Shown here one piece after another: positions 1-57,718 of a stretch of DNA of 57,718 nucleotides (positions within the stretch are counted from its first letter, which is position 1; every line of letters starts with the position of its first letter). Origin of the DNA: Paludibacteraceae bacterium (GTDB lineage Bacteria > Bacteroidota > Bacteroidia > Bacteroidales > Paludibacteraceae); NCBI GenBank assembly GCA_017649925.1, contig JAGCFX010000034.1, positions 1-57,718 of the forward strand, read 5' to 3'. The translations under genes were made by a program, and so were the position numbers. The notes under the pieces were generated by a model. The model searched no databases and was not told the DNA's origin. It saw only the letters and a program-made list of their open reading frames with translations.

Positions 1-2
1 TT

Positions 3-75
<73 letters not shown>

Positions 76-85
76 CTTTTTTTTT

Positions 86-167
86 GCCCAGATGGCGGAA
101 TTGGTAGACGCGTGCGTTTCAGGTGCGCATGCCGCGAGGTGTGCAGGTTCGAGTCCTGTTCTGGGCA
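86..167 (+). tRNA. tRNA-Leu (CAG)
   Basis: A class II tRNA with a long variable arm. The acceptor stem pairs GCCCAGA with TCTGGGC, the anticodon loop TTCAGGT gives anticodon CAG (codon CTG), and the T-loop is TTCGAGT. It lies 10 nt after tRNA-Gly, separated by a T run, and is probably co-transcribed. No CCA is encoded. Confidence 0.97.
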
Positions 168-179
168 CAAAAAACTCTC

Positions 180-263
180 GCGCAGGTGGTGAAATTGGTA
201 TACACGCTACTTTGAGGGGGTAGTGGTCGCAAGATCGTGTGAGTTCGAGTCTCATCCTGCGCA
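180..263 (+). tRNA. tRNA-Leu (GAG)
   Basis: A class II tRNA with acceptor stem GCGCAGG/CCTGCGC and a long variable arm. The anticodon loop TTGAGGG gives anticodon GAG (codons CTC and CTT), and the T-loop is TTCGAGT. It is the last of the three-tRNA cluster and is followed directly by a terminator hairpin. Confidence 0.96.
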
Positions 264-269
264 CTTAAG

Positions 270-300
270 GGATATTTTCTCCGGAAAATATCCTTTTTTT
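270..300 (+). terminator. Rho-independent terminator of the tRNA cluster
   Basis: A perfect 10-bp stem, GGATATTTTC against GAAAATATCC, with a 4-nt loop (TCCG), followed by seven T. It ends the tRNA operon and separates it from the dnaN promoter. Confidence 0.93.
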
Positions 301-340
301 GTGTCGAATTTCAAAAAAGAGTCAAAAAAGTGGCATAAAA

Positions 341-372
341 TTTGCATATATCAGAAAAAAGCAGTACCTTTG
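341..372 (+). promoter_or_regulatory. Bacteroidota-type promoter for dnaN
   Basis: TTTG at 341-344 (-33 element), exactly 20 nt of spacer, then TACCTTTG at 365-372 (-7 element). The spacer ends in an A run and GCAG. This is the TTTG/TAnnTTTG architecture of the Bacteroidota housekeeping sigma factor. The leader to the dnaN ATG is about 125 nt and includes a GC-rich stretch near 395-435. Confidence 0.85.
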
Positions 373-502
373 CACGCTTTATCGTGTGCACCTATAGGTG
401 CGCGCATATGGGAGACAGCGCGCGCGTCGGGCGCTAAAAACACTTAATGGTCTTACACGCGACCTTAAAACAACGCAAGTTAAACTAAAAAAATATACAT
501 TT

Positions 503-1627
503 ATGAAATTTACTATTTCGAGTTCTAAACTCTTTTCGCAATTACAGGCAGTAAGCCGCGTGATTAACAGTAAGAATTCGTTGCCCATTTTGGACGACGT
601 GCTTTTTGACCTTTCCGGTAATGAGTTAAAGCTGACCGCTTCTGACGGCGAGACAACCATCCGCACGTGTGTGGAGGTTGAAGGCGTAGAAGGTAGCGGC
701 AAAGTAGCTTCGGCAGCTAAGTTGTTGTTGGAAACACTGAAAGAATTCAGCGAGCAACCACTGGCTTTCACCATCGACGAGAACAATTTCGCCGTTAGCA
801 TGATTAGCCAAAACGGTACGTATTCGTTCGTAGGTGTTAACGGCAATGAGTATCCGGAAATGCCGGATGCAGAGGCAGAAGCAAAAACGGTTGCTATTCC
901 CGCAGGTGTGCTGCAGAGTGCTATTGAAAAGACTATTTTCTGCACCGCAGATGACGAATTACGTCCTGTGATGAACGGTATCTTCTTTGATATCGCCGAG
1001 AATAAAGTGACGATGGTGGCTACCGATGCGCACCGTTTGGTTCGTTATACAAACACCGGCGTGCAAGCAGGTGTGGCAGCAAGTTTCATCTTACCGAAGA
1101 AACCCGCAGGTTTGCTTAAGAACTTGTTAGCAAAAGAGGAAGAGGATGTGAAAGTAACGTTTGGTGCCAAGAATGCCCGTTTTGATTTCGGCAACACGAT
1201 TATCGTTTGCCGTCAAATTGAAGGTCGCTTCCCGAACTACAACGCCGTTATTCCTCAGGGCAACCAGAATATCGTGACTGTTGACCGTCAGACAATCATC
1301 AACGCCTGCAAACGCGTGGCTGTATTCGCTAACAACGGAACTGCACAATTGCGTTTGGCGCTGAGCGAGAACAATATCAAGATTTCCGCTCAAGATATCG
1401 ACTTCTCCACCAGTGCGGAGGAAACCATCGCTTGCGATTATAACGGCATGCCGATGGCTATTGGTTTCAAAGCTCCGTTCCTAATTGACCTGCTCTCTTC
1501 CATCGCTTCGGACGACGTACAACTCAAACTCGCTGACCCTGCCCGTGCAGGTCTTATCCTACCGGCAGAGAATGTAGAGAACGAGGATGTGCTGATGCTG
1601 TTAATGCCGATGCTGCTGAACGATTAA
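503..1627 (+). CDS. dnaN: DNA polymerase III subunit beta (sliding clamp)
   Basis: The ring-shaped processivity clamp that tethers the replicative polymerase and repair enzymes to DNA. At 374 aa it matches the family length of about 370, with three clamp folds in tandem. It starts MKFTISSSKLF and ends with the characteristic clamp tail (LMLLMPMLL). The start is ATG 503; upstream in-frame codons from 398 encode an Arg/Lys-rich stretch with no clamp similarity and lie in the leader. It heads the long forward gene train and follows a clear promoter at 341-372. dnaN is often near the origin, but dnaA is not in this window. Confidence 0.97.
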   Translation: MKFTISSSKLFSQLQAVSRVINSKNSLPILDDVLFDLSGNELKLTASDGETTIRTCVEVEGVEGSGKVASAAKLLLETLKEFSEQPLAFTIDENNFAVSMISQNGTYSFVGVNGNEYPEMPDAEAEAKTVAIPAGVLQSAIEKTIFCTADDELRPVMNGIFFDIAENKVTMVATDAHRLVRYTNTGVQAGVAASFILPKKPAGLLKNLLAKEEEDVKVTFGAKNARFDFGNTIIVCRQIEGRFPNYNAVIPQGNQNIVTVDRQTIINACKRVAVFANNGTAQLRLALSENNIKISAQDIDFSTSAEETIACDYNGMPMAIGFKAPFLIDLLSSIASDDVQLKLADPARAGLILPAENVENEDVLMLLMPMLLND

Positions 1628-1632
1628 AACTT

Positions 1633-3615
1633 ATGGCTTTTCGTAAATTAACAGCGCAAGAGATTACGCAACTGAAAGAGCAAGGGTGTAAAGCTACCGA
1701 TTGGAATGAGATTGAGGTGGCTGAAGCCTTTGATGCTCGATATGTGCGCCGAACGAACTTCTCGGGGCACAACCGCTTAGGTGTTTACGGCAAGGAGATA
1801 GAGTTGCCCGGTGGCATCAAGGTGCATACTGGTATTTACAATGCCATGCTGCATAACTGCGAAGTGGGCAACGAGTGTCACCTATATAATATCCATAACT
1901 ATATCGCGAATTATCACATCGGCGACAACACCTGCATCGAGAACGTGAACTCGATTCTTGTGGACGGAAAGTCAACGTTCGGTAACGGTGTTCGCGTACC
2001 GGTAATGAACGAAGGAGGAGGCCGTGAGATTCCTATCTTCAACGAGTTGAGCGCGAGTCTCGCATACATTCTCACCCTCTATCGCCACCGCCCGAAGATG
2101 ATTCATGAGCTGGAGCATCAGATTGATGCGTACGCCGAGGCACATGCGTCTGACCATGGTTACATTGGCAACAACGTGCATATTCTCAACTGCGGAAGCA
2201 TCAAGAATGTGTACATCGGTGACTATGCCGAATTGATGGGAGTCAGTCGTCTCAAGAACGGTACTATCAACTCCAACGAGTCGGCGCCCGTACGATTGGG
2301 CAGTGGTGTCAAATGCGTGGATTTCATCATCGCCTCCGGTGTAGAGATTGGAGATTCCACTCTCGTGGACAAATGTTTCGTTGGTCAAGGGTGTATCTTT
2401 GATAAACATTACTCGGCGGGCGAAAGTCTATTCTTTAGCAACTGCCAGGGAATGCACGGAGAAGCCTGCGCTATCTTTGCTGGTCCGTACACTGTGACGC
2501 ACCATAAGTCCACGTTACTCATCGCTGGTATGTTCTCGTTCCTCAATGCGGGTTCGGGAAGTAACCAGTCTAATCACATGTACAAACTCGGTCCTATTCA
2601 TCAAGGTGTAGCGGAGCGCGGCGCGAAGACAACCAGCGACAGTTATCTGTTATGGCCGTCCAAAGTGGGTGCATTCAGCCTAGTGATGGGACGTCACACG
2701 CACCATGCGGACACTTCCGACCTGCCCTTCTCTTATCTGATAGAGAACAACTCGGAGAGTTTCTTGGTGCCTGGTGCTAATTTGCGTACCGTAGGTACGA
2801 TTCGTGATGCGCAGAAATGGCCGAAACGTGATAACCGCAAGGATCCTCATAAACTGGACCAAATCAATTTCAACCTGTTGAGCCCGTACACGGTACAAAA
2901 GATGTGGCGCGGAAGGGAAATTCTGAACGAGTTGGTCGCTCTCAGCGGCGAGAACACCGAGGTTTACGGCTATAAGAATTGTAAGATTCGCAACACTTCT
3001 CTCAAGCATGGTTGCGAACTCTATACAATAGGTATCCAAAAATTCCTTGGAAACAGTATCATCAGCCGTTTGGAGAAAAGCGAGTGGCACACCTTGGAAG
3101 AGGTGCGTGCGGCTCTGCGCCCGGATAGCGACGCAGGTTTAGGCGTTTGGGTAGATTTGGCAGGTCTGTTGGCTCCACGCAGCGAAGTGACACAACTGCT
3201 GAATGAAGTGGAACAAGGCAAGTTGAGTCTTGCGGATATTCAATCTCGTCTGGAAACCATGCACGCGAACTACTATTCCTACGAGTGGACATGGGCGTTG
3301 GAGAAACTGGAACAAGTATGGGGCTGTGACGTAAATCATGTGACGCTCGCGCAAATACGCAAGACCGTAGAGGAATGGAAAAACGCAGTGGTTAACCTCG
3401 ACAAGATGGTGTACAACGACGCGCGTAAAGAGTTTGACCTCAATAGCCAAACAGGCTTTGGAGTGGACGGTGACCGCGAACAGGCAGAGGCAGACTTCGA
3501 AGAAGTACGCGGTAGTTTTGAGTCCAACTCGTTCGTCAAAGCGGTGCTCGAGCATATAGAGCGTAAGACGGAACTCGGCAACAAGATGCTGGAGAAATTG
3601 GCAAAAGTGAAGTGA
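1633..3615 (+). CDS. DUF4954 family protein (left-handed beta-helix, sugar-nucleotide-transferase-like)
   Basis: 660 aa, 5 nt after dnaN. It resembles the Bacteroidota/spirochaete DUF4954 family. Roughly residues 70-300 are rich in hexapeptide-like strands of alternating I/V and G/N (for example around VGNECHLYNIHNYI and GYIGNNVHILNCGSI), typical of left-handed beta-helix acyl/nucleotidyltransferase-type folds. The C-terminal part (about 440-660) is more helical. No signal peptide is seen, so it should be cytoplasmic. Its substrate is unknown; the family name is recognised, the reaction is not. The next gene's GTG start overlaps its stop, so it is translationally linked to the RNase Z gene. 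Confidence 0.85.
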   Translation: MAFRKLTAQEITQLKEQGCKATDWNEIEVAEAFDARYVRRTNFSGHNRLGVYGKEIELPGGIKVHTGIYNAMLHNCEVGNECHLYNIHNYIANYHIGDNTCIENVNSILVDGKSTFGNGVRVPVMNEGGGREIPIFNELSASLAYILTLYRHRPKMIHELEHQIDAYAEAHASDHGYIGNNVHILNCGSIKNVYIGDYAELMGVSRLKNGTINSNESAPVRLGSGVKCVDFIIASGVEIGDSTLVDKCFVGQGCIFDKHYSAGESLFFSNCQGMHGEACAIFAGPYTVTHHKSTLLIAGMFSFLNAGSGSNQSNHMYKLGPIHQGVAERGAKTTSDSYLLWPSKVGAFSLVMGRHTHHADTSDLPFSYLIENNSESFLVPGANLRTVGTIRDAQKWPKRDNRKDPHKLDQINFNLLSPYTVQKMWRGREILNELVALSGENTEVYGYKNCKIRNTSLKHGCELYTIGIQKFLGNSIISRLEKSEWHTLEEVRAALRPDSDAGLGVWVDLAGLLAPRSEVTQLLNEVEQGKLSLADIQSRLETMHANYYSYEWTWALEKLEQVWGCDVNHVTLAQIRKTVEEWKNAVVNLDKMVYNDARKEFDLNSQTGFGVDGDREQAEADFEEVRGSFESNSFVKAVLEHIERKTELGNKMLEKLAKVK

Positions 3616-4418
3616 GTGGCAAACTGACCATATTAGGTTGCGGAAGCGCGAAGCCGACCAAGAACACTTCCCCTTCGGGGCAGTTGGTGGAGTTGAGCGA
3701 CAAGACTTTCCTCGTCGACTGCGGCGAGGGAGTGGTGCTGACGATGCAAAAACTTGGCACGCATACTTCGCGTCTGTACAACATCTTCATTTCCCATCTG
3801 CACGGTGATCATTGTTTCGGATTGATAGGTCTTCTGACCACACTTGGCATGCTCAAACGCACGCAGCCGATGCATATCTACGCGCAGCCGGATTTGGAGA
3901 AACTGCTGCAACCGCTATTGGACTATCACGCCAATGACCGGCAATACGACATCATCTTCCACCATATCAACCCGCGCAAACATGAAGTGATCTATGAAGA
4001 CCGCACGGTGAGCGTGGAGACGCTCCCGCTGAAGCACGGTGTACCTACTTGTGGATTCCTCTTCAAAGAGACGCACCGTATAAAGTACGAAGACGGCACT
4101 TTCGAGCACGTCACGAGCAAGCGTTATGCCTATTGCTCGGACACTATGTACAGCGAGAAGATTGTACCTATCATTGAAGGAGTCGAAACGCTTTACCACG
4201 AAGCGACGTTCTTGGAGTCAATGGCAGCGCGCAGCAAAGAGGTCAAGCACTCTACGGCAGCGGACGCAGCGAAGATTGCTTCGCAAGCAAAGGTCGGCAA
4301 ACTGATTTTAGGGCACTACTCCGCACGCGTGGAAGACCACAGCCTCTTCTTGGAAGAAGCAAAACCGATATTTGAGAATACTTTCCTCGCGGAAGAAAAC
4401 AATGTGTTTGATTTGTAA
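3612..4418 (+). CDS. rnz: Ribonuclease Z (short form)
   Basis: A metallo-beta-lactamase-fold endonuclease that matures tRNA 3' ends. 268 aa with GTG start at 3612 overlapping the preceding TGA. The zinc-binding motif SHLHGDH places H62, H64, D66 and H67; further ligands are in YCSDT and the late GHYSAR region. Compared with Bacteroides RNase Z as I remember it (about 300 aa), the roughly 35-residue segment between the region after CGFLF and the YAYCSD motif is mostly missing, replaced by a short link (KYEDGTFEHVTSK). The catalytic framework is intact, so it should be active. It overlaps radA by one base (TAATG). Confidence 0.92.
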   Translation: MSGKLTILGCGSAKPTKNTSPSGQLVELSDKTFLVDCGEGVVLTMQKLGTHTSRLYNIFISHLHGDHCFGLIGLLTTLGMLKRTQPMHIYAQPDLEKLLQPLLDYHANDRQYDIIFHHINPRKHEVIYEDRTVSVETLPLKHGVPTCGFLFKETHRIKYEDGTFEHVTSKRYAYCSDTMYSEKIVPIIEGVETLYHEATFLESMAARSKEVKHSTAADAAKIASQAKVGKLILGHYSARVEDHSLFLEEAKPIFENTFLAEENNVFDL

Positions 4419-5776
4419 TGGCTAAGCCGACTATCCAATATGTATGTTCGTCTTGCGGTGCTAAAGCTCCGCAACTCTTGGGTCGTTGTCCGGTTTGTGG
4501 AGAATGGGGTACATATGAAGAGGAAGTGGTGAACACCACACCCAAGAAAGGTGTGACACCTCGTTCTTTCGGAGAAAGTCGCGCACAGCGTTTGCAAGAC
4601 GTGGTGGCTACCAATGAGATTCGTCTGGATATGCATAACGGTGAGTTCAACCGCGTGTTAGGCGGCGGATTAGTGGCCGGCAGTCTGGTGCTCTTGGGCG
4701 GCGAACCCGGTATTGGCAAATCCACTCTCGCCTTGCAAGTACTGATGCAGCAGGGAGAACGTAAAACGTTCTACGCTTCCGGCGAAGAGTCCGTTCGGCA
4801 ACTTAAACTGCGTGCAGAGCGATTGAAGGGGAATGCAGAGAACTTGTATATCTCTTCCGAGACATCGCTGGAACGCATCCTTGAGCAAGTCAAAGAACTG
4901 GAGCCGGAGATAGTGGTAATTGATTCCATTCAGACGATTGGTACGGAAGCCGTAGAGGCCACTATCGGCAGCATCACGCAAGTGCGGGAATGCGCGGCGC
5001 GCATCCTGGAGTTCGCCAAAACACGCAATATACCGTTTATCATCATCGGTCATATTAATAAAGAGGGTTCACTCGCAGGCCCGAAAGTACTGGAACATAT
5101 TGTAGATACCGTTCTGCAGTTTGAAGGCGACCAGCAATACATGTACCGCATTTTACGGGCACAAAAGAACCGTTTTGGCTCTACATCCGAGATTGGCATT
5201 TACGAAATGCGTCAGGACGGTTTACGCGAAGTAACTAACCCGTCGGAGTTGTTGCTTTCTACTGCTCGCGAAGGACTTTCCGGCATCGCTATAGCCGCAG
5301 CCGTAGAAGGAGTACGACCATTCTTGATTGAAGTACAGGCACTTGTCTCATCTGCCGCTTACGGTACACCGCAGCGCTCCTCAACCGGTTTTGACGGTCG
5401 AAGGCTGAATATGCTGCTCGCCGTATTGGAGAAACGCGTAGGATTCAAACTGCTGCAGAAAGATGTGTTCCTGAACATCGCCGGCGGTCTGCGGGTACAA
5501 GACCCTGCGATTGATCTGGCGGTGCTGGCGGCGGTGTTGAGCAGTAATATGGATATCGCGTTAGATGCGGGTACATGTCTCTGCGGCGAAGTGGGCTTGG
5601 CGGGAGAGATTAGACCGGTCAACCGCATCGAACAACGGATTGCCGAGGCGCAGAAACTCGGTTTCCGCCGCATACTGATACCTGCCGAACAAAAAGTGGA
5701 TACCAGTCGGTATAAGATCGAGATCGTACCGGTGAAGAAAGTAACAGACGCTTTTAGACTGCTGATTAAGAGTTGA
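4418..5776 (+). CDS. radA: DNA repair protein RadA
   Basis: RecA-like ATPase with Lon-type C-terminal domain that promotes branch migration in recombination. 452 aa, the usual length. The N-terminal zinc finger has C10-C13 and C24-C27, Walker A (GGEPGIGKST) is at about 94-103, the KNRFG motif of RadA is present, and the last ~170 residues form the LonC-like domain. The ATG overlaps the rnz stop, indicating translational coupling. Cytoplasmic. Confidence 0.96.
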   Translation: MAKPTIQYVCSSCGAKAPQLLGRCPVCGEWGTYEEEVVNTTPKKGVTPRSFGESRAQRLQDVVATNEIRLDMHNGEFNRVLGGGLVAGSLVLLGGEPGIGKSTLALQVLMQQGERKTFYASGEESVRQLKLRAERLKGNAENLYISSETSLERILEQVKELEPEIVVIDSIQTIGTEAVEATIGSITQVRECAARILEFAKTRNIPFIIIGHINKEGSLAGPKVLEHIVDTVLQFEGDQQYMYRILRAQKNRFGSTSEIGIYEMRQDGLREVTNPSELLLSTAREGLSGIAIAAAVEGVRPFLIEVQALVSSAAYGTPQRSSTGFDGRRLNMLLAVLEKRVGFKLLQKDVFLNIAGGLRVQDPAIDLAVLAAVLSSNMDIALDAGTCLCGEVGLAGEIRPVNRIEQRIAEAQKLGFRRILIPAEQKVDTSRYKIEIVPVKKVTDAFRLLIKS

Positions 5777-6444
5777 GAAAAACGCTATACATAGTCCTAT
5801 GTCTTTGCGCTTTGTCTTTTGCACAACAAGCGCAAGCACAGCAACAGCCGTACTTATGCGAGATCGGTTTGCAAGGCGGTTGCGGCTATTATGTGGGTGA
5901 TGCGGCGGCGCACATCTTCATGAATCCGCGGGAAGCATACGGAGCACATTTTCGCTATAAGTTTACCAAGCGATGGGCAATACAGGCGAAGTTCTCCGGA
6001 CAACGCATCACGGGGCACATGTATACGATGGACGGCAAGAAGTTAGACCCGATGTGGGTAAATCAGTTATTCAGCGTAGATGCGATGGCAGAGTTTAACT
6101 TCTTTCGTTTCGGCAGCGCCAATAAGTATGATAAAACAATTCGTCCTTACACGCCGTATATCTTTCTCGGCATCGGCATGACGTATAGCAAACAGGTCTT
6201 TGGTTATGTGCCGCTGGGCATCGGTTTTAAGTGGAAATTCCATGACTGGTGCGGACTGAACATCGCGTGGCAACATAACATCTATATGTCGGATGGATTG
6301 GAAGGGCAAAAGGAATTGGATAACAAATATCAATTGAACGGTTGGAATTGGATGAACTGCGATTTGACGGGAATGTTGACCGTAGGTATCGTGTTTGAGT
6401 TCGCTCGGTCACCCAAAGCTTGTAGGATTTGTAACGCAGATTGA
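5773..6444 (+). CDS. Outer-membrane beta-barrel-like protein (unknown role)
   Basis: 223 aa with a signal peptide ([22 protein letters not shown], cleavage near residue 22). The mature part has alternating aromatic/hydrophobic strands (for example [21 protein letters not shown] and [15 protein letters not shown]) as in small 8-stranded barrels of the PorT/DUF6089 type. The start is TTG 5773, overlapping the radA TGA. It lies between radA and uppS-bamA, whose products serve the envelope. No specific family is recognised with confidence. It carries three cysteines near the C-terminus or in mid-barrel and ends CRICNAD, which is odd for a barrel and leaves the end uncertain. Confidence 0.7.
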
Positions 6445-6446
6445 CA

Positions 6447-7187
6447 ATGGATTATAAAGAACAAATAGACAAAGAGCGTTTGCCACGGCATGTAGCCATC
6501 ATCATGGACGGCAATGGCCGTTGGGCAAAGAAACAAGGGCTTGCACGCATGTTCGGGCATAAACAAGGAGTGGAGACGGTGCATAACATCACTGTAGCTG
6601 CCACTAAACTCGGCATTGAGTATCTGACATTATATACTTTCTCCACCGAGAACTGGAATCGTCCGAAAGAGGAAGTCGATGCATTGATGACGCTGCTCGT
6701 GGATACGATCGTCAAAGAGACGCCGACACTGATGAATAACAATGTGCGGTTGCAGACCATAGGCGATATCGAACGTCTGCCGGAAGGCACGCGCCAGAAA
6801 TTCCTCGGCTGTATCGAGCAAACGAGTGTGAACACCGGCCTAACGATGGTCATTGCACTCAGTTACTCTGCACGATGGGAAATCACGCGCGCTATGCAAG
6901 AGGCCGTTCGATTGGCACAAACAGGTAAACTGCGTCCCGAGGAAGTGAACGAACAGCTCGTTTCTTCGCTCATGACGACACGCGACATGCCCGATCCGGA
7001 CTTGCTCATCCGCACCAGTGGTGAATACCGCATCAGCAATTTCTTGCTGTGGCAGCTGGCGTATAGCGAGTTGTATTTCACCGATTGTTTGTGGCCGGAG
7101 TTCACAGAAGAGGAGTTCTACAAAGCCATTGTGGATTATCAGAAGAGAGAACGTAGATTTGGAAAGACGAGTGAACAGATTCATTAA
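6447..7187 (+). CDS. uppS: Isoprenyl transferase (undecaprenyl diphosphate synthase)
   Basis: Condenses isopentenyl diphosphate units onto farnesyl diphosphate to give the C55 lipid carrier for peptidoglycan and surface polysaccharides. 246 aa from ATG 6447; a TTG at 6441 overlapping the previous stop would add two residues. The cis-prenyltransferase signature [12 protein letters not shown] holds the catalytic Asp (about residue 21), and the C-terminal substrate motif [21 protein letters not shown] is complete. The gene overlaps the start of bamA by 17 nt, an order (uppS-bamA-skp) common in Bacteroidota. Confidence 0.96.
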
Positions 7188-9735
7188 CATCATATTATTC
7201 TTGCTATTCAGCGTCGGTCTTTTTGCACAAGAGATCGAGTACGGCATGACGCGTAAGACTTACGAGATTGCCGGCATTGAAGTAGAGGGAGCGGATAGTT
7301 ACGAAGACTTCGTGCTGATCGGTTTCTCCGGATTGGCTGTGGGCGATAAGATAGAAGTACCGGGTGACCAGATCACAAAAGCCATCAAGCGTTTCTGGAA
7401 ACAAGGTCTGTTCTCCAATGTGCAGATTAGGGCAAAGAAGATTGAAGGCAATAAGATTTGGCTTGTCATTGCTCTGGAACAACGTCCTCGCATCAGCGCC
7501 GTGCAATACGAAGGGCTCAAGAAAAGCGAGAAAGAGGACGTGGAGATAAAAGCAGGTATTCGCCAAGGCTCGCAGATGACGCCAAACCTCGAAGACCACT
7601 GCCAGACGGTGATCAAGAAATATCTCGCCGAGAAAGGCTATCACAACGCCGAAGTGCATGTCATTCAGCGTCCCGATCAAGATCATCCCGGGTACGTGAA
7701 AGTACTGGTGGCTGTGGATAAGAAAGAGAAAACGAAAGTAGGCAAGATTTACATTACCGGCAACGAGAACCTGACGGATCTGCAGATCAACAAGGCGATG
7801 AAGAAGACGAATGATAACCACATCATCAACCTCTTCCGAACCAAGAAATTCGTGACAGCAGAGTACGAGAAAGACAAAGCGGCCGTTATTGAGAAATACA
7901 ACGAGCACGGTTATCGTGATGCGTATATCGTGGCAGATAGCGTTGTGCCAAACCCTGAAGATCCGACACGCGTGGACGTTTATATGACCATCAGCGAGGG
8001 CGATAAATACTACATCCGCTCCGTCAAATGGGTCGGGAATACCGTTTATCCGTATGAATACCTGGATGCCACGCTGGGTGTCAAACCGGGTGATGTGTAT
8101 AACCTCAAAACACTCAATGACCGCTTGACGGGCGATGATGATGCCGTCAGCAAACTATACACGGACCGCGGATACCTCTTCTTTAACGTTGAGCCGGTAG
8201 AAGTGAATGTGGAGAACGACTCCATTGACTTTGAGATGCGTATTTATGAAGGTAAGCCGGCTACTATCAACGAGATTAACATTGTAGGTAACACGCGCGT
8301 TTACGAGCATGTCGTGCGTCGTGAACTCTACACCAAACCGGGACAATTGTATTCGCAATCGGACATCATGCGTTCGTTGCGTGAGTTGGCGCAGATGGGG
8401 CACTTTGATCAGGAACATCTTGTGCCGGATATTCAGCCTAATCCCGAAGAAGGAACGGTGGACATCACCTATCAGTTACAAACGAAATCCAGCGACCAGA
8501 TAGAGTTCTCGCTCGGTTGGGGTGCCACGGGTCTGGTGGGTTCGTTAGGTCTTAAGTTTACTAACTTCGCCATTCAAAACCTCTTCAACAAGAAATCTTA
8601 TCGTATCGTGCCGCAAGGTGAAGGTCAGACATTCTCCATCAATGCGCGCACGAATGGTATCTATTATACCTCCGCTTCTATCTCGTTCCTCGAACCCTGG
8701 TTAGGCGGCAAGCGACCGAATAGCCTCAGCGCCAGCATCTATTTCGCCAATCAGACAGGTTATTCTTCGCGTTATCAGAAGGCATACCAAAACCTCTACA
8801 ACACTTATTCCAGCTACTATTATTACTCCGGCAACAGCAATTACTACCAGCAGTTGGCGGAATCGGAGGCGGATAAAGACAAGTACTTGCGTACGCTCGG
8901 TGTATCCATCGGTTATGGAAAACGTCTGCGCTGGCCGGATGACTACTTCTCGTTCTACGGCGAGTTGAGTTATCAGATGTACATGATGAAGGATTGGCCG
9001 TACCTGCTTATCTCGGACGGCACGAGTCACAACTTGGCGCTCAACTTGCAGATCAGTCGTTCGTCTATTGACAACCCGATTTACACCCGCCGCGGTAGTC
9101 AGTTCACTATCGGGCTGAAGATAACACCGCCTTGGTCACTCTTTAACAAGAAAGACTACTCGCAGATGACGGCGTCAGAGAAATATCATCTTATCGAGTA
9201 CCACAAATGGAAATTCACGGGTAAGGTGTTCACCCCGCTCAGCAAGGATGGCAAACTTGTCCTCATGACACGTGCCGAGTTTGGTTACTTGGGTCATTAC
9301 AACAAATACGCCAAATCGCCGTTTGAGTCATTCTATATGGGAGGTGACGGTATGTCGAGTTACACCAGTTATGCGACCGAATACGTCGCTATGCGTGGTT
9401 ATTCCTCCGGCGCACTCACGCCGTATGACGTGGCTACGGGACGTAACATGGGTTACCTGTATAACAAGTTTACGATGGAGTTGCGTTACCCCATCATGTT
9501 GGAACAGAGTGCCAATATCTGGGCACATGTCTTCGTGGAAGCCGGTAACTGCTTCTCGGATATCAAAGAGTACAACCCGTTCAACCTCAAGCGTTCAGCC
9601 GGTGTCGGTGTGCGTATCTTCCTGCCGATGTTCGGCTTGCTCGGTGTCGATTGGGGATGGGGATTTGATGAAATCAACGGTTCCAAACAATATAGCGGAA
9701 GCCAATTCCACTTCGTTTTGGGACAAGAGTTATAA
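7171..9735 (+). CDS. bamA: Outer membrane protein assembly factor BamA
   Basis: Omp85-family core of the BAM machine that folds barrels into the outer membrane. About 854 aa from GTG 7171, chosen because it gives a clean signal peptide ([20 protein letters not shown]) and only a 17-nt overlap with uppS; an open frame extends further upstream but inside uppS. Periplasmic POTRA repeats occupy roughly residues 25-430, recognisable by motifs such as GLFSNVQI and [11 protein letters not shown]. The C-terminal ~420 residues are the barrel, with [11 protein letters not shown] and AVRGY-like (MRGYSSG) motifs. It ends in Leu rather than the usual aromatic residue. Two Skp chaperones follow. Confidence 0.95.
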
Positions 9736-9740
9736 CGATT

Positions 9741-10259
9741 ATGAAGAAACTAATTATCATATTATTTGCCGCCTCAATGGCTTGTGGCACGACTTTTGCT
9801 AAGGATCAACCGGTAGCGTATGTGGACATGCAATATATTCTGAAGAATTTGCCGCAGTATGAGCAGGCGAATGAACAGTTAACGATGCTCTCAAAACGCT
9901 GGCAGAAAGAAGTAGATGCCGCGCAACAGGAAGCGCGTGTCATGGCCTCCAACTACCAAACGGAGCAGATCTTTCTCTCCGAGACTATGCGTGCACAGCG
10001 CGAGCAGGAGATAGTAAAGAAGGAGCAAGAAGTATTGGAACTGAAGCGTAAGTATTTCGGACAGGAAGGCGAACTTTACAAAAAGCGCGAAGCGCTCATC
10101 AAGCCTATTCAGGACGAAATATACAATGCTATACAGGACTTGGCGAGTGAAAAAAGGATTGAAGTGGTCAAAGACCGTTCTGCTGATCCGGCGCTCATTT
10201 ATATGTCGTCTAAACTGGATATTTCAGACCAAGTACTCCATAAATTGGGTGCAAAATAA
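9741..10259 (+). CDS. skp: OmpH/Skp family periplasmic chaperone (first copy)
   Basis: Holdase that carries unfolded outer-membrane proteins across the periplasm to BamA. 172 aa, signal peptide about residues 1-20 (ending TTFA), then the Skp head strand VAYVDMQYIL and a long charged helical tentacle region (about 45-130) rich in E, Q, K and R, closing with a beta segment. It lies 5 nt after bamA. Unlike its neighbour it has a KDQPVAYVD start typical of the first of two tandem Bacteroidota paralogues. Confidence 0.92.
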   Translation: MKKLIIILFAASMACGTTFAKDQPVAYVDMQYILKNLPQYEQANEQLTMLSKRWQKEVDAAQQEARVMASNYQTEQIFLSETMRAQREQEIVKKEQEVLELKRKYFGQEGELYKKREALIKPIQDEIYNAIQDLASEKRIEVVKDRSADPALIYMSSKLDISDQVLHKLGAK

Positions 10260-10287
10260 ATTGAAAACAAATAAAATACATATTAAA

Positions 10288-10779
10288 ATGAAAAAGATTA
10301 TTATTGCAATGATGCTGGCGTTACCGATACTTGCCAGCGCACAGAAATTCGGTCACATTAACACGCAGGAACTTTTCGCGCAAATGCCCGAAGTGGCACA
10401 AGTTCGTGCCAAGATGGACACTATTCAGAGCCAATACGAGAATCAGCTGGCTTCCATGAACGAAGAGATTCAGAAAAAAGCACAGGATTATCAGGCAAAT
10501 GAAGCTACGATGGCCGATGCCGTAAAGCAAATCCGTCAGCAGGAACTGCAGGAGATGCAACAACGTATCCAGTTGTTCTACCAAACCGCAGAGCAGGATA
10601 TTCAGAAGAAACAGCAAGAACTTCTTGCGCCTGTTCATGAGAAAATGGCAAAAGCCATCAAAGCAGTTGGCGAGCGCGAGGGTTATACCTATATCTTCGA
10701 TAGCCAAGCGATGGTACACATCGGTGCTGACGCTGTAGATGCAACTCCGGCCGTAAAGAAAGAACTCGGCATTAAGTAA
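10288..10779 (+). CDS. OmpH/Skp family periplasmic chaperone (second copy)
   Basis: 163 aa from ATG 10288 (MKKIIIAMMLALPILASAQ signal peptide). Upstream in-frame codons overlap the first skp gene and lack a signal. The mature chain begins KFGHINTQELFAQMPEV, the Skp-type first strand and helix, followed by a Gln/Glu-rich helical region and the final YIFDS-containing strand. It is a tandem paralogue of the preceding gene; duplication of skp after bamA is usual in Bacteroidales. Periplasmic chaperone role inferred from family and context. Confidence 0.92.
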   Translation: MKKIIIAMMLALPILASAQKFGHINTQELFAQMPEVAQVRAKMDTIQSQYENQLASMNEEIQKKAQDYQANEATMADAVKQIRQQELQEMQQRIQLFYQTAEQDIQKKQQELLAPVHEKMAKAIKAVGEREGYTYIFDSQAMVHIGADAVDATPAVKKELGIK

Positions 10780-10780
10780 T

Positions 10781-10906
10781 ATGGCGGACGGCTATCTGGA
10801 AAGCCATTACGCCGAATACGAAAAGAAAAAGGCGGAGTGGTTAAAAAAGAAATCTAAATACTCTTATACTCATGGTAAAAAAGATTCAACAGACACTGCG
10901 CGATAG
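10781..10906 (+). CDS. Small charged protein, 41 aa (unknown)
   Basis: ATG 10781 directly follows the second skp stop. The peptide begins MADGYLESHYAEYEKKKAEW and is dominated by K, E, Y and A, predicted helical and soluble. I recall short proteins with a similar MAD-x-YLE start in other Bacteroidetes but cannot name a function. Its reading frame continues 35 nt into the MFS gene before a TAG, so either the two overlap or the transporter starts later. It is the only frame with start and stop that fills this gap. Confidence 0.5.
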   Translation: MADGYLESHYAEYEKKKAEWLKKKSKYSYTHGKKDSTDTAR

Positions 10907-12242
10907 TGCCGCTGCGCGTTGGACCGTCCTTGTCCTTGTGGCATCGATGATGTTCTTCGCTTATATGTTCGTGGATATCCTCTCTCCGTTGGCATCATTG
11001 CTGAACGACACCCTCCATTGGGATCAAGGTGTCTTTGGTACGTATGCTGCCGGTGAATACCTGCTCAACGTCTTCGGATTCCTCATCCTCGCGGGTATTA
11101 TCCTCGATAAGATGGGAGTTCGTTTCACTGGCTTACTCTCCGCCGGCCTTATGGTTCTCGGCGCTGCCATTAAGTTCTGGGGCATCTCTTGGGCAGATGC
11201 CAACACTGTGGCTTGGCTCAACGCCTGGTGGCCTTCCATGCCCGGCTCTGCCAAACTGGCGATGTTCGGATTCATGATTTTCGGCTGCGGCTGTGAGATG
11301 GCAGGCACTACTGTTAGTAAAATTCTCGCTAAATGGTTCAAAGGCAAAGAGATGGCGTTGGCGATGGGTCTTGAGATGGCGATTGCGCGTCTCGGGGTCT
11401 TCGGCGCTATGTGGCTCTCTCCGATGTTCAGCGAGCGCTTTGCCGTTGATGGTACAAACTCGGTTATCGCACCGCTGCTCTTCTCGTCCGCACTTCTCGT
11501 GATTGGCTTGCTGAACTTCTTCGTCTTCACCATCATGGATAAAACCTTTGACAACCAACTTGTGGCTATTGGAGAAGCAACGGCAGAACGTGATCCTGAA
11601 GACGAGTTCCATGTATCTGACCTCAAGCAGATCTTCAGTTCAAAGATGTTCTGGATTGTAGCGCTCCTTTGTGTGCTCTATTATTCCGCTATCTTCCCCT
11701 TCCAGCGTTTCGCAACGAACTTTCTGGAGGAGACACTGGCGATTAGCAATGCTGAGGCTGCAGGACTCTTCAAATGGTTCCCAATACTGGCAATGGTTTT
11801 GACGCCGTTCCTCGGTGCGTTTATCGATTATAAGGGCAAAGGTGCTTCCATGATGCTCCTCGGCGCAGTGATTATGATAGCTTGCCATAGTGTCTTTGCA
11901 TTCGTGTTGCCGGCTTACCCGAGCAAAACGCTTGCATTGATTACCATTCTGGTGTTGGGTGTCAGCTTCTCACTCGTGCCGGCTTCGATGTGGCCGTCGG
12001 TGCCGAAGATTATCGATGAGAAAGTGCTGGGCTCGGCGTACTGCCTTATCTTCTGGGTACAGAATATCGGTCTCTGCCTTGTGCCGCTGCTCATCGGCAA
12101 ACTGCGCGTGGCAACGGACGGATACCTTGTTCCGATGATTGTCTTCGCTTCCTTCGGAGTGCTGGCCTTCCTCTTGAGTCTCGCGCTCAAAGTTGAAGAC
12201 CGCCGCAAAGGCTACGGCCTCGAACTGCCGAATAAGAAATAA
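10872..12242 (+). CDS. Major facilitator superfamily transporter
   Basis: 456 aa, 12 predicted membrane segments, with charged N- and C-termini inside. It has an MFS-A-like loop (LDKMGVRFTG after segment 2) and a long central cytoplasmic loop around EATAERDPEDEFHVSDLKQ between segments 6 and 7. The overall look is closest to the MFSD1-like/glucarate-type branch, but no substrate can be read from the sequence. It starts at ATG 10872 within the tail of the 41-aa ORF and ends at a bidirectional terminator shared with the convergent M13 peptidase gene. Confidence 0.85.
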   Translation: MVKKIQQTLRDSAAARWTVLVLVASMMFFAYMFVDILSPLASLLNDTLHWDQGVFGTYAAGEYLLNVFGFLILAGIILDKMGVRFTGLLSAGLMVLGAAIKFWGISWADANTVAWLNAWWPSMPGSAKLAMFGFMIFGCGCEMAGTTVSKILAKWFKGKEMALAMGLEMAIARLGVFGAMWLSPMFSERFAVDGTNSVIAPLLFSSALLVIGLLNFFVFTIMDKTFDNQLVAIGEATAERDPEDEFHVSDLKQIFSSKMFWIVALLCVLYYSAIFPFQRFATNFLEETLAISNAEAAGLFKWFPILAMVLTPFLGAFIDYKGKGASMMLLGAVIMIACHSVFAFVLPAYPSKTLALITILVLGVSFSLVPASMWPSVPKIIDEKVLGSAYCLIFWVQNIGLCLVPLLIGKLRVATDGYLVPMIVFASFGVLAFLLSLALKVEDRRKGYGLELPNKK

Positions 12243-12244
12243 AA

Positions 12245-12274
12245 AAGAAACCCGCAGACGCGGGTTTTCTTTTT
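12245..12274. terminator. Bidirectional terminator
   Basis: Stem CCCGC/GCGGG (12251-12255 with 12260-12264) extended by flanking AAA/TTT pairs, with an A-rich left flank and T-rich right flank. It can end both the forward MFS transcript and the reverse peptidase transcript. Confidence 0.88.
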
Positions 12275-12288
12275 ATAACAAAACTCTT

Positions 12289-14304
12289 TTACCAGATACT
12301 TACGCGGTCTTCCGGCTTGATGTACATCGGAGACTCTTCCGTAACATTCCAAGCGTCGTACCATGCATTGATCTGCGGCAGTGCACCATTCACACGCCAG
12401 CGACCGAGCGAGTGAGGGTCGGACTTGGTGCGTTGGAGAATCTCCTCCGGACGGATGTTGGCAGCCCACACATTGGCATAAGCCAAGAAGAAACGTTGTG
12501 CGGGAGTGAATCCGTCGCGCGTCTGCAGACGGTCTTTCTCTGCTTTTGCCTCCTCATTCAGCGTAAAGGCCAAATAAGACACTTGCAAACCTCCATGGTC
12601 TGCAATATTCTCGCCTAATGTAAATGCACCGTTGGCATGAACACCGGGCGCAACTTCAATGCGGTTGAATGCCTCTTCCATCACTTTCGTGCGCTTGTCA
12701 AACGCCGCTTTGTCTTCCGATGTCCACCAGTTAACCATGTTGCCGTCTTTGTCAAACTGGCATCCTTGATCATCGAAACCGTGCGTCATCTCATGACCAA
12801 TCACAACACCGATAGCACCGTAGTTGAATGCATCGTCAGCACTCATGTCAAAGAACGGATACTGAAGAATACCTGCGGGGAAACAGATCTCATTGCTGGA
12901 CGGGTTATAATAGGCATTGACGGTTTGAGGCGTCATGTACCATTTTTTCTTGTCCACCGGCTTACCAAGGAAGCTGAGGCTATACTCTTGCTCAAACTTA
13001 GCCGCACGTTGCAGGTTAGCATAGTACGTATCTTCCGCATTGATATCCAACTTGCTATAGTCACGCCATTCATCCGGGTAACCGATTTTGATAGTCATCG
13101 CATTCAGTTTCTCGAGCGCTTTGTCTTTCGTCTCGCGAGACATCCAGGCGAGATTCTCGATGCGTATACCGAGTGCTTTCTGCAGGTTCTTCACTAACGC
13201 CAACATACGCTCTTTGTTCTCCTCCGGGAAGTATTTCTTGACATACATCTGTCCCACGGCTTCACCCAGCGTACCATTGACGATACCCACGGCGCGTTTC
13301 CACAGCGGGCTCGGTTCTTCGCGTCCCGACAATACCTTGCCATAGAAATCGAACGATGTCATGTAGATCTCCGTGGTAAGATAAGAAGAAGCACCCTCAA
13401 TCACCTGCCATGCAAACAAGGTCTTCAAATCCTCCAGCGGTTCTTCGTCCAGCATACGACCTGCTTCCTGGAGATGAGGAATCTGACCGATAGAGATACT
13501 GTCTAACTCTACTCCCAATGCGGAGAAATATACTTTCCAATCCACCTGCGGCACAAGACCTTGCAGTTCGGCAATAGACATCTTGTTATAGTTTGCTTGC
13601 GGATCACGCAATTCCACATTGCTATACGCTGCTTTCGCCAAACGCGTCTCAAGACGAAGAACGGTCTGCGCTTTGTCTGCTGCGTTCTCGAATCCGAAAA
13701 GACCGAACATCTTCTCTACATACGCTACGTACGCGTCGCGTATGCTGCGCGTGTGCGCGTCTTCATCTATATAATATTCTTTCTCTCCCAGCGAGAAGCC
13801 TGCCTGATACTCATTCATGATGTTCATCGAACTGTTCATCGCATCGGCATCCACATACATTGCCCAAAGCTGATAATCCATCGCCTTGCCAAGTGCTGCA
13901 GAAAGTTCTGCGCGAGTGGCAATTCCTTCGATTTCATCGAGAGTTTTCTGAACCGGAGCAATGCCTTCCTGGTCACGACGGGCAGTGTCCATCGCGAGGT
14001 TATAGACATCTCCGATCTTCTGCGCGATAGAACCTTGTTGGTGTTTTTTAGACGCAATGTCTTGGATCAGTCCGTTTACTTGTTCCAGATTCTGAAGACC
14101 CAATTTGTCGAACGACCCGAAACGGCTGTATTCAGGCGTCAAAGGGTTATTGACCATCCATCCGCCACAAGCATACTGATAAAAATCATTCTGAGGAATG
14201 GCCGTCGTATCCAAGTTCGATAGGTCGATACCCGTTGTTTGTTGTTTTGTGCAAGCTGTTGTCATAAGCGCAATTGCTGCAAAAGTAAAAATAAGTTTTT
14301 TCAT
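12289..14304 (-). CDS. pepO: M13 family metallopeptidase (PepO/neprilysin-like), lipoprotein
   Basis: A zinc endopeptidase that cleaves oligopeptides outside the cytoplasm. 671 aa from the ATG at 14304; upstream in-frame codons to 14436 overlap the promoter. The signal peptide ends in a lipobox (ALMTTAC), so it should be lipid-anchored. The zinc motif HEMTH is at about residues 504-508 and the third ligand motif GENIADHGG near 565. The substrate-binding NAYYNPSSNEI segment lies upstream. Length and layout match M13 peptidases. It has its own promoter (14328-14359) divergent from udk. Confidence 0.94.
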   Translation of the reverse strand: MKKLIFTFAAIALMTTACTKQQTTGIDLSNLDTTAIPQNDFYQYACGGWMVNNPLTPEYSRFGSFDKLGLQNLEQVNGLIQDIASKKHQQGSIAQKIGDVYNLAMDTARRDQEGIAPVQKTLDEIEGIATRAELSAALGKAMDYQLWAMYVDADAMNSSMNIMNEYQAGFSLGEKEYYIDEDAHTRSIRDAYVAYVEKMFGLFGFENAADKAQTVLRLETRLAKAAYSNVELRDPQANYNKMSIAELQGLVPQVDWKVYFSALGVELDSISIGQIPHLQEAGRMLDEEPLEDLKTLFAWQVIEGASSYLTTEIYMTSFDFYGKVLSGREEPSPLWKRAVGIVNGTLGEAVGQMYVKKYFPEENKERMLALVKNLQKALGIRIENLAWMSRETKDKALEKLNAMTIKIGYPDEWRDYSKLDINAEDTYYANLQRAAKFEQEYSLSFLGKPVDKKKWYMTPQTVNAYYNPSSNEICFPAGILQYPFFDMSADDAFNYGAIGVVIGHEMTHGFDDQGCQFDKDGNMVNWWTSEDKAAFDKRTKVMEEAFNRIEVAPGVHANGAFTLGENIADHGGLQVSYLAFTLNEEAKAEKDRLQTRDGFTPAQRFFLAYANVWAANIRPEEILQRTKSDPHSLGRWRVNGALPQINAWYDAWNVTEESPMYIKPEDRVSIW

Positions 14305-14327
14305 AAGGATTGTTTTAAAAACGGCTG

Positions 14328-14359
14328 CAAAATTAGTAAAATTATTTGAAATACACAAA
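14328..14359 (-). promoter_or_regulatory. Promoter of the M13 peptidase gene
   Basis: On the minus strand TTTG (14359-14356), a 20-nt spacer, then TAATTTTG (14335-14328). The leader to the ATG at 14304 is about 20 nt. Divergent to the udk promoter. Confidence 0.8.
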
Positions 14360-14385
14360 TAAATTATCTTTTTAGCATAAAAAAC

Positions 14386-14416
14386 TTGCGTATATGCATT
14401 TTTTATTGTATCTTTG
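14386..14416 (+). promoter_or_regulatory. Promoter of udk
   Basis: TTG at 14386-14388, 20-nt spacer, TATCTTTG at 14409-14416, then CACCCCG. The leader to the udk ATG is 28 nt. The spacer contains the GTATATGCA sequence also seen at other promoters here. Confidence 0.82.
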
Positions 14417-14444
14417 CACCCCGATAAAACAAACATTCTTTTTT

Positions 14445-15065
14445 ATGTTCATCATCGGCATTGCGGGTGGTACCGGCTCGGGTAAAACAACGGTAGTTAG
14501 AAAATTGATAGAGCGCCTTCCGAAAGGAGAGGTCGTAGTGATTCCCCAAGATTCGTATTACAAGGACAGCAGTGATGTGCCTGTAGAGGAGCGTCAAAAC
14601 ATCAACTTCGACCATCCGGATGCTTTCGATTGGGAGCTGTTGAGCAAGCATATCGGAATGCTGAAAGAGGGCAAACCGGTAGAGCAGCCGATTTATTCCT
14701 ACATCACCTGTACACGCTCGGAAGAGACTATCCATATTGAGCCGCGCGAAGTGATTGTTGTTGAGGGAATTATGGCGCTGCGTGAGCCTAAGATGCGCGA
14801 GCAAATGGACCTGAAGATTTTCGTAGATGCCGATGCAGATGACCGTCTGATACGCGTTATGAAACGCGACGTGATGGAGCGTGGACGTACCGCAGAGCAA
14901 GTCATCGAGCGTTACCAACGAGTGCTCAAACCTATGCACGAGCAGTTCATCGAGCCTTGCAAACGCTATGCCGATGTCATCGTGCCGCAGGGCGGTCACA
15001 ACAATGCCGCCATCAACATGCTCGCTAAGTTCGTGAAGCAGCAGTTGAGAGAGAATAAAGAATAA
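14445..15065 (+). CDS. udk: Uridine kinase
   Basis: Phosphorylates uridine and cytidine to the monophosphates in pyrimidine salvage. 206 aa from ATG 14445, which starts right at the first strand (MFIIGIAGG). The upstream in-frame ATG at 14394 lies within the promoter. Walker A GGTGSGKTT is at about 8-16, IPQDSYYKD is the nucleoside-binding segment, and VVEGIMAL and the DADADDRLIRVMKRD lid region are typical. Cytoplasmic. It may share its transcript with the chromate-transporter pair 14 nt downstream. Confidence 0.95.
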   Translation: MFIIGIAGGTGSGKTTVVRKLIERLPKGEVVVIPQDSYYKDSSDVPVEERQNINFDHPDAFDWELLSKHIGMLKEGKPVEQPIYSYITCTRSEETIHIEPREVIVVEGIMALREPKMREQMDLKIFVDADADDRLIRVMKRDVMERGRTAEQVIERYQRVLKPMHEQFIEPCKRYADVIVPQGGHNNAAINMLAKFVKQQLRENKE

Positions 15066-15079
15066 GACCCCATCGGTCT

Positions 15080-15628
15080 ATGTTCTGGCAACTTTTCTAT
15101 ACCTATCTTAAGATTGGCACCTTCACCCTCGGTGGAGGTTATGCCATGTTACCGCTTATCCAACGCGAAGTGGTGGATCGCAAGGGTTGGATTGATGAGG
15201 AAGAGTTTCTCAATATGATTGCTCTCGCGCAAGCTGCACCGGGTCTTATTGCCGTCAACTCCGCCATCTTCATCGGTTGGCGAGTAGGCGGTTGGAAAGG
15301 CGTGGCGGGCGCTGTCTTGGGCGCTGTGTTGCCTTCTTTCATCATCATCCTTGCCATCGCCATGGTCTTCCGTGAATGGAAAGAACTGCCGGCTGTGGAA
15401 GCGGTCTTCAAAGGCATACGTCCCGCTGTAGTAGCTCTCATCGCCGCACCGCTCTTTAAGATGGCTAAGTCCGCCAAGATGGGTTGGATCACAGCCCTTA
15501 TCCCTATCACCGCCGCTACACTTATCTGGCTGTGTCACGTCAACCCCGTCTGGGTGATTCTCGCAACGATAATACTAACCATTCTGGCATGCTTTATCTA
15601 CAACTCTTTATATCGTTCTTCAAAATAG
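15080..15628 (+). CDS. Chromate transporter family protein, first half
   Basis: 182 aa, five or six membrane segments. The family signature is visible: FTLGGGYAMLPLIQREVV near the start and AQAAPGLIAVNSAIFIGWRVGG. Chromate ion transporter (CHR) family members are either long fused proteins or, as here, two adjacent short genes forming opposite-topology halves. The substrate is not proven; chromate or other oxyanions are the family assignment only. Its 3' end overlaps the second half by 40 nt. Confidence 0.9.
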   Translation: MFWQLFYTYLKIGTFTLGGGYAMLPLIQREVVDRKGWIDEEEFLNMIALAQAAPGLIAVNSAIFIGWRVGGWKGVAGAVLGAVLPSFIIILAIAMVFREWKELPAVEAVFKGIRPAVVALIAAPLFKMAKSAKMGWITALIPITAATLIWLCHVNPVWVILATIILTILACFIYNSLYRSSK

Positions 15629-16152
15629 GTCTCTTCGGTTTTGGCGGAGGTCTGGCGATTCTTTCATTGATTCAGATGGAAGTGGAGAACCATGGCTGGA
15701 TGAGCCAGCAGGAGTTCGTGGATATTGTTGCCGTGAGCCAAGTAACGCCCGGACCGATTGGTATTAACTGCGCCACGTATGTCGGTTATACCACAGCAGG
15801 CATATGGGGAAGTATATTGGCAACGACGGCGATTATTCTGCCGAGTCTGGTCATCATGCTCAGCATCTGCAAGGCCTATTTCTGGCTCAGCAAGCGCTTT
15901 CAGGGCAATATGTATTATGAGCAAACGCTGCGGATGTTGCGTTTCACGGTCATCGGGCTCATCGCTTCTGCAGCCTTGATGCTCATCAAACCGACCAATT
16001 TCATTGATACTGCCAGTTGGATTATTTTTGCCCTGGTCGCATTCTTCACCATCTTGCCTCAACTATCCAAAAACAAAGTGACTGAAATCATCAGTCACCC
16101 TATCCTTTTGATTGTTCTTGCCGGCATTGCCGGATATGTTATCTACGCTTAA
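15589..16152 (+). CDS. Chromate transporter family protein, second half
   Basis: 187 aa from ATG 15589 (MLYLQLFISFFKIGLFGFGGG). The longer open frame from 15484 lies inside the first gene. The signature FGFGGGLAILSLIQMEV and VSQVTPGPIGINCATYVG mirrors the first half, consistent with a heterodimeric short-chain CHR transporter. The final stop overlaps the stop of the convergent helicase gene by 4 nt, with no room for a separate terminator. Confidence 0.9.
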   Translation: MLYLQLFISFFKIGLFGFGGGLAILSLIQMEVENHGWMSQQEFVDIVAVSQVTPGPIGINCATYVGYTTAGIWGSILATTAIILPSLVIMLSICKAYFWLSKRFQGNMYYEQTLRMLRFTVIGLIASAALMLIKPTNFIDTASWIIFALVAFFTILPQLSKNKVTEIISHPILLIVLAGIAGYVIYA

Positions 16153-18368
16153 ATGCGGTCTAACTTTGCATGCGTCAGCAGCAATGTTTTTGTACCCTGC
16201 GTATCGAAATTGATTTCAATCTTGTCGTTTTCCGTTACCTCATCGCGGTAAACGCGGTTGATAGTCCCTTTCCCGAATACCCGATGTGCTACCCTGTCAC
16301 CGGCTTTCCATTCAGACGAAGCAATGGCGCTTGTCGCACCGGATACGGGAGTCTTTGGTGCTGCGGAAATTCCCGTTGAAATCGGAATATTTGGAGTGAT
16401 TGGTCGCTGCGTTACTACAGGTCGGGAAAGCTCAAAATACTGCCTGTCGATATCATTCAAGAACCTGCTTGGCGAAGCAAAAGTGACAGATCCGTTACGG
16501 AAGCGTTGGCGCGCAAACGAAAGATAACACTGTTCCATCGCACGCGTAACCGCTACATACAACAATCGCCTTTCTTCTTCTATCTCATGCGGCTTGACAG
16601 CAAACTGCGAGGGAAAAAGATTCTCTTCCATTCCCACAATGAAGACCACCGGAAACTCCAATCCTTTGGCGGCATGCACGGTCATCAGCGTTACCCGTTC
16701 TGTCGTATCTTCCAGATTTTCATCCTGATCCGTCTGCAGGCTTACTTCGCTCAAGAAGTCCGTGATGGGCGTATAGTCGATACCTTCGTTGGCTCGTTGC
16801 TCCACAAACTCACGAATGGCATTCAGCAGTTCTTGTACGTTTTGTGCGCGGTCAATGCCTTCTTGGGAACGATCCAAAGCGAGAGCTGTCTGTACGCCCG
16901 ACGTGCGCAACACCATCTCCGTGAAAGCAAAGGCATCCATCGTCTCGCTCTGCTCACGCAAACCGTCCATGTAGATAGCGAAAGCCCTGATTTTCTTGAT
17001 TACTGCCGGTCCTACATCCAATCCCGTCTCTTCGGGATTACGCATAACATCCAAGTAACAACGGTGGTGCTCAATGGCATTGGCGGACACACGTTTCATC
17101 GTGGTGTCACCTATTCCGCGCCCCGGAAAACCGACGATACGAAGCAGCGCCTCGTTGTCACGCGGGTTGACCGCCAGACGCAAGTATCCCAAGGCATCTT
17201 TGATCTCCTTGCGCTGATAGAAAGAAGTGCCGCCGTAGATGCGATAAGGGATATTGAGTTTGCGCAGTTCGCCTTCGATAACACGCGATTGGGCATTCGT
17301 GCGGTACAACACGGCAAACGCATCATAACCTTTATGCCGCATCTTCTGAATCTTCGTAGCAACGCCCAGCGCTTCCGTGCGGTCATCCATATAAGGTTGC
17401 AGATTCAGCGGCACACCGGCCTCTTTCTCCGAATAAACGGTCTTTTCTATCTGGTTGATATTCTTGTGTATCAACGAGTTAGCCGCATTGACGATAGTTT
17501 GTGTAGAGCGGTAGTTACGCTCTAACTTGAATAGTTTGGCACCCGGGTATTGGCGCTGAAAATTAAGGATATTCCGTATGTCTGCCCCGCGGAAAGAATA
17601 GATGGATTGCGCATCATCGCCCACCACGCAGATGTTGTTCTGCGGCTCTGCCAGACGTTTCACCAGCAGAAACTGGATATAGTTCGTATCCTGGTATTCA
17701 TCCACTAATATATATTGGAACTGTTGCTGATATCGCTCGCGCACTTCCGGGCTCACATCCATAAGCCTCAGCATGTTGATCAGCAGGTCGTCAAAATCCA
17801 TCGCATTGGCAGCTTTGAGGCGTGATTCGTATAGCGCGAATATCGTTGCTAACTCATACATCCGCATCTCGCGGTCCTCACGCAATAATTGTTGATTTCT
17901 CCCGTATTCATCGGGAGTAATCCCGCAGTTCTTGGCCATGGAGATGCGACTTTGTACTGCACCGGCTTTGTATATTTTCTCGTCTAATCCGCGCTCTTTG
18001 CAAATCGCCTTGATGACCGATTTCATGTCGGGCGTGTCGTAGATGGTGAAGTCACGCGTGTAACCGATGAGCTCGGCGTAGGGACGAATCAGCTTGGTGC
18101 AAATACTATGAAACGTACCCATCATCAGATAGCGGGCATCTTCGCCCACTAACTTCTGAATACGCTCCTTCATCTCCCGTGCGGCTTTGTTGGTAAAGGT
18201 CAGTGCCATGATACGGCTTGCCGGTACGCCTTGCTGCAACAGATACGCAATGCGGTACGTCAGCACGCGTGTCTTACCCGAACCGGCACCTGCCACCACC
18301 AGCGATGCACCTTCCGTACATGTCACCGCCGCTCGCTGAGACTCATTTAATTGCTCCAAAAAATCCAT
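16149..18368 (-). CDS. uvrD: ATP-dependent DNA helicase PcrA/UvrD
   Basis: Superfamily 1A 3'-5' helicase used in excision and mismatch repair and in removing RecA filaments. 739 aa, full length. Motif I GAGSGKT is at about 27-33, followed by DEYQDTN (II), GDDAQSIYSFRGA (III), TVHAAKGLEF (V) and VAVTRA (VI). The C-terminal Tudor-like segment (WKAGDRVAHRVFGKGTI) is that of PcrA/UvrD. The ATG at 18368 lies only 7 nt downstream of the -7 box, so the mRNA is probably leaderless or nearly so. Confidence 0.96.
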   Translation of the reverse strand: MDFLEQLNESQRAAVTCTEGASLVVAGAGSGKTRVLTYRIAYLLQQGVPASRIMALTFTNKAAREMKERIQKLVGEDARYLMMGTFHSICTKLIRPYAELIGYTRDFTIYDTPDMKSVIKAICKERGLDEKIYKAGAVQSRISMAKNCGITPDEYGRNQQLLREDREMRMYELATIFALYESRLKAANAMDFDDLLINMLRLMDVSPEVRERYQQQFQYILVDEYQDTNYIQFLLVKRLAEPQNNICVVGDDAQSIYSFRGADIRNILNFQRQYPGAKLFKLERNYRSTQTIVNAANSLIHKNINQIEKTVYSEKEAGVPLNLQPYMDDRTEALGVATKIQKMRHKGYDAFAVLYRTNAQSRVIEGELRKLNIPYRIYGGTSFYQRKEIKDALGYLRLAVNPRDNEALLRIVGFPGRGIGDTTMKRVSANAIEHHRCYLDVMRNPEETGLDVGPAVIKKIRAFAIYMDGLREQSETMDAFAFTEMVLRTSGVQTALALDRSQEGIDRAQNVQELLNAIREFVEQRANEGIDYTPITDFLSEVSLQTDQDENLEDTTERVTLMTVHAAKGLEFPVVFIVGMEENLFPSQFAVKPHEIEEERRLLYVAVTRAMEQCYLSFARQRFRNGSVTFASPSRFLNDIDRQYFELSRPVVTQRPITPNIPISTGISAAPKTPVSGATSAIASSEWKAGDRVAHRVFGKGTINRVYRDEVTENDKIEINFDTQGTKTLLLTHAKLDRI

Positions 18369-18375
18369 TCTGCTG

Positions 18376-18407
18376 CAAAATTACTGCTTTTTTTTGAGAT
18401 GTGCAAG
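18376..18407 (-). promoter_or_regulatory. Promoter of uvrD (near-leaderless)
   Basis: Minus strand CTTG (18407-18404), 20-nt spacer with an A run and GCAG, TAATTTTG (18383-18376). The uvrD ATG follows after 7 nt, placing the expected start site at or next to the initiation codon. Confidence 0.8.
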
Positions 18408-18441
18408 AAAACGCAGATTTGTAAACCAATTTTTGTGGAAA

Positions 18442-18864
18442 TTAGCGAATTTGCTTCTGTTTGAGTTCGTTACTGATGATGGCTCTAACGAAAGCATCAA
18501 AACGTTTGTATCGTTTCTTCGTTCCATTCGGCAAAGTAGTGGCAAAAGGATCCGGTTTTGAGCCACGCGTGGCATAGAGTTGTGCCTCGAAACGTTGTTG
18601 CCAGTATTCATTCCGTGCAGGATTATTCAATTCCTTATCCGCCATCAAAGCAGCTTTTTGAAAGAGTTGATGGTTCGCTTTTTCAGCACCTCTAGCCGGC
18701 TTCTTTTTCCAATCACGCGGGTGCAAGACATCGTAGGTTTCTTGTACTCCGACACCAATAATTCGCCCTCTCGCGTCTCGAAAGCGTTTAACACGATGGA
18801 TATGTCCGGGCGATGTAGCGCCATTCACTTCCTCAACAAGTCCGGATAGTTTTTCCCTTGCCAT
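18442..18864 (-). CDS. Hypothetical protein, 140 aa
   Basis: Not recognised. 140 aa, soluble and basic (many K and R), no signal peptide. The N-terminus has a LVEEVNGATSPGHIHRV segment followed by a strand-rich part (GRIIGVGVQETYDVL), and the C-terminal half is helical with KKRYKRFDAFVRAIISNEL. The early GATSPG turn vaguely recalls small Bacteroidetes accessory proteins starting with ISGKIG-type motifs, but this is weak. It stands alone between uvrD and the BspA gene with its own promoter at 18993-19024 and a leader of about 125 nt. Confidence 0.7.
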   Translation of the reverse strand: MAREKLSGLVEEVNGATSPGHIHRVKRFRDARGRIIGVGVQETYDVLHPRDWKKKPARGAEKANHQLFQKAALMADKELNNPARNEYWQQRFEAQLYATRGSKPDPFATTLPNGTKKRYKRFDAFVRAIISNELKQKQIR

Positions 18865-18915
18865 ACAAAATCATATTGAATTACACAATAACCACTCAAT
18901 AATCACACATTAATC
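18865..18915 (-). repeat. Short AATCACACA-type repeats in a 5' leader
   Basis: Read on the plus strand, the 5' leader of the 140-aa gene carries several near copies of AATnACACA (about 18883-18925), alternating with CAATAA. They could be an operator or an RNA feature. No named motif is recognised. Confidence 0.35.
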
Positions 18916-18992
18916 ACACAATACTGCCCCTATGCAGGCCTTATATTTCCAGCGTTCTCGTCTGATTCGCGGTTGGAAACCATATTCGGGAG

Positions 18993-19024
18993 CAAAGATA
19001 CAACAAAAAAATGACATACACAAA
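18993..19024 (-). promoter_or_regulatory. Promoter of the 140-aa hypothetical gene, overlapping a terminator
   Basis: Minus strand TTTG (19024-19021), 20-nt spacer, TATCTTTG (19000-18993). The -33 box sits in the loop of the terminator hairpin of the upstream BspA gene. Confidence 0.8.
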
Positions 19025-19041
19025 TTTGTATGCCATTTTTT
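19006..19041 (-). terminator. Terminator of the first BspA-like gene
   Basis: As RNA from the minus strand, AAAAATGGCATAC pairs with GTATGTCATTTTT, including one G-U pair, around an 8-nt loop; the T run follows. On the plus strand that position is an A-C mismatch, so the hairpin favours minus-strand transcripts. Confidence 0.75.
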
Positions 19042-19058
19042 GTAGAATTTAGTGATTT

Positions 19059-21323
19059 TTATTTAATCAGTTTTCCCTGGGCATCATAGATATGATTTCC
19101 GCGGAGAATGAGGAGTTGACCGTCAAGAAGAATCTTGGAAGCCTCACCCCGACCCTCCCCTGAAGGGAAGGGAGTGTTGTCGATGGCGGTGGCAGTGCCG
19201 GTGGTGGTGAAGTCGGCTGCGTAAGAGGCAATCTCTTGATTTCCGGAATCCTTAGCCAGGAGCGTCAGGTGGTAGTTAGTGCCACTATCCAGACCTGTTA
19301 CCGTGAAACGCAAGCCGCCATTGGAAGTCTTGACCGCTGCGGGGGCATGACGATTGCCGCTCTTGCCAGGTGCAGCAAAAGCAATACCGGTCAACTGACC
19401 ATTCGCATTGAAGATAAGCGTACAGAAGACTACTCCATCTTTGGAAATCTCCAAAGTATATGTATTGGCATCTTCAGATGTAGGCCAAGTAATGGTAGCC
19501 GTATTATCGGCAGGTGTTATGCTGACTTCGGTAACCGGCTGCGTGATTGCTTCTGCTTCTTTAACTTGTACATCAAACTCACCCCAATATGTATCTCGCT
19601 GGTAAGCGCGTTGGCGGCCTTCCGGCACATAGAGATAGATATATTGCTTGTTGCCGATATTGGCAAAAGTGGTTGCATTTATTGTAGGAACGTCGCCGGC
19701 ATAACAAGTGATATCGTCAAAGTTCTTGCACTCGGCAAAAGCATAATCGCCAATAGTCAACACGCTACTGCCAATGGTCAAATGATTGATGGAGTTCATG
19801 CCATAGAAAGCACTATCACCAATGGAAGTCACTTCATTGCCGATTATCAAGTTCCGCATTTGAGTCGAAGCCTCAATGCCAAACGTATAATTCTCCGTCA
19901 AAGCGCCATTTGCACTAATGGTTAGAGTCTTCGATTGGTCTTCATATTCCCATTTTAATACATTATTTTCACCACATGTTCCGCTTTTGTCTATCGCAAA
20001 AATGGCGGTAAAGGTAGTATCTTGTGTTAGTATCACTGTTCGCGGGTTCTCTTTGTTTCCATCCGACCATTGTGCGAAATGATAACCATAATCAGGCTGA
20101 GCTGTCAGCGTATAAGTATTACTACATGCAATTCCAGAATCTAATCTTTGTATTGAGCCATTTTCTCCACTTGTGATTAGAGTATAATTGTTAACGTCAG
20201 CATAGATGATATCTGCATTGTCGGCTAGCATCGTTTGAAAACGCTCCTTTTCTCCGCAAGGGACATGTATTGCTGTTAGATTGGAGCAACCTAAGAAAGC
20301 ATTATTTCCAATGCTTGTGACGCTATTGGGAATCGTCACAGAGGTTAAACCGGTGCAACCATAGAAAGCATAATCTCCAATGCTTGTGACGCTATTGCCA
20401 ATCGTCACTGAGGTCAAACCGCTGCAACCAGAGAAAGCCCGATATCCAATGCTTGTGACGCTGTTGGGAATAACCAAATCTGTTACTAATTCACCATTTA
20501 AATATAAGTTCTGTGCATAAGATAATGGATTGGCAGAATAATCACCAAAACTGATTGCACACCATGCAGCAATGTCGGATATATGCACCGCGCTCAGACC
20601 TGTGCATTTATCAAAAGCACCCCCTCCAATGCTTGTGACACTGCTAGGAATAGTTATAGATGTTAACCCACTACAATCATAGAAAGCACGTGGTGCTATA
20701 GATTCTATGCTATCTGGAATAGTATATGCACCCGACCAAGACCCAGGCAGGTAAGCAAATACATTAATATTATATATAGGTGAGGTCAAACCAGTGCAAC
20801 CATAGAAAGCTTCGCTACCAATACTTGTAACACTATTGGGAATTTCAATAGAGGTCAAACTAGTGCAACTTTTGAAAGCGCTATATCCAATGCTTGTGAC
20901 GCTATTCGGGATTTCGACAGAGGTCAACTTGGTGCAATTACAAAAGGTATAATTTCCAATGCTTGTGACACTGTTGGGGATAGTCACAGATGTCAACTTA
21001 GTGCAATAGTAAAAAGCATAACTACCAATGCTTGTGACACTATTAGGAATTGTTACCGATGTCAAACCTGCGCAATTGTTGAAAGCACTTGTTCCAATGC
21101 TTGTGACACTATAGGTGTTTGCATTGTATTCGACAGAAGTGGGAATATTAGCAGAAGTAATGCTTGTTGTCCAACGTGGGGAACTGCTATTTTGCGATGT
21201 TACTTCTGCAGTTTTTTTCTCGTCATCGAGGTTGTAATACAGATTGCCGATTTTGGTCGAAGCAAAAATTGTTCCCGTGCCTGCGATAAGTGTAAAGAAG
21301 AAAATGAAGATTTTTGTTTTCAT
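19059..21323 (-). CDS. BspA-like leucine-rich repeat surface protein (copy 1)
   Basis: 754 aa. Signal peptide of about 21 residues (MKTKIFIFFF to IFAS). From about residue 70 to 370 there are roughly ten LRR_5/BspA repeats of about 23 residues with consensus LTSVTIPNSVTSIGxxAFxxC. Next comes a YTLTAQPDYGYHFAQWSDG module (InlB B-repeat-like), a second short LRR block, and a fibronectin-type domain (VTEVSITPADNTATITWP). The final ~45 residues (GQLLILRGNHIYDAQGKLIK) look like a type IX secretion sorting end. BspA proteins bind host or microbial surfaces. It is last in a three-gene unit behind the structured RNA. Confidence 0.88.
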   Translation of the reverse strand: MKTKIFIFFFTLIAGTGTIFASTKIGNLYYNLDDEKKTAEVTSQNSSSPRWTTSITSANIPTSVEYNANTYSVTSIGTSAFNNCAGLTSVTIPNSVTSIGSYAFYYCTKLTSVTIPNSVTSIGNYTFCNCTKLTSVEIPNSVTSIGYSAFKSCTSLTSIEIPNSVTSIGSEAFYGCTGLTSPIYNINVFAYLPGSWSGAYTIPDSIESIAPRAFYDCSGLTSITIPSSVTSIGGGAFDKCTGLSAVHISDIAAWCAISFGDYSANPLSYAQNLYLNGELVTDLVIPNSVTSIGYRAFSGCSGLTSVTIGNSVTSIGDYAFYGCTGLTSVTIPNSVTSIGNNAFLGCSNLTAIHVPCGEKERFQTMLADNADIIYADVNNYTLITSGENGSIQRLDSGIACSNTYTLTAQPDYGYHFAQWSDGNKENPRTVILTQDTTFTAIFAIDKSGTCGENNVLKWEYEDQSKTLTISANGALTENYTFGIEASTQMRNLIIGNEVTSIGDSAFYGMNSINHLTIGSSVLTIGDYAFAECKNFDDITCYAGDVPTINATTFANIGNKQYIYLYVPEGRQRAYQRDTYWGEFDVQVKEAEAITQPVTEVSITPADNTATITWPTSEDANTYTLEISKDGVVFCTLIFNANGQLTGIAFAAPGKSGNRHAPAAVKTSNGGLRFTVTGLDSGTNYHLTLLAKDSGNQEIASYAADFTTTGTATAIDNTPFPSGEGRGEASKILLDGQLLILRGNHIYDAQGKLIK
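19143..19175. repeat. GC-rich palindromic insert inside the BspA-like gene
   Basis: CCCTCCC-CTGAA-GGGAAGGG is an imperfect inverted repeat in otherwise AT-richer coding sequence. It is read in frame as TPFPSGEGRGEA just before the C-terminal sorting segment. The encoded peptide is typical of a widespread mobile palindrome rather than of the protein family. Confidence 0.6.
20270..21130 (-). repeat. Tandem ~69-bp LRR coding repeats
   Basis: Repeated units of about 69 bp encode the 23-residue BspA motif. The most constant DNA part on the plus strand is CCAATGCTTGTGAC. Some spacing is irregular, with an interruption near 20480-20780. Such tracts are prone to recombination and unit gain or loss. 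Confidence 0.85.
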
Positions 21324-21348
21324 TGTTGTTAGATGTTTTAGTTGTATA

Positions 21349-21693
21349 TTATTTGTATTTAATGTGCAGTGTGACCTTATTGTCAGATCCGATGGTCGTT
21401 TTGATATTTACACCATCTATACACTCGCCGGGAATGTCACAATGAATGCCCGCCACATTCTCAGTAGTCACCTCAATTTCTGCGACATCATGATTTTTTC
21501 CTGCTGCAATAATATCCGTAATTTTTTCATTTGGTTCTCCAGAAATTTTTAGATGTTTGTATAGCCAAATACCAATACCACCTAATAAAATCAGAGCACC
21601 GGCACCTGCAACAAAACCGCGAGCACTATTTTGTCCGGTTGGTGTTGTTAAGTCAAACTGTTGTTTTGGGGATGGATTACTTGATGTTTTCAT
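21349..21693 (-). CDS. Small single-pass membrane protein (unknown), 114 aa
   Basis: Not recognised. 114 aa: a Gln/Pro/Thr-rich N-terminal 25 residues, one hydrophobic segment at about 27-46 (FVAGAGALILLGGIGIWLY), then a polar domain of about 65 residues with alternating strands (AEIEVTTENVAGIHC, VNIKTTIGSDNKVTLHIKY). No signal cleavage site is seen, so it is probably a membrane-anchored protein with its C-terminus in the periplasm. It lies 8 nt after the zinc-ribbon gene and 25 nt before the BspA-like gene, as part of the same unit. Confidence 0.72.
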   Translation of the reverse strand: MKTSSNPSPKQQFDLTTPTGQNSARGFVAGAGALILLGGIGIWLYKHLKISGEPNEKITDIIAAGKNHDVAEIEVTTENVAGIHCDIPGECIDGVNIKTTIGSDNKVTLHIKYK

Positions 21694-21701
21694 ATTATTA
21701 T

Positions 21702-22007
21702 TTAATTAAAGGTATAACCGCAATCGTCATTTGTACAAACATATTTATGCTCAAACTCATTCCATCTGGCATCATTACCGCAATGAGGACATTCCTTATC
21801 AGTATGCGGATTTGTTTCCTCATCCTCAATTAGAGCATCTCCGTGATTTAATTCAAAGCCAGGGCAGTCATCCGAAGGACGAATCTTGTTAAATAAATCG
21901 AATTGATTCATGCCACATCTAGTGTCTAAATTATGCTCGCAGCAAAAACACTTTGTGACATCATCTGGGTCCCCAAAAAGGCGATCTAACTTTTCACTTT
22001 CCGTCAT
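21702..22007 (-). CDS. Small cysteine-rich zinc-ribbon protein, 101 aa
   Basis: No named family. 101 aa with nine cysteines. The C-terminal ribbon C73-x2-C76 ... C91-x4-C96 (KECPHCGNDARW ... YVCTNDDCGYTF) is a credible zinc site. The N-terminal half has a second Cys cluster (C20, C22, C23, C31, C48) and an acidic overall charge. It is the first gene after the structured RNA element and reads toward the BspA gene. No TAnnTTTG promoter is visible between the RNA's terminator and its ATG, so read-through from the RNA is likely. Confidence 0.72.
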   Translation of the reverse strand: MTESEKLDRLFGDPDDVTKCFCCEHNLDTRCGMNQFDLFNKIRPSDDCPGFELNHGDALIEDEETNPHTDKECPHCGNDARWNEFEHKYVCTNDDCGYTFN

Positions 22008-22079
22008 ATGATAAAAGTATTAATTGCCTACTCTTTATTGGATTTTCGGCACACTCCATTTAAATAATTGAATGCACAT

Positions 22080-22355
22080 AAAAAGCGTGGGCTTTACGCT
22101 CGCTTCATTTGATTTTCTGAGGTTCTGGACTACCTTAACAATTCAAACTTACGCACGGAAAACTCACGCTAGTACGTGAGCGTGCATAAACCGCGCTTGA
22201 ATTGTTAATTTTCTAAAAGTGTCCAGTTTTCAGAAAATCAAGTTAGGCTTATTACGCTATCTTTTGGCACTCGCTTGCACCGATGTACTCACTTTTTTAC
22301 ACTGTTGAGCCCAGTGACCGTTTTTTTTACGCTTCGGTGTCAGCAAAAACCTTTG
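22080..22355 (-). ncRNA. Structured RNA element, copy 1 (candidate new RNA or leader)
   Basis: Core 22080-22320 (241 nt), read on the minus strand, with a promoter at 22362-22393 and expected start near 22355. Order in sense: hairpin CACTG/CAGTG; hairpin GGTGC/GTGCC; a long nested arm of P1 (12 bp, 22230-22241 with 22109-22120), P2 CTGGAC/GTCCAG, P3 (12 bp, 22197-22208 with 22135-22146), P4 (9 bp) and an apical hairpin CTCACG/CGTGAG; then AGCGT-AAAGCCC-ACGCT with a T run, a terminator. A second copy at 55446-55686 keeps every helix while its sequence differs at several paired positions. No open frame explains it. Function unknown. Confidence 0.8.
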
Positions 22356-22361
22356 CGGGTG

Positions 22362-22393
22362 CAAAGTTACAGCTTTTTTTTTAGATACGCAAG
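22362..22393 (-). promoter_or_regulatory. Promoter of structured RNA copy 1, with palindromic start region
   Basis: Minus strand CTTG (22393-22390), 20-nt spacer containing nine A and GCTG, TAACTTTG (22369-22362), then CACCCGCAAAGG. TTTGC-ACCC-GCAAA overlaps the -7 box and start site and is shared with the Bro-N promoter. Confidence 0.8.
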
Positions 22394-22396
22394 AAA

Positions 22397-22418
22397 AAAT
22401 TGTTATTTTTAACAATTT
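22397..22418. repeat. Perfect 9-bp inverted repeat upstream of the RNA promoter
   Basis: AAATTGTTA-TTTT-TAACAATTT lies immediately upstream of the -33 box of the RNA promoter. It could be a protein-binding operator or part of a terminator; undecided. Confidence 0.45.
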
Positions 22419-22426
22419 GGCACAAA

Positions 22427-22453
22427 AAAAGCCAGCGTTTGCCGGCTTTTCTT
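22427..22453 (-). terminator. Terminator after the DUF1232 gene
   Basis: On the minus strand AGCCGGC-AAAC-GCTGGCT (7 bp with one G-U pair), followed by a T run. It ends the two small membrane-protein genes upstream. Confidence 0.85.
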
Positions 22454-22468
22454 ATATCTTCGCTATGT

Positions 22469-22660
22469 TTATTTCATATGGCGAAGTTTGCGGCCAAAGA
22501 TGATACCGTTGGCAATAGCCAAGAGAATAGCCACTATATCATCAATCCATCCGAGAACGGGTACGGCATCCGGAGAGATATCGAATGGGATGATCACATA
22601 GATAAGAGCAGCAATCGCTCCTATCCATATATTCCACTTGTATTTGGTGGATTTACTCAT
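22469..22660 (-). CDS. DUF1232 (YkvA-like) small membrane protein
   Basis: 63 aa. It contains the DUF1232 hallmark IPFDISPDAVPVLGWIDDIVA, preceded and followed by hydrophobic stretches. These small inner-membrane proteins are of unknown role. It lies 3 nt after the preceding DUF4234-like gene and ends at a terminator, so the two form an operon. Confidence 0.88.
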   Translation of the reverse strand: MSKSTKYKWNIWIGAIAALIYVIIPFDISPDAVPVLGWIDDIVAILLAIANGIIFGRKLRHMK

Positions 22661-22663
22661 AGA

Positions 22664-23086
22664 TCAACCTTTTTGATTATAATCAGCGTTGATCAGGTTC
22701 ATCGCTTTCATGCGCTTGTAGATATAGATGTACGGTCCCACCACGATGAGCGAGCCAAGTATACCCCAAAGCCAGAAATCACTTGCGTCGTATGAATAAT
22801 CAATCTTGCGACGTACAAGTTCTCCATGCATACGGTTGGAAGTGCGATGATACCAGACGAAAGGAGCAATGCCGAAGGTCAGCCAGGAGAAGATGAAATA
22901 GATGAGGCAGAAATGCATGGTGCTGCGGCCGTCATGTCTGCTGGCAATCAGGTTCAACTCTTCCGAGATGTGCGATTCGACAACGATAGCATAGATGCCG
23001 AACGTGATAAGACTGAGGAAAATCATTTTCGCGAGTCCGCGATTGGTTCTCAACTGCAAAGCAGGAGCATTAACATTTGTTTCCAT
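22664..23086 (-). CDS. DUF4234-type membrane protein
   Basis: 140 aa from the ATG at 23086 (METNVNAPALQLRTNRG). In-frame codons further upstream are close to the promoter and less likely. It has three hydrophobic segments (LAKMIFLSLITFGIYAIVV, IYFIFSWLTFGIAPFVWY, FWLWGILGSLIVVGPYIYIY). The RGLAKMIFLSLITFGIYAI start is typical of DUF4234-like proteins. The C-terminus ends KRMKAMNLINADYN. Function unknown. Promoter at 23111-23142. Confidence 0.82.
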   Translation of the reverse strand: METNVNAPALQLRTNRGLAKMIFLSLITFGIYAIVVESHISEELNLIASRHDGRSTMHFCLIYFIFSWLTFGIAPFVWYHRTSNRMHGELVRRKIDYSYDASDFWLWGILGSLIVVGPYIYIYKRMKAMNLINADYNQKG

Positions 23087-23110
23087 ACTGAATAGATTTG
23101 AAAATCGTTG

Positions 23111-23142
23111 CAAAGGTACTACATTTTTTTGAAATATGCAAA
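23111..23142 (-). promoter_or_regulatory. Promoter of the DUF4234/DUF1232 operon
   Basis: Minus strand TTTG (23142-23139), 20-nt spacer, TACCTTTG (23118-23111). Leader of about 20 nt. Confidence 0.82.
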
Positions 23143-23167
23143 TTAATATTTAATTTCGTGATTTTGT

Positions 23168-24601
23168 TTATTGTTCAGGGATGATCTCTACGCGGCGGTC
23201 CTTGGAGAGTTGGTGTTCCGAATTATAACGGAAGGGATGCTTAGCACCGTAGGTCTTGACGAACATACGGTCATCTGCGATGCCTTTCTCGCGAAGCATG
23301 TCAGCGATAGTCATGGCCCGTCGAAGTGCCAGTTTTAGGTTGTATTGCTCTGTTCCGATCTTACAAGCATGTCCATTGATATGAATGCGCAACTCCGGAT
23401 GAGCGAGCATCATCGTTGCGACCGAATCAAGTATATAGGCCGGTTCAAGGATAGGGTCAGACTTATCGAACGGGAACCAGATGACGGCCTGCGAGAGAAG
23501 ATCATCCAGTTGTTTCTGCGCCGCGGTCATTGGTTTGGGATCAACAGATGCCGGCTGCTGTTTAACAACGGTATCACGGATATAGATAGTATCACGCAGA
23601 TAGATGGTATCATGCACTTCCTTTTTCGACATGAGTTCCGGATATTCTTTGGCGAGTTTCTTAAGTTCTTTTTTCTTTTGCTTCTCTGTCTTGCCCGGCC
23701 AGACTGATACTCCTATTTTGAGTCCTGCCACCCACGGATGCATGGCGCCTACTTTATCCGTTCCGATGAGTCCGCGGTATTCGGACATAAAAATATAGTT
23801 ATTATGTGCATTGGCAAATCCGAGCGGCGTGCGATCGTCGCGTTTGATGGCACAGAAGTCATTGAGCATGTATTGCGCGTAGGGCGCGATATGTATCTCC
23901 GTCCGTTCGCCCGCACGGAAAGCAATACCCAGCTCGGCATAAGCCTCAGCGTTGACGACATTGAGTCGTTGGGCAACAGACTCTTCCTGCGGCGTGGTAA
24001 CGGTCTCCGTCTCAAAACGTCCGGGCAAGTCACGGAGTTCGAGTTGCCAGTACTCATACCATGCATAATGTGTAACGGAACCGGACGCGTGCTTATAGTT
24101 GACGATAATGGGCAGCGCGAGTTTGGCGCCGAAAGCGGCATGCAGTCCCACGCGTGACTTGGAGTTGGCAAAATAACGGAAACGCAGTCCAAGAGGCACT
24201 TCCAAAAGGTACGCCTGCTGCTTCTCCGTCCAGTCGCTGAATGAGGCATGGTGGATGTACTCATCACCGGCATAATCGGTCAGTCCGGTCCATTGCATCT
24301 CATCGATGAGCGTAGCAGTAGTGGCAATGCGAGTGAAAGAGAGTCCCGTCTGGAGTCCTATGAAAGGCCGGAAGAACCAAGTGTATCCCACTCCGGCAGC
24401 GAAAGAGATGCCGAATGTTGTTTTGCCGCCCTCAAGGGGATAGTTAAAGCTTCCGACGCCCGCGCCTGCATGCAAATCAATATAATGCTTGGGAGGCTTG
24501 GGCTCATTTTTCTTAGCTGCTTTGCTGTTCATTGGCGCGGCAGTCAAAGCGATAGCACATAGCACAGCCAGGCCGATTGAGAGCAACCGTCTGTATGTCA
24601 T
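23168..24601 (-). CDS. OmpA-family outer membrane protein with N-terminal barrel
   Basis: 477 aa from the ATG at 24601, which overlaps the upstream stop as ATGA; an ATG four codons earlier (24613) is possible. Signal peptide to about residue 27. A barrel-like domain of about 280 residues (HYIDLHAGAGVGSF, YTWFFRPFIGLQTGLSF) is followed by a lysine-rich linker, a repeated short linker (DTIYLRDTIYIRDTVV) and a C-terminal OmpA domain (HPELRIHINGHACKIG ... LSKDRRVEI) that binds peptidoglycan. Translational coupling to the large secreted protein upstream suggests the two work together, perhaps in surface attachment. Confidence 0.88.
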   Translation of the reverse strand: MTYRRLLSIGLAVLCAIALTAAPMNSKAAKKNEPKPPKHYIDLHAGAGVGSFNYPLEGGKTTFGISFAAGVGYTWFFRPFIGLQTGLSFTRIATTATLIDEMQWTGLTDYAGDEYIHHASFSDWTEKQQAYLLEVPLGLRFRYFANSKSRVGLHAAFGAKLALPIIVNYKHASGSVTHYAWYEYWQLELRDLPGRFETETVTTPQEESVAQRLNVVNAEAYAELGIAFRAGERTEIHIAPYAQYMLNDFCAIKRDDRTPLGFANAHNNYIFMSEYRGLIGTDKVGAMHPWVAGLKIGVSVWPGKTEKQKKKELKKLAKEYPELMSKKEVHDTIYLRDTIYIRDTVVKQQPASVDPKPMTAAQKQLDDLLSQAVIWFPFDKSDPILEPAYILDSVATMMLAHPELRIHINGHACKIGTEQYNLKLALRRAMTIADMLREKGIADDRMFVKTYGAKHPFRYNSEHQLSKDRRVEIIPEQ

Positions 24602-27600
24602 CGCACTATCCATTTGCGGGTGTGAATTTGGTTCTTGTCATCTATCCACCGCTGGATATACAATCCCGGTTGATACGTAGAATTGCACCAGCGGCCGTCA
24701 ATGGTAAAGGTCTGCACTTCGCCTGTAGGCTCAACGTGTGCTTCGGTATTCTCGAGGTCTTGCGTCGGACGCATCTCATAGAGACAACTATAATAAACGG
24801 TACCGTCGGAGGCGGTCATCTGCACGCGATACCACCCGTTCAAACCGCCTTGCTCGTAGTACGACTGACCTGTTGCGCCCTCTATCGCTTCGCCGTTCTT
24901 ATACCACTGCCAAGCAACAAACGTCTGGTCCTCCTCGCAGTTTGGTTCACAGTTCTTATCGCTGTTATCGACAAAGACGACGTCATTCCATTTGCGGTGT
25001 ACATAGCCGTCAATATCGATTGAGAACGGAATCGTGACCGGCGTGCCTTTACAATCAGTAGAATCGGCAGTAGCAGCATAGAAGACAATAGTGAACTCAT
25101 ATGCTCCAAGTGGCTTATCTTCCGGCAAAATAATATCAATCGTATCTGATTTTGGTAATTCGGCATTAAGACTATCGCGGAGTCCTTTCTCTTTTGCCTT
25201 GTCGGAGAAGATGAGATCAAAATGGTCCGGCTGGCCTTCCTGCACAGTATAAGTGATTTGAATAGATTCTGCCGACTGGCAAACGGAAACGACCGGTTGC
25301 ACCGTCACAACGGGCGGTTCAATAACCTGGCAAAGCAAAGTCACTTCTTTGGGACATCCCTCAACAGTAAGGTCGTGCATGGTGGTTGTCTCGCCGACAG
25401 ATGTGAAGGTGTAATTTTTCTCGGTTCCATCGGAGAAAACGTATGTTCCCGTGTACGGCATATCGTTTTTGCAAACCGTGATGTCCGTCATATGCTGTTC
25501 CGCTCGTCCGAGACGCCAAACAGCAGCGTTATCCGACTGCTTCCATTCCGTGAGACACAGGCTATTTTGCACAGCGCGTTTGACGAAGATAGTGACGGGG
25601 ACCGACAATCCGTAGTCGCCAAGCGTCATTTTATAATCCAACGATGGCTTATTCTGCTTGATGGTATCCAGCAGAACGGTATCCACACCACCGCGGAAAA
25701 GCAGCCAGCAATATTGGAAATCTCCGTCTCCATTCGCTTCGCGCTGCGATTTGACCGCCATGTCAATTTCCTGTATTGTCCCCGATGCGAGGCACTGCTG
25801 GTCTTCAAAGGGCTTGACAGCCCCTGCATCATAATCGCTATAGATAGTGATTTTTACTTCACCTTTTGCCGTCTGCCAATCCATGAGTCCGGTGTCATCC
25901 TTAACTTGGCGGGTAAAGATGTATGTTTCGCCGTGTTTCATCGGAAACTTCTCCAGCATCAGAATCGTGGTGTCACTATCCGCAATAGGTTCTCCGTTAC
26001 ATAGCCATCTAAACGAGTAATGTCCATTACCTCCGCTTACCGGTGTAAGTTCAAAAATGGTATCCATACAATACGGTGTACACAACTCACGGCTGAAAGT
26101 TTCTATCTCTCCCGGTTCTATAGCATCAAAAACGATCACTTTGTGGCTATGTTCGCACTCCAAAGGCAGTGCTTGACAAGTTGCCTCGCTCACTTTGCGT
26201 GAAAAAGTAAACTCTCCAGATGTGGTAAAATTATAGTCAAAAGACGCGGTACTCACTTTGGTGGAGCCAATATATAAAGGTTCGCGCGTGTCATTCTCTA
26301 CCATGATCCAGGTCTGGGTGGCCGTATCGAGAACAGCATGTTCCATCTTCCATACATATTCGAACACCCCACCGCCACCAGACGCATCTATATAACTTTG
26401 AATGGTTAATGTTTTTGGGATGCCATAGATAGTATCCGGCTGTTCATAAAGGTCTCCCGGATCAACACGTAGGCGCACAGACAAGTATAGTCGTCCTTCG
26501 TCTTCTCCCATTCCTCCTTTAGAAGGAGTCCACTCTGTCTTGCATTGGGTATCATGTACATAACGTCGAAAAGCATACTCTCCCGGTACATCGGTTGGCA
26601 TCTGCCATTCCTTATAATACGGCTGTGACATATAGAATGTATCTAAGGGCAGGAAGTCATTAGGTATTCCATAATCCCCATACCCGAGAACCGTATCGCG
26701 AATCATCATGTAATGGTAACTATTTCCCCAATCATCCGGCTCATCATCCTTTCCTCCGGTTGCCTCTTTTCCGTCCTTGTTTTTATCAATAAAACGTGCG
26801 TCCTGTTCATTCCAGCAAACAGAAATGCTGCCCATCACTATCCCGGCATCAAATGTCTCATATCCTTTGACAAGAGTATAAATTTGTTTTACAGCTTCAC
26901 CATAAGTAAGTGTCAAGATGATTTCTTGGTTGCCACAAGGTCGCGTAACTTGTGCGTTTGTACCTGTTGGCGAAGGAATATTGATAACATCCGGACTAGG
27001 AGACTCCCATTTTCCTGCTCCGAATCCGGCATCATTCATTTGTCCCAATGTAAAGGTGTTACGGGGTTTATTGCCTTCCTCGGGCGCCCCGACACCTTCC
27101 GCACGCATGATGGGCAATTTGTTTGTATCCAGCCAAATGGCTTTGACGGAAGTCTGGGAGGCTATGTGGTCTTTGAAACAACTTAATTGCGGATGGCTTT
27201 TCTGCCCGGCGGAAGTACCTTCCCATTCAGCATCTTGGGCAAAAGGACTTGCAGTACTTGTGAAAATCTCAGACCTTGCAATGGCGTATTTGGTATTATC
27301 GCTGATGATAGGGTCCGCAGCGCCGTATCCCGTGGCATACATACGGGTTAATTGCTGGTCAAAAACAACTTTAGACAGATTTGCTTCAGGCGCTTCGTTT
27401 GTACCAAACAACGCTCCTACATGGTTTGAACCTTTGCAATACCCCATGTTATAGCAGTTATTCAGCACTGCCGAGTTGTAATTATATCCGACAAGTCCGC
27501 CGACGTTATTATTGGCATCGGTTATAATACCGGCATTGTAAGAGTATTGGATAGTGCCATAGTTGGCTCCTGCGAGTCCACCAACATTATCACCTCCATG

Positions 27601-28107
27601 CGCAATAATCTGCAACATATTGAAACAATGGTGAATTGTACCCCGATTGATGCCCACAATGCTGCCAACATTGCTCGTTTGGTCCGTCATGATTTGCCCT
27701 TGCGCGATTCCGAGATTGTGAATCGATGCGGAAGAAGAAGTTTGTGCCACTAATCCTGCTCCGCCGGTGAAAGAACTGAGGATATAAAGATTGTAGATAA
27801 CGTGATTATTTCCGTCTAATTCGCCGGAAAATGGGGTTGTTGCATTGCCGATAGGCGTCCAAGTGTGTGGTAATGCTTGCGTGCCGCCTAAGTCAAGATC
27901 GGCTGTCAGTTGTATAATCCTTCCCGCAAAATTATCCGATTGGCTTTGCTGCGCTACCCATGCCAACTCTTCTGCTGTAGAAATCATATAAGTTGCACCA
28001 CTCAGACTCGGCTCAGACGTCGTTCCGTTCCACGGAGTCCCAGCCCAAATATTGAGATTCCCCAGTAATAGACTTAAGAATACAATGTGTTTGGTATAAA
28101 TATGCAT
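24598..28107 (-). CDS. Large secreted GLUG-repeat protein with C-terminal sorting-like end
   Basis: 1169 aa from the ATG at 28107. Signal peptide (MHIYTKHIVFLSLLLGNLNIWA). Residues ~40-270 hold a pectate-lyase-like beta-helix with GLUG-type repeats (VGGLAGANYGTIQYSYNAG, VGGLVGYNYNSAVLNNCYN) as in Bacteroidota adhesins and glycoside-binding proteins. About 280-1080 consists of Ig/PKD-like beta domains with many Cys pairs. The last 35 residues (FTIDGRWCNSTYQPGLYIQRW...) resemble a type IX secretion sorting segment. The -7 box sits 9 nt before the ATG, so the leader is a few nt at most. The OmpA-family gene overlaps its stop. Confidence 0.8.
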   Translation of the reverse strand: MHIYTKHIVFLSLLLGNLNIWAGTPWNGTTSEPSLSGATYMISTAEELAWVAQQSQSDNFAGRIIQLTADLDLGGTQALPHTWTPIGNATTPFSGELDGNNHVIYNLYILSSFTGGAGLVAQTSSSASIHNLGIAQGQIMTDQTSNVGSIVGINRGTIHHCFNMLQIIAHGGDNVGGLAGANYGTIQYSYNAGIITDANNNVGGLVGYNYNSAVLNNCYNMGYCKGSNHVGALFGTNEAPEANLSKVVFDQQLTRMYATGYGAADPIISDNTKYAIARSEIFTSTASPFAQDAEWEGTSAGQKSHPQLSCFKDHIASQTSVKAIWLDTNKLPIMRAEGVGAPEEGNKPRNTFTLGQMNDAGFGAGKWESPSPDVINIPSPTGTNAQVTRPCGNQEIILTLTYGEAVKQIYTLVKGYETFDAGIVMGSISVCWNEQDARFIDKNKDGKEATGGKDDEPDDWGNSYHYMMIRDTVLGYGDYGIPNDFLPLDTFYMSQPYYKEWQMPTDVPGEYAFRRYVHDTQCKTEWTPSKGGMGEDEGRLYLSVRLRVDPGDLYEQPDTIYGIPKTLTIQSYIDASGGGGVFEYVWKMEHAVLDTATQTWIMVENDTREPLYIGSTKVSTASFDYNFTTSGEFTFSRKVSEATCQALPLECEHSHKVIVFDAIEPGEIETFSRELCTPYCMDTIFELTPVSGGNGHYSFRWLCNGEPIADSDTTILMLEKFPMKHGETYIFTRQVKDDTGLMDWQTAKGEVKITIYSDYDAGAVKPFEDQQCLASGTIQEIDMAVKSQREANGDGDFQYCWLLFRGGVDTVLLDTIKQNKPSLDYKMTLGDYGLSVPVTIFVKRAVQNSLCLTEWKQSDNAAVWRLGRAEQHMTDITVCKNDMPYTGTYVFSDGTEKNYTFTSVGETTTMHDLTVEGCPKEVTLLCQVIEPPVVTVQPVVSVCQSAESIQITYTVQEGQPDHFDLIFSDKAKEKGLRDSLNAELPKSDTIDIILPEDKPLGAYEFTIVFYAATADSTDCKGTPVTIPFSIDIDGYVHRKWNDVVFVDNSDKNCEPNCEEDQTFVAWQWYKNGEAIEGATGQSYYEQGGLNGWYRVQMTASDGTVYYSCLYEMRPTQDLENTEAHVEPTGEVQTFTIDGRWCNSTYQPGLYIQRWIDDKNQIHTRKWIVR

Positions 28108-28116
28108 AATCGGGTG

Positions 28117-28148
28117 CAAAATTACAACATTTTTGCGACATATGCAAA
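28117..28148 (-). promoter_or_regulatory. Promoter of the GLUG-repeat protein gene (near-leaderless)
   Basis: Minus strand TTTG (28148-28145), 20-nt spacer, TAATTTTG (28124-28117), CACCCGATT, ATG. Only 9 nt separate the -7 box and the start codon. It is divergent to the CNNM promoter. Confidence 0.8.
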
Positions 28149-28174
28149 TTTATGAGGTGTTTTCAAGAAAAAAC

Positions 28175-28205
28175 TTGCACAATTGAAAAAAAAGCAGTAC
28201 CTTTG
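28175..28205 (+). promoter_or_regulatory. Promoter of the CNNM/CBS gene
   Basis: TTG at 28175-28177, 20-nt spacer with an A run and GCAG, TACCTTTG at 28198-28205. The leader to the ATG at 28222 is 16 nt. Confidence 0.82.
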
Positions 28206-28221
28206 TGCCCGATTTTGAATT

Positions 28222-29310
28222 ATGGGACTATTACTACTGTTTTTATTTGGCGCAATGGGCATCAGTTTTCTGTGTTCCGTGTTGGAATCAGTGCTGATGA
28301 CAACGTCGCTCAGTTATATCAACCTGCGTGAAGAGGAAGGCTACGCGCCGGCCAAACTGATGCAGCGATACAAGGATGACACGGGTCGTCCTTTAGCGGC
28401 TATATTATCGCTAAACACCATCGCCAACACTATCGGTGCTGCGGGCGTCGGTATGCAAGCCACGGAGGTTTTCGGTAACAAGTGGTTCGGACTTGTATCG
28501 GCATGCGTAACACTGCTTATTCTGGTGTTCGGCGAGATCATCCCGAAGGTTATCGGCACGACTTACTGGCGTAACCTGATGGGTTTCACCGCCCGCACCA
28601 TACATGCGCTTATCTTCATTCTGTATCCCTTCGTACTGCTCGTTGAACTCATCACACGCGCTTTCCCGGATAACGAAGACGAACCATCCGTTTCGCGCGA
28701 GGAAGTGCTGTCAATGGTTAATGTAGGCGAAGAAGAAGGAGTGGTGGATGAAGATGAGAACAAGATCTTCTCTAACCTCATGCGTTTGGATACTATCCAT
28801 GCATACGATGTGATGACACCGCGCGTGGTAGCGAAGACAGCGCCGGAGAACATGACGCTCCGCGCCTATTACGATAACGATGAATACGACCATTTCTCGC
28901 GTATACCGCTTTATAAACCCGAAGCGCCCGAATACATCACCGGCTATGTGCTGCGGAATGATGCACTCGAAGAACTGACCGAAGATCATTTCCGCAAAAC
29001 ACTCGGCGGAATCAAACGACCCTTGCCGGCCTTTGATCAGGATCTGACACTCGGAGTCATCTTCGACAGCATGCTCAAACAGAAAAGTCAAATCGCACAA
29101 ATCATCGATGAATACGGCATGTTTGTGGGTATTTTGACACTCGAAGACATCATCGAAACTATCTTCGGACTGGAGATCATTGATGAGAGCGACACCGTCA
29201 TCGACATGCAGCAGTATGCCCGCGAACGCTGGGAACAAAGACAAAAGAAATACAAGAAAGTTGAAGTTAAAGAGCGACATACGGATTCTGAACAAGAAGG
29301 CGAAGTTTGA
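28222..29310 (+). CDS. CNNM/CBS domain membrane protein (CorC/TlyC-like)
   Basis: 362 aa. The N-terminal CNNM (DUF21) domain has about four membrane segments and the GEIIPKVIG motif near residue 105. A CBS pair follows at about 190-310 ([12 protein letters not shown] ... [18 protein letters not shown]). The usual C-terminal CorC_HlyC transporter-associated domain is missing; the chain ends in a charged tail. Family members are linked to magnesium efflux or tolerance; older annotation as haemolysin is doubtful. The smpB start lies within its last 50 nt. Confidence 0.9.
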
Positions 29311-29722
29311 GTACATCATTCTTGATCGTTACACTGCCGGTATTCAGTTGTTTGGCACAGAAATCAAATCCATCCGCGAGGGCAAAGCGTCTCTCGTGGA
29401 CTCTTGGTGCGCCATCGAGCACGGCGAGATATACGTCAAGCAGATGCATATTGCCGAGTACCGCTTCGGTTCATACGCCAATCATGATGCCAAACGTGAC
29501 CGCAAGCTGCTGCTTCAACGACGCGAGATACGCAAACTTGAGAAAGCGACCAAAGACACGGGTAAGACGATTATCCCTTTGGAGTTATTTATCAACGAGA
29601 AAGGACTCGCCAAAATGGAAATCGCTCTCTGCCAAGGTAAGCATACCTACGACAAACGTCAGTCTCTGCGGGAGGCCGACGACAAACGGGAGGTTGCAAA
29701 AATCATGAAATCAGTTCGATGA
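29261..29722 (+). CDS. smpB: SsrA-binding protein SmpB
   Basis: Partner of tmRNA in rescue of stalled ribosomes. 153 aa from a TTG start at 29261, chosen because it gives the family N-terminus ([18 protein letters not shown]). The longer frame from 29180 lies inside the preceding gene. Core motifs [19 protein letters not shown], and the basic tail with [14 protein letters not shown], are complete. It overlaps the preceding gene by 50 nt and the convergent trmB by 12 nt. The tmRNA gene itself is not in the window. Confidence 0.95.
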
Positions 29723-30457
29723 GTAATTACGTCCGTAGGAACGGTACGTATCTTTCTCAATCTCAATAGTCGGTTCTTCCCATTGCGTTAAGGGTGTCAG
29801 TTGCCACTCTATATACTTAATACGCATACCTCTATCGAGCCATTGTTTCTCATAATGCGTCTGTAAAGCTCTTGCGTCCGCCAAACGAGCATTTACTTCG
29901 TTTTCATCGGAACTTTCTCCATATAGGTCATCCGTTGAACAACATACGGGATACGGATTGAGCCGCAGCATCTCCGTGGTATAAGTATAGAGGAACGGGC
30001 TATCGGTTTTGAGATGTATGAGTCCGCCGGGTTTGACGATACGCTGATAGCGCTGCATGAACCATGTGGAGGTCAATCGCTTGGTGGCTTTTTTCATCTG
30101 CGGGTCACAGAACGTAATCCATATCTCGTCCACTTCGTCGGCAGCAAAGAAATCGGCAATGAACTCTATGTTTGTACGCAGAAACGCTACGTTCTTCATC
30201 CCGCTCAGCTCCGCGTCTTTCGCGCCCGCCCACATACGTGCGCCTTTGATATCCACGCCAATAAAGTTCTTCTCCGAATACCGCCGCGCCAAACCCACCG
30301 TATATTCGCCACGTCCACAACCCAGCTCCAAAACAATAGGGTTATCATTGTGGAAATAGGAGTCACGCCAATGCCCCGCCAACTCACCGAAAGGCGGTTG
30401 GAAAACATTGCTGAATGTCTCCATTTCAGCGAACTTTTTCAGTTTGTTCTTACCCAT
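29711..30457 (-). CDS. trmB: tRNA (guanine-N7-)-methyltransferase
   Basis: Makes m7G46 in tRNA using S-adenosylmethionine. 248 aa. The SAM-binding motif [16 protein letters not shown] is at about 42-57, with [11 protein letters not shown] after it, and the catalytic [15 protein letters not shown] segment is typical, although many homologues read FPDPW here. Last gene of the minus-strand operon beginning at 35378; its stop lies inside the convergent smpB. Confidence 0.94.
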
Positions 30458-30466
30458 AGGAACGAT

Positions 30467-30925
30467 TTACTCTTCCTCGTTACGAATGATCTCGAGGCCT
30501 ATATCCGATACTCCGCGCAACAGACTATCACGCATGCCGTGCTGAATAGCGATATGATAAACACCTGTGTCCGCAAAATGAATATTCTGTTCCAACAGCA
30601 CCGGCATCTCAACAAATCCGTGGTGCTTCTCACCCAACCAACCTCCTCTATCGTCTGCCAGATAGAACTCTAGCGTATCACGGCGATGGCAATTATCTAC
30701 AAACAGCCACATGTTCTGATACGGATAACGCTCCGTATGACGCACATAGACCAGCATCCTGTAATTCGCACTCGCGTCAGCAATCCTGTAATCGAATTGC
30801 ACTACAGAATCCACATGCCATTTCTCCGATGAAATCGGGGATAACTGACTATATACGATATCTCTTTGGCATGCCGTCAAAGCCGCTATGCATACCATCA
30901 ATACTATAGGAAATAAACGTTTCAT
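30467..30925 (-). CDS. gldH: Gliding motility lipoprotein GldH
   Basis: 152 aa. A lipoprotein signal ends at AALTAC. The pattern VDSVVQFDYRIAD, YPYQNMWLFVDN and LEFYLADDRGGWLGEKHHG matches the GldH family. In flavobacteria GldH is needed for gliding; in non-gliding Bacteroidales its role is unknown, possibly in the type IX secretion or surface system. It sits between the PSP1 gene (4-nt overlap) and trmB, the usual context. Confidence 0.88.
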   Translation of the reverse strand: MKRLFPIVLMVCIAALTACQRDIVYSQLSPISSEKWHVDSVVQFDYRIADASANYRMLVYVRHTERYPYQNMWLFVDNCHRRDTLEFYLADDRGGWLGEKHHGFVEMPVLLEQNIHFADTGVYHIAIQHGMRDSLLRGVSDIGLEIIRNEEE

Positions 30926-32034
30926 TTTCTAAAAGGACGATTTCTCTTATCTCTATCTCGGTTACCGCCGAATTTCTTCTTGTCAAAACGCGTCACATCG
31001 CCATGCCCTGTCTGATAGCCTATCTCGGCAGCCACGGCGCGTGTGCCCTCCAGTGTATCGGGTTTCTCTCCGCGCCTGTTCATCGCAACGATCTCATGTG
31101 CCCGTGCAGCAGTCAAGGTAGTTAAATTGCCGGCGCTGTGAGGATCAGACGAATAAGTGATGGTGCCTGCCAATGGGTCGGAAGCGAAGAAATACCAGGT
31201 CGCATCTTTCGTCTCCAACTGTATGTTGCGCGAGGGCAATAACTTGGACGCATCTTCATAAACGGGCACTTCGTAGTTCAGACAACATTTGAGTTTTGCA
31301 CACATTCCGGCTAACTTCTGCGGGTTCGGCGATATATTCTGCAATCGTGCGGCGCCTGTTCCGACGGAGGAAAAGTTAATCATCCATGTGGAGCAGCATA
31401 GTTCTCGTCCGCACGGCCCTGTTCCGCCAATACGTCCAGCCTCCTGACGCGCACCAATCTGCTTCATTTCCACACGAATACGGAATGTCTCGGCATACAC
31501 TTTGATAAGTTGGCGGAAATCGACACGTCCATCTGCAATATAGAAAAAGATTGCTTTTGACCCATCGCCTTGATACTCCACGTCACCTATCTTCATCTCC
31601 AGTCCCAGCGATTTGGCAAGTTGGCGAGCCTTAATCATCGTCTCCTGCTCGCGCGCATGCGCTTGCGCCGCGCGTTCCAAATCTTCTTGTGTTGCTACAC
31701 GCAGCACCTGACGAATCTCATAGCGGGAAGCATCAATATTATTCTTCTTTATTTGCAATTCCACCAGCTTGCCCGTCAGCACTACTTCGCCGACATCATA
31801 ACCCGGATTCGCCTCCACAACCACCTTCACTCCCTTCTCCAAAGGCAGGCGCTGGGTGTTATGATAATACCCCTTACGGGTGTTTTTAAACTGAACCTCA
31901 ATGAGATCCGTCAGCTGAGTATTCTCCGGTAAATCACTCAACCAGTCGCTCACAGGCAACATATGAGCCGAATTGCGCTTGGTAGCCGCAGCACTCAGTT
32001 CGTTATGTTCCGGTCCTACTGTATATTTTTTCAT
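30922..32034 (-). CDS. PSP1 domain protein (RicT/YaaT-like)
   Basis: 370 aa. The PSP1 C-terminal domain covers about 30-300 (VKVVVEANPGYDVGEVV, then AIFFYIADGRVDFRQLIK). Cysteines cluster in GPCGRELCCSTW and MCAKLKCCLNYE, which in RicT bind an iron-sulfur cluster. RicT acts with RicA/RicF on RNA processing in Bacillus; here only the single-protein version is seen. It follows holB with a 4-nt overlap, as in many bacteria. The C-terminal tail is Arg/Lys/Asp-rich. Confidence 0.92.
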   Translation of the reverse strand: MKKYTVGPEHNELSAAATKRNSAHMLPVSDWLSDLPENTQLTDLIEVQFKNTRKGYYHNTQRLPLEKGVKVVVEANPGYDVGEVVLTGKLVELQIKKNNIDASRYEIRQVLRVATQEDLERAAQAHAREQETMIKARQLAKSLGLEMKIGDVEYQGDGSKAIFFYIADGRVDFRQLIKVYAETFRIRVEMKQIGARQEAGRIGGTGPCGRELCCSTWMINFSSVGTGAARLQNISPNPQKLAGMCAKLKCCLNYEVPVYEDASKLLPSRNIQLETKDATWYFFASDPLAGTITYSSDPHSAGNLTTLTAARAHEIVAMNRRGEKPDTLEGTRAVAAEIGYQTGHGDVTRFDKKKFGGNRDRDKRNRPFRK

Positions 32035-33188
32035 ATATTCTGTTTTTTAATCAATACTATCATTTGCAAGCAAAGGTCAAAAAATATCATTTTGGCATTG
32101 CCGTTTTGTTCTATTTGCCGTTCAGCCAAATCAAGTTGGTTCATGATGGCTTCTACGTTGCCATTATGTATAAAAGGCGCGAATTTGACGGAGAATTCCC
32201 GCTCCGCTTCTACCTGATAATTGAGTTCGGGTTGCGCCATATTGCGGATGTAATTCTCGCGCACCTGCTGTTGCGCATACTGCAGGAAATGCTTCTGGCG
32301 CTCACGTCCCACCTTGCTATCCGCCATCTCGAGACTCCATTGGCGAAGACGCTTGAGAGACTCGTATTTCTTCTGCAGGTCACGCAGTACACCCACGGTA
32401 TAGGCATCGCGGAAAAGAGCCATAAAATCGCGCAATTCCTGCTGATTCTCTTCGGATTCATCGGCTTTTTTGAGCGCTGCCAGGTAACTACCATTGGCGA
32501 TGCGCGCGATGTCGGTAGCCTTTGTGGCATTAATACCTTTCTGCCGCAATGCTTCAGCGATAGTCTCCGTCTCCAGACGCGGCACGCGAATCATCTGCAC
32601 GCGCGATTGGATAGTGGACAGCAATGCTTCCGGATGCTCAGATACCAAGATAAAGAGTGTTTTTTCCGCCGGTTCCTCCAACAATTTGAGCAGTTTATTG
32701 GCGGTGGTGGTGTTCATTTTCTCCGGCTGCCAGATTATCATTACCTTATAACCGTCACCATATGGCTTGAGACTCAGTTTGCGCAATATCTCCCCACTCT
32801 CTTTCTCATAAATCATGCTCTGCTTTGTCTCCACTCCCAATGCTTTGTGCCAATCATCAAGATCAAAATAATGCTGATTGAGAATTATCTCGCGCCAAGG
32901 TTCCAAAAAAGCATCGCATGTCTCATCCGAGCCGACGATCGGAAAGACAAAATGCAAATCAGGGTGCTGCAAATGCTCATATTGCAGGCAAGTAGGACAT
33001 GTGCCGCAACTATCTTCTTCAGTCCGGTTAGGGCAATTGAGATATTGCGCATACGCCAATGCCAGTTGCAACTTACCAATGCCGGAAATACCCGCAAAAA
33101 GTTGCGCATGCGGGATGCGCCCCTCACGCACCGACTGACGCAACAACTGCTTGGTCGATTCCTGTCCTATGATTTCCTTAAAGAGCAT
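32031..33188 (-). CDS. holB: DNA polymerase III delta' subunit
   Basis: Clamp-loader subunit that helps place the beta clamp (dnaN, 503-1627) on DNA. 385 aa. AAA+ domain with a degenerate Walker A (GISGIGKLQLA), a zinc module of four cysteines (CPNRTEEDSCGTCPTC), and the sensor-type SRVQMIRVPRL. The lack of the Thr/Ser after GIGK fits delta', which does not hydrolyse ATP. It overlaps the HIT gene by 1 nt and the PSP1 gene by 4 nt. Confidence 0.92.
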   Translation of the reverse strand: MLFKEIIGQESTKQLLRQSVREGRIPHAQLFAGISGIGKLQLALAYAQYLNCPNRTEEDSCGTCPTCLQYEHLQHPDLHFVFPIVGSDETCDAFLEPWREIILNQHYFDLDDWHKALGVETKQSMIYEKESGEILRKLSLKPYGDGYKVMIIWQPEKMNTTTANKLLKLLEEPAEKTLFILVSEHPEALLSTIQSRVQMIRVPRLETETIAEALRQKGINATKATDIARIANGSYLAALKKADESEENQQELRDFMALFRDAYTVGVLRDLQKKYESLKRLRQWSLEMADSKVGRERQKHFLQYAQQQVRENYIRNMAQPELNYQVEAEREFSVKFAPFIHNGNVEAIMNQLDLAERQIEQNGNAKMIFFDLCLQMIVLIKKQNI

Positions 33189-33619
33189 TAAACTTTCAGT
33201 TCTTTACGAAGCGCTGCTACCATTGCCGCATATTCCGCATCCGTTAAGTATACTTTACCCGGATTCATTTGGAATGTACCTCCGTAGTCCGGTCCATCCA
33301 CATACTTAGGTGCCAAATGGAAATGCAAATGACTCAGTTTGTCGGAATAAGCACCGTAATTGATTTTCTCGGGGTTGAAGATTTTCTGCATGGCACGTGT
33401 TACATCTGCTACATCGGCCATGAAGAGATTGCGTTGCTCATCGGACAACTCATTCAAATCATTCACATGCCCATCGTAAGCCACAAGGCAGCGACCATGG
33501 TACGTTTGCTCTTTGAAGACAAATGCTCGTGAAACGCGCAAGTGCCCAATTTCTATCATCAGGTTGTGAAGCGTCTCATTGTTTTGACAATACAGACAAT
33601 CTTTAGGATCGGATTTCAT
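33188..33619 (-). CDS. HIT family protein
   Basis: 143 aa. The histidine triad is SHLHFHLAPK. The N-terminal CLYCQNNETLHN resembles the zinc-type start of some HIT hydrolases, and the GRCLVAYDGHVNDL segment is the nucleotide-binding half. Members hydrolyse nucleotidyl conjugates such as dinucleoside polyphosphates; the exact substrate is not indicated. The stop and the holB ATG overlap by 1 nt. Confidence 0.9.
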   Translation of the reverse strand: MKSDPKDCLYCQNNETLHNLMIEIGHLRVSRAFVFKEQTYHGRCLVAYDGHVNDLNELSDEQRNLFMADVADVTRAMQKIFNPEKINYGAYSDKLSHLHFHLAPKYVDGPDYGGTFQMNPGKVYLTDAEYAAMVAALRKELKV

Positions 33620-33635
33620 CGTATTTATGATTTAA

Positions 33636-34361
33636 TTATGACTTTTTTATTCCAGCTATGACAGCATTACGAACCGCCTCAATGGCATCTGCTGGTTCCG
33701 GATATTGCTTGAGGTCAATCGGTTCGCCGATATGCATATGTACCGAACAACGGTGTACATACGGTTTGCCCTTGGGCAGCACATCAAAACAGCCATTCAG
33801 CGAAAGCGGAATAACCGGCAATCCAAGGTCAATAGCTATCTGGAACGCTCCGCGTTTGAAACGCCCCACTTCACCATCTACTGTGCGCGTGCCTTCCGGG
33901 AAGATAACCGTACATACGCCATTAACGAGCTGTTTCTCTACATCATGCAGGCTCTCCAATGCCGCCTTGGCATTACGTCTGTCCACAAAAATATGTCCGG
34001 CAGCCTTGCAACCTGTTCCCACAAAGGGTACTTTGCGCAGTTCCGCTTTCATCAACCATTTAAATACCACCGGTAGCCATCCGTACACCAGCCATACATC
34101 AAACATAGACTGATGGTTGGACACAAATACATAGCTCTGTCCGGGTTTAATATGCTCGGTCCCATCGACAGAAACGGGCAAAAACATCAGCCAGAAAAAG
34201 GCACGCGACCAGAACTGTTGCACCTTATGCACAAACTCGGCATTACGCCAATGAACAGTACAGATAGTAAAGAGTGCCGTAAAAACCGTTAATGCCGATA
34301 ATATCGGCCAAGCTATCAAATACTGATAGATGATATAAAACGGAAGAAGGATATATTTCAT
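33636..34361 (-). CDS. plsC: 1-acyl-sn-glycerol-3-phosphate acyltransferase
   Basis: Adds the second acyl chain to make phosphatidate in phospholipid synthesis. 241 aa with an N-terminal membrane helix (LIAWPILSALTVFTALF). The acyltransferase motif NHQSMFDVW is near 80 and FPEGTRTVDGE near 155. An inner-membrane enzyme. It is the second gene of the operon after the sugar/nucleoside kinase. Confidence 0.93.
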   Translation of the reverse strand: MKYILLPFYIIYQYLIAWPILSALTVFTALFTICTVHWRNAEFVHKVQQFWSRAFFWLMFLPVSVDGTEHIKPGQSYVFVSNHQSMFDVWLVYGWLPVVFKWLMKAELRKVPFVGTGCKAAGHIFVDRRNAKAALESLHDVEKQLVNGVCTVIFPEGTRTVDGEVGRFKRGAFQIAIDLGLPVIPLSLNGCFDVLPKGKPYVHRCSVHMHIGEPIDLKQYPEPADAIEAVRNAVIAGIKKS

Positions 34362-34373
34362 GGTAGATATTAT

Positions 34374-35378
34374 TTAGTCTTTGTCGTATTTCTGCATAAA
34401 CCCGCGGTAGAGAGCGCATATACGGCGGATTTCCTCCCATGTCTCATCGGAAAGTTTGGTGCCCACAATCTCTACCACTCGGCCGGCAGCAATAGTTCCG
34501 ATCTCAGCACAACGGCGGATATCAAAACCGTCACTCAACGCATGCAGGAAGCCACCGGCAAAAAGGTCTCCGGCTCCGGTGGAATCGGTACAACTTGTTG
34601 TGATGGCACCGATATGATGGCGTTTGCTACCCTGCTGTACATACGAACCGTTTTTGCCCACTTTGACAACCGCTATATCACATTGCTCGGCTATCATCTG
34701 CACAGACTCTTCGGGATTAAGATGGGTATAAGCAAACGACTCGTCCTCATTGGCAAAGACAATGTCCACATATTTCTTGACGAGTTCTTTGAGGAACGCA
34801 TGGTTTTCGTTGATTACATTATAGGAAGCAAGGTCCAGCGATACCATACAGCCCGACTCTTTGGCGAGACGAATGGCTTTCTCAATCAGCGCGTGGTTCT
34901 GAACCAGATATCCCTCAATATGGAAGATGTCATATCCGTTAAACGCATCTTTCTGGATATCATCCGCGCATAACTCAGCCGCAGCACCCAGATACGTAGC
35001 AAAAGTACGTTCTCCGTCGGGCGTAACAAGGACAATCGAGAAACCGGACATTGCGGTTTGAGAAAGCAACAGAATCGGCTTGACACCATTCTTAAGCATG
35101 TCTTCCCGATAGAAATCGCCCACTTCGTCATTTCCGATTTTACCGATGAACGCAGCTTTGCCACCCAGTGCTGCCACCGTATTAATCGTGTTCGACGCCG
35201 AACCGCCGGCTACCATGCGTTTGCGCACGGAAAGAAAACGGTACTGAATTTGCTCGGCTTGATCTTTGGAAATTAGGTTCATACTTCCTTTCGGGAACCC
35301 CAATTCACGCAAGTCATCCTCGCTTACCTGCAGCAAAATGTCCGTTAGTGCATTACCTAAACCTAAAATTTTCTTCAT
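34374..35378 (-). CDS. PfkB family carbohydrate kinase (adenosine-kinase-like)
   Basis: 334 aa ribokinase-type fold. Early GxGNALTDIL motif, GGSASNTINTVAALGG (signature 1, about 57-72) and the ATP/catalytic signature DSTGAGDLFAGGFLHAL near 265-281 with the catalytic Asp. The pattern is that of the Bacteroidota proteins annotated as adenosine kinase; the substrate is inferred. First gene of the minus-strand operon of seven genes. Confidence 0.9.
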   Translation of the reverse strand: MKKILGLGNALTDILLQVSEDDLRELGFPKGSMNLISKDQAEQIQYRFLSVRKRMVAGGSASNTINTVAALGGKAAFIGKIGNDEVGDFYREDMLKNGVKPILLLSQTAMSGFSIVLVTPDGERTFATYLGAAAELCADDIQKDAFNGYDIFHIEGYLVQNHALIEKAIRLAKESGCMVSLDLASYNVINENHAFLKELVKKYVDIVFANEDESFAYTHLNPEESVQMIAEQCDIAVVKVGKNGSYVQQGSKRHHIGAITTSCTDSTGAGDLFAGGFLHALSDGFDIRRCAEIGTIAAGRVVEIVGTKLSDETWEEIRRICALYRGFMQKYDKD

Positions 35379-35426
35379 TTTTTATCTTTTTTGACCAAAA
35401 ACAGGGTTAAAATTCAAAAAACTTTG

Positions 35427-35458
35427 CAAAGATACAATTTTTTTTTGAAAAAAACTTG
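35427..35458 (-). promoter_or_regulatory. Probable promoter of the PfkB-kinase operon
   Basis: Minus strand TATCTTTG (35434-35427). At the expected -33 distance (20 nt) the strand reads CAAG rather than TTG, so the upstream element is poor. The same bases form the CTTG of the opposing tRNA-Asn promoter, so the two promoters share DNA. Confidence 0.6.
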
Positions 35459-35486
35459 CATATATAAAAAAAAAGCAGTACTTTTG
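35456..35486 (+). promoter_or_regulatory. Promoter of tRNA-Asn
   Basis: TTG at 35456-35458, 20-nt spacer with CATATATA, an A run and GCAG, TACTTTTG at 35479-35486, then CACCCGC. The expected start lies about 40 nt before the tRNA. Confidence 0.82.
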
Positions 35487-35533
35487 CACCCGCTTTCGGA
35501 AATGAAAGTGATTTTTAGGGTTAAAAAAGGACT

Positions 35534-35607
35534 GCTTCCTTAGCTCAGTCGGTTAGAGCATCTGACTGTTAATCAGGGGGTCCTAGGTTCAAGTCCTAGA
35601 GGGAGCG
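35534..35607 (+). tRNA. tRNA-Asn (GTT)
   Basis: The acceptor stem pairs GCTTCCT with AGGGAGC (one T-G pair), the D-arm is AGCTCAGTCGGTTAGAGC, the anticodon loop has GTT, and the T-arm is CCTAGGTTCAAGTCCTAG. It reads AAC and AAT. A monocistronic unit with its own promoter and terminator. Confidence 0.96.
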
Positions 35608-35610
35608 CGA

Positions 35611-35646
35611 GAGTGATGACATCAAAAAGTCGTCACTCTTTTCTTT
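35611..35646 (+). terminator. Terminator after tRNA-Asn
   Basis: 10-bp stem GAGTGATGAC/GTCGTCACTC (one G-U pair) with an 8-nt loop and a T-rich tail. Confidence 0.9.
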
Positions 35647-35675
35647 ATAAAAAAAATAAAAAAATTCGCGCGCGC

Positions 35676-35706
35676 TTGCATATATAAAAAAAAAGTTGTA
35701 ACTTTG
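35676..35706 (+). promoter_or_regulatory. Promoter of the mreB cell-shape operon
   Basis: TTG at 35676-35678, 20-nt spacer (CATATATA, A run, GTTG), TAACTTTG at 35699-35706. Leader of about 45 nt to the mreB ATG. Confidence 0.85.
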
Positions 35707-35755
35707 CGCAATTTTTCGAACTATGCACTAATTAGGCACTAAAAACTATACAAAT

Positions 35756-36775
35756 ATGGGACTTTTTTCTTTTACACAGGAGATTGCCATTGACTTGGGA
35801 ACAGCGAACACCATCATCATGTGTGATGATAAGGTGGTAGTTGATGAACCTTCGGTTGTGGCTATCTCGATGGCGGACAACAAAATGGTTGCCGTCGGCC
35901 GTAAGGCACAGCAAATGATTGGTAAGGGTGGCACCATGATTCGTACTGTCCGCCCACTGCGTGACGGTGTGATCGCGGACTTCTACGCATGCGAGATGAT
36001 GATTCGCGGTATGATTAAGATGATTCCGAAGCAGGCACACCTGTTCTCTCCGGCCATCCGTATGGTCGTTTGTATTCCTTCCGGTTCCACGGAAGTTGAG
36101 ATTCGTGCCGTGCGTGATAGTTCGGAGCATGCCGGCGGCCGTGACATCTACATGATTTACGAGCCTATGGCAGCAGCTATCGGTATCGGACTGGACGTTG
36201 AGAGTCCGGAAGGCTGTATGATTGTTGATATCGGTGGTGGTACAACGGAGATTGCGGTCATTTCTCTCGGTGGAATCGTAAGCAACAAGTCGATTAAGAT
36301 TGCCGGTGATGACTTCAACCAAGATATCATCGAATATATGGGTCGTATGCACAACCTGCGTATTGACGAACCGACGGCAGAACGTATTAAGATTCAGGTA
36401 GGTTCTGCTCTGCCGGAATTGGAAGATGCACCGGAGGATTTCATTGTAGTCGGTCCGAATAAGGTAACGGCACTTCCGATGTCTGTTCCCGTCAGCTACC
36501 AAGAGATAGCACACTGCCTGGAGAAGAGTGTTAGCAAAATTGAAGGCGCTATCCTTCAGGCTCTAGAGTCCACTCCTCCCGAGTTGTATTCGGATATTGT
36601 GAAACGCGGTATCTATCTGGCCGGTGGTGGTGCGTTGTTGCACGGTTTGGCAAAACGATTGACAGACAAGATTACTATTCCGTTCCACGTGGCAGACGAT
36701 CCGTTGCATTCCGTAGCTCGCGGAACAGGCGTAGCGCTGAAGAATGTAAATAACTTCGGCTTCTTGATTCGCTAA
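35756..36775 (+). CDS. mreB: Rod shape-determining protein MreB
   Basis: Actin-like filament protein that directs elongation of the cell wall. 339 aa. Phosphate 1 motif EIAIDLGTANTII near residue 8, phosphate 2 VDIGGGTTEIAVIS near 160, and the adenosine motif YLAGGGALLHGLA near 285. First gene of the mreBCD-PBP2-rodA cluster; its own TAnnTTTG promoter lies 50 nt upstream. Its presence argues for a rod-shaped or elongating cell. Confidence 0.97.
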   Translation: MGLFSFTQEIAIDLGTANTIIMCDDKVVVDEPSVVAISMADNKMVAVGRKAQQMIGKGGTMIRTVRPLRDGVIADFYACEMMIRGMIKMIPKQAHLFSPAIRMVVCIPSGSTEVEIRAVRDSSEHAGGRDIYMIYEPMAAAIGIGLDVESPEGCMIVDIGGGTTEIAVISLGGIVSNKSIKIAGDDFNQDIIEYMGRMHNLRIDEPTAERIKIQVGSALPELEDAPEDFIVVGPNKVTALPMSVPVSYQEIAHCLEKSVSKIEGAILQALESTPPELYSDIVKRGIYLAGGGALLHGLAKRLTDKITIPFHVADDPLHSVARGTGVALKNVNNFGFLIR

Positions 36776-36791
36776 TCGACGATAGTAGCGT

Positions 36792-37583
36792 ATGCAGAAT
36801 CTTCTCAAAATACTGCTGCGTTATAGCAACTTCCTGGTTTTTATAGCCTTGGAAGTTGCTGCGTTTTTGCTGCTAAGTTATAATAATGCCTATCCTCGCA
36901 GTAGTTTCTTGAGTACCGCCAACAATGTGATTGCATGGCAGCATGAGCAAATGAGTGACATAAGCGGCTATTTCAGTCTACGCAGTCAAAACGAACAACT
37001 CGCGGCGGAAAATGCGGCTTTGCGTAATCAGATTTGTTCGATGGATTCAGTAAAAATTGTATTTCCGATGCATTATATGAATGCCAAGGTGGTGCAAATG
37101 ACCACAGACGAAATGCATAATTATTTGACCATCAATCGCGGTAGCAAAGATGGTGTTGAGCCCGGACAAGGCATACGCAATGAAGATGGCGTTGTGGGTA
37201 TCATTCGAACTGTCGGACGCAACTATAGTGTAGTATTGCCTATTATCAATACCTATTCCAACCTGAGTTGCCGATTCTCTAAAAATGACTATGTCGGTAC
37301 GCTGCAATGGGATGGCAAAGATATCCGTTTTGCTCAATTGGCGGATGTAGCGGCGCATATGGTTGTAAACCCAGGAGATACGATTGTAACAAGTGGATTG
37401 AGTCCTGTTTTCCCGGAAGGAATTCCCGTTGGAATCGTGGAAAACAGCGTTCTAAAAGAAGGCGCATCATATCATACGATACGCGTGCGGCTACATACCA
37501 ACTTCAAACGGCTGAAGTATGTGGAAGTGGTTCAAAATGCACATCAAAAGGAATTGGAGGAACTGACAGATGGATTGGACTAG
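36792..37583 (+). CDS. mreC: Rod shape-determining protein MreC
   Basis: Periplasmic scaffold of the elongation complex, linking MreB to PBP2. 263 aa. One N-terminal membrane helix (FLVFIALEVAAFLLLSY), a coiled-coil stretch about 55-80 (SLRSQNEQLAAENAALRNQI), then the two beta domains with YLTINRGSKDGVEPGQGI and VNPGDTIVTSGLSPVFPEGIPVG, family signatures. It overlaps mreD by 14 nt. Confidence 0.95.
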   Translation: MQNLLKILLRYSNFLVFIALEVAAFLLLSYNNAYPRSSFLSTANNVIAWQHEQMSDISGYFSLRSQNEQLAAENAALRNQICSMDSVKIVFPMHYMNAKVVQMTTDEMHNYLTINRGSKDGVEPGQGIRNEDGVVGIIRTVGRNYSVVLPIINTYSNLSCRFSKNDYVGTLQWDGKDIRFAQLADVAAHMVVNPGDTIVTSGLSPVFPEGIPVGIVENSVLKEGASYHTIRVRLHTNFKRLKYVEVVQNAHQKELEELTDGLD

Positions 37584-38064
37584 ACAGTTGGGACGTTATG
37601 TCGTTGTGATGCTGCTGCAGGTATTGCTGTTCAACCAGTTGCAATTATGGGGGTTATGCCATCCTTATATCTACGTGATGTGTCTATTAATGATGCCGAT
37701 TACCCTGCCGCACAATGTAGATATGCTGATTGGTGCCGCAGTTGGTATAATCATGGATGTATTCTGCAATTCATTGGGCATCCATACCGCCAGCTGTATC
37801 CTTATCATGTTCATCCGTCCGTATGTGATTGGTGCGCTCGTCAACGACAAAGACCGACTGAACGAACAGATCACATGGCGCACACTTGGACCGGAAGTAA
37901 TGCTCAAATATCTGACCATTTTGGTTTTGATTCATCACTTGACTGTCTTCCTGTTAGCGGCTTGGAGTTGGGCACATATCGGTTTTGCACTTCTTGAAAC
38001 CCTCGTAAGCAGCATAGTAACTATTATCATCATTGTCGGCTATAATGCCTTGAAATACAAATGA
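37570..38064 (+). CDS. mreD: Rod shape-determining protein MreD
   Basis: 164 aa, five predicted membrane helices, almost all hydrophobic with short charged loops. Identity is supported by its position between mreC and PBP2, length and membrane profile. An inner-membrane subunit of the elongation complex. Its stop overlaps the PBP2 start (ATGA). Confidence 0.9.
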   Translation: MDWTRQLGRYVVVMLLQVLLFNQLQLWGLCHPYIYVMCLLMMPITLPHNVDMLIGAAVGIIMDVFCNSLGIHTASCILIMFIRPYVIGALVNDKDRLNEQITWRTLGPEVMLKYLTILVLIHHLTVFLLAAWSWAHIGFALLETLVSSIVTIIIIVGYNALKYK

Positions 38065-39899
38065 TTAATGACCAGTATTATAAACACCGATATGTAATCA
38101 GTGGTATAGCCATTGTTGTTGTTTTGGTGTATATAATCCGGTTATTTTATCTTCAGGTAATTGACCAATCCACAAAAGATCAGGCCGATAACAATGCACT
38201 CGTCAAACAAACGATTTACCCGTCGCGAGGTTTGATTTATGACCGTAACGGTGTGCTGCTGGTTTTCAATCAACCGATTTACGAAATTACCATGACTATG
38301 CGTCTGATGGGTCCCGAGTGGGACACCGCGGCGTTTTGTAATTGCCTGCAGATTACACGGGCGGAGTTTGACGAGCGCATTAGTGAAATCAAAGATCGGA
38401 AGAAAAATCGCGGCTATTCAAAAGATACACCGCAGGGATTTATGGGACAGTTGAAAAAGGAGGATATAGCCAATTTGCAAGAATCGCTTTTTCGTTTTCC
38501 TGGTATTCAAATTCAAAAGCGCACGTTGCGCGATTATACTTACAATGCTGCAGCACATGTGTTGGGTTCGGTTGGTGAAGTCAATCAGAATGATATTGAT
38601 AATGATGAGTACTATTCTCGCGGTGATTACTCCGGTCGTGATGGATTGGAGCGGACTTACGAGAAACAGCTACGTGGAGATAAAGGGGTAGAAATCCTGA
38701 TGCGTGATTCCCGCGGGCGCATCCAAGGCAGTTATCAGGATGGTGAGTTAGACAGAACTGCGCAAGCCGGTACGGATTTATATACTACATTGGATATTCA
38801 GTTGCAACTATTGGCGGAGGAGTTGTTAGCCGGAAAAATAGGCAGTGCCGTAGCGATAGAGCCGAAGACAGGTGAGATATTGGCATTAGCGTCCAATCCT
38901 AGTTGGAACCCAAAAGTGCTGGTAGGTAAAGAGCGCAGTGAGAATTATGAGGTTCTCTTTAAAGATCCAACCAAGCCTCTATACAACCGCGCCACACAGG
39001 CCACTTATCCCCCGGGATCGACATTCAAAACCATTCAAGCATTAGTATGCTTAGAAGAAGGAGGAATTACTCCCAACACATTATATCCCTGTTCCGGTCC
39101 AAGTAGCACTCCCATCAAATGCACACACCATCATGGTTCTCCGGTAGCTTTGGAAAAGGCTATCGAACAAAGTTGTAACCCTTATTTCTGGGCTGCTTTC
39201 CGAGATGTGCTACAGAAAGACGGCTATGGGAAAGAGAATGAGACCTTCCGGCATCGTTATGAGTTATGGCGCAATGATGTGATGTCCTTCGGTTTGGGAC
39301 AGAAATTCAACGATACGGACATCGGCGACCAATCCTCCGGAAGTATACCGAGCACTAAATACTTTGACCGTTGGTATGGCAAAACCGGATGGAAAGCTAT
39401 TACCATCCGTTCTCTCAGTATCGGTCAGGGAGAAATCATCGTGACACCCTTGCAATTAGCCAATCAAGCAGCGATAATCGCTAATGAAGGCTACTATATC
39501 TCACCGCACCTGAACAAGAATGACTCCATGCAGACGCATATTCATCGCTTGAATATCGAGAAACAGCATTTTGAGGTGGTCAAAGAAGGTATGCACCGCG
39601 TAATGGTATATGGTACAGGACGGCATTTCGCCATTGACAGTCTGCATATGGCAGGAAAGACCGGTACTGCACAGAACCCTCATGGTCGTGATCACGCTAT
39701 CTTTATCGGTTTCGCACCGGTGGAAGATCCGCAAATTGCGGTAGCGGTGGTTGTTGAGAACGCAGGTTTCGGTGCCACTTGGGCTTGTCCGGTAGCAAGC
39801 ATGATGATTGAGCAATACCTAACAGGCGAAGTAAAACGCAAAGATTTGAGAAAACGCATTGCAGAAAGTGTATTAAATGAGAGCGTCAAGAAGTGGTAA
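38061..39899 (+). CDS. mrdA: Penicillin-binding protein 2 (transpeptidase)
   Basis: Class B PBP that cross-links peptidoglycan during elongation together with RodA. 612 aa. Single N-terminal membrane anchor, a dimerisation domain with the ARGLIYDRNG-type motif (PSRGLIYDRNGVLL), then the transpeptidase domain: SxxK in PPGSTFKTIQ, SxN as QSCNPYF, and KTG in MAGKTGTAQN. All catalytic residues are present. rodA starts 23 nt before its end. Confidence 0.96.
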   Translation: MINDQYYKHRYVISGIAIVVVLVYIIRLFYLQVIDQSTKDQADNNALVKQTIYPSRGLIYDRNGVLLVFNQPIYEITMTMRLMGPEWDTAAFCNCLQITRAEFDERISEIKDRKKNRGYSKDTPQGFMGQLKKEDIANLQESLFRFPGIQIQKRTLRDYTYNAAAHVLGSVGEVNQNDIDNDEYYSRGDYSGRDGLERTYEKQLRGDKGVEILMRDSRGRIQGSYQDGELDRTAQAGTDLYTTLDIQLQLLAEELLAGKIGSAVAIEPKTGEILALASNPSWNPKVLVGKERSENYEVLFKDPTKPLYNRATQATYPPGSTFKTIQALVCLEEGGITPNTLYPCSGPSSTPIKCTHHHGSPVALEKAIEQSCNPYFWAAFRDVLQKDGYGKENETFRHRYELWRNDVMSFGLGQKFNDTDIGDQSSGSIPSTKYFDRWYGKTGWKAITIRSLSIGQGEIIVTPLQLANQAAIIANEGYYISPHLNKNDSMQTHIHRLNIEKQHFEVVKEGMHRVMVYGTGRHFAIDSLHMAGKTGTAQNPHGRDHAIFIGFAPVEDPQIAVAVVVENAGFGATWACPVASMMIEQYLTGEVKRKDLRKRIAESVLNESVKKW

Positions 39900-41340
39900 C
39901 ATATGGCAAAACCTGGACTGGTTGACCGTCGGTCTTTTTCTGGTGTTAGTGATATTCGGTTGGTTGAATATCTATGGCGCCAGCTATACGTTTGACCAAA
40001 CGAGTATCTTCGATTTCTCAAACCGCGCTGGTAAGCAGTTCGCATGGATACTTGGTTCATTGGTGCTTGGTATTGTACTGCTGCTGATAGACTACAAGAC
40101 CTACGATGTATTAGCCTATATCGCCTATGGAGCGATGCTGATACTACTATTAATAACGCCATTATTGGCGCATGACATTAAAGGCTCATTATCCTGGATA
40201 TCGTTGGGACCTGTGAGTTTGCAACCAGCGGAGTTTGCCAAGTGCATCGTGGCCTTGGCCGTGGCCAAATACATGGGTCGATATGAGTACAAACTACGAA
40301 CATGGCGCGATCTCATCGTGCCTTTTGCGCTCATCGGTGTGCCGGCATTGATTATCATGGTGCTACAAAAAGAGACAGGTTCGGCACTTGTCTTTGCTGC
40401 TTTTTTATTGGTTTTCTATCGTCAGGGGATGAGCGGCTACGTACTATGGATTGGCGTTGCCGCCGTGGCCTTATTCATCATCAGTATCCGTTTTGGCGAG
40501 ATACCATTGCCTTTCGGAACCGGAAGTGTGGGTATTCTCACATGCATGCTGTTGCTGACAGCCGTAGAGATATTCTTCATCTGCAAAGAGCATAAAATGA
40601 AATGGCAGCCGCTCATTTTGTGCGGAAGTGTTGCCGCTATCTACGGCATTTGCTTGCTGATAAATCTATGGGTAACGGTACCTTTTAACTGGGTTTCGAT
40701 GGGAGTGGTTTTGGCGCTGATATTATATAATATCTTTGTTAGCATCTATTGGCGAAAATGGGCACTGCTCATTGTTGCAGCCTTCAGTCTCGGGTGTATC
40801 GGCTATACACAAGCTTGCGATTTTGTTTTCACGCGAGTACTGCAACCGCACCAACGAACACGTATTGAGGTGCTATTAGGAATGAAGGAAGATCTTGCCG
40901 GTGCCGGATATAATGTCAATCAGGCTCGTATTGCCATCGGTTCCGGACGTTTTATGGGCAAAGGCTACTTGAAAGGTACACAAACCAAGTTGCAGTTTGT
41001 ACCGGAGCAAGATACGGACTTTATCTTCTGCACCGTAGGTGAAGAATGGGGATTTGTCGGATCGGTAGGAGTGCTATTGGTATACCTATTCTTTATTTTG
41101 CGATTGATTGAGATCGCAGAACGTCAACGTACTATCTTTACGCAGATTTATGCATATTCTGTTGCCAGCATTTTCCTTTTCCACCTGATGATTAACGTAG
41201 GTATGGTATTGGGATTGCTGCCGGTTATCGGTATTCCATTGCCTTTCTTCAGTTATGGCGGTAGTTCGCTTTGGGGCTTCACCTTATTATTATTTATATT
41301 ATTACGCCTGGATGCTGCACGTATGGAGCAGTTGAGATGA
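39877..41340 (+). CDS. rodA: Rod shape-determining protein RodA (glycosyltransferase)
   Basis: SEDS-family polymerase that makes glycan strands from lipid II with PBP2. 487 aa, longer than the ~370 aa of enterobacterial RodA; the extra length is an insertion of membrane segments in the middle (about 180-300), common in Bacteroidota. The SEDS motif region QPAEFAKC and the late GxxxGLLPVIGIPLPFFSYGGSS are clear. It overlaps PBP2 by 23 nt. Confidence 0.95.
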   Translation: MRASRSGNIWQNLDWLTVGLFLVLVIFGWLNIYGASYTFDQTSIFDFSNRAGKQFAWILGSLVLGIVLLLIDYKTYDVLAYIAYGAMLILLLITPLLAHDIKGSLSWISLGPVSLQPAEFAKCIVALAVAKYMGRYEYKLRTWRDLIVPFALIGVPALIIMVLQKETGSALVFAAFLLVFYRQGMSGYVLWIGVAAVALFIISIRFGEIPLPFGTGSVGILTCMLLLTAVEIFFICKEHKMKWQPLILCGSVAAIYGICLLINLWVTVPFNWVSMGVVLALILYNIFVSIYWRKWALLIVAAFSLGCIGYTQACDFVFTRVLQPHQRTRIEVLLGMKEDLAGAGYNVNQARIAIGSGRFMGKGYLKGTQTKLQFVPEQDTDFIFCTVGEEWGFVGSVGVLLVYLFFILRLIEIAERQRTIFTQIYAYSVASIFLFHLMINVGMVLGLLPVIGIPLPFFSYGGSSLWGFTLLLFILLRLDAARMEQLR

Positions 41341-41341
41341 T

Positions 41342-41791
41342 ATGTTTGTTACCAATCCCATAGGAATCATCGGCGAGGAAGAGGCTGCCAAGATACTAAA
41401 AAAGAAAGGCTTCAAGATTCTTGAGCATAACTGGCGCATGGGACATCTGGAGGTAGATTTGATTGCTGAGAACCGAAAGGAAATCGTATTTGTAGAAGTA
41501 AAAGCACGAACCTGCATCCTAAACGGCAAAATGCCGGAAGAAAATGTCGATGAAATCAAACAAAGAAGGATAACAGCGGCAGCCAACGCATATATCAAAT
41601 ATCACAAGATTGACAAAAAACCACGCTTTGATGTAGCCGGTTTTCTTGTGGATAGAAACACCAAAGAGATTACGTATAGTTGCTATTTAGAGAATGCTTT
41701 TCAACCGCAAATAAGAACCATCAGTTCCGGTAGTTACAGCGGCAAATGGCGCTGGTTTCATCGGGGCAAAACGATCGGAAGCAAACATTAG
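41342..41791 (+). CDS. YraN family protein (UPF0102, nuclease-like fold)
   Basis: 149 aa, 1 nt after the rodA stop. Endonuclease-like core: GEEEAAKILKKKGFKILEHNWR then LEVDLIAENRKEIVFVEVKAR, which holds the D...ExK residues of this fold. Function in cells is not established. The C-terminus has an extra basic/aromatic tail (SGKWRWFHRGKTIGSKH). Confidence 0.9.
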   Translation: MFVTNPIGIIGEEEAAKILKKKGFKILEHNWRMGHLEVDLIAENRKEIVFVEVKARTCILNGKMPEENVDEIKQRRITAAANAYIKYHKIDKKPRFDVAGFLVDRNTKEITYSCYLENAFQPQIRTISSGSYSGKWRWFHRGKTIGSKH

Positions 41792-41796
41792 TAGAA

Positions 41797-43662
41797 ATGG
41801 ATTTCAGATATGATGTGATAGTAGTAGGTGCCGGTCACGCAGGATGCGAGGCTGCGAGTGCCGCTGCCCGTATGGGAAGCAAGACGCTGCTTATCACTAT
41901 GGATATGAATAAGATTGCACAGATGAGTTGCAATCCTGCTGTTGGCGGCATAGCCAAGGGACAGATTGTGCGGGAGATTGATGCGTTGGGCGGGCAAATG
42001 GGAATAGTGACTGACAGAAGCGCCATCCAATTTCGCATGCTCAATCAAAGCAAAGGTCCGGCAATGTGGAGTCCGCGCAGTCAAAGTGATCGGAAACGAT
42101 TCATTGAAGAATGGATAAAAGTGCTGTCGCACACCGACAATCTAAACATATGGCAAGATATCGTAACGAGTCTTATTATCAAAGATAATAAGGCATGCGG
42201 TGTAAAGACGATGTTAGGCATAGAAATGGAGGCTCAGGCAGTGGTCCTAACCAATGGCACATTCCTCAATGGATTGATGCACTGCGGTAAGACGCAAGTC
42301 AAAGGAGGTCGCATCTCAGAACCGGCATCATACGGCATCACGGAGCAATTAGTAGAGTTAGGTTTCAAGAGTGACAGGATGAAAACCGGCACTCCGGCTC
42401 GCATAGATGCACGCTCTATACATTTTGATGAATTAATCCGCCAAGATGGCGATAACGACTGGCATCAGTTCAGTTACCTGAACACCATCCAACGGGAGCT
42501 AAAACAGATGCCCTGTTGGATTACCTATACTAACCCCAAAACGCATGAGGCATTACGCGCAGGACTGAAAGATTCCCCCCTTTTCAACGGACAAATTCAG
42601 AGTATTGGTCCACGCTATTGCCCGAGTATAGAAACAAAGATTGTCACTTTTGCAGACAAAGATGCCCATCAGTTGTTTTTGGAACCGGAGGGTGTAGATA
42701 GCAATGAATATTATGTAAACGGTTTCTCCAGCAGTCTGCCCTGGCAAGTTCAGTTAGCGGGACTAAAAACAGTAAAAGGTCTGGAAGATGTAGTATTGTA
42801 TCGACCCGGATATGCCATTGAGTATGACTTTTTTGATCCTACGCAACTACATCACACATTAGAAACAAAACAGATTAAAAATCTGTTTTTCGCAGGACAG
42901 ATCAATGGTACTACAGGTTATGAAGAGGCAGCAGGACAAGGATTAGTTGCCGGAGTGAATGCACATATCAACGTGCACGGAGGCAATCCGTTTACGATGG
43001 GTAGAGACGAGAGTTATATCGGTGTGCTGATTGATGATTTGGTAAACAAAGGCGTGGACGAACCGTACCGCATGTTTACATCGAGAGCCGAGTATAGAAT
43101 TCTGTTACGCCAAGACAATGCCGATGAGCGACTCACCCAACGGAGTTATGAGATGGGATTAGCCACTAAAGAACGCTACAATTTGCTCCGCAAAAAACAA
43201 TCAAGTTGCACCGATTTCATCGAGTTTATGCAGAACACCATCGTGCACAAAGGAGATGTAGACGGATGGTTGGAATCAATCGGTAGCGCTCCCTTACATG
43301 AAGGATGCAAGATTAGTGAGTTGATTTTGCGGCCGCAGGTAGGCATCAAGGCATTAGCAGAAGTACTACCAGAGTTAAAAGCAAAAATAGAAGAGCTATC
43401 CGATGAAATCGTTGAGAGTTGCGAGATACAAATTAAGTATGCAGGCTATATCAAACGAGAAAAAATGGAGGCCGCCAAATTGCAACGCTTAGACCAAATA
43501 CGCATACCCGATAATTTTAATTTTAACGACGTGCAGAGCTTGAGCACAGAAGCCAGACAGAAGTTGAGCCGTATCAGACCAAAGTCTATCGGCGAGGCGC
43601 AACGCATACCCGGCGTAAGTCCAAACGATGTAAGCGTACTGCTGGTTTTGATGGGTAGATAA
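41797..43662 (+). CDS. mnmG: tRNA uridine-5-carboxymethylaminomethyl modification enzyme MnmG
   Basis: FAD protein that with MnmE makes cmnm5U34 in tRNAs. 621 aa from ATG 41797, giving the family start MDFRYDVIVVGAGHAGCEAA (FAD-binding GxGxxG). The frame is open further upstream but inside yraN. Typical blocks follow: CNPAVGGIAKGQIVREIDALGG, MKTGTPARID and the late RPKSIGEAQRIPGVSPNDVSVLL. In many bacteria mnmG lies near the origin and parA/parB; here a parS-like site follows 35 nt after its stop. Confidence 0.96.
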   Translation: MDFRYDVIVVGAGHAGCEAASAAARMGSKTLLITMDMNKIAQMSCNPAVGGIAKGQIVREIDALGGQMGIVTDRSAIQFRMLNQSKGPAMWSPRSQSDRKRFIEEWIKVLSHTDNLNIWQDIVTSLIIKDNKACGVKTMLGIEMEAQAVVLTNGTFLNGLMHCGKTQVKGGRISEPASYGITEQLVELGFKSDRMKTGTPARIDARSIHFDELIRQDGDNDWHQFSYLNTIQRELKQMPCWITYTNPKTHEALRAGLKDSPLFNGQIQSIGPRYCPSIETKIVTFADKDAHQLFLEPEGVDSNEYYVNGFSSSLPWQVQLAGLKTVKGLEDVVLYRPGYAIEYDFFDPTQLHHTLETKQIKNLFFAGQINGTTGYEEAAGQGLVAGVNAHINVHGGNPFTMGRDESYIGVLIDDLVNKGVDEPYRMFTSRAEYRILLRQDNADERLTQRSYEMGLATKERYNLLRKKQSSCTDFIEFMQNTIVHKGDVDGWLESIGSAPLHEGCKISELILRPQVGIKALAEVLPELKAKIEELSDEIVESCEIQIKYAGYIKREKMEAAKLQRLDQIRIPDNFNFNDVQSLSTEARQKLSRIRPKSIGEAQRIPGVSPNDVSVLLVLMGR

Positions 43663-43669
43663 GCAATTT

Positions 43670-43690
43670 TTAGTTTACAAAGTAAACTAA
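43670..43690. repeat. Perfect 9-bp inverted repeat after mnmG
   Basis: TTAGTTTAC-AAA-GTAAACTAA immediately follows mnmG and precedes the parS-like site by 7 nt. It is AT-rich with only a weak T run after it, so it may be a poor terminator or a DNA-binding site. Confidence 0.55.
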
Positions 43691-43697
43691 CTTATTA

Positions 43698-43713
43698 TGT
43701 TCCACGTGAAACA
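43698..43713. promoter_or_regulatory. parS-like centromere site
   Basis: TGTTCCACGTGAAACA is identical to the 16-bp ParB/Spo0J site of Bacillus as I know it (near-palindrome around CACGTG). It lies between mnmG and apt, outside any gene, which suits a ParB-loading site for chromosome segregation and suggests that the origin is not far away. No parA or parB is in the window. Confidence 0.85.
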
Positions 43714-43736
43714 AATCAATAAATTATAAACACTCT

Positions 43737-44276
43737 ATGAATGCGGAAGAAGTAAAAAACGCCATCCGAAACGTGCCTGATTTCCCAATTAAAGGCATAC
43801 AGTTTAAGGACATTACTACTGCGCTTGACAAGCCGGATTGTTTAAAATGGATGCGGGATGAGATTGTGAGAAGGCATAAGGATCTGGGCATAACACAAGT
43901 GGTGGGTATTGAAAGTCGTGGTTTTATATTGGCACCAGCGGTGGCTATTGAGGTGGGCGCGGGGTTTGTGCCAATCCGTAAGCATAACAAGTTACCCGCC
44001 GAAACGGTATCTGTAACCTATGCGAAAGAATACGGGGATGATACCATCCAGATTCACAAAGATGCACTGACGCCAGATGATGTTGTGCTGATACATGATG
44101 ATATCCTGGCCACAGGTGGTTCAATGGAGGCAGCTATCAAGTTGGTGGAGAAACTGGGTGTAAAGAAGATTTATGTCAATTGTATTATAGAACTGGAAGG
44201 ACTGCACGGGCGAGAATATCTGGAAGGTAAAGCAGAACGTATTGATTGCTTGTTCGGGATTGAAGTAGATGAATAA
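43737..44276 (+). CDS. apt: Adenine phosphoribosyltransferase
   Basis: Makes AMP from adenine and PRPP (purine salvage). 179 aa. Substrate segment VVGIESRGFILAPAVA and the PRPP-binding motif VVLIHDDILATGGSMEAA are complete, as is the N-terminal FPIKGIQFKDIT. Its stop overlaps the uvrC start (TAATG). Confidence 0.96.
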   Translation: MNAEEVKNAIRNVPDFPIKGIQFKDITTALDKPDCLKWMRDEIVRRHKDLGITQVVGIESRGFILAPAVAIEVGAGFVPIRKHNKLPAETVSVTYAKEYGDDTIQIHKDALTPDDVVLIHDDILATGGSMEAAIKLVEKLGVKKIYVNCIIELEGLHGREYLEGKAERIDCLFGIEVDE

Positions 44277-46093
44277 TGCCGACAAAAGATAATCATATTG
44301 CTCTATTGCTGAAACGCATTCCGGAAGGACCGGGAGTGTATCAGTACTTCGACAAGGAAGGGCAGATTATCTATGTGGGTAAAGCAAAAAACTTGCATAG
44401 GCGAGTGAACAGCTATTTCAATAAAGATCATCAATCATCCAAAACGCGTCAACTGGTATCCCATATTGCGGATATCCGATATGTAGTAGTAGAGAGTGAG
44501 CAAGATGCATTTCTGCTGGAGAACAATCTGATTAAGCAATACCAGCCAAGGTATAACATTCTCCTGAAAGACGGGAAGAGTTATCCGAGCATCTGTATTA
44601 CTAAAGAGGCTTTCCCGAGGATATTCAAAACAAGGACTATTAACAAAAAGTCCGGTGAGTACTACGGACCTTATAGTTTTGGAAATACAGTTGAGATGGT
44701 GCTGGAGTTGATCCACAAACTCTATCCGATCCGAACATGCAATATACCAATATCCGCCGATTCCATCGAGAAAAAGAAGATGCGGGTGTGTCTAAAGTAT
44801 CACCTCAAGAATTGCTGCGGCATTTGTGAAGGCAAAGGACAAGCTGAATATCAAGAGTGGATTAACCAAGCGCGGAAATTGATTAAGGGTGATGCACATG
44901 AGATAGGTAAGCAACTGGAGGAAGAGATGATGCACAAAGCGGTGGAGATGAAGTACGAGGAAGCTGCCGATTTGAAGCACAAGATTGAGTTACTGGAACA
45001 ATTCAAAAGCAAGACAATTATCACGAATTCATCGGCAAAAGATGTGGATGCCTTCGGCTATGATGAGCAAGAAGATAAAGTATATATATCCATGCTGCAT
45101 GTACACGGCGGGTGTATAGTACAAGGACAGACGATTGAGTATCGCCGTAAGATGGAAGAAGAGAAAGAGGAGTTGCTGGCGATGGGAATGATGGAATTAA
45201 GAGAGAGGTTGGAGAGCAGGACGCAAGACGTAATTGTTCCGTTCATTCCGGATGTTTTTGATGAAAACATTCATGTGCATATTGCCGTGAGCGGAGATAA
45301 AAAGAAGCTATTGGATTTGGCAATGCAGAATGTGCGGCAATACAAATTAGACCGATTAAAACAAGAAGACAAACTTAATCCCGAGCAACGAGGAGTGAGG
45401 ATACTGACGGAGTTGCAAAAGATGATGGGTTTAGAGACCTTGCCCAAATGGATTGATTGTTTCGATAACTCAAATATACAAGGCAAGAACGCCGTTGCCG
45501 GTTGCGTGGTTTACCGAATGGCGAAACCGAGCAAGGGTGATTATAAGAAATTTGAGATTAAGACTGTTGAAGGTGCAGATGACTATGCAAGCATGCGTGA
45601 AGTGGTACGAAGAAGGTATCAACATTTGCTCGATGAAAACGGACAAATGCCGGATTTGATTATCGCGGATGGAGGATTAGGCCAGATGCATGCTATTCGC
45701 GAAGCAGTAGAAGATCAGTTGGGATTGCAGATACCAATTGCGGGATTGAAGAAAAATGACAAACACCGGACACAAACTTTGCTGTTTGGTTTTCCGCCGA
45801 AAGAGATCTCGATGCCCGTAACGAGTGAAGTGTTCCGATTATTGACGAACATACAGGATGAAGTGCATAGATTTGCGATAAATTACCATAAAAAGAAACG
45901 TTCAAAAGCGCAGATTCACAGTCAACTTGATGATTTACAGGGAGTTGGCGAAACTACAAAGCAAAAAATACTGACTCATTTCGGTTCCGTGAAACGCGCT
46001 AGAAGTGCAAGTAAAGAAGAAATGCTTGAATTGCTCGGAAAGTCCAGAGGATCAGCAGTTTACGAGCAATTAAAGGCGAAAATAAGTCTCTGA
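44276..46093 (+). CDS. uvrC: Excinuclease ABC subunit C
   Basis: Dual-incision nuclease of nucleotide excision repair. 605 aa. N-terminal GIY-YIG domain (GPGVYQYFDKEGQIIYVGKAKNL, about 17-39), a four-cysteine stretch (CLKYHLKNCCGICEG), a UvrB-contact UVR segment near 220 (YEEAADLKHKIELLEQF), an RNase H-like second nuclease domain (CFDNSNIQGKNAVAG, IIADGGLGQ) and a C-terminal helix-hairpin-helix (LDDLQGVGETTKQKIL). Complete. Confidence 0.97.
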   Translation: MPTKDNHIALLLKRIPEGPGVYQYFDKEGQIIYVGKAKNLHRRVNSYFNKDHQSSKTRQLVSHIADIRYVVVESEQDAFLLENNLIKQYQPRYNILLKDGKSYPSICITKEAFPRIFKTRTINKKSGEYYGPYSFGNTVEMVLELIHKLYPIRTCNIPISADSIEKKKMRVCLKYHLKNCCGICEGKGQAEYQEWINQARKLIKGDAHEIGKQLEEEMMHKAVEMKYEEAADLKHKIELLEQFKSKTIITNSSAKDVDAFGYDEQEDKVYISMLHVHGGCIVQGQTIEYRRKMEEEKEELLAMGMMELRERLESRTQDVIVPFIPDVFDENIHVHIAVSGDKKKLLDLAMQNVRQYKLDRLKQEDKLNPEQRGVRILTELQKMMGLETLPKWIDCFDNSNIQGKNAVAGCVVYRMAKPSKGDYKKFEIKTVEGADDYASMREVVRRRYQHLLDENGQMPDLIIADGGLGQMHAIREAVEDQLGLQIPIAGLKKNDKHRTQTLLFGFPPKEISMPVTSEVFRLLTNIQDEVHRFAINYHKKKRSKAQIHSQLDDLQGVGETTKQKILTHFGSVKRARSASKEEMLELLGKSRGSAVYEQLKAKISL

Positions 46094-46115
46094 GAATTGA
46101 ATAAAAAGCAAGAAC

Positions 46116-46571
46116 ATGACTACTTATACGCTCAAAATAGACGAAAAATCAAACCTTTTGTTGCTCAACGAGAAAAATGAGACAGTGAGTGCGTTGGAGT
46201 TATTGAAGACATGCGAGCCTCACCGTGTATTTGCGTTCGATGGACAAATGGGTGCCGGCAAAACGACGTTCATCAAAAAGTTAGTGGAAGAGATGGGTTC
46301 GATGGATATCGTAAACAGTCCGACGTTTGCGATTGTGAATGTGTATGACGTGGAACAACCTTATCGAGGTGAAGTGTTTCATTTCGATTGCTACCGACTG
46401 AAAGATATCCGCGAGGCGATAGATTTCGGAGCAGAAGAATATTTGTACTCGGGGAACTACTGTTTCATCGAGTGGCCGGAGAAGATTGAAAGCCTACTGC
46501 CTGAAGATACAATATGGATAAAAATCGAACCGCAAGAAAACGGGGAGAGAAAATTGGTAATTGATAATTAG
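46116..46571 (+). CDS. tsaE: tRNA threonylcarbamoyladenosine biosynthesis ATPase TsaE
   Basis: Works with TsaB/TsaD to make t6A37 in tRNA. 151 aa. Walker [15 protein letters not shown] is at about 48-61, [11 protein letters not shown] follows, and the [13 protein letters not shown] motif closes the nucleotide site. Cytoplasmic. It precedes the LolD-type ATPase with an 11-nt gap. Confidence 0.94.
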
Positions 46572-46581
46572 TAACCGGAAT

Positions 46582-47232
46582 ATGATAGAAGTAAAAGACA
46601 TATGGAAGTCTTTCGGCGAACTGGAAGTACTGAAAGGCGTGAATTTGAAAGTGGCGAAAGGCGAGATTGTAGCCATCGTAGGCAAGAGTGGTGCAGGTAA
46701 AACTACCCTACTTCAGATCATCGGTACATTGGACCGACCAACCAAAGGACAAGTGGTGATTGACGGAACGGATGTATTTGCGATGAAAGACCGCGAGTTA
46801 GCTGCGTTTCGCAACAAACATATCGGATTTATCTTCCAGTTCCATCAGTTACTGCCGGAGTTTACGGCACTTGAGAACGTGTGCATCCCAGCGATGATTG
46901 CCCGTGAGAAAGAGGGCGAGTATATGGCACGGGCAAAAAAATTGCTGAAGGATTTAGGTTTAGGCGACAGATTGAATCACAAACCAAATGAATTGTCCGG
47001 TGGTGAGAAACAGCGCGTAGCAGCTGCGCGGGCACTGATGATGAGTCCGGATATTATTTTGGCTGATGAACCGACGGGTAGTCTGGACGAAAAGAATAAG
47101 AAAGAATTAAGCGAATTATTATTGCAATTGCGCAAAGAGTACGGACAAACGATATTGCTGGTGACGCATGACAAAGAGTTGGCAGCGATGGCGGATCGCG
47201 TGATTGAGATTGTGGACGGAGTGATAAAATGA
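46582..47232 (+). CDS. ABC transporter ATP-binding protein (LolD/MacB type)
   Basis: 216 aa from ATG 46582 ([19 protein letters not shown]); the in-frame codons to 46561 add only a weak start. Walker [14 protein letters not shown]-loop [16 protein letters not shown], signature [15 protein letters not shown] and Walker [12 protein letters not shown] are all present. [10 protein letters not shown] is typical of LolD, which extracts lipoproteins from the inner membrane, but no permease gene is adjacent, so the partner is unknown. It overlaps gldB by 4 nt (ATGA). Confidence 0.92.
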
Positions 47233-48233
47233 AAAAAATTCTATACATAGCAGCGTGCGTTTTGACACTTACCGCGTGCCATAAAGGACGGACATATTTT
47301 CCGAAAGATCTGGAGTCGCAGCAGATTGAATTGGTGCGGTTTGACAATGATTTAATGAATGTTCATAGCACTACCGTGGCACAAGATATCCGTGTATTGT
47401 ATGACAAATATCCGGTTTTTATGCCGCTATGGGTGGAAGATATCTTGGGTATTCCTGCTGCAGATACAGCATATCTGGAAGAAGCATTACCGGAGTTTTT
47501 GAATGACACGGTGTACGGATTCAAACAAACCAACGCACGAGAACAGGAGTTGTTTGCGGATGTGAGCGATTTGGAGAAGTCGTTGAGTAAGGCTTTTGCG
47601 CGCGTCAGTTACTTATGGCCGGAAACGGAAGTGCCAACGATATATTTGTTCATTTCCGGTTTTCAGATGCCCATCTATTTCGGCGATGAGTTGGTGGGAA
47701 TAGGAGCGGACATGTATTTGGGTAGCGATTATGAGTACTACAACCGCGTTGTATATGAATATCAGAAGGTTACGATGCGCAAAGAGTGTATTCCCGTGGA
47801 CGTAATAAGTGCATTATTATTCCGAACTATACCTTACACGAGCATCAAGAGTCGGTTGCTTGATCAGATGCTTTATCGCGGAAAAGTGATGTATCTAACG
47901 TCACAAATCTTCGATGAATTGCCGGGCTATGAAGTGATGGGTTGGACAAAAGAACAATGGGCTTGGTGCGTTAAGAACGAACGGGCTATCTGGCATCTGG
48001 TAATGGATAAACGGGATCTTTTTAAGACAGAGAGTCTGGTGTTGACAGGCTATCTGAATGACGGGCCATTCACATCGGAAGTATCGCAAGACGCGCCCGG
48101 AAGGCTGGGGATTTGGCTCGGCTGGCGGATAGCAGAGAGTTATATGGAGCATAACGAGAATGTCACCCTGCAAGAGTTGATGACAGAGGGAGACGCACAG
48201 AAGATATTGGAAGAGAGTTTCTACAAGCCGTAG
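47229..48233 (+). CDS. gldB: GldB family lipoprotein
   Basis: 334 aa. The lipoprotein signal ends at LTACHKG. Motifs of the GldB family are seen: [11 protein letters not shown] near the mature start, [15 protein letters not shown] and [15 protein letters not shown]. The fold resembles zinc-dependent proteases without obvious catalytic residues. It is tied to gliding/type IX secretion in flavobacteria. With gldH at 30467-30925 it supports a Bacteroidota host with a type IX-like surface system. Confidence 0.88.
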
Positions 48234-48236
48234 CGA

Positions 48237-48677
48237 ATGACAAAGGACGAAAAATATAAAGCCCTCTTTCCGCAGATTGAATCTCTTGTAAGCGGAGAGC
48301 AGGATATGATAGCCAAAATGGCCAACGTAGCTGCAGCCTTACATGAAGCCTTTGGTTTTTGGTGGACCGGATTTTATCGCGTAGAAGGAGAGAAACTGGT
48401 GTTGGGACCATTTCAAGGACCGATAGCATGCACACGTATTCCTTTCGGTCGTGGTGTTTGCGGTACTGCCTGGAAACAAGCGCAGACCATTATTGTGCCC
48501 AACGTGCATGAGTTTGCCGGACATATCGCTTGCTCGACTGCCTCTAATAGCGAAATAGTAGTTCCTATCTTTCGAAATAAGCAAATAATAGCGGTTCTCG
48601 ACATCGACAGTGTTGATTATGGAACATTCGACGAGACGGACAAACAATGGTTGGAAAAGATTACACAAATTATTTAA
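48237..48677 (+). CDS. Free methionine-(R)-sulfoxide reductase (GAF domain)
   Basis: 146 aa single GAF domain. The three cysteines expected for the fRMsr family are visible in GPFQGPIACTRIPFGRGVCGTAW and HIACSTASNSEIVVPIF. It reduces free Met-R-sulfoxide with thioredoxin-type electrons. Start ATG 48237, 3 nt after gldB. Cytoplasmic. Confidence 0.9.
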   Translation: MTKDEKYKALFPQIESLVSGEQDMIAKMANVAAALHEAFGFWWTGFYRVEGEKLVLGPFQGPIACTRIPFGRGVCGTAWKQAQTIIVPNVHEFAGHIACSTASNSEIVVPIFRNKQIIAVLDIDSVDYGTFDETDKQWLEKITQII

Positions 48678-48683
48678 CAGATA

Positions 48684-49901
48684 ATGAATAGACAGGATTT
48701 TCCGATATTAAAAGAGCAAGTACACGGGCGAGAGTTGGTGTATTTGGACAATGCAGCAACAAGTCAGAAGTCTCAGCAGGTATTGGATGCTATTGTAGAG
48801 GCATATACAAAATGGAACAGCAATATCCATCGCGGCGTGCATCATCTGAGTCAGGTGGCGACGATGAAGCATGAGGAGGCGCGTAAGGCTGTGGCGGCGT
48901 TTATCAACGCGCGGGAAGCGGAAGAGATTGTGTTCACAAAAGGTACGACGGATGCTATCAACGCGCTGGCATTTAGTTTGGGTGAGATCAAAGATGAGAG
49001 GTTAGAGATTAGGGAAGGGGATGAGATTATTGTGAGCGGTGTGGAGCATCACTCGAATATCGTACCATGGCAGATGCTCTGTGAGCGCAAGAAAGCGGTG
49101 TTGCGGCATATTCCGTTGCGCGAAGATCTGACGCTGGATCTGGAGGCATTTAAGGGCATGCTGAGTGCCAAAACAAAGCTGGTAAGTGTTGCGCATGTGA
49201 GCAATGTGTTGGGTACGATTCAGCCGGTTGAAGAGATTATCCGTTTGGCGCACGAAAAAGGCGTGCCGGTTTGTATTGACGGTGCTCAGAGTGTACCGCA
49301 TATGAAAGTGGATGTGCAGGCATTGGATTGCGATTTTCTCGCTTTTTCGGGACATAAGATGTACGGCCCGACGGGTATTGGCGTGTTGTACGGTAAGCGC
49401 GAATGGCTTGATAAGTTGCCTCCACATGAAGGTGGCGGCGAGATGATCAAACATGTGCGTTGGAGCGGAACGACGTATAATGATTTGCCATATAAGTTTG
49501 AAGCCGGTACGCCGAATTTTGTAGGAAGTTATGCTCTGCATAAAGCAATTGAATATATGCAAACCGTCGGTTTGGATGCGATTGAGAAACATGAGCGCGA
49601 GCTGACGGAATACTGTGAAAAACAGTTAGTTGATGCTGGGTGTACAGTATATGCCGCAGGTCAGCCGAAAGCAGGTGTGATCAGTTTCAATCTGGGTTCT
49701 ATTCATCCGTTTGATATTGGGACGTTGTTAGATCAGCAAGGTGTGGAGGTGCGTACAGGACACCATTGTGCAGAGCCACTTATTGATGAAATGGGCGTAC
49801 CCGGAACAGTACGTGTTTCGTTCGGGTTGTATAATGATAAGAGTGATGTAAATGCGTTTATTGCGGCGCTACGGAAAACAATAGAAATGTTAACCCTATA
49901 A
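48684..49901 (+). CDS. sufS: SufS-type cysteine desulfurase
   Basis: PLP enzyme that takes sulfur from cysteine for iron-sulfur clusters. 405 aa. The PLP lysine lies in AFSGHKMYGPTGIG (about residue 222-235), and the catalytic Cys in RTGHHCAEPL. Group II (SufS/CsdA) pattern. No sufBCD or sufU gene is adjacent. Its stop overlaps the next start by 1 nt (TAATG). Confidence 0.95.
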   Translation: MNRQDFPILKEQVHGRELVYLDNAATSQKSQQVLDAIVEAYTKWNSNIHRGVHHLSQVATMKHEEARKAVAAFINAREAEEIVFTKGTTDAINALAFSLGEIKDERLEIREGDEIIVSGVEHHSNIVPWQMLCERKKAVLRHIPLREDLTLDLEAFKGMLSAKTKLVSVAHVSNVLGTIQPVEEIIRLAHEKGVPVCIDGAQSVPHMKVDVQALDCDFLAFSGHKMYGPTGIGVLYGKREWLDKLPPHEGGGEMIKHVRWSGTTYNDLPYKFEAGTPNFVGSYALHKAIEYMQTVGLDAIEKHERELTEYCEKQLVDAGCTVYAAGQPKAGVISFNLGSIHPFDIGTLLDQQGVEVRTGHHCAEPLIDEMGVPGTVRVSFGLYNDKSDVNAFIAALRKTIEMLTL

Positions 49902-50539
49902 TGAAACGGTTTCTCCTCTTTTTGGTTATTTGTTTTTTGGGCATACCCATTAGCGGGCAAAACCTACCGGACCTATCGAATAAACATCATATAGAGTTTT
50001 TCGTGGGTGAACCATTATCCACCTTGTGGGGTGTGAATTTGGCGTATTATGGTCATACCAAAGGACAGTCCTATTTTTACGAATGGGCGGATTCCCGTCG
50101 TCCTTTCATTGATTTAGGAAGATCCGGATATGAAGATAGTTGGTTTACCCCTTCCTTTTCTTTGGGTTATTATTATCAAATACTCCCCTGGTTGGAAATA
50201 GGAGGAGAATTATCTACTTTATTAACTTGCACAACAGAAAATAATTTTTCTGACCACCGCGCCTATGCTTATTTTCTAACATCCAACTTGCATATAAGCA
50301 CAGGAGCTCGATTTGTTTACTATCACAAGAAGATAACAGATTTATATTCAGGATTAGCCTTCGGCTTAAGTTGTAGATTTTATGCCACAGAAACTACTCC
50401 CTTATTAGGATCCTCTTTCTGGTTGACTTGGCAAGTCACCGCGTTAGGAGTGCGGTTTGGCAAACAAGTATATGGAAATATAGAACTTGGGTATGGATAT
50501 AAGGGTTTGCTATCTGCCGGTATTGGATACCGTTTTTAA
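49901..50539 (+). CDS. Predicted outer-membrane barrel protein (unknown)
   Basis: 212 aa. Signal peptide MKRFLLFLVICFLGIPISGQ, then alternating aromatic strands (YYYQILPWLEIGGELSTLLT, GYGYKGLLSAGIGYRF) ending in the C-terminal aromatic F of outer-membrane barrels. No family is recognised. It sits between sufS and a secreted endonuclease-fold protein. Base composition is a little more AT-rich than its neighbours. Confidence 0.75.
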   Translation: MKRFLLFLVICFLGIPISGQNLPDLSNKHHIEFFVGEPLSTLWGVNLAYYGHTKGQSYFYEWADSRRPFIDLGRSGYEDSWFTPSFSLGYYYQILPWLEIGGELSTLLTCTTENNFSDHRAYAYFLTSNLHISTGARFVYYHKKITDLYSGLAFGLSCRFYATETTPLLGSSFWLTWQVTALGVRFGKQVYGNIELGYGYKGLLSAGIGYRF

Positions 50540-50549
50540 CATCTGAACT

Positions 50550-51512
50550 GTGAATACTACAACTCACATACTACATATCCTTATACTCTGTTTTATCGGA
50601 ATAAATGCCTATGCCCAATCCATACGCGTGGTGAGTTATAACGTGGAGAATCTTTTTTATCCGAAGCATGATAGTGTGGCGGTAGATAGTGTGTGGATAG
50701 AGAAGGATGATATCGAATGGACGCCTGAAGGGGAGCGGCGTTGGAGTTATACGCGATACTATAAAAAAGTGGATAATATCGCGCGTGTGTTAACGAATAT
50801 CGGCGGATGGGAAGGCGTGGATGCGATTGGTTTACAGGAAGTTGAGAATGCCAAATGTGTAAAACGCTTGTGTTATACTTTGCGCAAGAACGAGTATGAT
50901 TTTGTGCATTATGAGAGTCCGGATAAGCGAGGAATAGATGTGGCGTTTATCTATAAAAAAGCACGGATTGATACGATTCGCACGAGGTGTTTGACGGTAG
51001 ATATAGCACCGGAGACGACGCGTGATATTCTCTATGTCTGCGCGCAAACGGACAAACTGGATACGGTTCATTTCTTTGTTTGCCACATGCCGAGTCAACG
51101 TGGCGGCGCGGCGGAGAGTGAATGGAAACGCAGGGCGGCAAAAAGCGTTTTGCAACAAGCGGTAGATTCCATTTTGAGCGTGCAACCGGAAGCCGAAATC
51201 ATCGTTATGGGCGATATGAACAGTGCTCCGAAAGAGGATTTGAAAGGACTGAAAAACAGGATGTTAGAATTCAGTAAACGCGGTATCGGAACTCATAAAT
51301 ACCATGGTCAATGGACTTGTTTGGATCAGTTCTATACTTCAGCAACATTAGATAGTATTTCCGATGTGCAGATCTATGAAGCCGAGTGGATTCAGGAAAC
51401 GGATGAGAAATACTTAGGGTTGCGTCCTAAGCGCACATACAACGGTTTTCGGTATCAGAATGGATTTTCGGACCACTTCCCGATAGTTTTGAAAATAAAC
51501 ATGAAAGATTAG
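50550..51512 (+). CDS. Secreted endonuclease/exonuclease/phosphatase-fold protein
   Basis: 320 aa. Start GTG 50550 gives a signal peptide (NTTTHILHILILCFIGINAYA). The catalytic motifs VVSYNVENLF, GLQEVEN, MGDMNSAP and a late SDHFPIV match the exonuclease-endonuclease-phosphatase superfamily, with key Asn, Glu, Asp and His residues. Substrate unknown: DNA, nucleotide or sugar phosphate are possible. The gene is convergent with nadA and shares 4 nt. Confidence 0.88.
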   Translation: MNTTTHILHILILCFIGINAYAQSIRVVSYNVENLFYPKHDSVAVDSVWIEKDDIEWTPEGERRWSYTRYYKKVDNIARVLTNIGGWEGVDAIGLQEVENAKCVKRLCYTLRKNEYDFVHYESPDKRGIDVAFIYKKARIDTIRTRCLTVDIAPETTRDILYVCAQTDKLDTVHFFVCHMPSQRGGAAESEWKRRAAKSVLQQAVDSILSVQPEAEIIVMGDMNSAPKEDLKGLKNRMLEFSKRGIGTHKYHGQWTCLDQFYTSATLDSISDVQIYEAEWIQETDEKYLGLRPKRTYNGFRYQNGFSDHFPIVLKINMKD

Positions 51513-52453
51513 CTCATCGCTAACATTCTTTCTATAGAAGAGACGGCTTTCGCGGCGGTCTCTTTTTTTACCTGCATTTCCGGACTCTCGTTAAGAAGAC
51601 AGCTATACACTTTTTCCAGTGTATTCATGCGCATATACTCGCATTCATTACAACTACAACCCACACCTTCCGTTACCTCCGGTGGAACCGGAATAAACTC
51701 CTTATCCGGATTAGCGCGACGCATCTCAAACAATATACCCGATTCTGTGGCAATTATAAAGCGTTTGGCGGGCGATTTGATAGTATGCTCGAGCAGAGCC
51801 TTAGTAGAACCTATTACGTCGCTCAGAGCGAGAATTGGCGCCTTACATTCCGGATGAGCAAGTACTTCTACGCCCGGATTTTCTTTTTTAAGTTGCAAAA
51901 GTGCTTCCAGCGAAAAACGGCTGTGCACATGACATGCGCCATTCCAAAGCAACATTTTACGGCCGGTAACGGAATTGATATAAGAACCGAGATTATAATC
52001 CGGTCCGAAGATTATCTTGGCATCCGCAGGTAATTGGTCTATAATTTTCTTGGCGTTAGAAGAAGTAACCACTATATCCGTCTGCGCTTTTACATCCGCG
52101 GAAGTATTTACGTAACTAACTACCATATGATCCGGATGTTGCGCTTTAAATGCCGCTAAATCTTCCGCCTTACAGCTATCCGCAAGTGAACAACCGGCAT
52201 TCATATCGGGAACAAGCACTTTCTTATCCGGACAAAGGATTTTCATCGTCTCGCCCATAAAATGCACGCCACACATTACCAATATATCTGCCTGTACACG
52301 CGTAGCCTGTTGCGCAAGCGCGAGACTATCCCCTATAAAATCAGCTATCTCCTGAATTTCCGGACGAGTATAGTAATGCGCAAAAATTACTGCATTCTTC
52401 TCGCGGGCTAACTTTTTAATTTTATCTATATATTCTTTTTCTTTTAAATCCAT
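51509..52453 (-). CDS. nadA: Quinolinate synthase
   Basis: [4Fe-4S] enzyme making quinolinate from iminoaspartate and dihydroxyacetone phosphate for NAD. 314 aa. Three conserved cluster cysteines lie in MCGVHFMGE, WNGACHVHSRF and EGVGCSCNECEY. AHYYTRPEIQEIADFIGDSL is the usual early motif. nadB and nadC are not adjacent. Its upstream region holds repeated TTATCAACA sequences (see 52454-52615). Confidence 0.96.
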   Translation of the reverse strand: MDLKEKEYIDKIKKLAREKNAVIFAHYYTRPEIQEIADFIGDSLALAQQATRVQADILVMCGVHFMGETMKILCPDKKVLVPDMNAGCSLADSCKAEDLAAFKAQHPDHMVVSYVNTSADVKAQTDIVVTSSNAKKIIDQLPADAKIIFGPDYNLGSYINSVTGRKMLLWNGACHVHSRFSLEALLQLKKENPGVEVLAHPECKAPILALSDVIGSTKALLEHTIKSPAKRFIIATESGILFEMRRANPDKEFIPVPPEVTEGVGCSCNECEYMRMNTLEKVYSCLLNESPEMQVKKETAAKAVSSIERMLAMS

Positions 52454-52615
52454 ATGATAGTTATAGGGTGTTGATAATGTTGATAACTTCTGTAACCGGT
52501 TGATTTTTGCTTTTTTATAGCGGATATTTTTTGTTAACCTATTTCAAATTGTTTTGAAAAATGTAATGTGGAACAAGTTTTCAAGGTGTGAAACCATCCG
52601 TTGTTAACAATATGT
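52454..52615. other. AT-rich intergenic region with DnaA-box-like repeats
   Basis: The region holds two TGTTGATAA (minus strand TTATCAACA, one base from the TTATCCACA DnaA box) in tandem at about 52471-52490, plus GTTAAC-type motifs and TGTGGAACAA and TTGTTAACAATATG near the other end. No TAnnTTTG promoter for nadA is obvious. It could be a minor DnaA-binding or origin-like region, or the nadA regulatory region. Confidence 0.35.
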
Positions 52616-53566
52616 TTATAACCACTTTTTAAGTCTGAATATCAGTAATATAAGTACTACCGACATAACCATCAAACCGAGGGCAAAAGCATAACCGTAC
52701 TGCCAGTGCAGTTCCGGCATAAAGTCAAAGTTCATTCCATACAAACTACCAATCAGCGTAGGCGGCAGGAAGATAATGTTGATGACCGTGAATATCTTGA
52801 TTATCTTGTTCTGTTCGATGTTTACCAAACCGAGGAAAGTATCCTGGAGGTAGTCCAGACGATCAAAACCGAACTTCGTATAATCGAAAAGTGAGTTGAT
52901 ATCCTTGATAATCATTGTCAAGCGCGGATTGAGTTCTTCTGGAATAAAATCGCACTTCAGCAGGTTGCTTATCACGCGCTGCTTATCCATGATGTTCTGA
53001 CGGATGATAGTCACTTTTTCTTGCAAGTCCTTGATTTGTACGAGCAAATCTTCATCCACATGATCGGACTCGGCGTTAATCTGTTGGGAGAGTTCGGTAA
53101 TCAAATCCGTGGTATCCTCAATCAAGTCGGCATCCTTTTCCACTCGCGTTTCCATCAGCGCTACCAACACATGAAAACCCGTCGGGAAATTGCGGGTGTT
53201 GACGAATAGTTTTTTGAATGTCTCGTTGAATGTTTCCAGTTCGTTGTCGCGGATGGAAACGAGAATTCCGTTCTTGAGAATAAAATTCACAGGCTCCGTC
53301 TCAAAGTTGGATTTCAGGAAGTTAGAGTTCGCTACGATTGAATCGTCCGTTTGGATATAACGGCTGGAGAACTCAATCTCTTCCATTTCCTCATCTTCCT
53401 GAATATCGATTTTCAGGAATCCCTCGAGTGTATCCTCCGTTTTATCAGATACATCGAGCAGGTCAATCCAGATGATATCTTTCTTGTCCAGTTCTTTGAG
53501 TGCGGAGATAGAACGCGCTACTTTGATCTTCTCCTTATCTTTGTAAAATATCTTGATTTCAGACAT
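52616..53566 (-). CDS. corA: CorA family magnesium/cobalt transporter
   Basis: 316 aa from the ATG at 53566 (MSEIKIFYKDKEKI); a TTG at 53578 would add four residues. A large cytoplasmic helical domain is followed by two membrane helices near the C-terminus, the first ending in the diagnostic YGMNF motif. Second gene of the rsmA-corA operon; its start lies 8 nt inside the rsmA end. Confidence 0.94.
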   Translation of the reverse strand: MSEIKIFYKDKEKIKVARSISALKELDKKDIIWIDLLDVSDKTEDTLEGFLKIDIQEDEEMEEIEFSSRYIQTDDSIVANSNFLKSNFETEPVNFILKNGILVSIRDNELETFNETFKKLFVNTRNFPTGFHVLVALMETRVEKDADLIEDTTDLITELSQQINAESDHVDEDLLVQIKDLQEKVTIIRQNIMDKQRVISNLLKCDFIPEELNPRLTMIIKDINSLFDYTKFGFDRLDYLQDTFLGLVNIEQNKIIKIFTVINIIFLPPTLIGSLYGMNFDFMPELHWQYGYAFALGLMVMSVVLILLIFRLKKWL

Positions 53567-54329
53567 GGCTTTTTTCAATTAAATTGGTTAGTTCAATGAA
53601 TTGTTCAACTGTCAGCTGTTCGGGGCGCATTGTAAATATATTCTCTTCCAAGACGGGATTACCCTTTCCTACCAGCTGTTGAAGAGAATTGCGCATCTGT
53701 TTTCGTCGCTGGTTAAAAGCGGTCTTGACCACTGTTTTGAACAGCACTTCGTCGCAATCCAATCGTCGTCGTTTGTTACGCGTCATGCGAATGACAGCCG
53801 ATTTGACTTTAGGCGGCGGATTGAAGACGTATTCATCTACCGTAAATAGATACTCTATATCATAATAGGCTTGCAAAAGCACACTTAAAATACCATATGC
53901 TTTCTTCCCGGGCTTGGATGCCAACCGCTCCGCTACTTCTTTCTGAATCATGCCCGAGCAAACAGGAATACGGTCTTTGTATTCCAACACTTTGAAGAAA
54001 ATCTGCGAAGAGATGTTGTACGGATAATTGCCGATAATATTGAATTCGCCTTCCGGAACGATGGAGTTAAGATCAATCTTCAGGAAATCGCCTTCCACCA
54101 GATCCAACTCCGGATACCAGTCACGCAGATAAGCCACGGACTCGCGGTCAAGTTCAATGGCCGTGAGGTTGATATTCGGATTTTTAAGTAGAAATTGAGT
54201 AAGAACACCCATACCCGGTCCGATTTCTATTGTTCGGCCCGAGCTTATGGTCTCAGCAATCTTCTGGGCGACGTTCAGGTCCGTCAAGAAGTGCTGCCCC
54301 AGAAATTTCTTGGCATGTACTTGTTGCAT
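53559..54329 (-). CDS. rsmA: 16S rRNA dimethyladenosine transferase
   Basis: Adds four methyls to A1518/A1519 of 16S rRNA. 256 aa. AKKFLGQHFLTDLNVAQKI is the family start, IEIGPGMGVLTQFLL the SAM site, and IIGNYPYNIS the catalytic N-x-P-Y motif. It is preceded by its own promoter at 54425-54456, divergent to the Bro-N gene, with a leader of about 90 nt. Confidence 0.96.
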   Translation of the reverse strand: MQQVHAKKFLGQHFLTDLNVAQKIAETISSGRTIEIGPGMGVLTQFLLKNPNINLTAIELDRESVAYLRDWYPELDLVEGDFLKIDLNSIVPEGEFNIIGNYPYNISSQIFFKVLEYKDRIPVCSGMIQKEVAERLASKPGKKAYGILSVLLQAYYDIEYLFTVDEYVFNPPPKVKSAVIRMTRNKRRRLDCDEVLFKTVVKTAFNQRRKQMRNSLQQLVGKGNPVLEENIFTMRPEQLTVEQFIELTNLIEKSHV

Positions 54330-54424
54330 TGTCCGCGTGATAATCGTCCATAAATTGTGTTAATTTAGTTAAACTTCTCCCCAACCATTACCGGTACCGG
54401 GAACCCGTCTGGGCTTTTGCGGCT

Positions 54425-54456
54425 GCAAAAGTACTGCTTTTTTTTGATATACACAA
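54425..54456 (-). promoter_or_regulatory. Promoter of rsmA-corA with palindromic start
   Basis: Minus strand CTTG (54456-54453), 20-nt spacer, TACTTTTG (54432-54425), then CAGCCGCAAAAG. TTTTGC-AGCC-GCAAAA forms an inverted repeat over the -7 box and start site. Confidence 0.8.
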
Positions 54457-54483
54457 GTATTTTAAAGAAAAAATGCATTTTTC

Positions 54484-54515
54484 TTTGCATAATTGGATTT
54501 TTTGTTGTAATTTTG
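54484..54515 (+). promoter_or_regulatory. Promoter of the Bro-N/DinD-like gene
   Basis: TTTG at 54484-54487, 20-nt spacer, TAATTTTG at 54508-54515, then CACCCGCAAAGGTTT. The start region shares TTTGCACCCGCAAAGGTTT exactly with the promoter of structured RNA copy 1. Leader of 22 nt. Confidence 0.82.
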
Positions 54516-54537
54516 CACCCGCAAAGGTTTGACAACT

Positions 54538-55416
54538 ATGTCACACGAACTGAAGATACAGAAATTTGATGACAAACAAGTACGCATTGTTTGGGATGAC
54601 GAGGAGCAGAAATACTACTTCTCCGTTACGGATGTTGTCGGAGTGTTAACCGACCAACCCGATGCGCGCGGCGCAAGTACCTATTGGGCCGTACTCAAGA
54701 AACGCCTGAAAGAAGAAGGCGCAAATGAGTTGATTACAAATTGTAAGCAACTGAAATTACCTGCAGCAGACGGGAAGAAATACGCTACGGATGTGGCTGA
54801 TACAGAGCAACTTCTGCGTATTATACAGTCTATTCCATCTAAGAAAGCAGAACCGTTAAAACAATGGTTGGCGCAAGTAGGTAGCGCGCGTTTGGACCAA
54901 TTGCAAGATCCGGAGCTGTCTATACAACAAGCCATTAATGACTACCGCCGTTTGGGTTATGGAGAGAATTGGATTAACCAGCGTGTGAAGTCCATCGAAA
55001 CCCGTAAGGAATTAACGGATGAGTGGAAGCGCGGAGGCATGCAAGAAGGACGCGATTTTGCGCTTTTGACGGATATTATTACCAAGGCATGGAGCGGCAA
55101 GACAACCGGAGAGTATAAGAAATTCAAAGGCTTAAAGAAAGAGAACCTTCGCGACAATATGACCAATTTGGAGTTAGCGCTTAATACCTTAGCGGAAGCT
55201 GCTACCACAGAGTTCTCGAAGCAATATAACCCGAAGGGCGTTGAGGCGAATAAAAAAGTGGCAAGAAAAGGCGGAGATGCCGCACGCGCAGCGCGTGAGA
55301 ATATAGAAAAAGGTCTTGGACGCAGTATTATGTCGCCCAACAAAGCATCTGATTACATTAAACCGATAGAAGAAGCCAAAAGTCAGGAATTGCCTTTTGA
55401 CAACGAGGATAAATAA
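54538..55416 (+). CDS. Bro-N domain protein, DinD/antirepressor-like
   Basis: 292 aa from ATG 54538; a TTG at 54529 is less likely. Residues about 1-110 fit the Bro-N/phage antirepressor domain (IRIVWDD-type start VRIVWDDEEQKYYFSVTDVVGVLT, then WAVLKKRLKEEG). The middle and C-terminus (LLTDIITKAWSGKTTGEYKKFKGLKKENLRDNMTNLELALNTL) resemble DNA-damage-inducible protein D. Such proteins are DNA-linked regulators often on phages or accessory islands. The sense strand continues 30 nt later into structured RNA copy 2 with no clear separate promoter. Confidence 0.82.
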   Translation: MSHELKIQKFDDKQVRIVWDDEEQKYYFSVTDVVGVLTDQPDARGASTYWAVLKKRLKEEGANELITNCKQLKLPAADGKKYATDVADTEQLLRIIQSIPSKKAEPLKQWLAQVGSARLDQLQDPELSIQQAINDYRRLGYGENWINQRVKSIETRKELTDEWKRGGMQEGRDFALLTDIITKAWSGKTTGEYKKFKGLKKENLRDNMTNLELALNTLAEAATTEFSKQYNPKGVEANKKVARKGGDAARAARENIEKGLGRSIMSPNKASDYIKPIEEAKSQELPFDNEDK

Positions 55417-55445
55417 AATACCGCTGCCGCCGCCGGCATAAAAAC

Positions 55446-55686
55446 CGGTCACTGGGCTCAACAGTGTAAAAAAGTGAGTACATAGGCGCAAGTGAGCGCC
55501 AAAAGATAGCGTAATAAGCCAAACTTGATTGTTTGAAAACTGGACACTTTCAACAATTTATTCTTCAAGTTACGGTTTATGCACGATCACGTATATGCGT
55601 GAGTTTTCCGTGCGTAAATTTGAAGAATAAAGGTAGTCCAGAACCTCAAACAATCAAATGAAGCGAGCGTAAAGCCCACGCTTTTT
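55446..55686 (+). ncRNA. Structured RNA element, copy 2 (candidate new RNA or leader)
   Basis: 241 nt, same length and order as copy 1. Helices: CACTG/CAGTG; GGCGC/GCGCC; P1 12 bp (55525-55536 with 55646-55657); P2 CTGGAC/GTCCAG; P3 12 bp (55557-55568 with 55620-55631); P4 TTATGCACG/CGTGCGTAA; apical TCACG/CGTGA; final AGCGT-AAAGCCC-ACGCT plus T run. Against copy 1, P1 has two and P3 four base pairs replaced on both strands; the second hairpin shows U-G to C-G and G-U to G-C changes. Loops and joining regions are mostly identical. It lies between the Bro-N gene and a 70-aa ORF. Confidence 0.8.
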
Positions 55687-55747
55687 GTTTGTATATTTAT
55701 GCGCGGAAAACATATTGACACGGCGAATCCTCCTGCCAATAGTCAAA

Positions 55748-55960
55748 ATGGAGGTAAATAAAAATCAAATAATTATGGACACAGAATTATTAAAGGGAAT
55801 TTTGCGAGAGTTGCAAACGACAAACATCATGTTGCAAAGGTTTTTAACAAATGCAAATGAGTCTACAGAAGATGCAGTACATAAGTATATCGCATCTATA
55901 GATAATAATGTAGATTCAATTGCTCACGACCTGAATATATTAAAGAATAAAAAATCCTAA
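55748..55960 (+). CDS. Small helical protein, 70 aa (unknown)
   Basis: Not recognised. 70 aa from ATG 55748 (MEVNKNQIIMDTELL) or 61 aa from ATG 55775. It is wholly soluble and predicted helical/coiled coil (LLKGILRELQTTNIMLQRFL ... IDNNVDSIAHDLNILKNK). It lies 45 nt before the BspA-like gene and 61 nt after the RNA terminator, the same place as the zinc-ribbon gene in the first locus, but without sequence likeness to it. Confidence 0.6.
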   Translation: MEVNKNQIIMDTELLKGILRELQTTNIMLQRFLTNANESTEDAVHKYIASIDNNVDSIAHDLNILKNKKS

Positions 55961-56005
55961 ATAGGTAATTAAATTGATTAACAAACATTTAAATTTATTA
56001 AAACA

Positions 56006-57718
56006 ATGAAAACAAAAATTTTTACTTTACTATTTGCCGTAATGACAGGTATAGGAAGTATGTCTGCCATGACTATAATTGGAACAGGAGGCTCCTGCGG
56101 CGAAAATCTAAAATGGTATTATACGAAAACCGATGGTGTGCTCACTATTTCTGGAGCAGGTAACATGGATGATTATACTACATCATCCAACGACGGCGCT
56201 GCTCCTTGGCATTATTATAAAAAAGATATTAAAACCCTGATAATTGGCGATAGCGTCACAAGCATTGGAAAATATGCTTTTTTAGGTTGCAGTAGTTTAA
56301 CATCTGTGCCTATTCCCAATAGCATCACAAGTTTTGGACAAGGATCGTTCTCTTATTGCACAAGTTTGGCTTCTATCACTATTCCAAGCAAAGTCACAAC
56401 TATTGGGGGAGATGCTTTCGAAAATTGCACAAGTTTGAGCTCAGTAACGATTAATTCAGATGTCATAATGAGCAAAAGTTTCGCGGTTGGCGGTAATATG
56501 GATAAAATATTTGGAAAGCAAGTTACAGAATATATAATAGGAGATAGCGTAAAAAGCATTGGAGAATACGCATTTTATTATTGCGAGAAATTGACCTCTG
56601 TAACTATTGGCAATAGTGTTACAAGTATTGGAGAGGATGCATTCGGACATTGTACAGGTCTGACCGCCATTGAAATTCCAAACAGCGTTACAAGTATTGG
56701 AGATTATGCTTTCGAAGATTGCCCAAGGTTAACTTCTGTCGTTATCCCTAATAATGTCACAAATATTGGAGAGGCTGCATTCGCATATTGTACAAGTCTG
56801 ACTGCTATTAACGTAGCAGCAAATAATCTAAATTATTGTTCGGTAGATGGAGTGTTGTTTAATAAAGGAAAAACGGAGCTGATACAATGTCCTGCTCGTA
56901 AAACTGGTGACTACGTCATTCCTGCAGGTGTTACTATTATTGGAAATGCAGCTTTTGATTATTGTACAGATTTAACCTCTATTACTATTCCCAATAGCGT
57001 CACAAGCATTGGAGATTATGCTTTCAAAAGGTGCGAAGGTTTGACTTCTATTTTATGTTTAGCAACAATGCCACCTCAGCTGGGTGGTGAGGACGCGTTG
57101 TTAGATATTATTGTAAATCCAGCTTCTCTTTATGTTCCAATAGGAAGCATCCCTTTATATAAGTCTGCGGATTATTGGAAGTTGTTTAAAAATATTCTAC
57201 CTATTCCTGGCGCAGAAGCGATAACAACATCTGGAGCATCTGCCACTCCATCAGATGAAAACAGTGTGATTATCGAATGGCCGGCCATTGATAATGCTAC
57301 TGCGTATTTTATAAATATTAAGAAAAATAGCGAAATGGTTTACGAACTTGAATTCGATGGAGATGGACGTTTACAATCTAATGGCTCGTATATGCCTTCC
57401 CGTAACGGAGGTAATCGCCATATTTCTGCTGCGATGCAGACAACTAATGGGTGGAAATATACCATCAATGGTTTAGAGTCTGGTGTTACCTATACCTATG
57501 TAGTAACGGCAAAGAAATCCGATGCTTCTGTGCTTTATACAAAGACTATCACGTTCTCTATCGGTGGATCCGTTACCCCAGAGTCTAATGCTATTACGGT
57601 GCGTCTTGACCCGACCAGCGCAACTCAGTGGAACAAAGTTTATCTTTATGCTTGGATTGGATCCGGAGACGATGCGACAATATTATGTGGCTATTGGCCG
57701 GGCACGCAAGTTAGCAAA
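56006..57718 (+). CDS. BspA-like LRR surface protein (copy 2), truncated by window end
   Basis: Open from ATG 56006 to the window edge (571 codons, no stop). Signal peptide MKTKIFTLLFAVMTGIGSMSA, nearly the same as copy 1. A GGSCGENLKWYYTKTDGVLTISG module follows, then about eight BspA repeats (LTSVTIPNSVTSIGDYAF) between residues ~75 and 350, a fibronectin-type domain around 415-520, and a C-terminal stretch VYLYAWIGSGDDATILCGYWPGT that resembles a starch-binding CBM26-type module. Surface binding role inferred. The C-terminal sorting segment, if any, lies outside the window. Confidence 0.85.
   Translation, partial: MKTKIFTLLFAVMTGIGSMSAMTIIGTGGSCGENLKWYYTKTDGVLTISGAGNMDDYTTSSNDGAAPWHYYKKDIKTLIIGDSVTSIGKYAFLGCSSLTSVPIPNSITSFGQGSFSYCTSLASITIPSKVTTIGGDAFENCTSLSSVTINSDVIMSKSFAVGGNMDKIFGKQVTEYIIGDSVKSIGEYAFYYCEKLTSVTIGNSVTSIGEDAFGHCTGLTAIEIPNSVTSIGDYAFEDCPRLTSVVIPNNVTNIGEAAFAYCTSLTAINVAANNLNYCSVDGVLFNKGKTELIQCPARKTGDYVIPAGVTIIGNAAFDYCTDLTSITIPNSVTSIGDYAFKRCEGLTSILCLATMPPQLGGEDALLDIIVNPASLYVPIGSIPLYKSADYWKLFKNILPIPGAEAITTSGASATPSDENSVIIEWPAIDNATAYFINIKKNSEMVYELEFDGDGRLQSNGSYMPSRNGGNRHISAAMQTTNGWKYTINGLESGVTYTYVVTAKKSDASVLYTKTITFSIGGSVTPESNAITVRLDPTSATQWNKVYLYAWIGSGDDATILCGYWPGTQVSK
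56240..57050 (+). repeat. LRR coding repeats in BspA-like copy 2
   Basis: Units of about 69 bp encoding 23 residues, with AGCGTCACAAGCATTGGA-like DNA as the most constant part, diverged more than in copy 1. Interrupted near 56460-56530 and 56810-56930 by non-repeat segments. Confidence 0.75.

Follow-up and report, generated by a model that had tools for sequence, protein, structure and literature searches.

A large family of folded leader RNAs in gut and other Bacteroidia, represented by two copies ahead of BspA-type surface protein genes

The window, a 57,718-nt stretch of DNA from a Paludibacteraceae bacterium (contig JAGCFX010000034.1) that was analysed as a whole, carries two copies of a 241-nt element that are members of a large, old family of folded leader RNAs in gut and other Bacteroidia, where they stand ahead of many genes, chiefly ones for secreted and surface proteins. 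The element is very probably a cis-acting leader. Our preferred reading, to which we assign a probability of about one half, is that it is a translation-responsive cis-acting 5' leader switch that gates the gene or operon just downstream. We infer the switch itself mainly from relatives outside the genus; helix-score tests gave no signal for the helices P0 and P6 in the genus set, and both window copies lack the additional parts, the mini-ORF among them. An earlier note on this DNA had described a structured RNA of two copies, and its reading looks to need extension, from a free-standing RNA of 240–280 nt to a cis-acting 5' leader that is multicopy and occurs across the class.

The copies lie where the earlier note had placed them, at 22080–22320 on the minus strand and 55446–55686 on the plus strand, and pairwise alignment agrees with it that they are alike in length, order and loops. 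They share 88% identity by blastn, and each beats all 200 of its dinucleotide shuffles when folded (z = −5.41 for copy 1 and −6.55 for copy 2). The helices called P1 and P3 in that note correspond to P2 and P4 here. In P2 a T-A pair becomes G-C and a C-G pair becomes T-A from copy 1 to copy 2, exactly as had been claimed, while P4 is indeed altered on both sides in four pairs (alignment, by eye) and a small hairpin passes from GGUGC/GUGCC, with two G-U pairs, to GGCGC/GCGCC. The suggestion that the element is non-coding agrees with the stop codons found in all six frames of both copies. Only the count of two did not stand: the genome itself holds at least 12 copies, with blastn finding 12 places (six spanning most of the element and six mainly its 5' module) and a covariance model giving 12 matches, a lower bound obtained from 15 scored candidates. 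The features of the window copies and their neighbours are listed below, with the basis of each in brackets.

22081..22258, minus: copy 1 core (P1–P5), 3' end ACGCUUUU (R1 covariance match; alignment A2)
22288..22316, minus: copy 1 upstream H-type pseudoknot module, CACTG-GGCTCAA-CAGTG-TAAAAAAG-TGAG (sequence)
22266..22281, minus: copy 1 small hairpin, GGTGC-AAGCGA-GTGCC (sequence)
22083..22101, minus: copy 1 terminator-like hairpin, rival of P1 for ACGCT (pattern scan; genus alignment)
22362..22369, minus: copy 1 promoter-like TAACTTTG (sequence only)
22025..22059, minus: DUF805b RNA (RF02914), between the copy 1 core and the first gene (Rfam, above gathering)
21702..22007, minus: first ORF downstream of copy 1, 101 aa (ORF; no Pfam or NCBIfam match)
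19059..21323, minus: surface protein downstream of copy 1, BspA-type LRR, 754 aa (Pfam LRR_5, E 2.9e-90)
54529..55416, plus: gene upstream of copy 2, Bro-N domain, weakly DinD-like (Pfam Bro-N over cut-off; NCBIfam DinD far below cut-off)
55450..55478, plus: copy 2 upstream H-type pseudoknot module (sequence)
55485..55500, plus: copy 2 small hairpin, GGCGC-AAGTGA-GCGCC (sequence)
55508..55685, plus: copy 2 core (P1–P5) (R1 covariance match; alignment A2)
55665..55683, plus: copy 2 terminator-like hairpin, rival of P1 (pattern scan)
55775..55960, plus: first ORF downstream of copy 2, 61 aa (sequence)
56006..57718, plus: surface protein downstream of copy 2, BspA-type LRR, running past the window end (Pfam LRR_5, E 4.1e-69)

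Both copies head operons in which short ORFs come next, followed by a BspA-type LRR protein. The Bro-N gene ends 33 nt before the pseudoknot module of copy 2. The sequence TAACTTTG before copy 1 resembles a Bacteroidetes −7 type promoter.

The core of about 180 nt consists of P1 (AGCGU/ACGCU), P2, P3, P4 and P5, and compensatory changes preserve it throughout the class. The genus set started from 128 places, which gave 106 full unique cores and 104 sequences at less than 95% identity. Using our own R-scape-like script, rather than R-scape itself, with a null in which the observed substitutions were redistributed along the tree in 60 simulations, 11 column pairs among these 104 sequences reached E<0.05. 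Every one of the 11 falls within P2, P3 or P4 or borders on one of them. Ten are paired in 90% of sequences or more, and the remaining one in 61%, its alternating states being C-G and A-A. A2 is a plain MAFFT alignment of 98 of the 104 sequences, excluding three that are truncated or odd (L073, L032, L053) and three left out without a test (L035, L058, L113). Under a 50-pair structure 97.3% of its cells pair and 23 of the 50 pairs are altered on both sides, with 478 double-change cells against 134.7 in shuffles. The alignment A4, from outside the genus, is also plain MAFFT, while A3 and A5 are structure-fitted. Covariation beyond phylogeny is thus seen both against the tree-based null and in the unfitted A2 and A4, in line with the selected RNA secondary structure that had been proposed. 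In A2, G-U cells outnumber A-C cells by 265 to 40, and by 104 to 39 where the majority of the pair is Watson–Crick, an excess that favours RNA of this strand over DNA.

The same structure extends to more distant relatives. In a fitted alignment of 47 elements from outside the genus 94.4% of cells pair and 36 of the 50 pairs are double-changed; the corresponding values for 11 class-wide loci (fitted; two within the order and nine beyond) are 96.5% and 33 of 50. A5, the class-wide alignment, has 13 rows, two of which are reverse-strand shadows of L214 and L217, and with the shadows included the values are 95.5% and 35 of 50. P1 is nearly invariant in the genus, while its first pair in A5 is A-U in seven and U-A in six of the 13 rows (U-A in six of 11 when the shadows are removed). 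By eye, A-rich and U-rich strands flanking P1 can lengthen it in the class-wide loci. Six loci within our collection have the 5' module followed by a divergent long-hairpin body: L007, L076 and L080 give weak matches to the core model (E 2e-8 to 9e-5), and L011, L074 and L084 give none at E 0.01. These bodies are possibly further subfamilies.

The extent of the family depends on the method of search. By blastn the element matches 28 of 61 genomes, our own included, and all belong to a single genus. We rejected a genus-restricted family as an effect of blastn sensitivity, as covariance models match in the family, order and class. Two models were used, R1 built from 98 genus sequences and R2 from 47 relatives outside the genus. 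R1 detected the core in 164 of the 178 genus genomes sampled, in 72 of 150 genomes of the family (25 of 33 genera; 11 of the 72 genomes are from the genus itself), in 49 of 247 genomes of the order and, at phylum level, in two of 247, one of them our own. R2 found it in 87 of 247 order genomes (67 of 173 genera) and in 59 of 295 class genomes (35 of 156 genera). Each of these samples, from genus to phylum, includes our own genome, and all copy numbers are lower bounds with 9–17 candidates scored per genome. The element is nearly palindromic, and strand-mixed nhmmer counts were not used. A pattern scan found 55 loci in metagenome-assembled genomes of Paludibacteraceae, Bacteroidales or Bacteroidia, many of them from ruminants. 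Searches of phages, plasmids and viral contigs with exact patterns and blastn were negative, and on the strength of these searches a phage or plasmid origin was dropped.

The position of the element relative to genes points to action in cis. Among 109 genus elements, 96 share their strand with the downstream gene and four do not, while nine have no gene in reach; among the 47 elements outside the genus these numbers are 44, two and one, and all 10 class-wide loci with a gene in reach have it on the same strand, one having no gene. Pooling all sets, a close same-strand downstream gene is present in 150 of the 156 cases that have a gene in reach. A sense-strand position close upstream of a gene, as a cis-regulatory 5' leader should have, is therefore found in all three sets. 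In the genus elements the ATG lies a median of 47 nt beyond the core end. A simple hydrophobicity rule assigns a signal-peptide-like start to 74 of the 96 genus genes, compared to 141 of 408 other ORFs at the same loci, and to 32 of the 44 downstream genes outside the genus. We compared with Pfam 20 of the 94 distinct downstream proteins, hand-picked from a random 30: seven are LRR (BspA-type) and one each SusD, OmpA and HSDR_N, while the others are various or have no match. In this sample of 20 the products are heterogeneous, with no common pathway that would tie them to one ligand. Other known RNAs were seen nearby at a few loci. A tRNA gene, by eye tRNA-Ala(GGC), stands immediately before the leader in L021 (834–907, Rfam) and L068, and a SAM-II long-loop riboswitch (RF01726) lies at 721–778 on the minus strand of L009, about 0.7 kb from the leader module.

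The earlier note did not recognise the element as tmRNA, 6S, SRP RNA, RNase P RNA or a known riboswitch, and a scan of the window copies and of relatives, including distant ones, agrees with this, with no Rfam 15 family reaching its gathering threshold on the element. When E values up to 10 are admitted, copy 1 is overlapped by two matches only, both at the level of chance (E 5.6 and 8.9) and well short of gathering. Neither outcome that the note had named as refuting, a strong Rfam hit or a lack of significant covariation in a large alignment, was obtained. DUF805b RNA (RF02914), the one genuine Rfam hit near the window copies, is a neighbour in the same leaders, in the interval between core and start codon, at 22025–22059 in the window and in loci L002 and L015, with weaker matches below gathering in L161 and L167. 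Unlike the element it is a separate motif of 35 nt, does not match the 241-nt sequence and gives no match in most loci scanned; it may be a second module of these leaders. A 2017 study reportedly described 224 RNAs. The literature that we searched, outside which that study lies, holds no earlier description of the element, and absence from the study itself cannot be claimed. Structured leader RNAs are a known kind, and judged against Rfam 15 and the literature searched the element forms a new class among them. PMC2864571 describes Bacteroidales-1, Bacteroid-trp and other Bacteroidetes motifs as conserved structured RNAs, several of them cis-regulatory. Those motifs that carry Rfam numbers there do not match the element, while Bacteroides-2 and GUCCY-hairpin have no Rfam number in its table and lie outside the comparison. 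PMC9723704 reports 5' elements without Rfam hits before other, housekeeping-type genes in Flavobacterium, which are likewise outside the comparison.

The evidence for a translation-responsive leader comes from additional parts in relatives outside the genus. The 47 elements used here were hand-picked from match lists rather than drawn at random. Other genera of the family contributed 23 of them and other families of the order another 23, and one came from beyond the order. Since related elements are not independent, small p-values overstate the evidence. P0, P6, the mini-ORF and H0 are properties of this set and not of every copy. P6 joins the bases just 5' of CACGCUUUU to a stretch about 19–44 nt beyond the core and in most cases ahead of the start codon. 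Its mean helix score over the 47 elements is 7.76. Exchanging downstream regions between elements lowers this to 5.98 ± 0.21, with 6.57 as the highest of 200 shuffles; the top-scoring helix of some elements is in another place and probably reflects chance. As the 5' strand of P6 lies inside P1 and its 3' strand outside, P6 is a pseudoknot. P0 is a domain-closing helix that joins about −30 to +3, with a mean score of 8.80 against 6.70 ± 0.21 and none of 500 shuffles as high, although a strong P0 is present in only 22 of the 47. In A4, 95.6% of P0 cells pair with seven of nine pairs double-changed, and 84.2% of P6 cells pair with three of five double-changed; these counts are biased, A4 being 20 of the 47 elements chosen by hand, mostly with mini-ORF and P0, while the 47-element tests are not.

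The mini-ORF has the form TTGCCTATG-NNN-(NNN)-stop, with one or two codons, and lies about 50 nt upstream of the core. An ATG in this context (CCT, CTT or GCT before it), 30–90 nt upstream, is present in 29 of the 47 elements, leaving 18 that do not have one. Of these 29, 25 stop after 1–2 codons, compared to 8.3% of 4037 other ATGs. All three stop codons (TAA, TAG and TGA) are used and the second codons are varied. By eye, L174–L176, L178, L184 and L191 have GGAGG-type Shine–Dalgarno-like runs about where the missing mini-ORF would stand, and such runs are unusual in the Bacteroidetes phylum. The region upstream of the core scores 6.47 for hairpins against 5.79 ± 0.17 in its own shuffles. H0 is a small hairpin found 11–13 nt past the mini-ORF AUG in 17 of 20 elements, a different hairpin scoring best in the other three. 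The 3' arm of H0 overlaps the 5' strand of P0 in 16 of the 22 elements outside the genus in which P0 is strong. Taken as bare helices, P0 is the more stable of the two in all nine hand-picked examples, yet H0 is transcribed about 200 nt earlier. Among the 11 class-wide loci P0 and P6 are for the most part weak, and one locus has the context ATG, in the form AUG-stop.

Put together, these parts suggest the following sequence of events. During transcription H0 would be the earliest to fold. With a ribosome occupying the mini-ORF, the 5' arm of H0 would be covered, the P0 strand would stay free, and P0 could form once its partner strand had been made. In this way ribosome occupancy at the 5' end of the leader may set the fold of the domain and, via P6 and P0 near the start region, the expression of the gene. 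Both the translation of the mini-ORF and the toggling of mutually exclusive helices by a ribosome are candidate features deduced from sequence. A parallel exists in ribosome-mediated leader attenuators of the trp and erm/cat type, where a short leader ORF comes first and mutually exclusive helices lie between it and the regulated gene, an arrangement that the putative mini-ORF and the candidate pair H0 and P0 resemble. The element differs from them in having an ORF of only 1–2 varied codons, a conserved core of about 180 nt, a long-range pseudoknot and unrelated downstream genes, and in window copies that have no such ORF.

Within the window's genus the arrangement is not the same. Of 107 genus leaders 49 contain an H-type pseudoknot module, in many cases with a linker rich in A, compared to 10 ± 2.3 in 10 shuffles. 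These modules stand upstream of the core, are small, and have stems that vary between leaders; the same 5' module is also seen before genes without a detectable core (L009–L012). CCTATG occurs in 26 of the 107 leaders, in 17 of these with one codon ahead of a stop, and further leaders closely follow the stop codon of the upstream gene. A P6-like match is retained in at least one divergent genus member, L075. At the 3' end of the core both window copies have a local GC hairpin and a U-run, which by eye are not kept outside the genus. This hairpin, AGCGT-AAAGCCC-ACGCT, competes with P1 and is terminator-like. Pseudoknot modules or the stop codon of an upstream gene may mostly replace the P0, P6 and mini-ORF parts here, the choice being between P1 and the local hairpin, and with these replacements the switch would act on transcription read-through. 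The terminator-like hairpins of the window copies fit plain transcription termination equally well.

Several other explanations can account for some of these observations. Processive antitermination leaders such as put, EAR and JUMPstart/ops mark the beginning of surface and exopolysaccharide operons, and together with a NusG paralogue they provide the model for an RNA that acts on RNA polymerase so that transcription of surface and defence operons that are long or newly acquired continues past terminators or Rho. The element too stands at the start of surface operons and heads unrelated genes, which points away from a single metabolite ligand, and a block of 2,298 bp that is 97.9% identical between two species shows the element moving together with two genes. 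We nevertheless consider antitermination unlikely, as the pairing of P6 before the start codon and the mini-ORF before many cores suggest translation. The element also differs from the antitermination families in having no Rfam match to any of them, and is not known to have a partner protein. A little more doubtful again is the idea that the core recognises a ligand or protein shared by many genes, as a riboswitch or protein-binding leader would. The strong conservation in A2 and A4 of the internal loops by P3 (GAAA/ACC) and of the CUCACG hairpin is what such binding would predict, while the heterogeneity of the 20 sampled downstream genes speaks against it.

If the element were instead the gene of a trans-acting sRNA that ends at the terminator-like U-run, its neighbours would be incidental. 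The promoter-like sequence before copy 1 and the terminator-like hairpins at the core end of both copies suit this idea, which we consider improbable given how regularly a close gene follows on the same strand. In addition, six of the 11 class-wide loci end in ACGCA and then a U-rich stretch that by eye can pair with the A-rich 5' side, so that the U-run looks like part of a closing helix. For the fixed gene context and this pairing a free-standing sRNA with a terminator was dropped as first choice. Slightly more improbable still is a DNA element, either a folded single-strand recombination site of the integron attC kind or a MITE that moves gene cassettes. Like retron msr-msd and integron attC, which are long imperfect hairpins present in several copies, the element is a long imperfect hairpin and multicopy; the borders of shared blocks fall at it (L009/L010, L052/L054), and several upstream genes are by eye toxin–antitoxin- or defence-like. 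Unlike them it has a genic position, with a fixed orientation to the downstream gene, and pairing of RNA type that favours G-U over A-C and covaries across the class. Reverse transcriptase PF00078 has no match in our genome, which is 96% complete, and a retron, group II intron or DGR was rejected for this reason. The genome has three tyrosine recombinases, and by eye no attC-type core site is conserved.

Returning to the translation-responsive leader, a wider and more tentative proposal is that throughout the class the fold of a leader domain of about 230 nt is set by the mere start or end of translation on a 1–2-codon ORF. Such an RNA system might serve as a general sensor of ribosome state with control over a large part of the variable surface and defence proteins of Bacteroidia, a portable module copied from gene to gene. 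With an RNA of this size, conservation and frequency in a main class of gut bacteria missing from Rfam 15, the map of bacterial gene control would have a notable gap. Shine–Dalgarno sequences are rarely used by Bacteroidetes, and the combination of a tiny leader ORF, mutually exclusive helices and a pseudoknot at the start region would make the way in which mRNAs are chosen for translation in this phylum testable. It also gives a handle on a possible group switching of BspA-type LRR and other secreted proteins.

Movement of leaders with their genes is seen at several loci. In our genome L009 and L010, both without the core, have the leader module and gene in common and differ in the upstream sequence, and the 2,298-bp block described above starts at the 5' edge of the element. 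At the right borders of L098 and L099 a transferred block with a restriction-type gene ends in what appears to be a remnant of the C-terminal tail of a secreted protein (..QIYILRGEKVYT..), as if leader and tail had acted as the two arms of an exchange.
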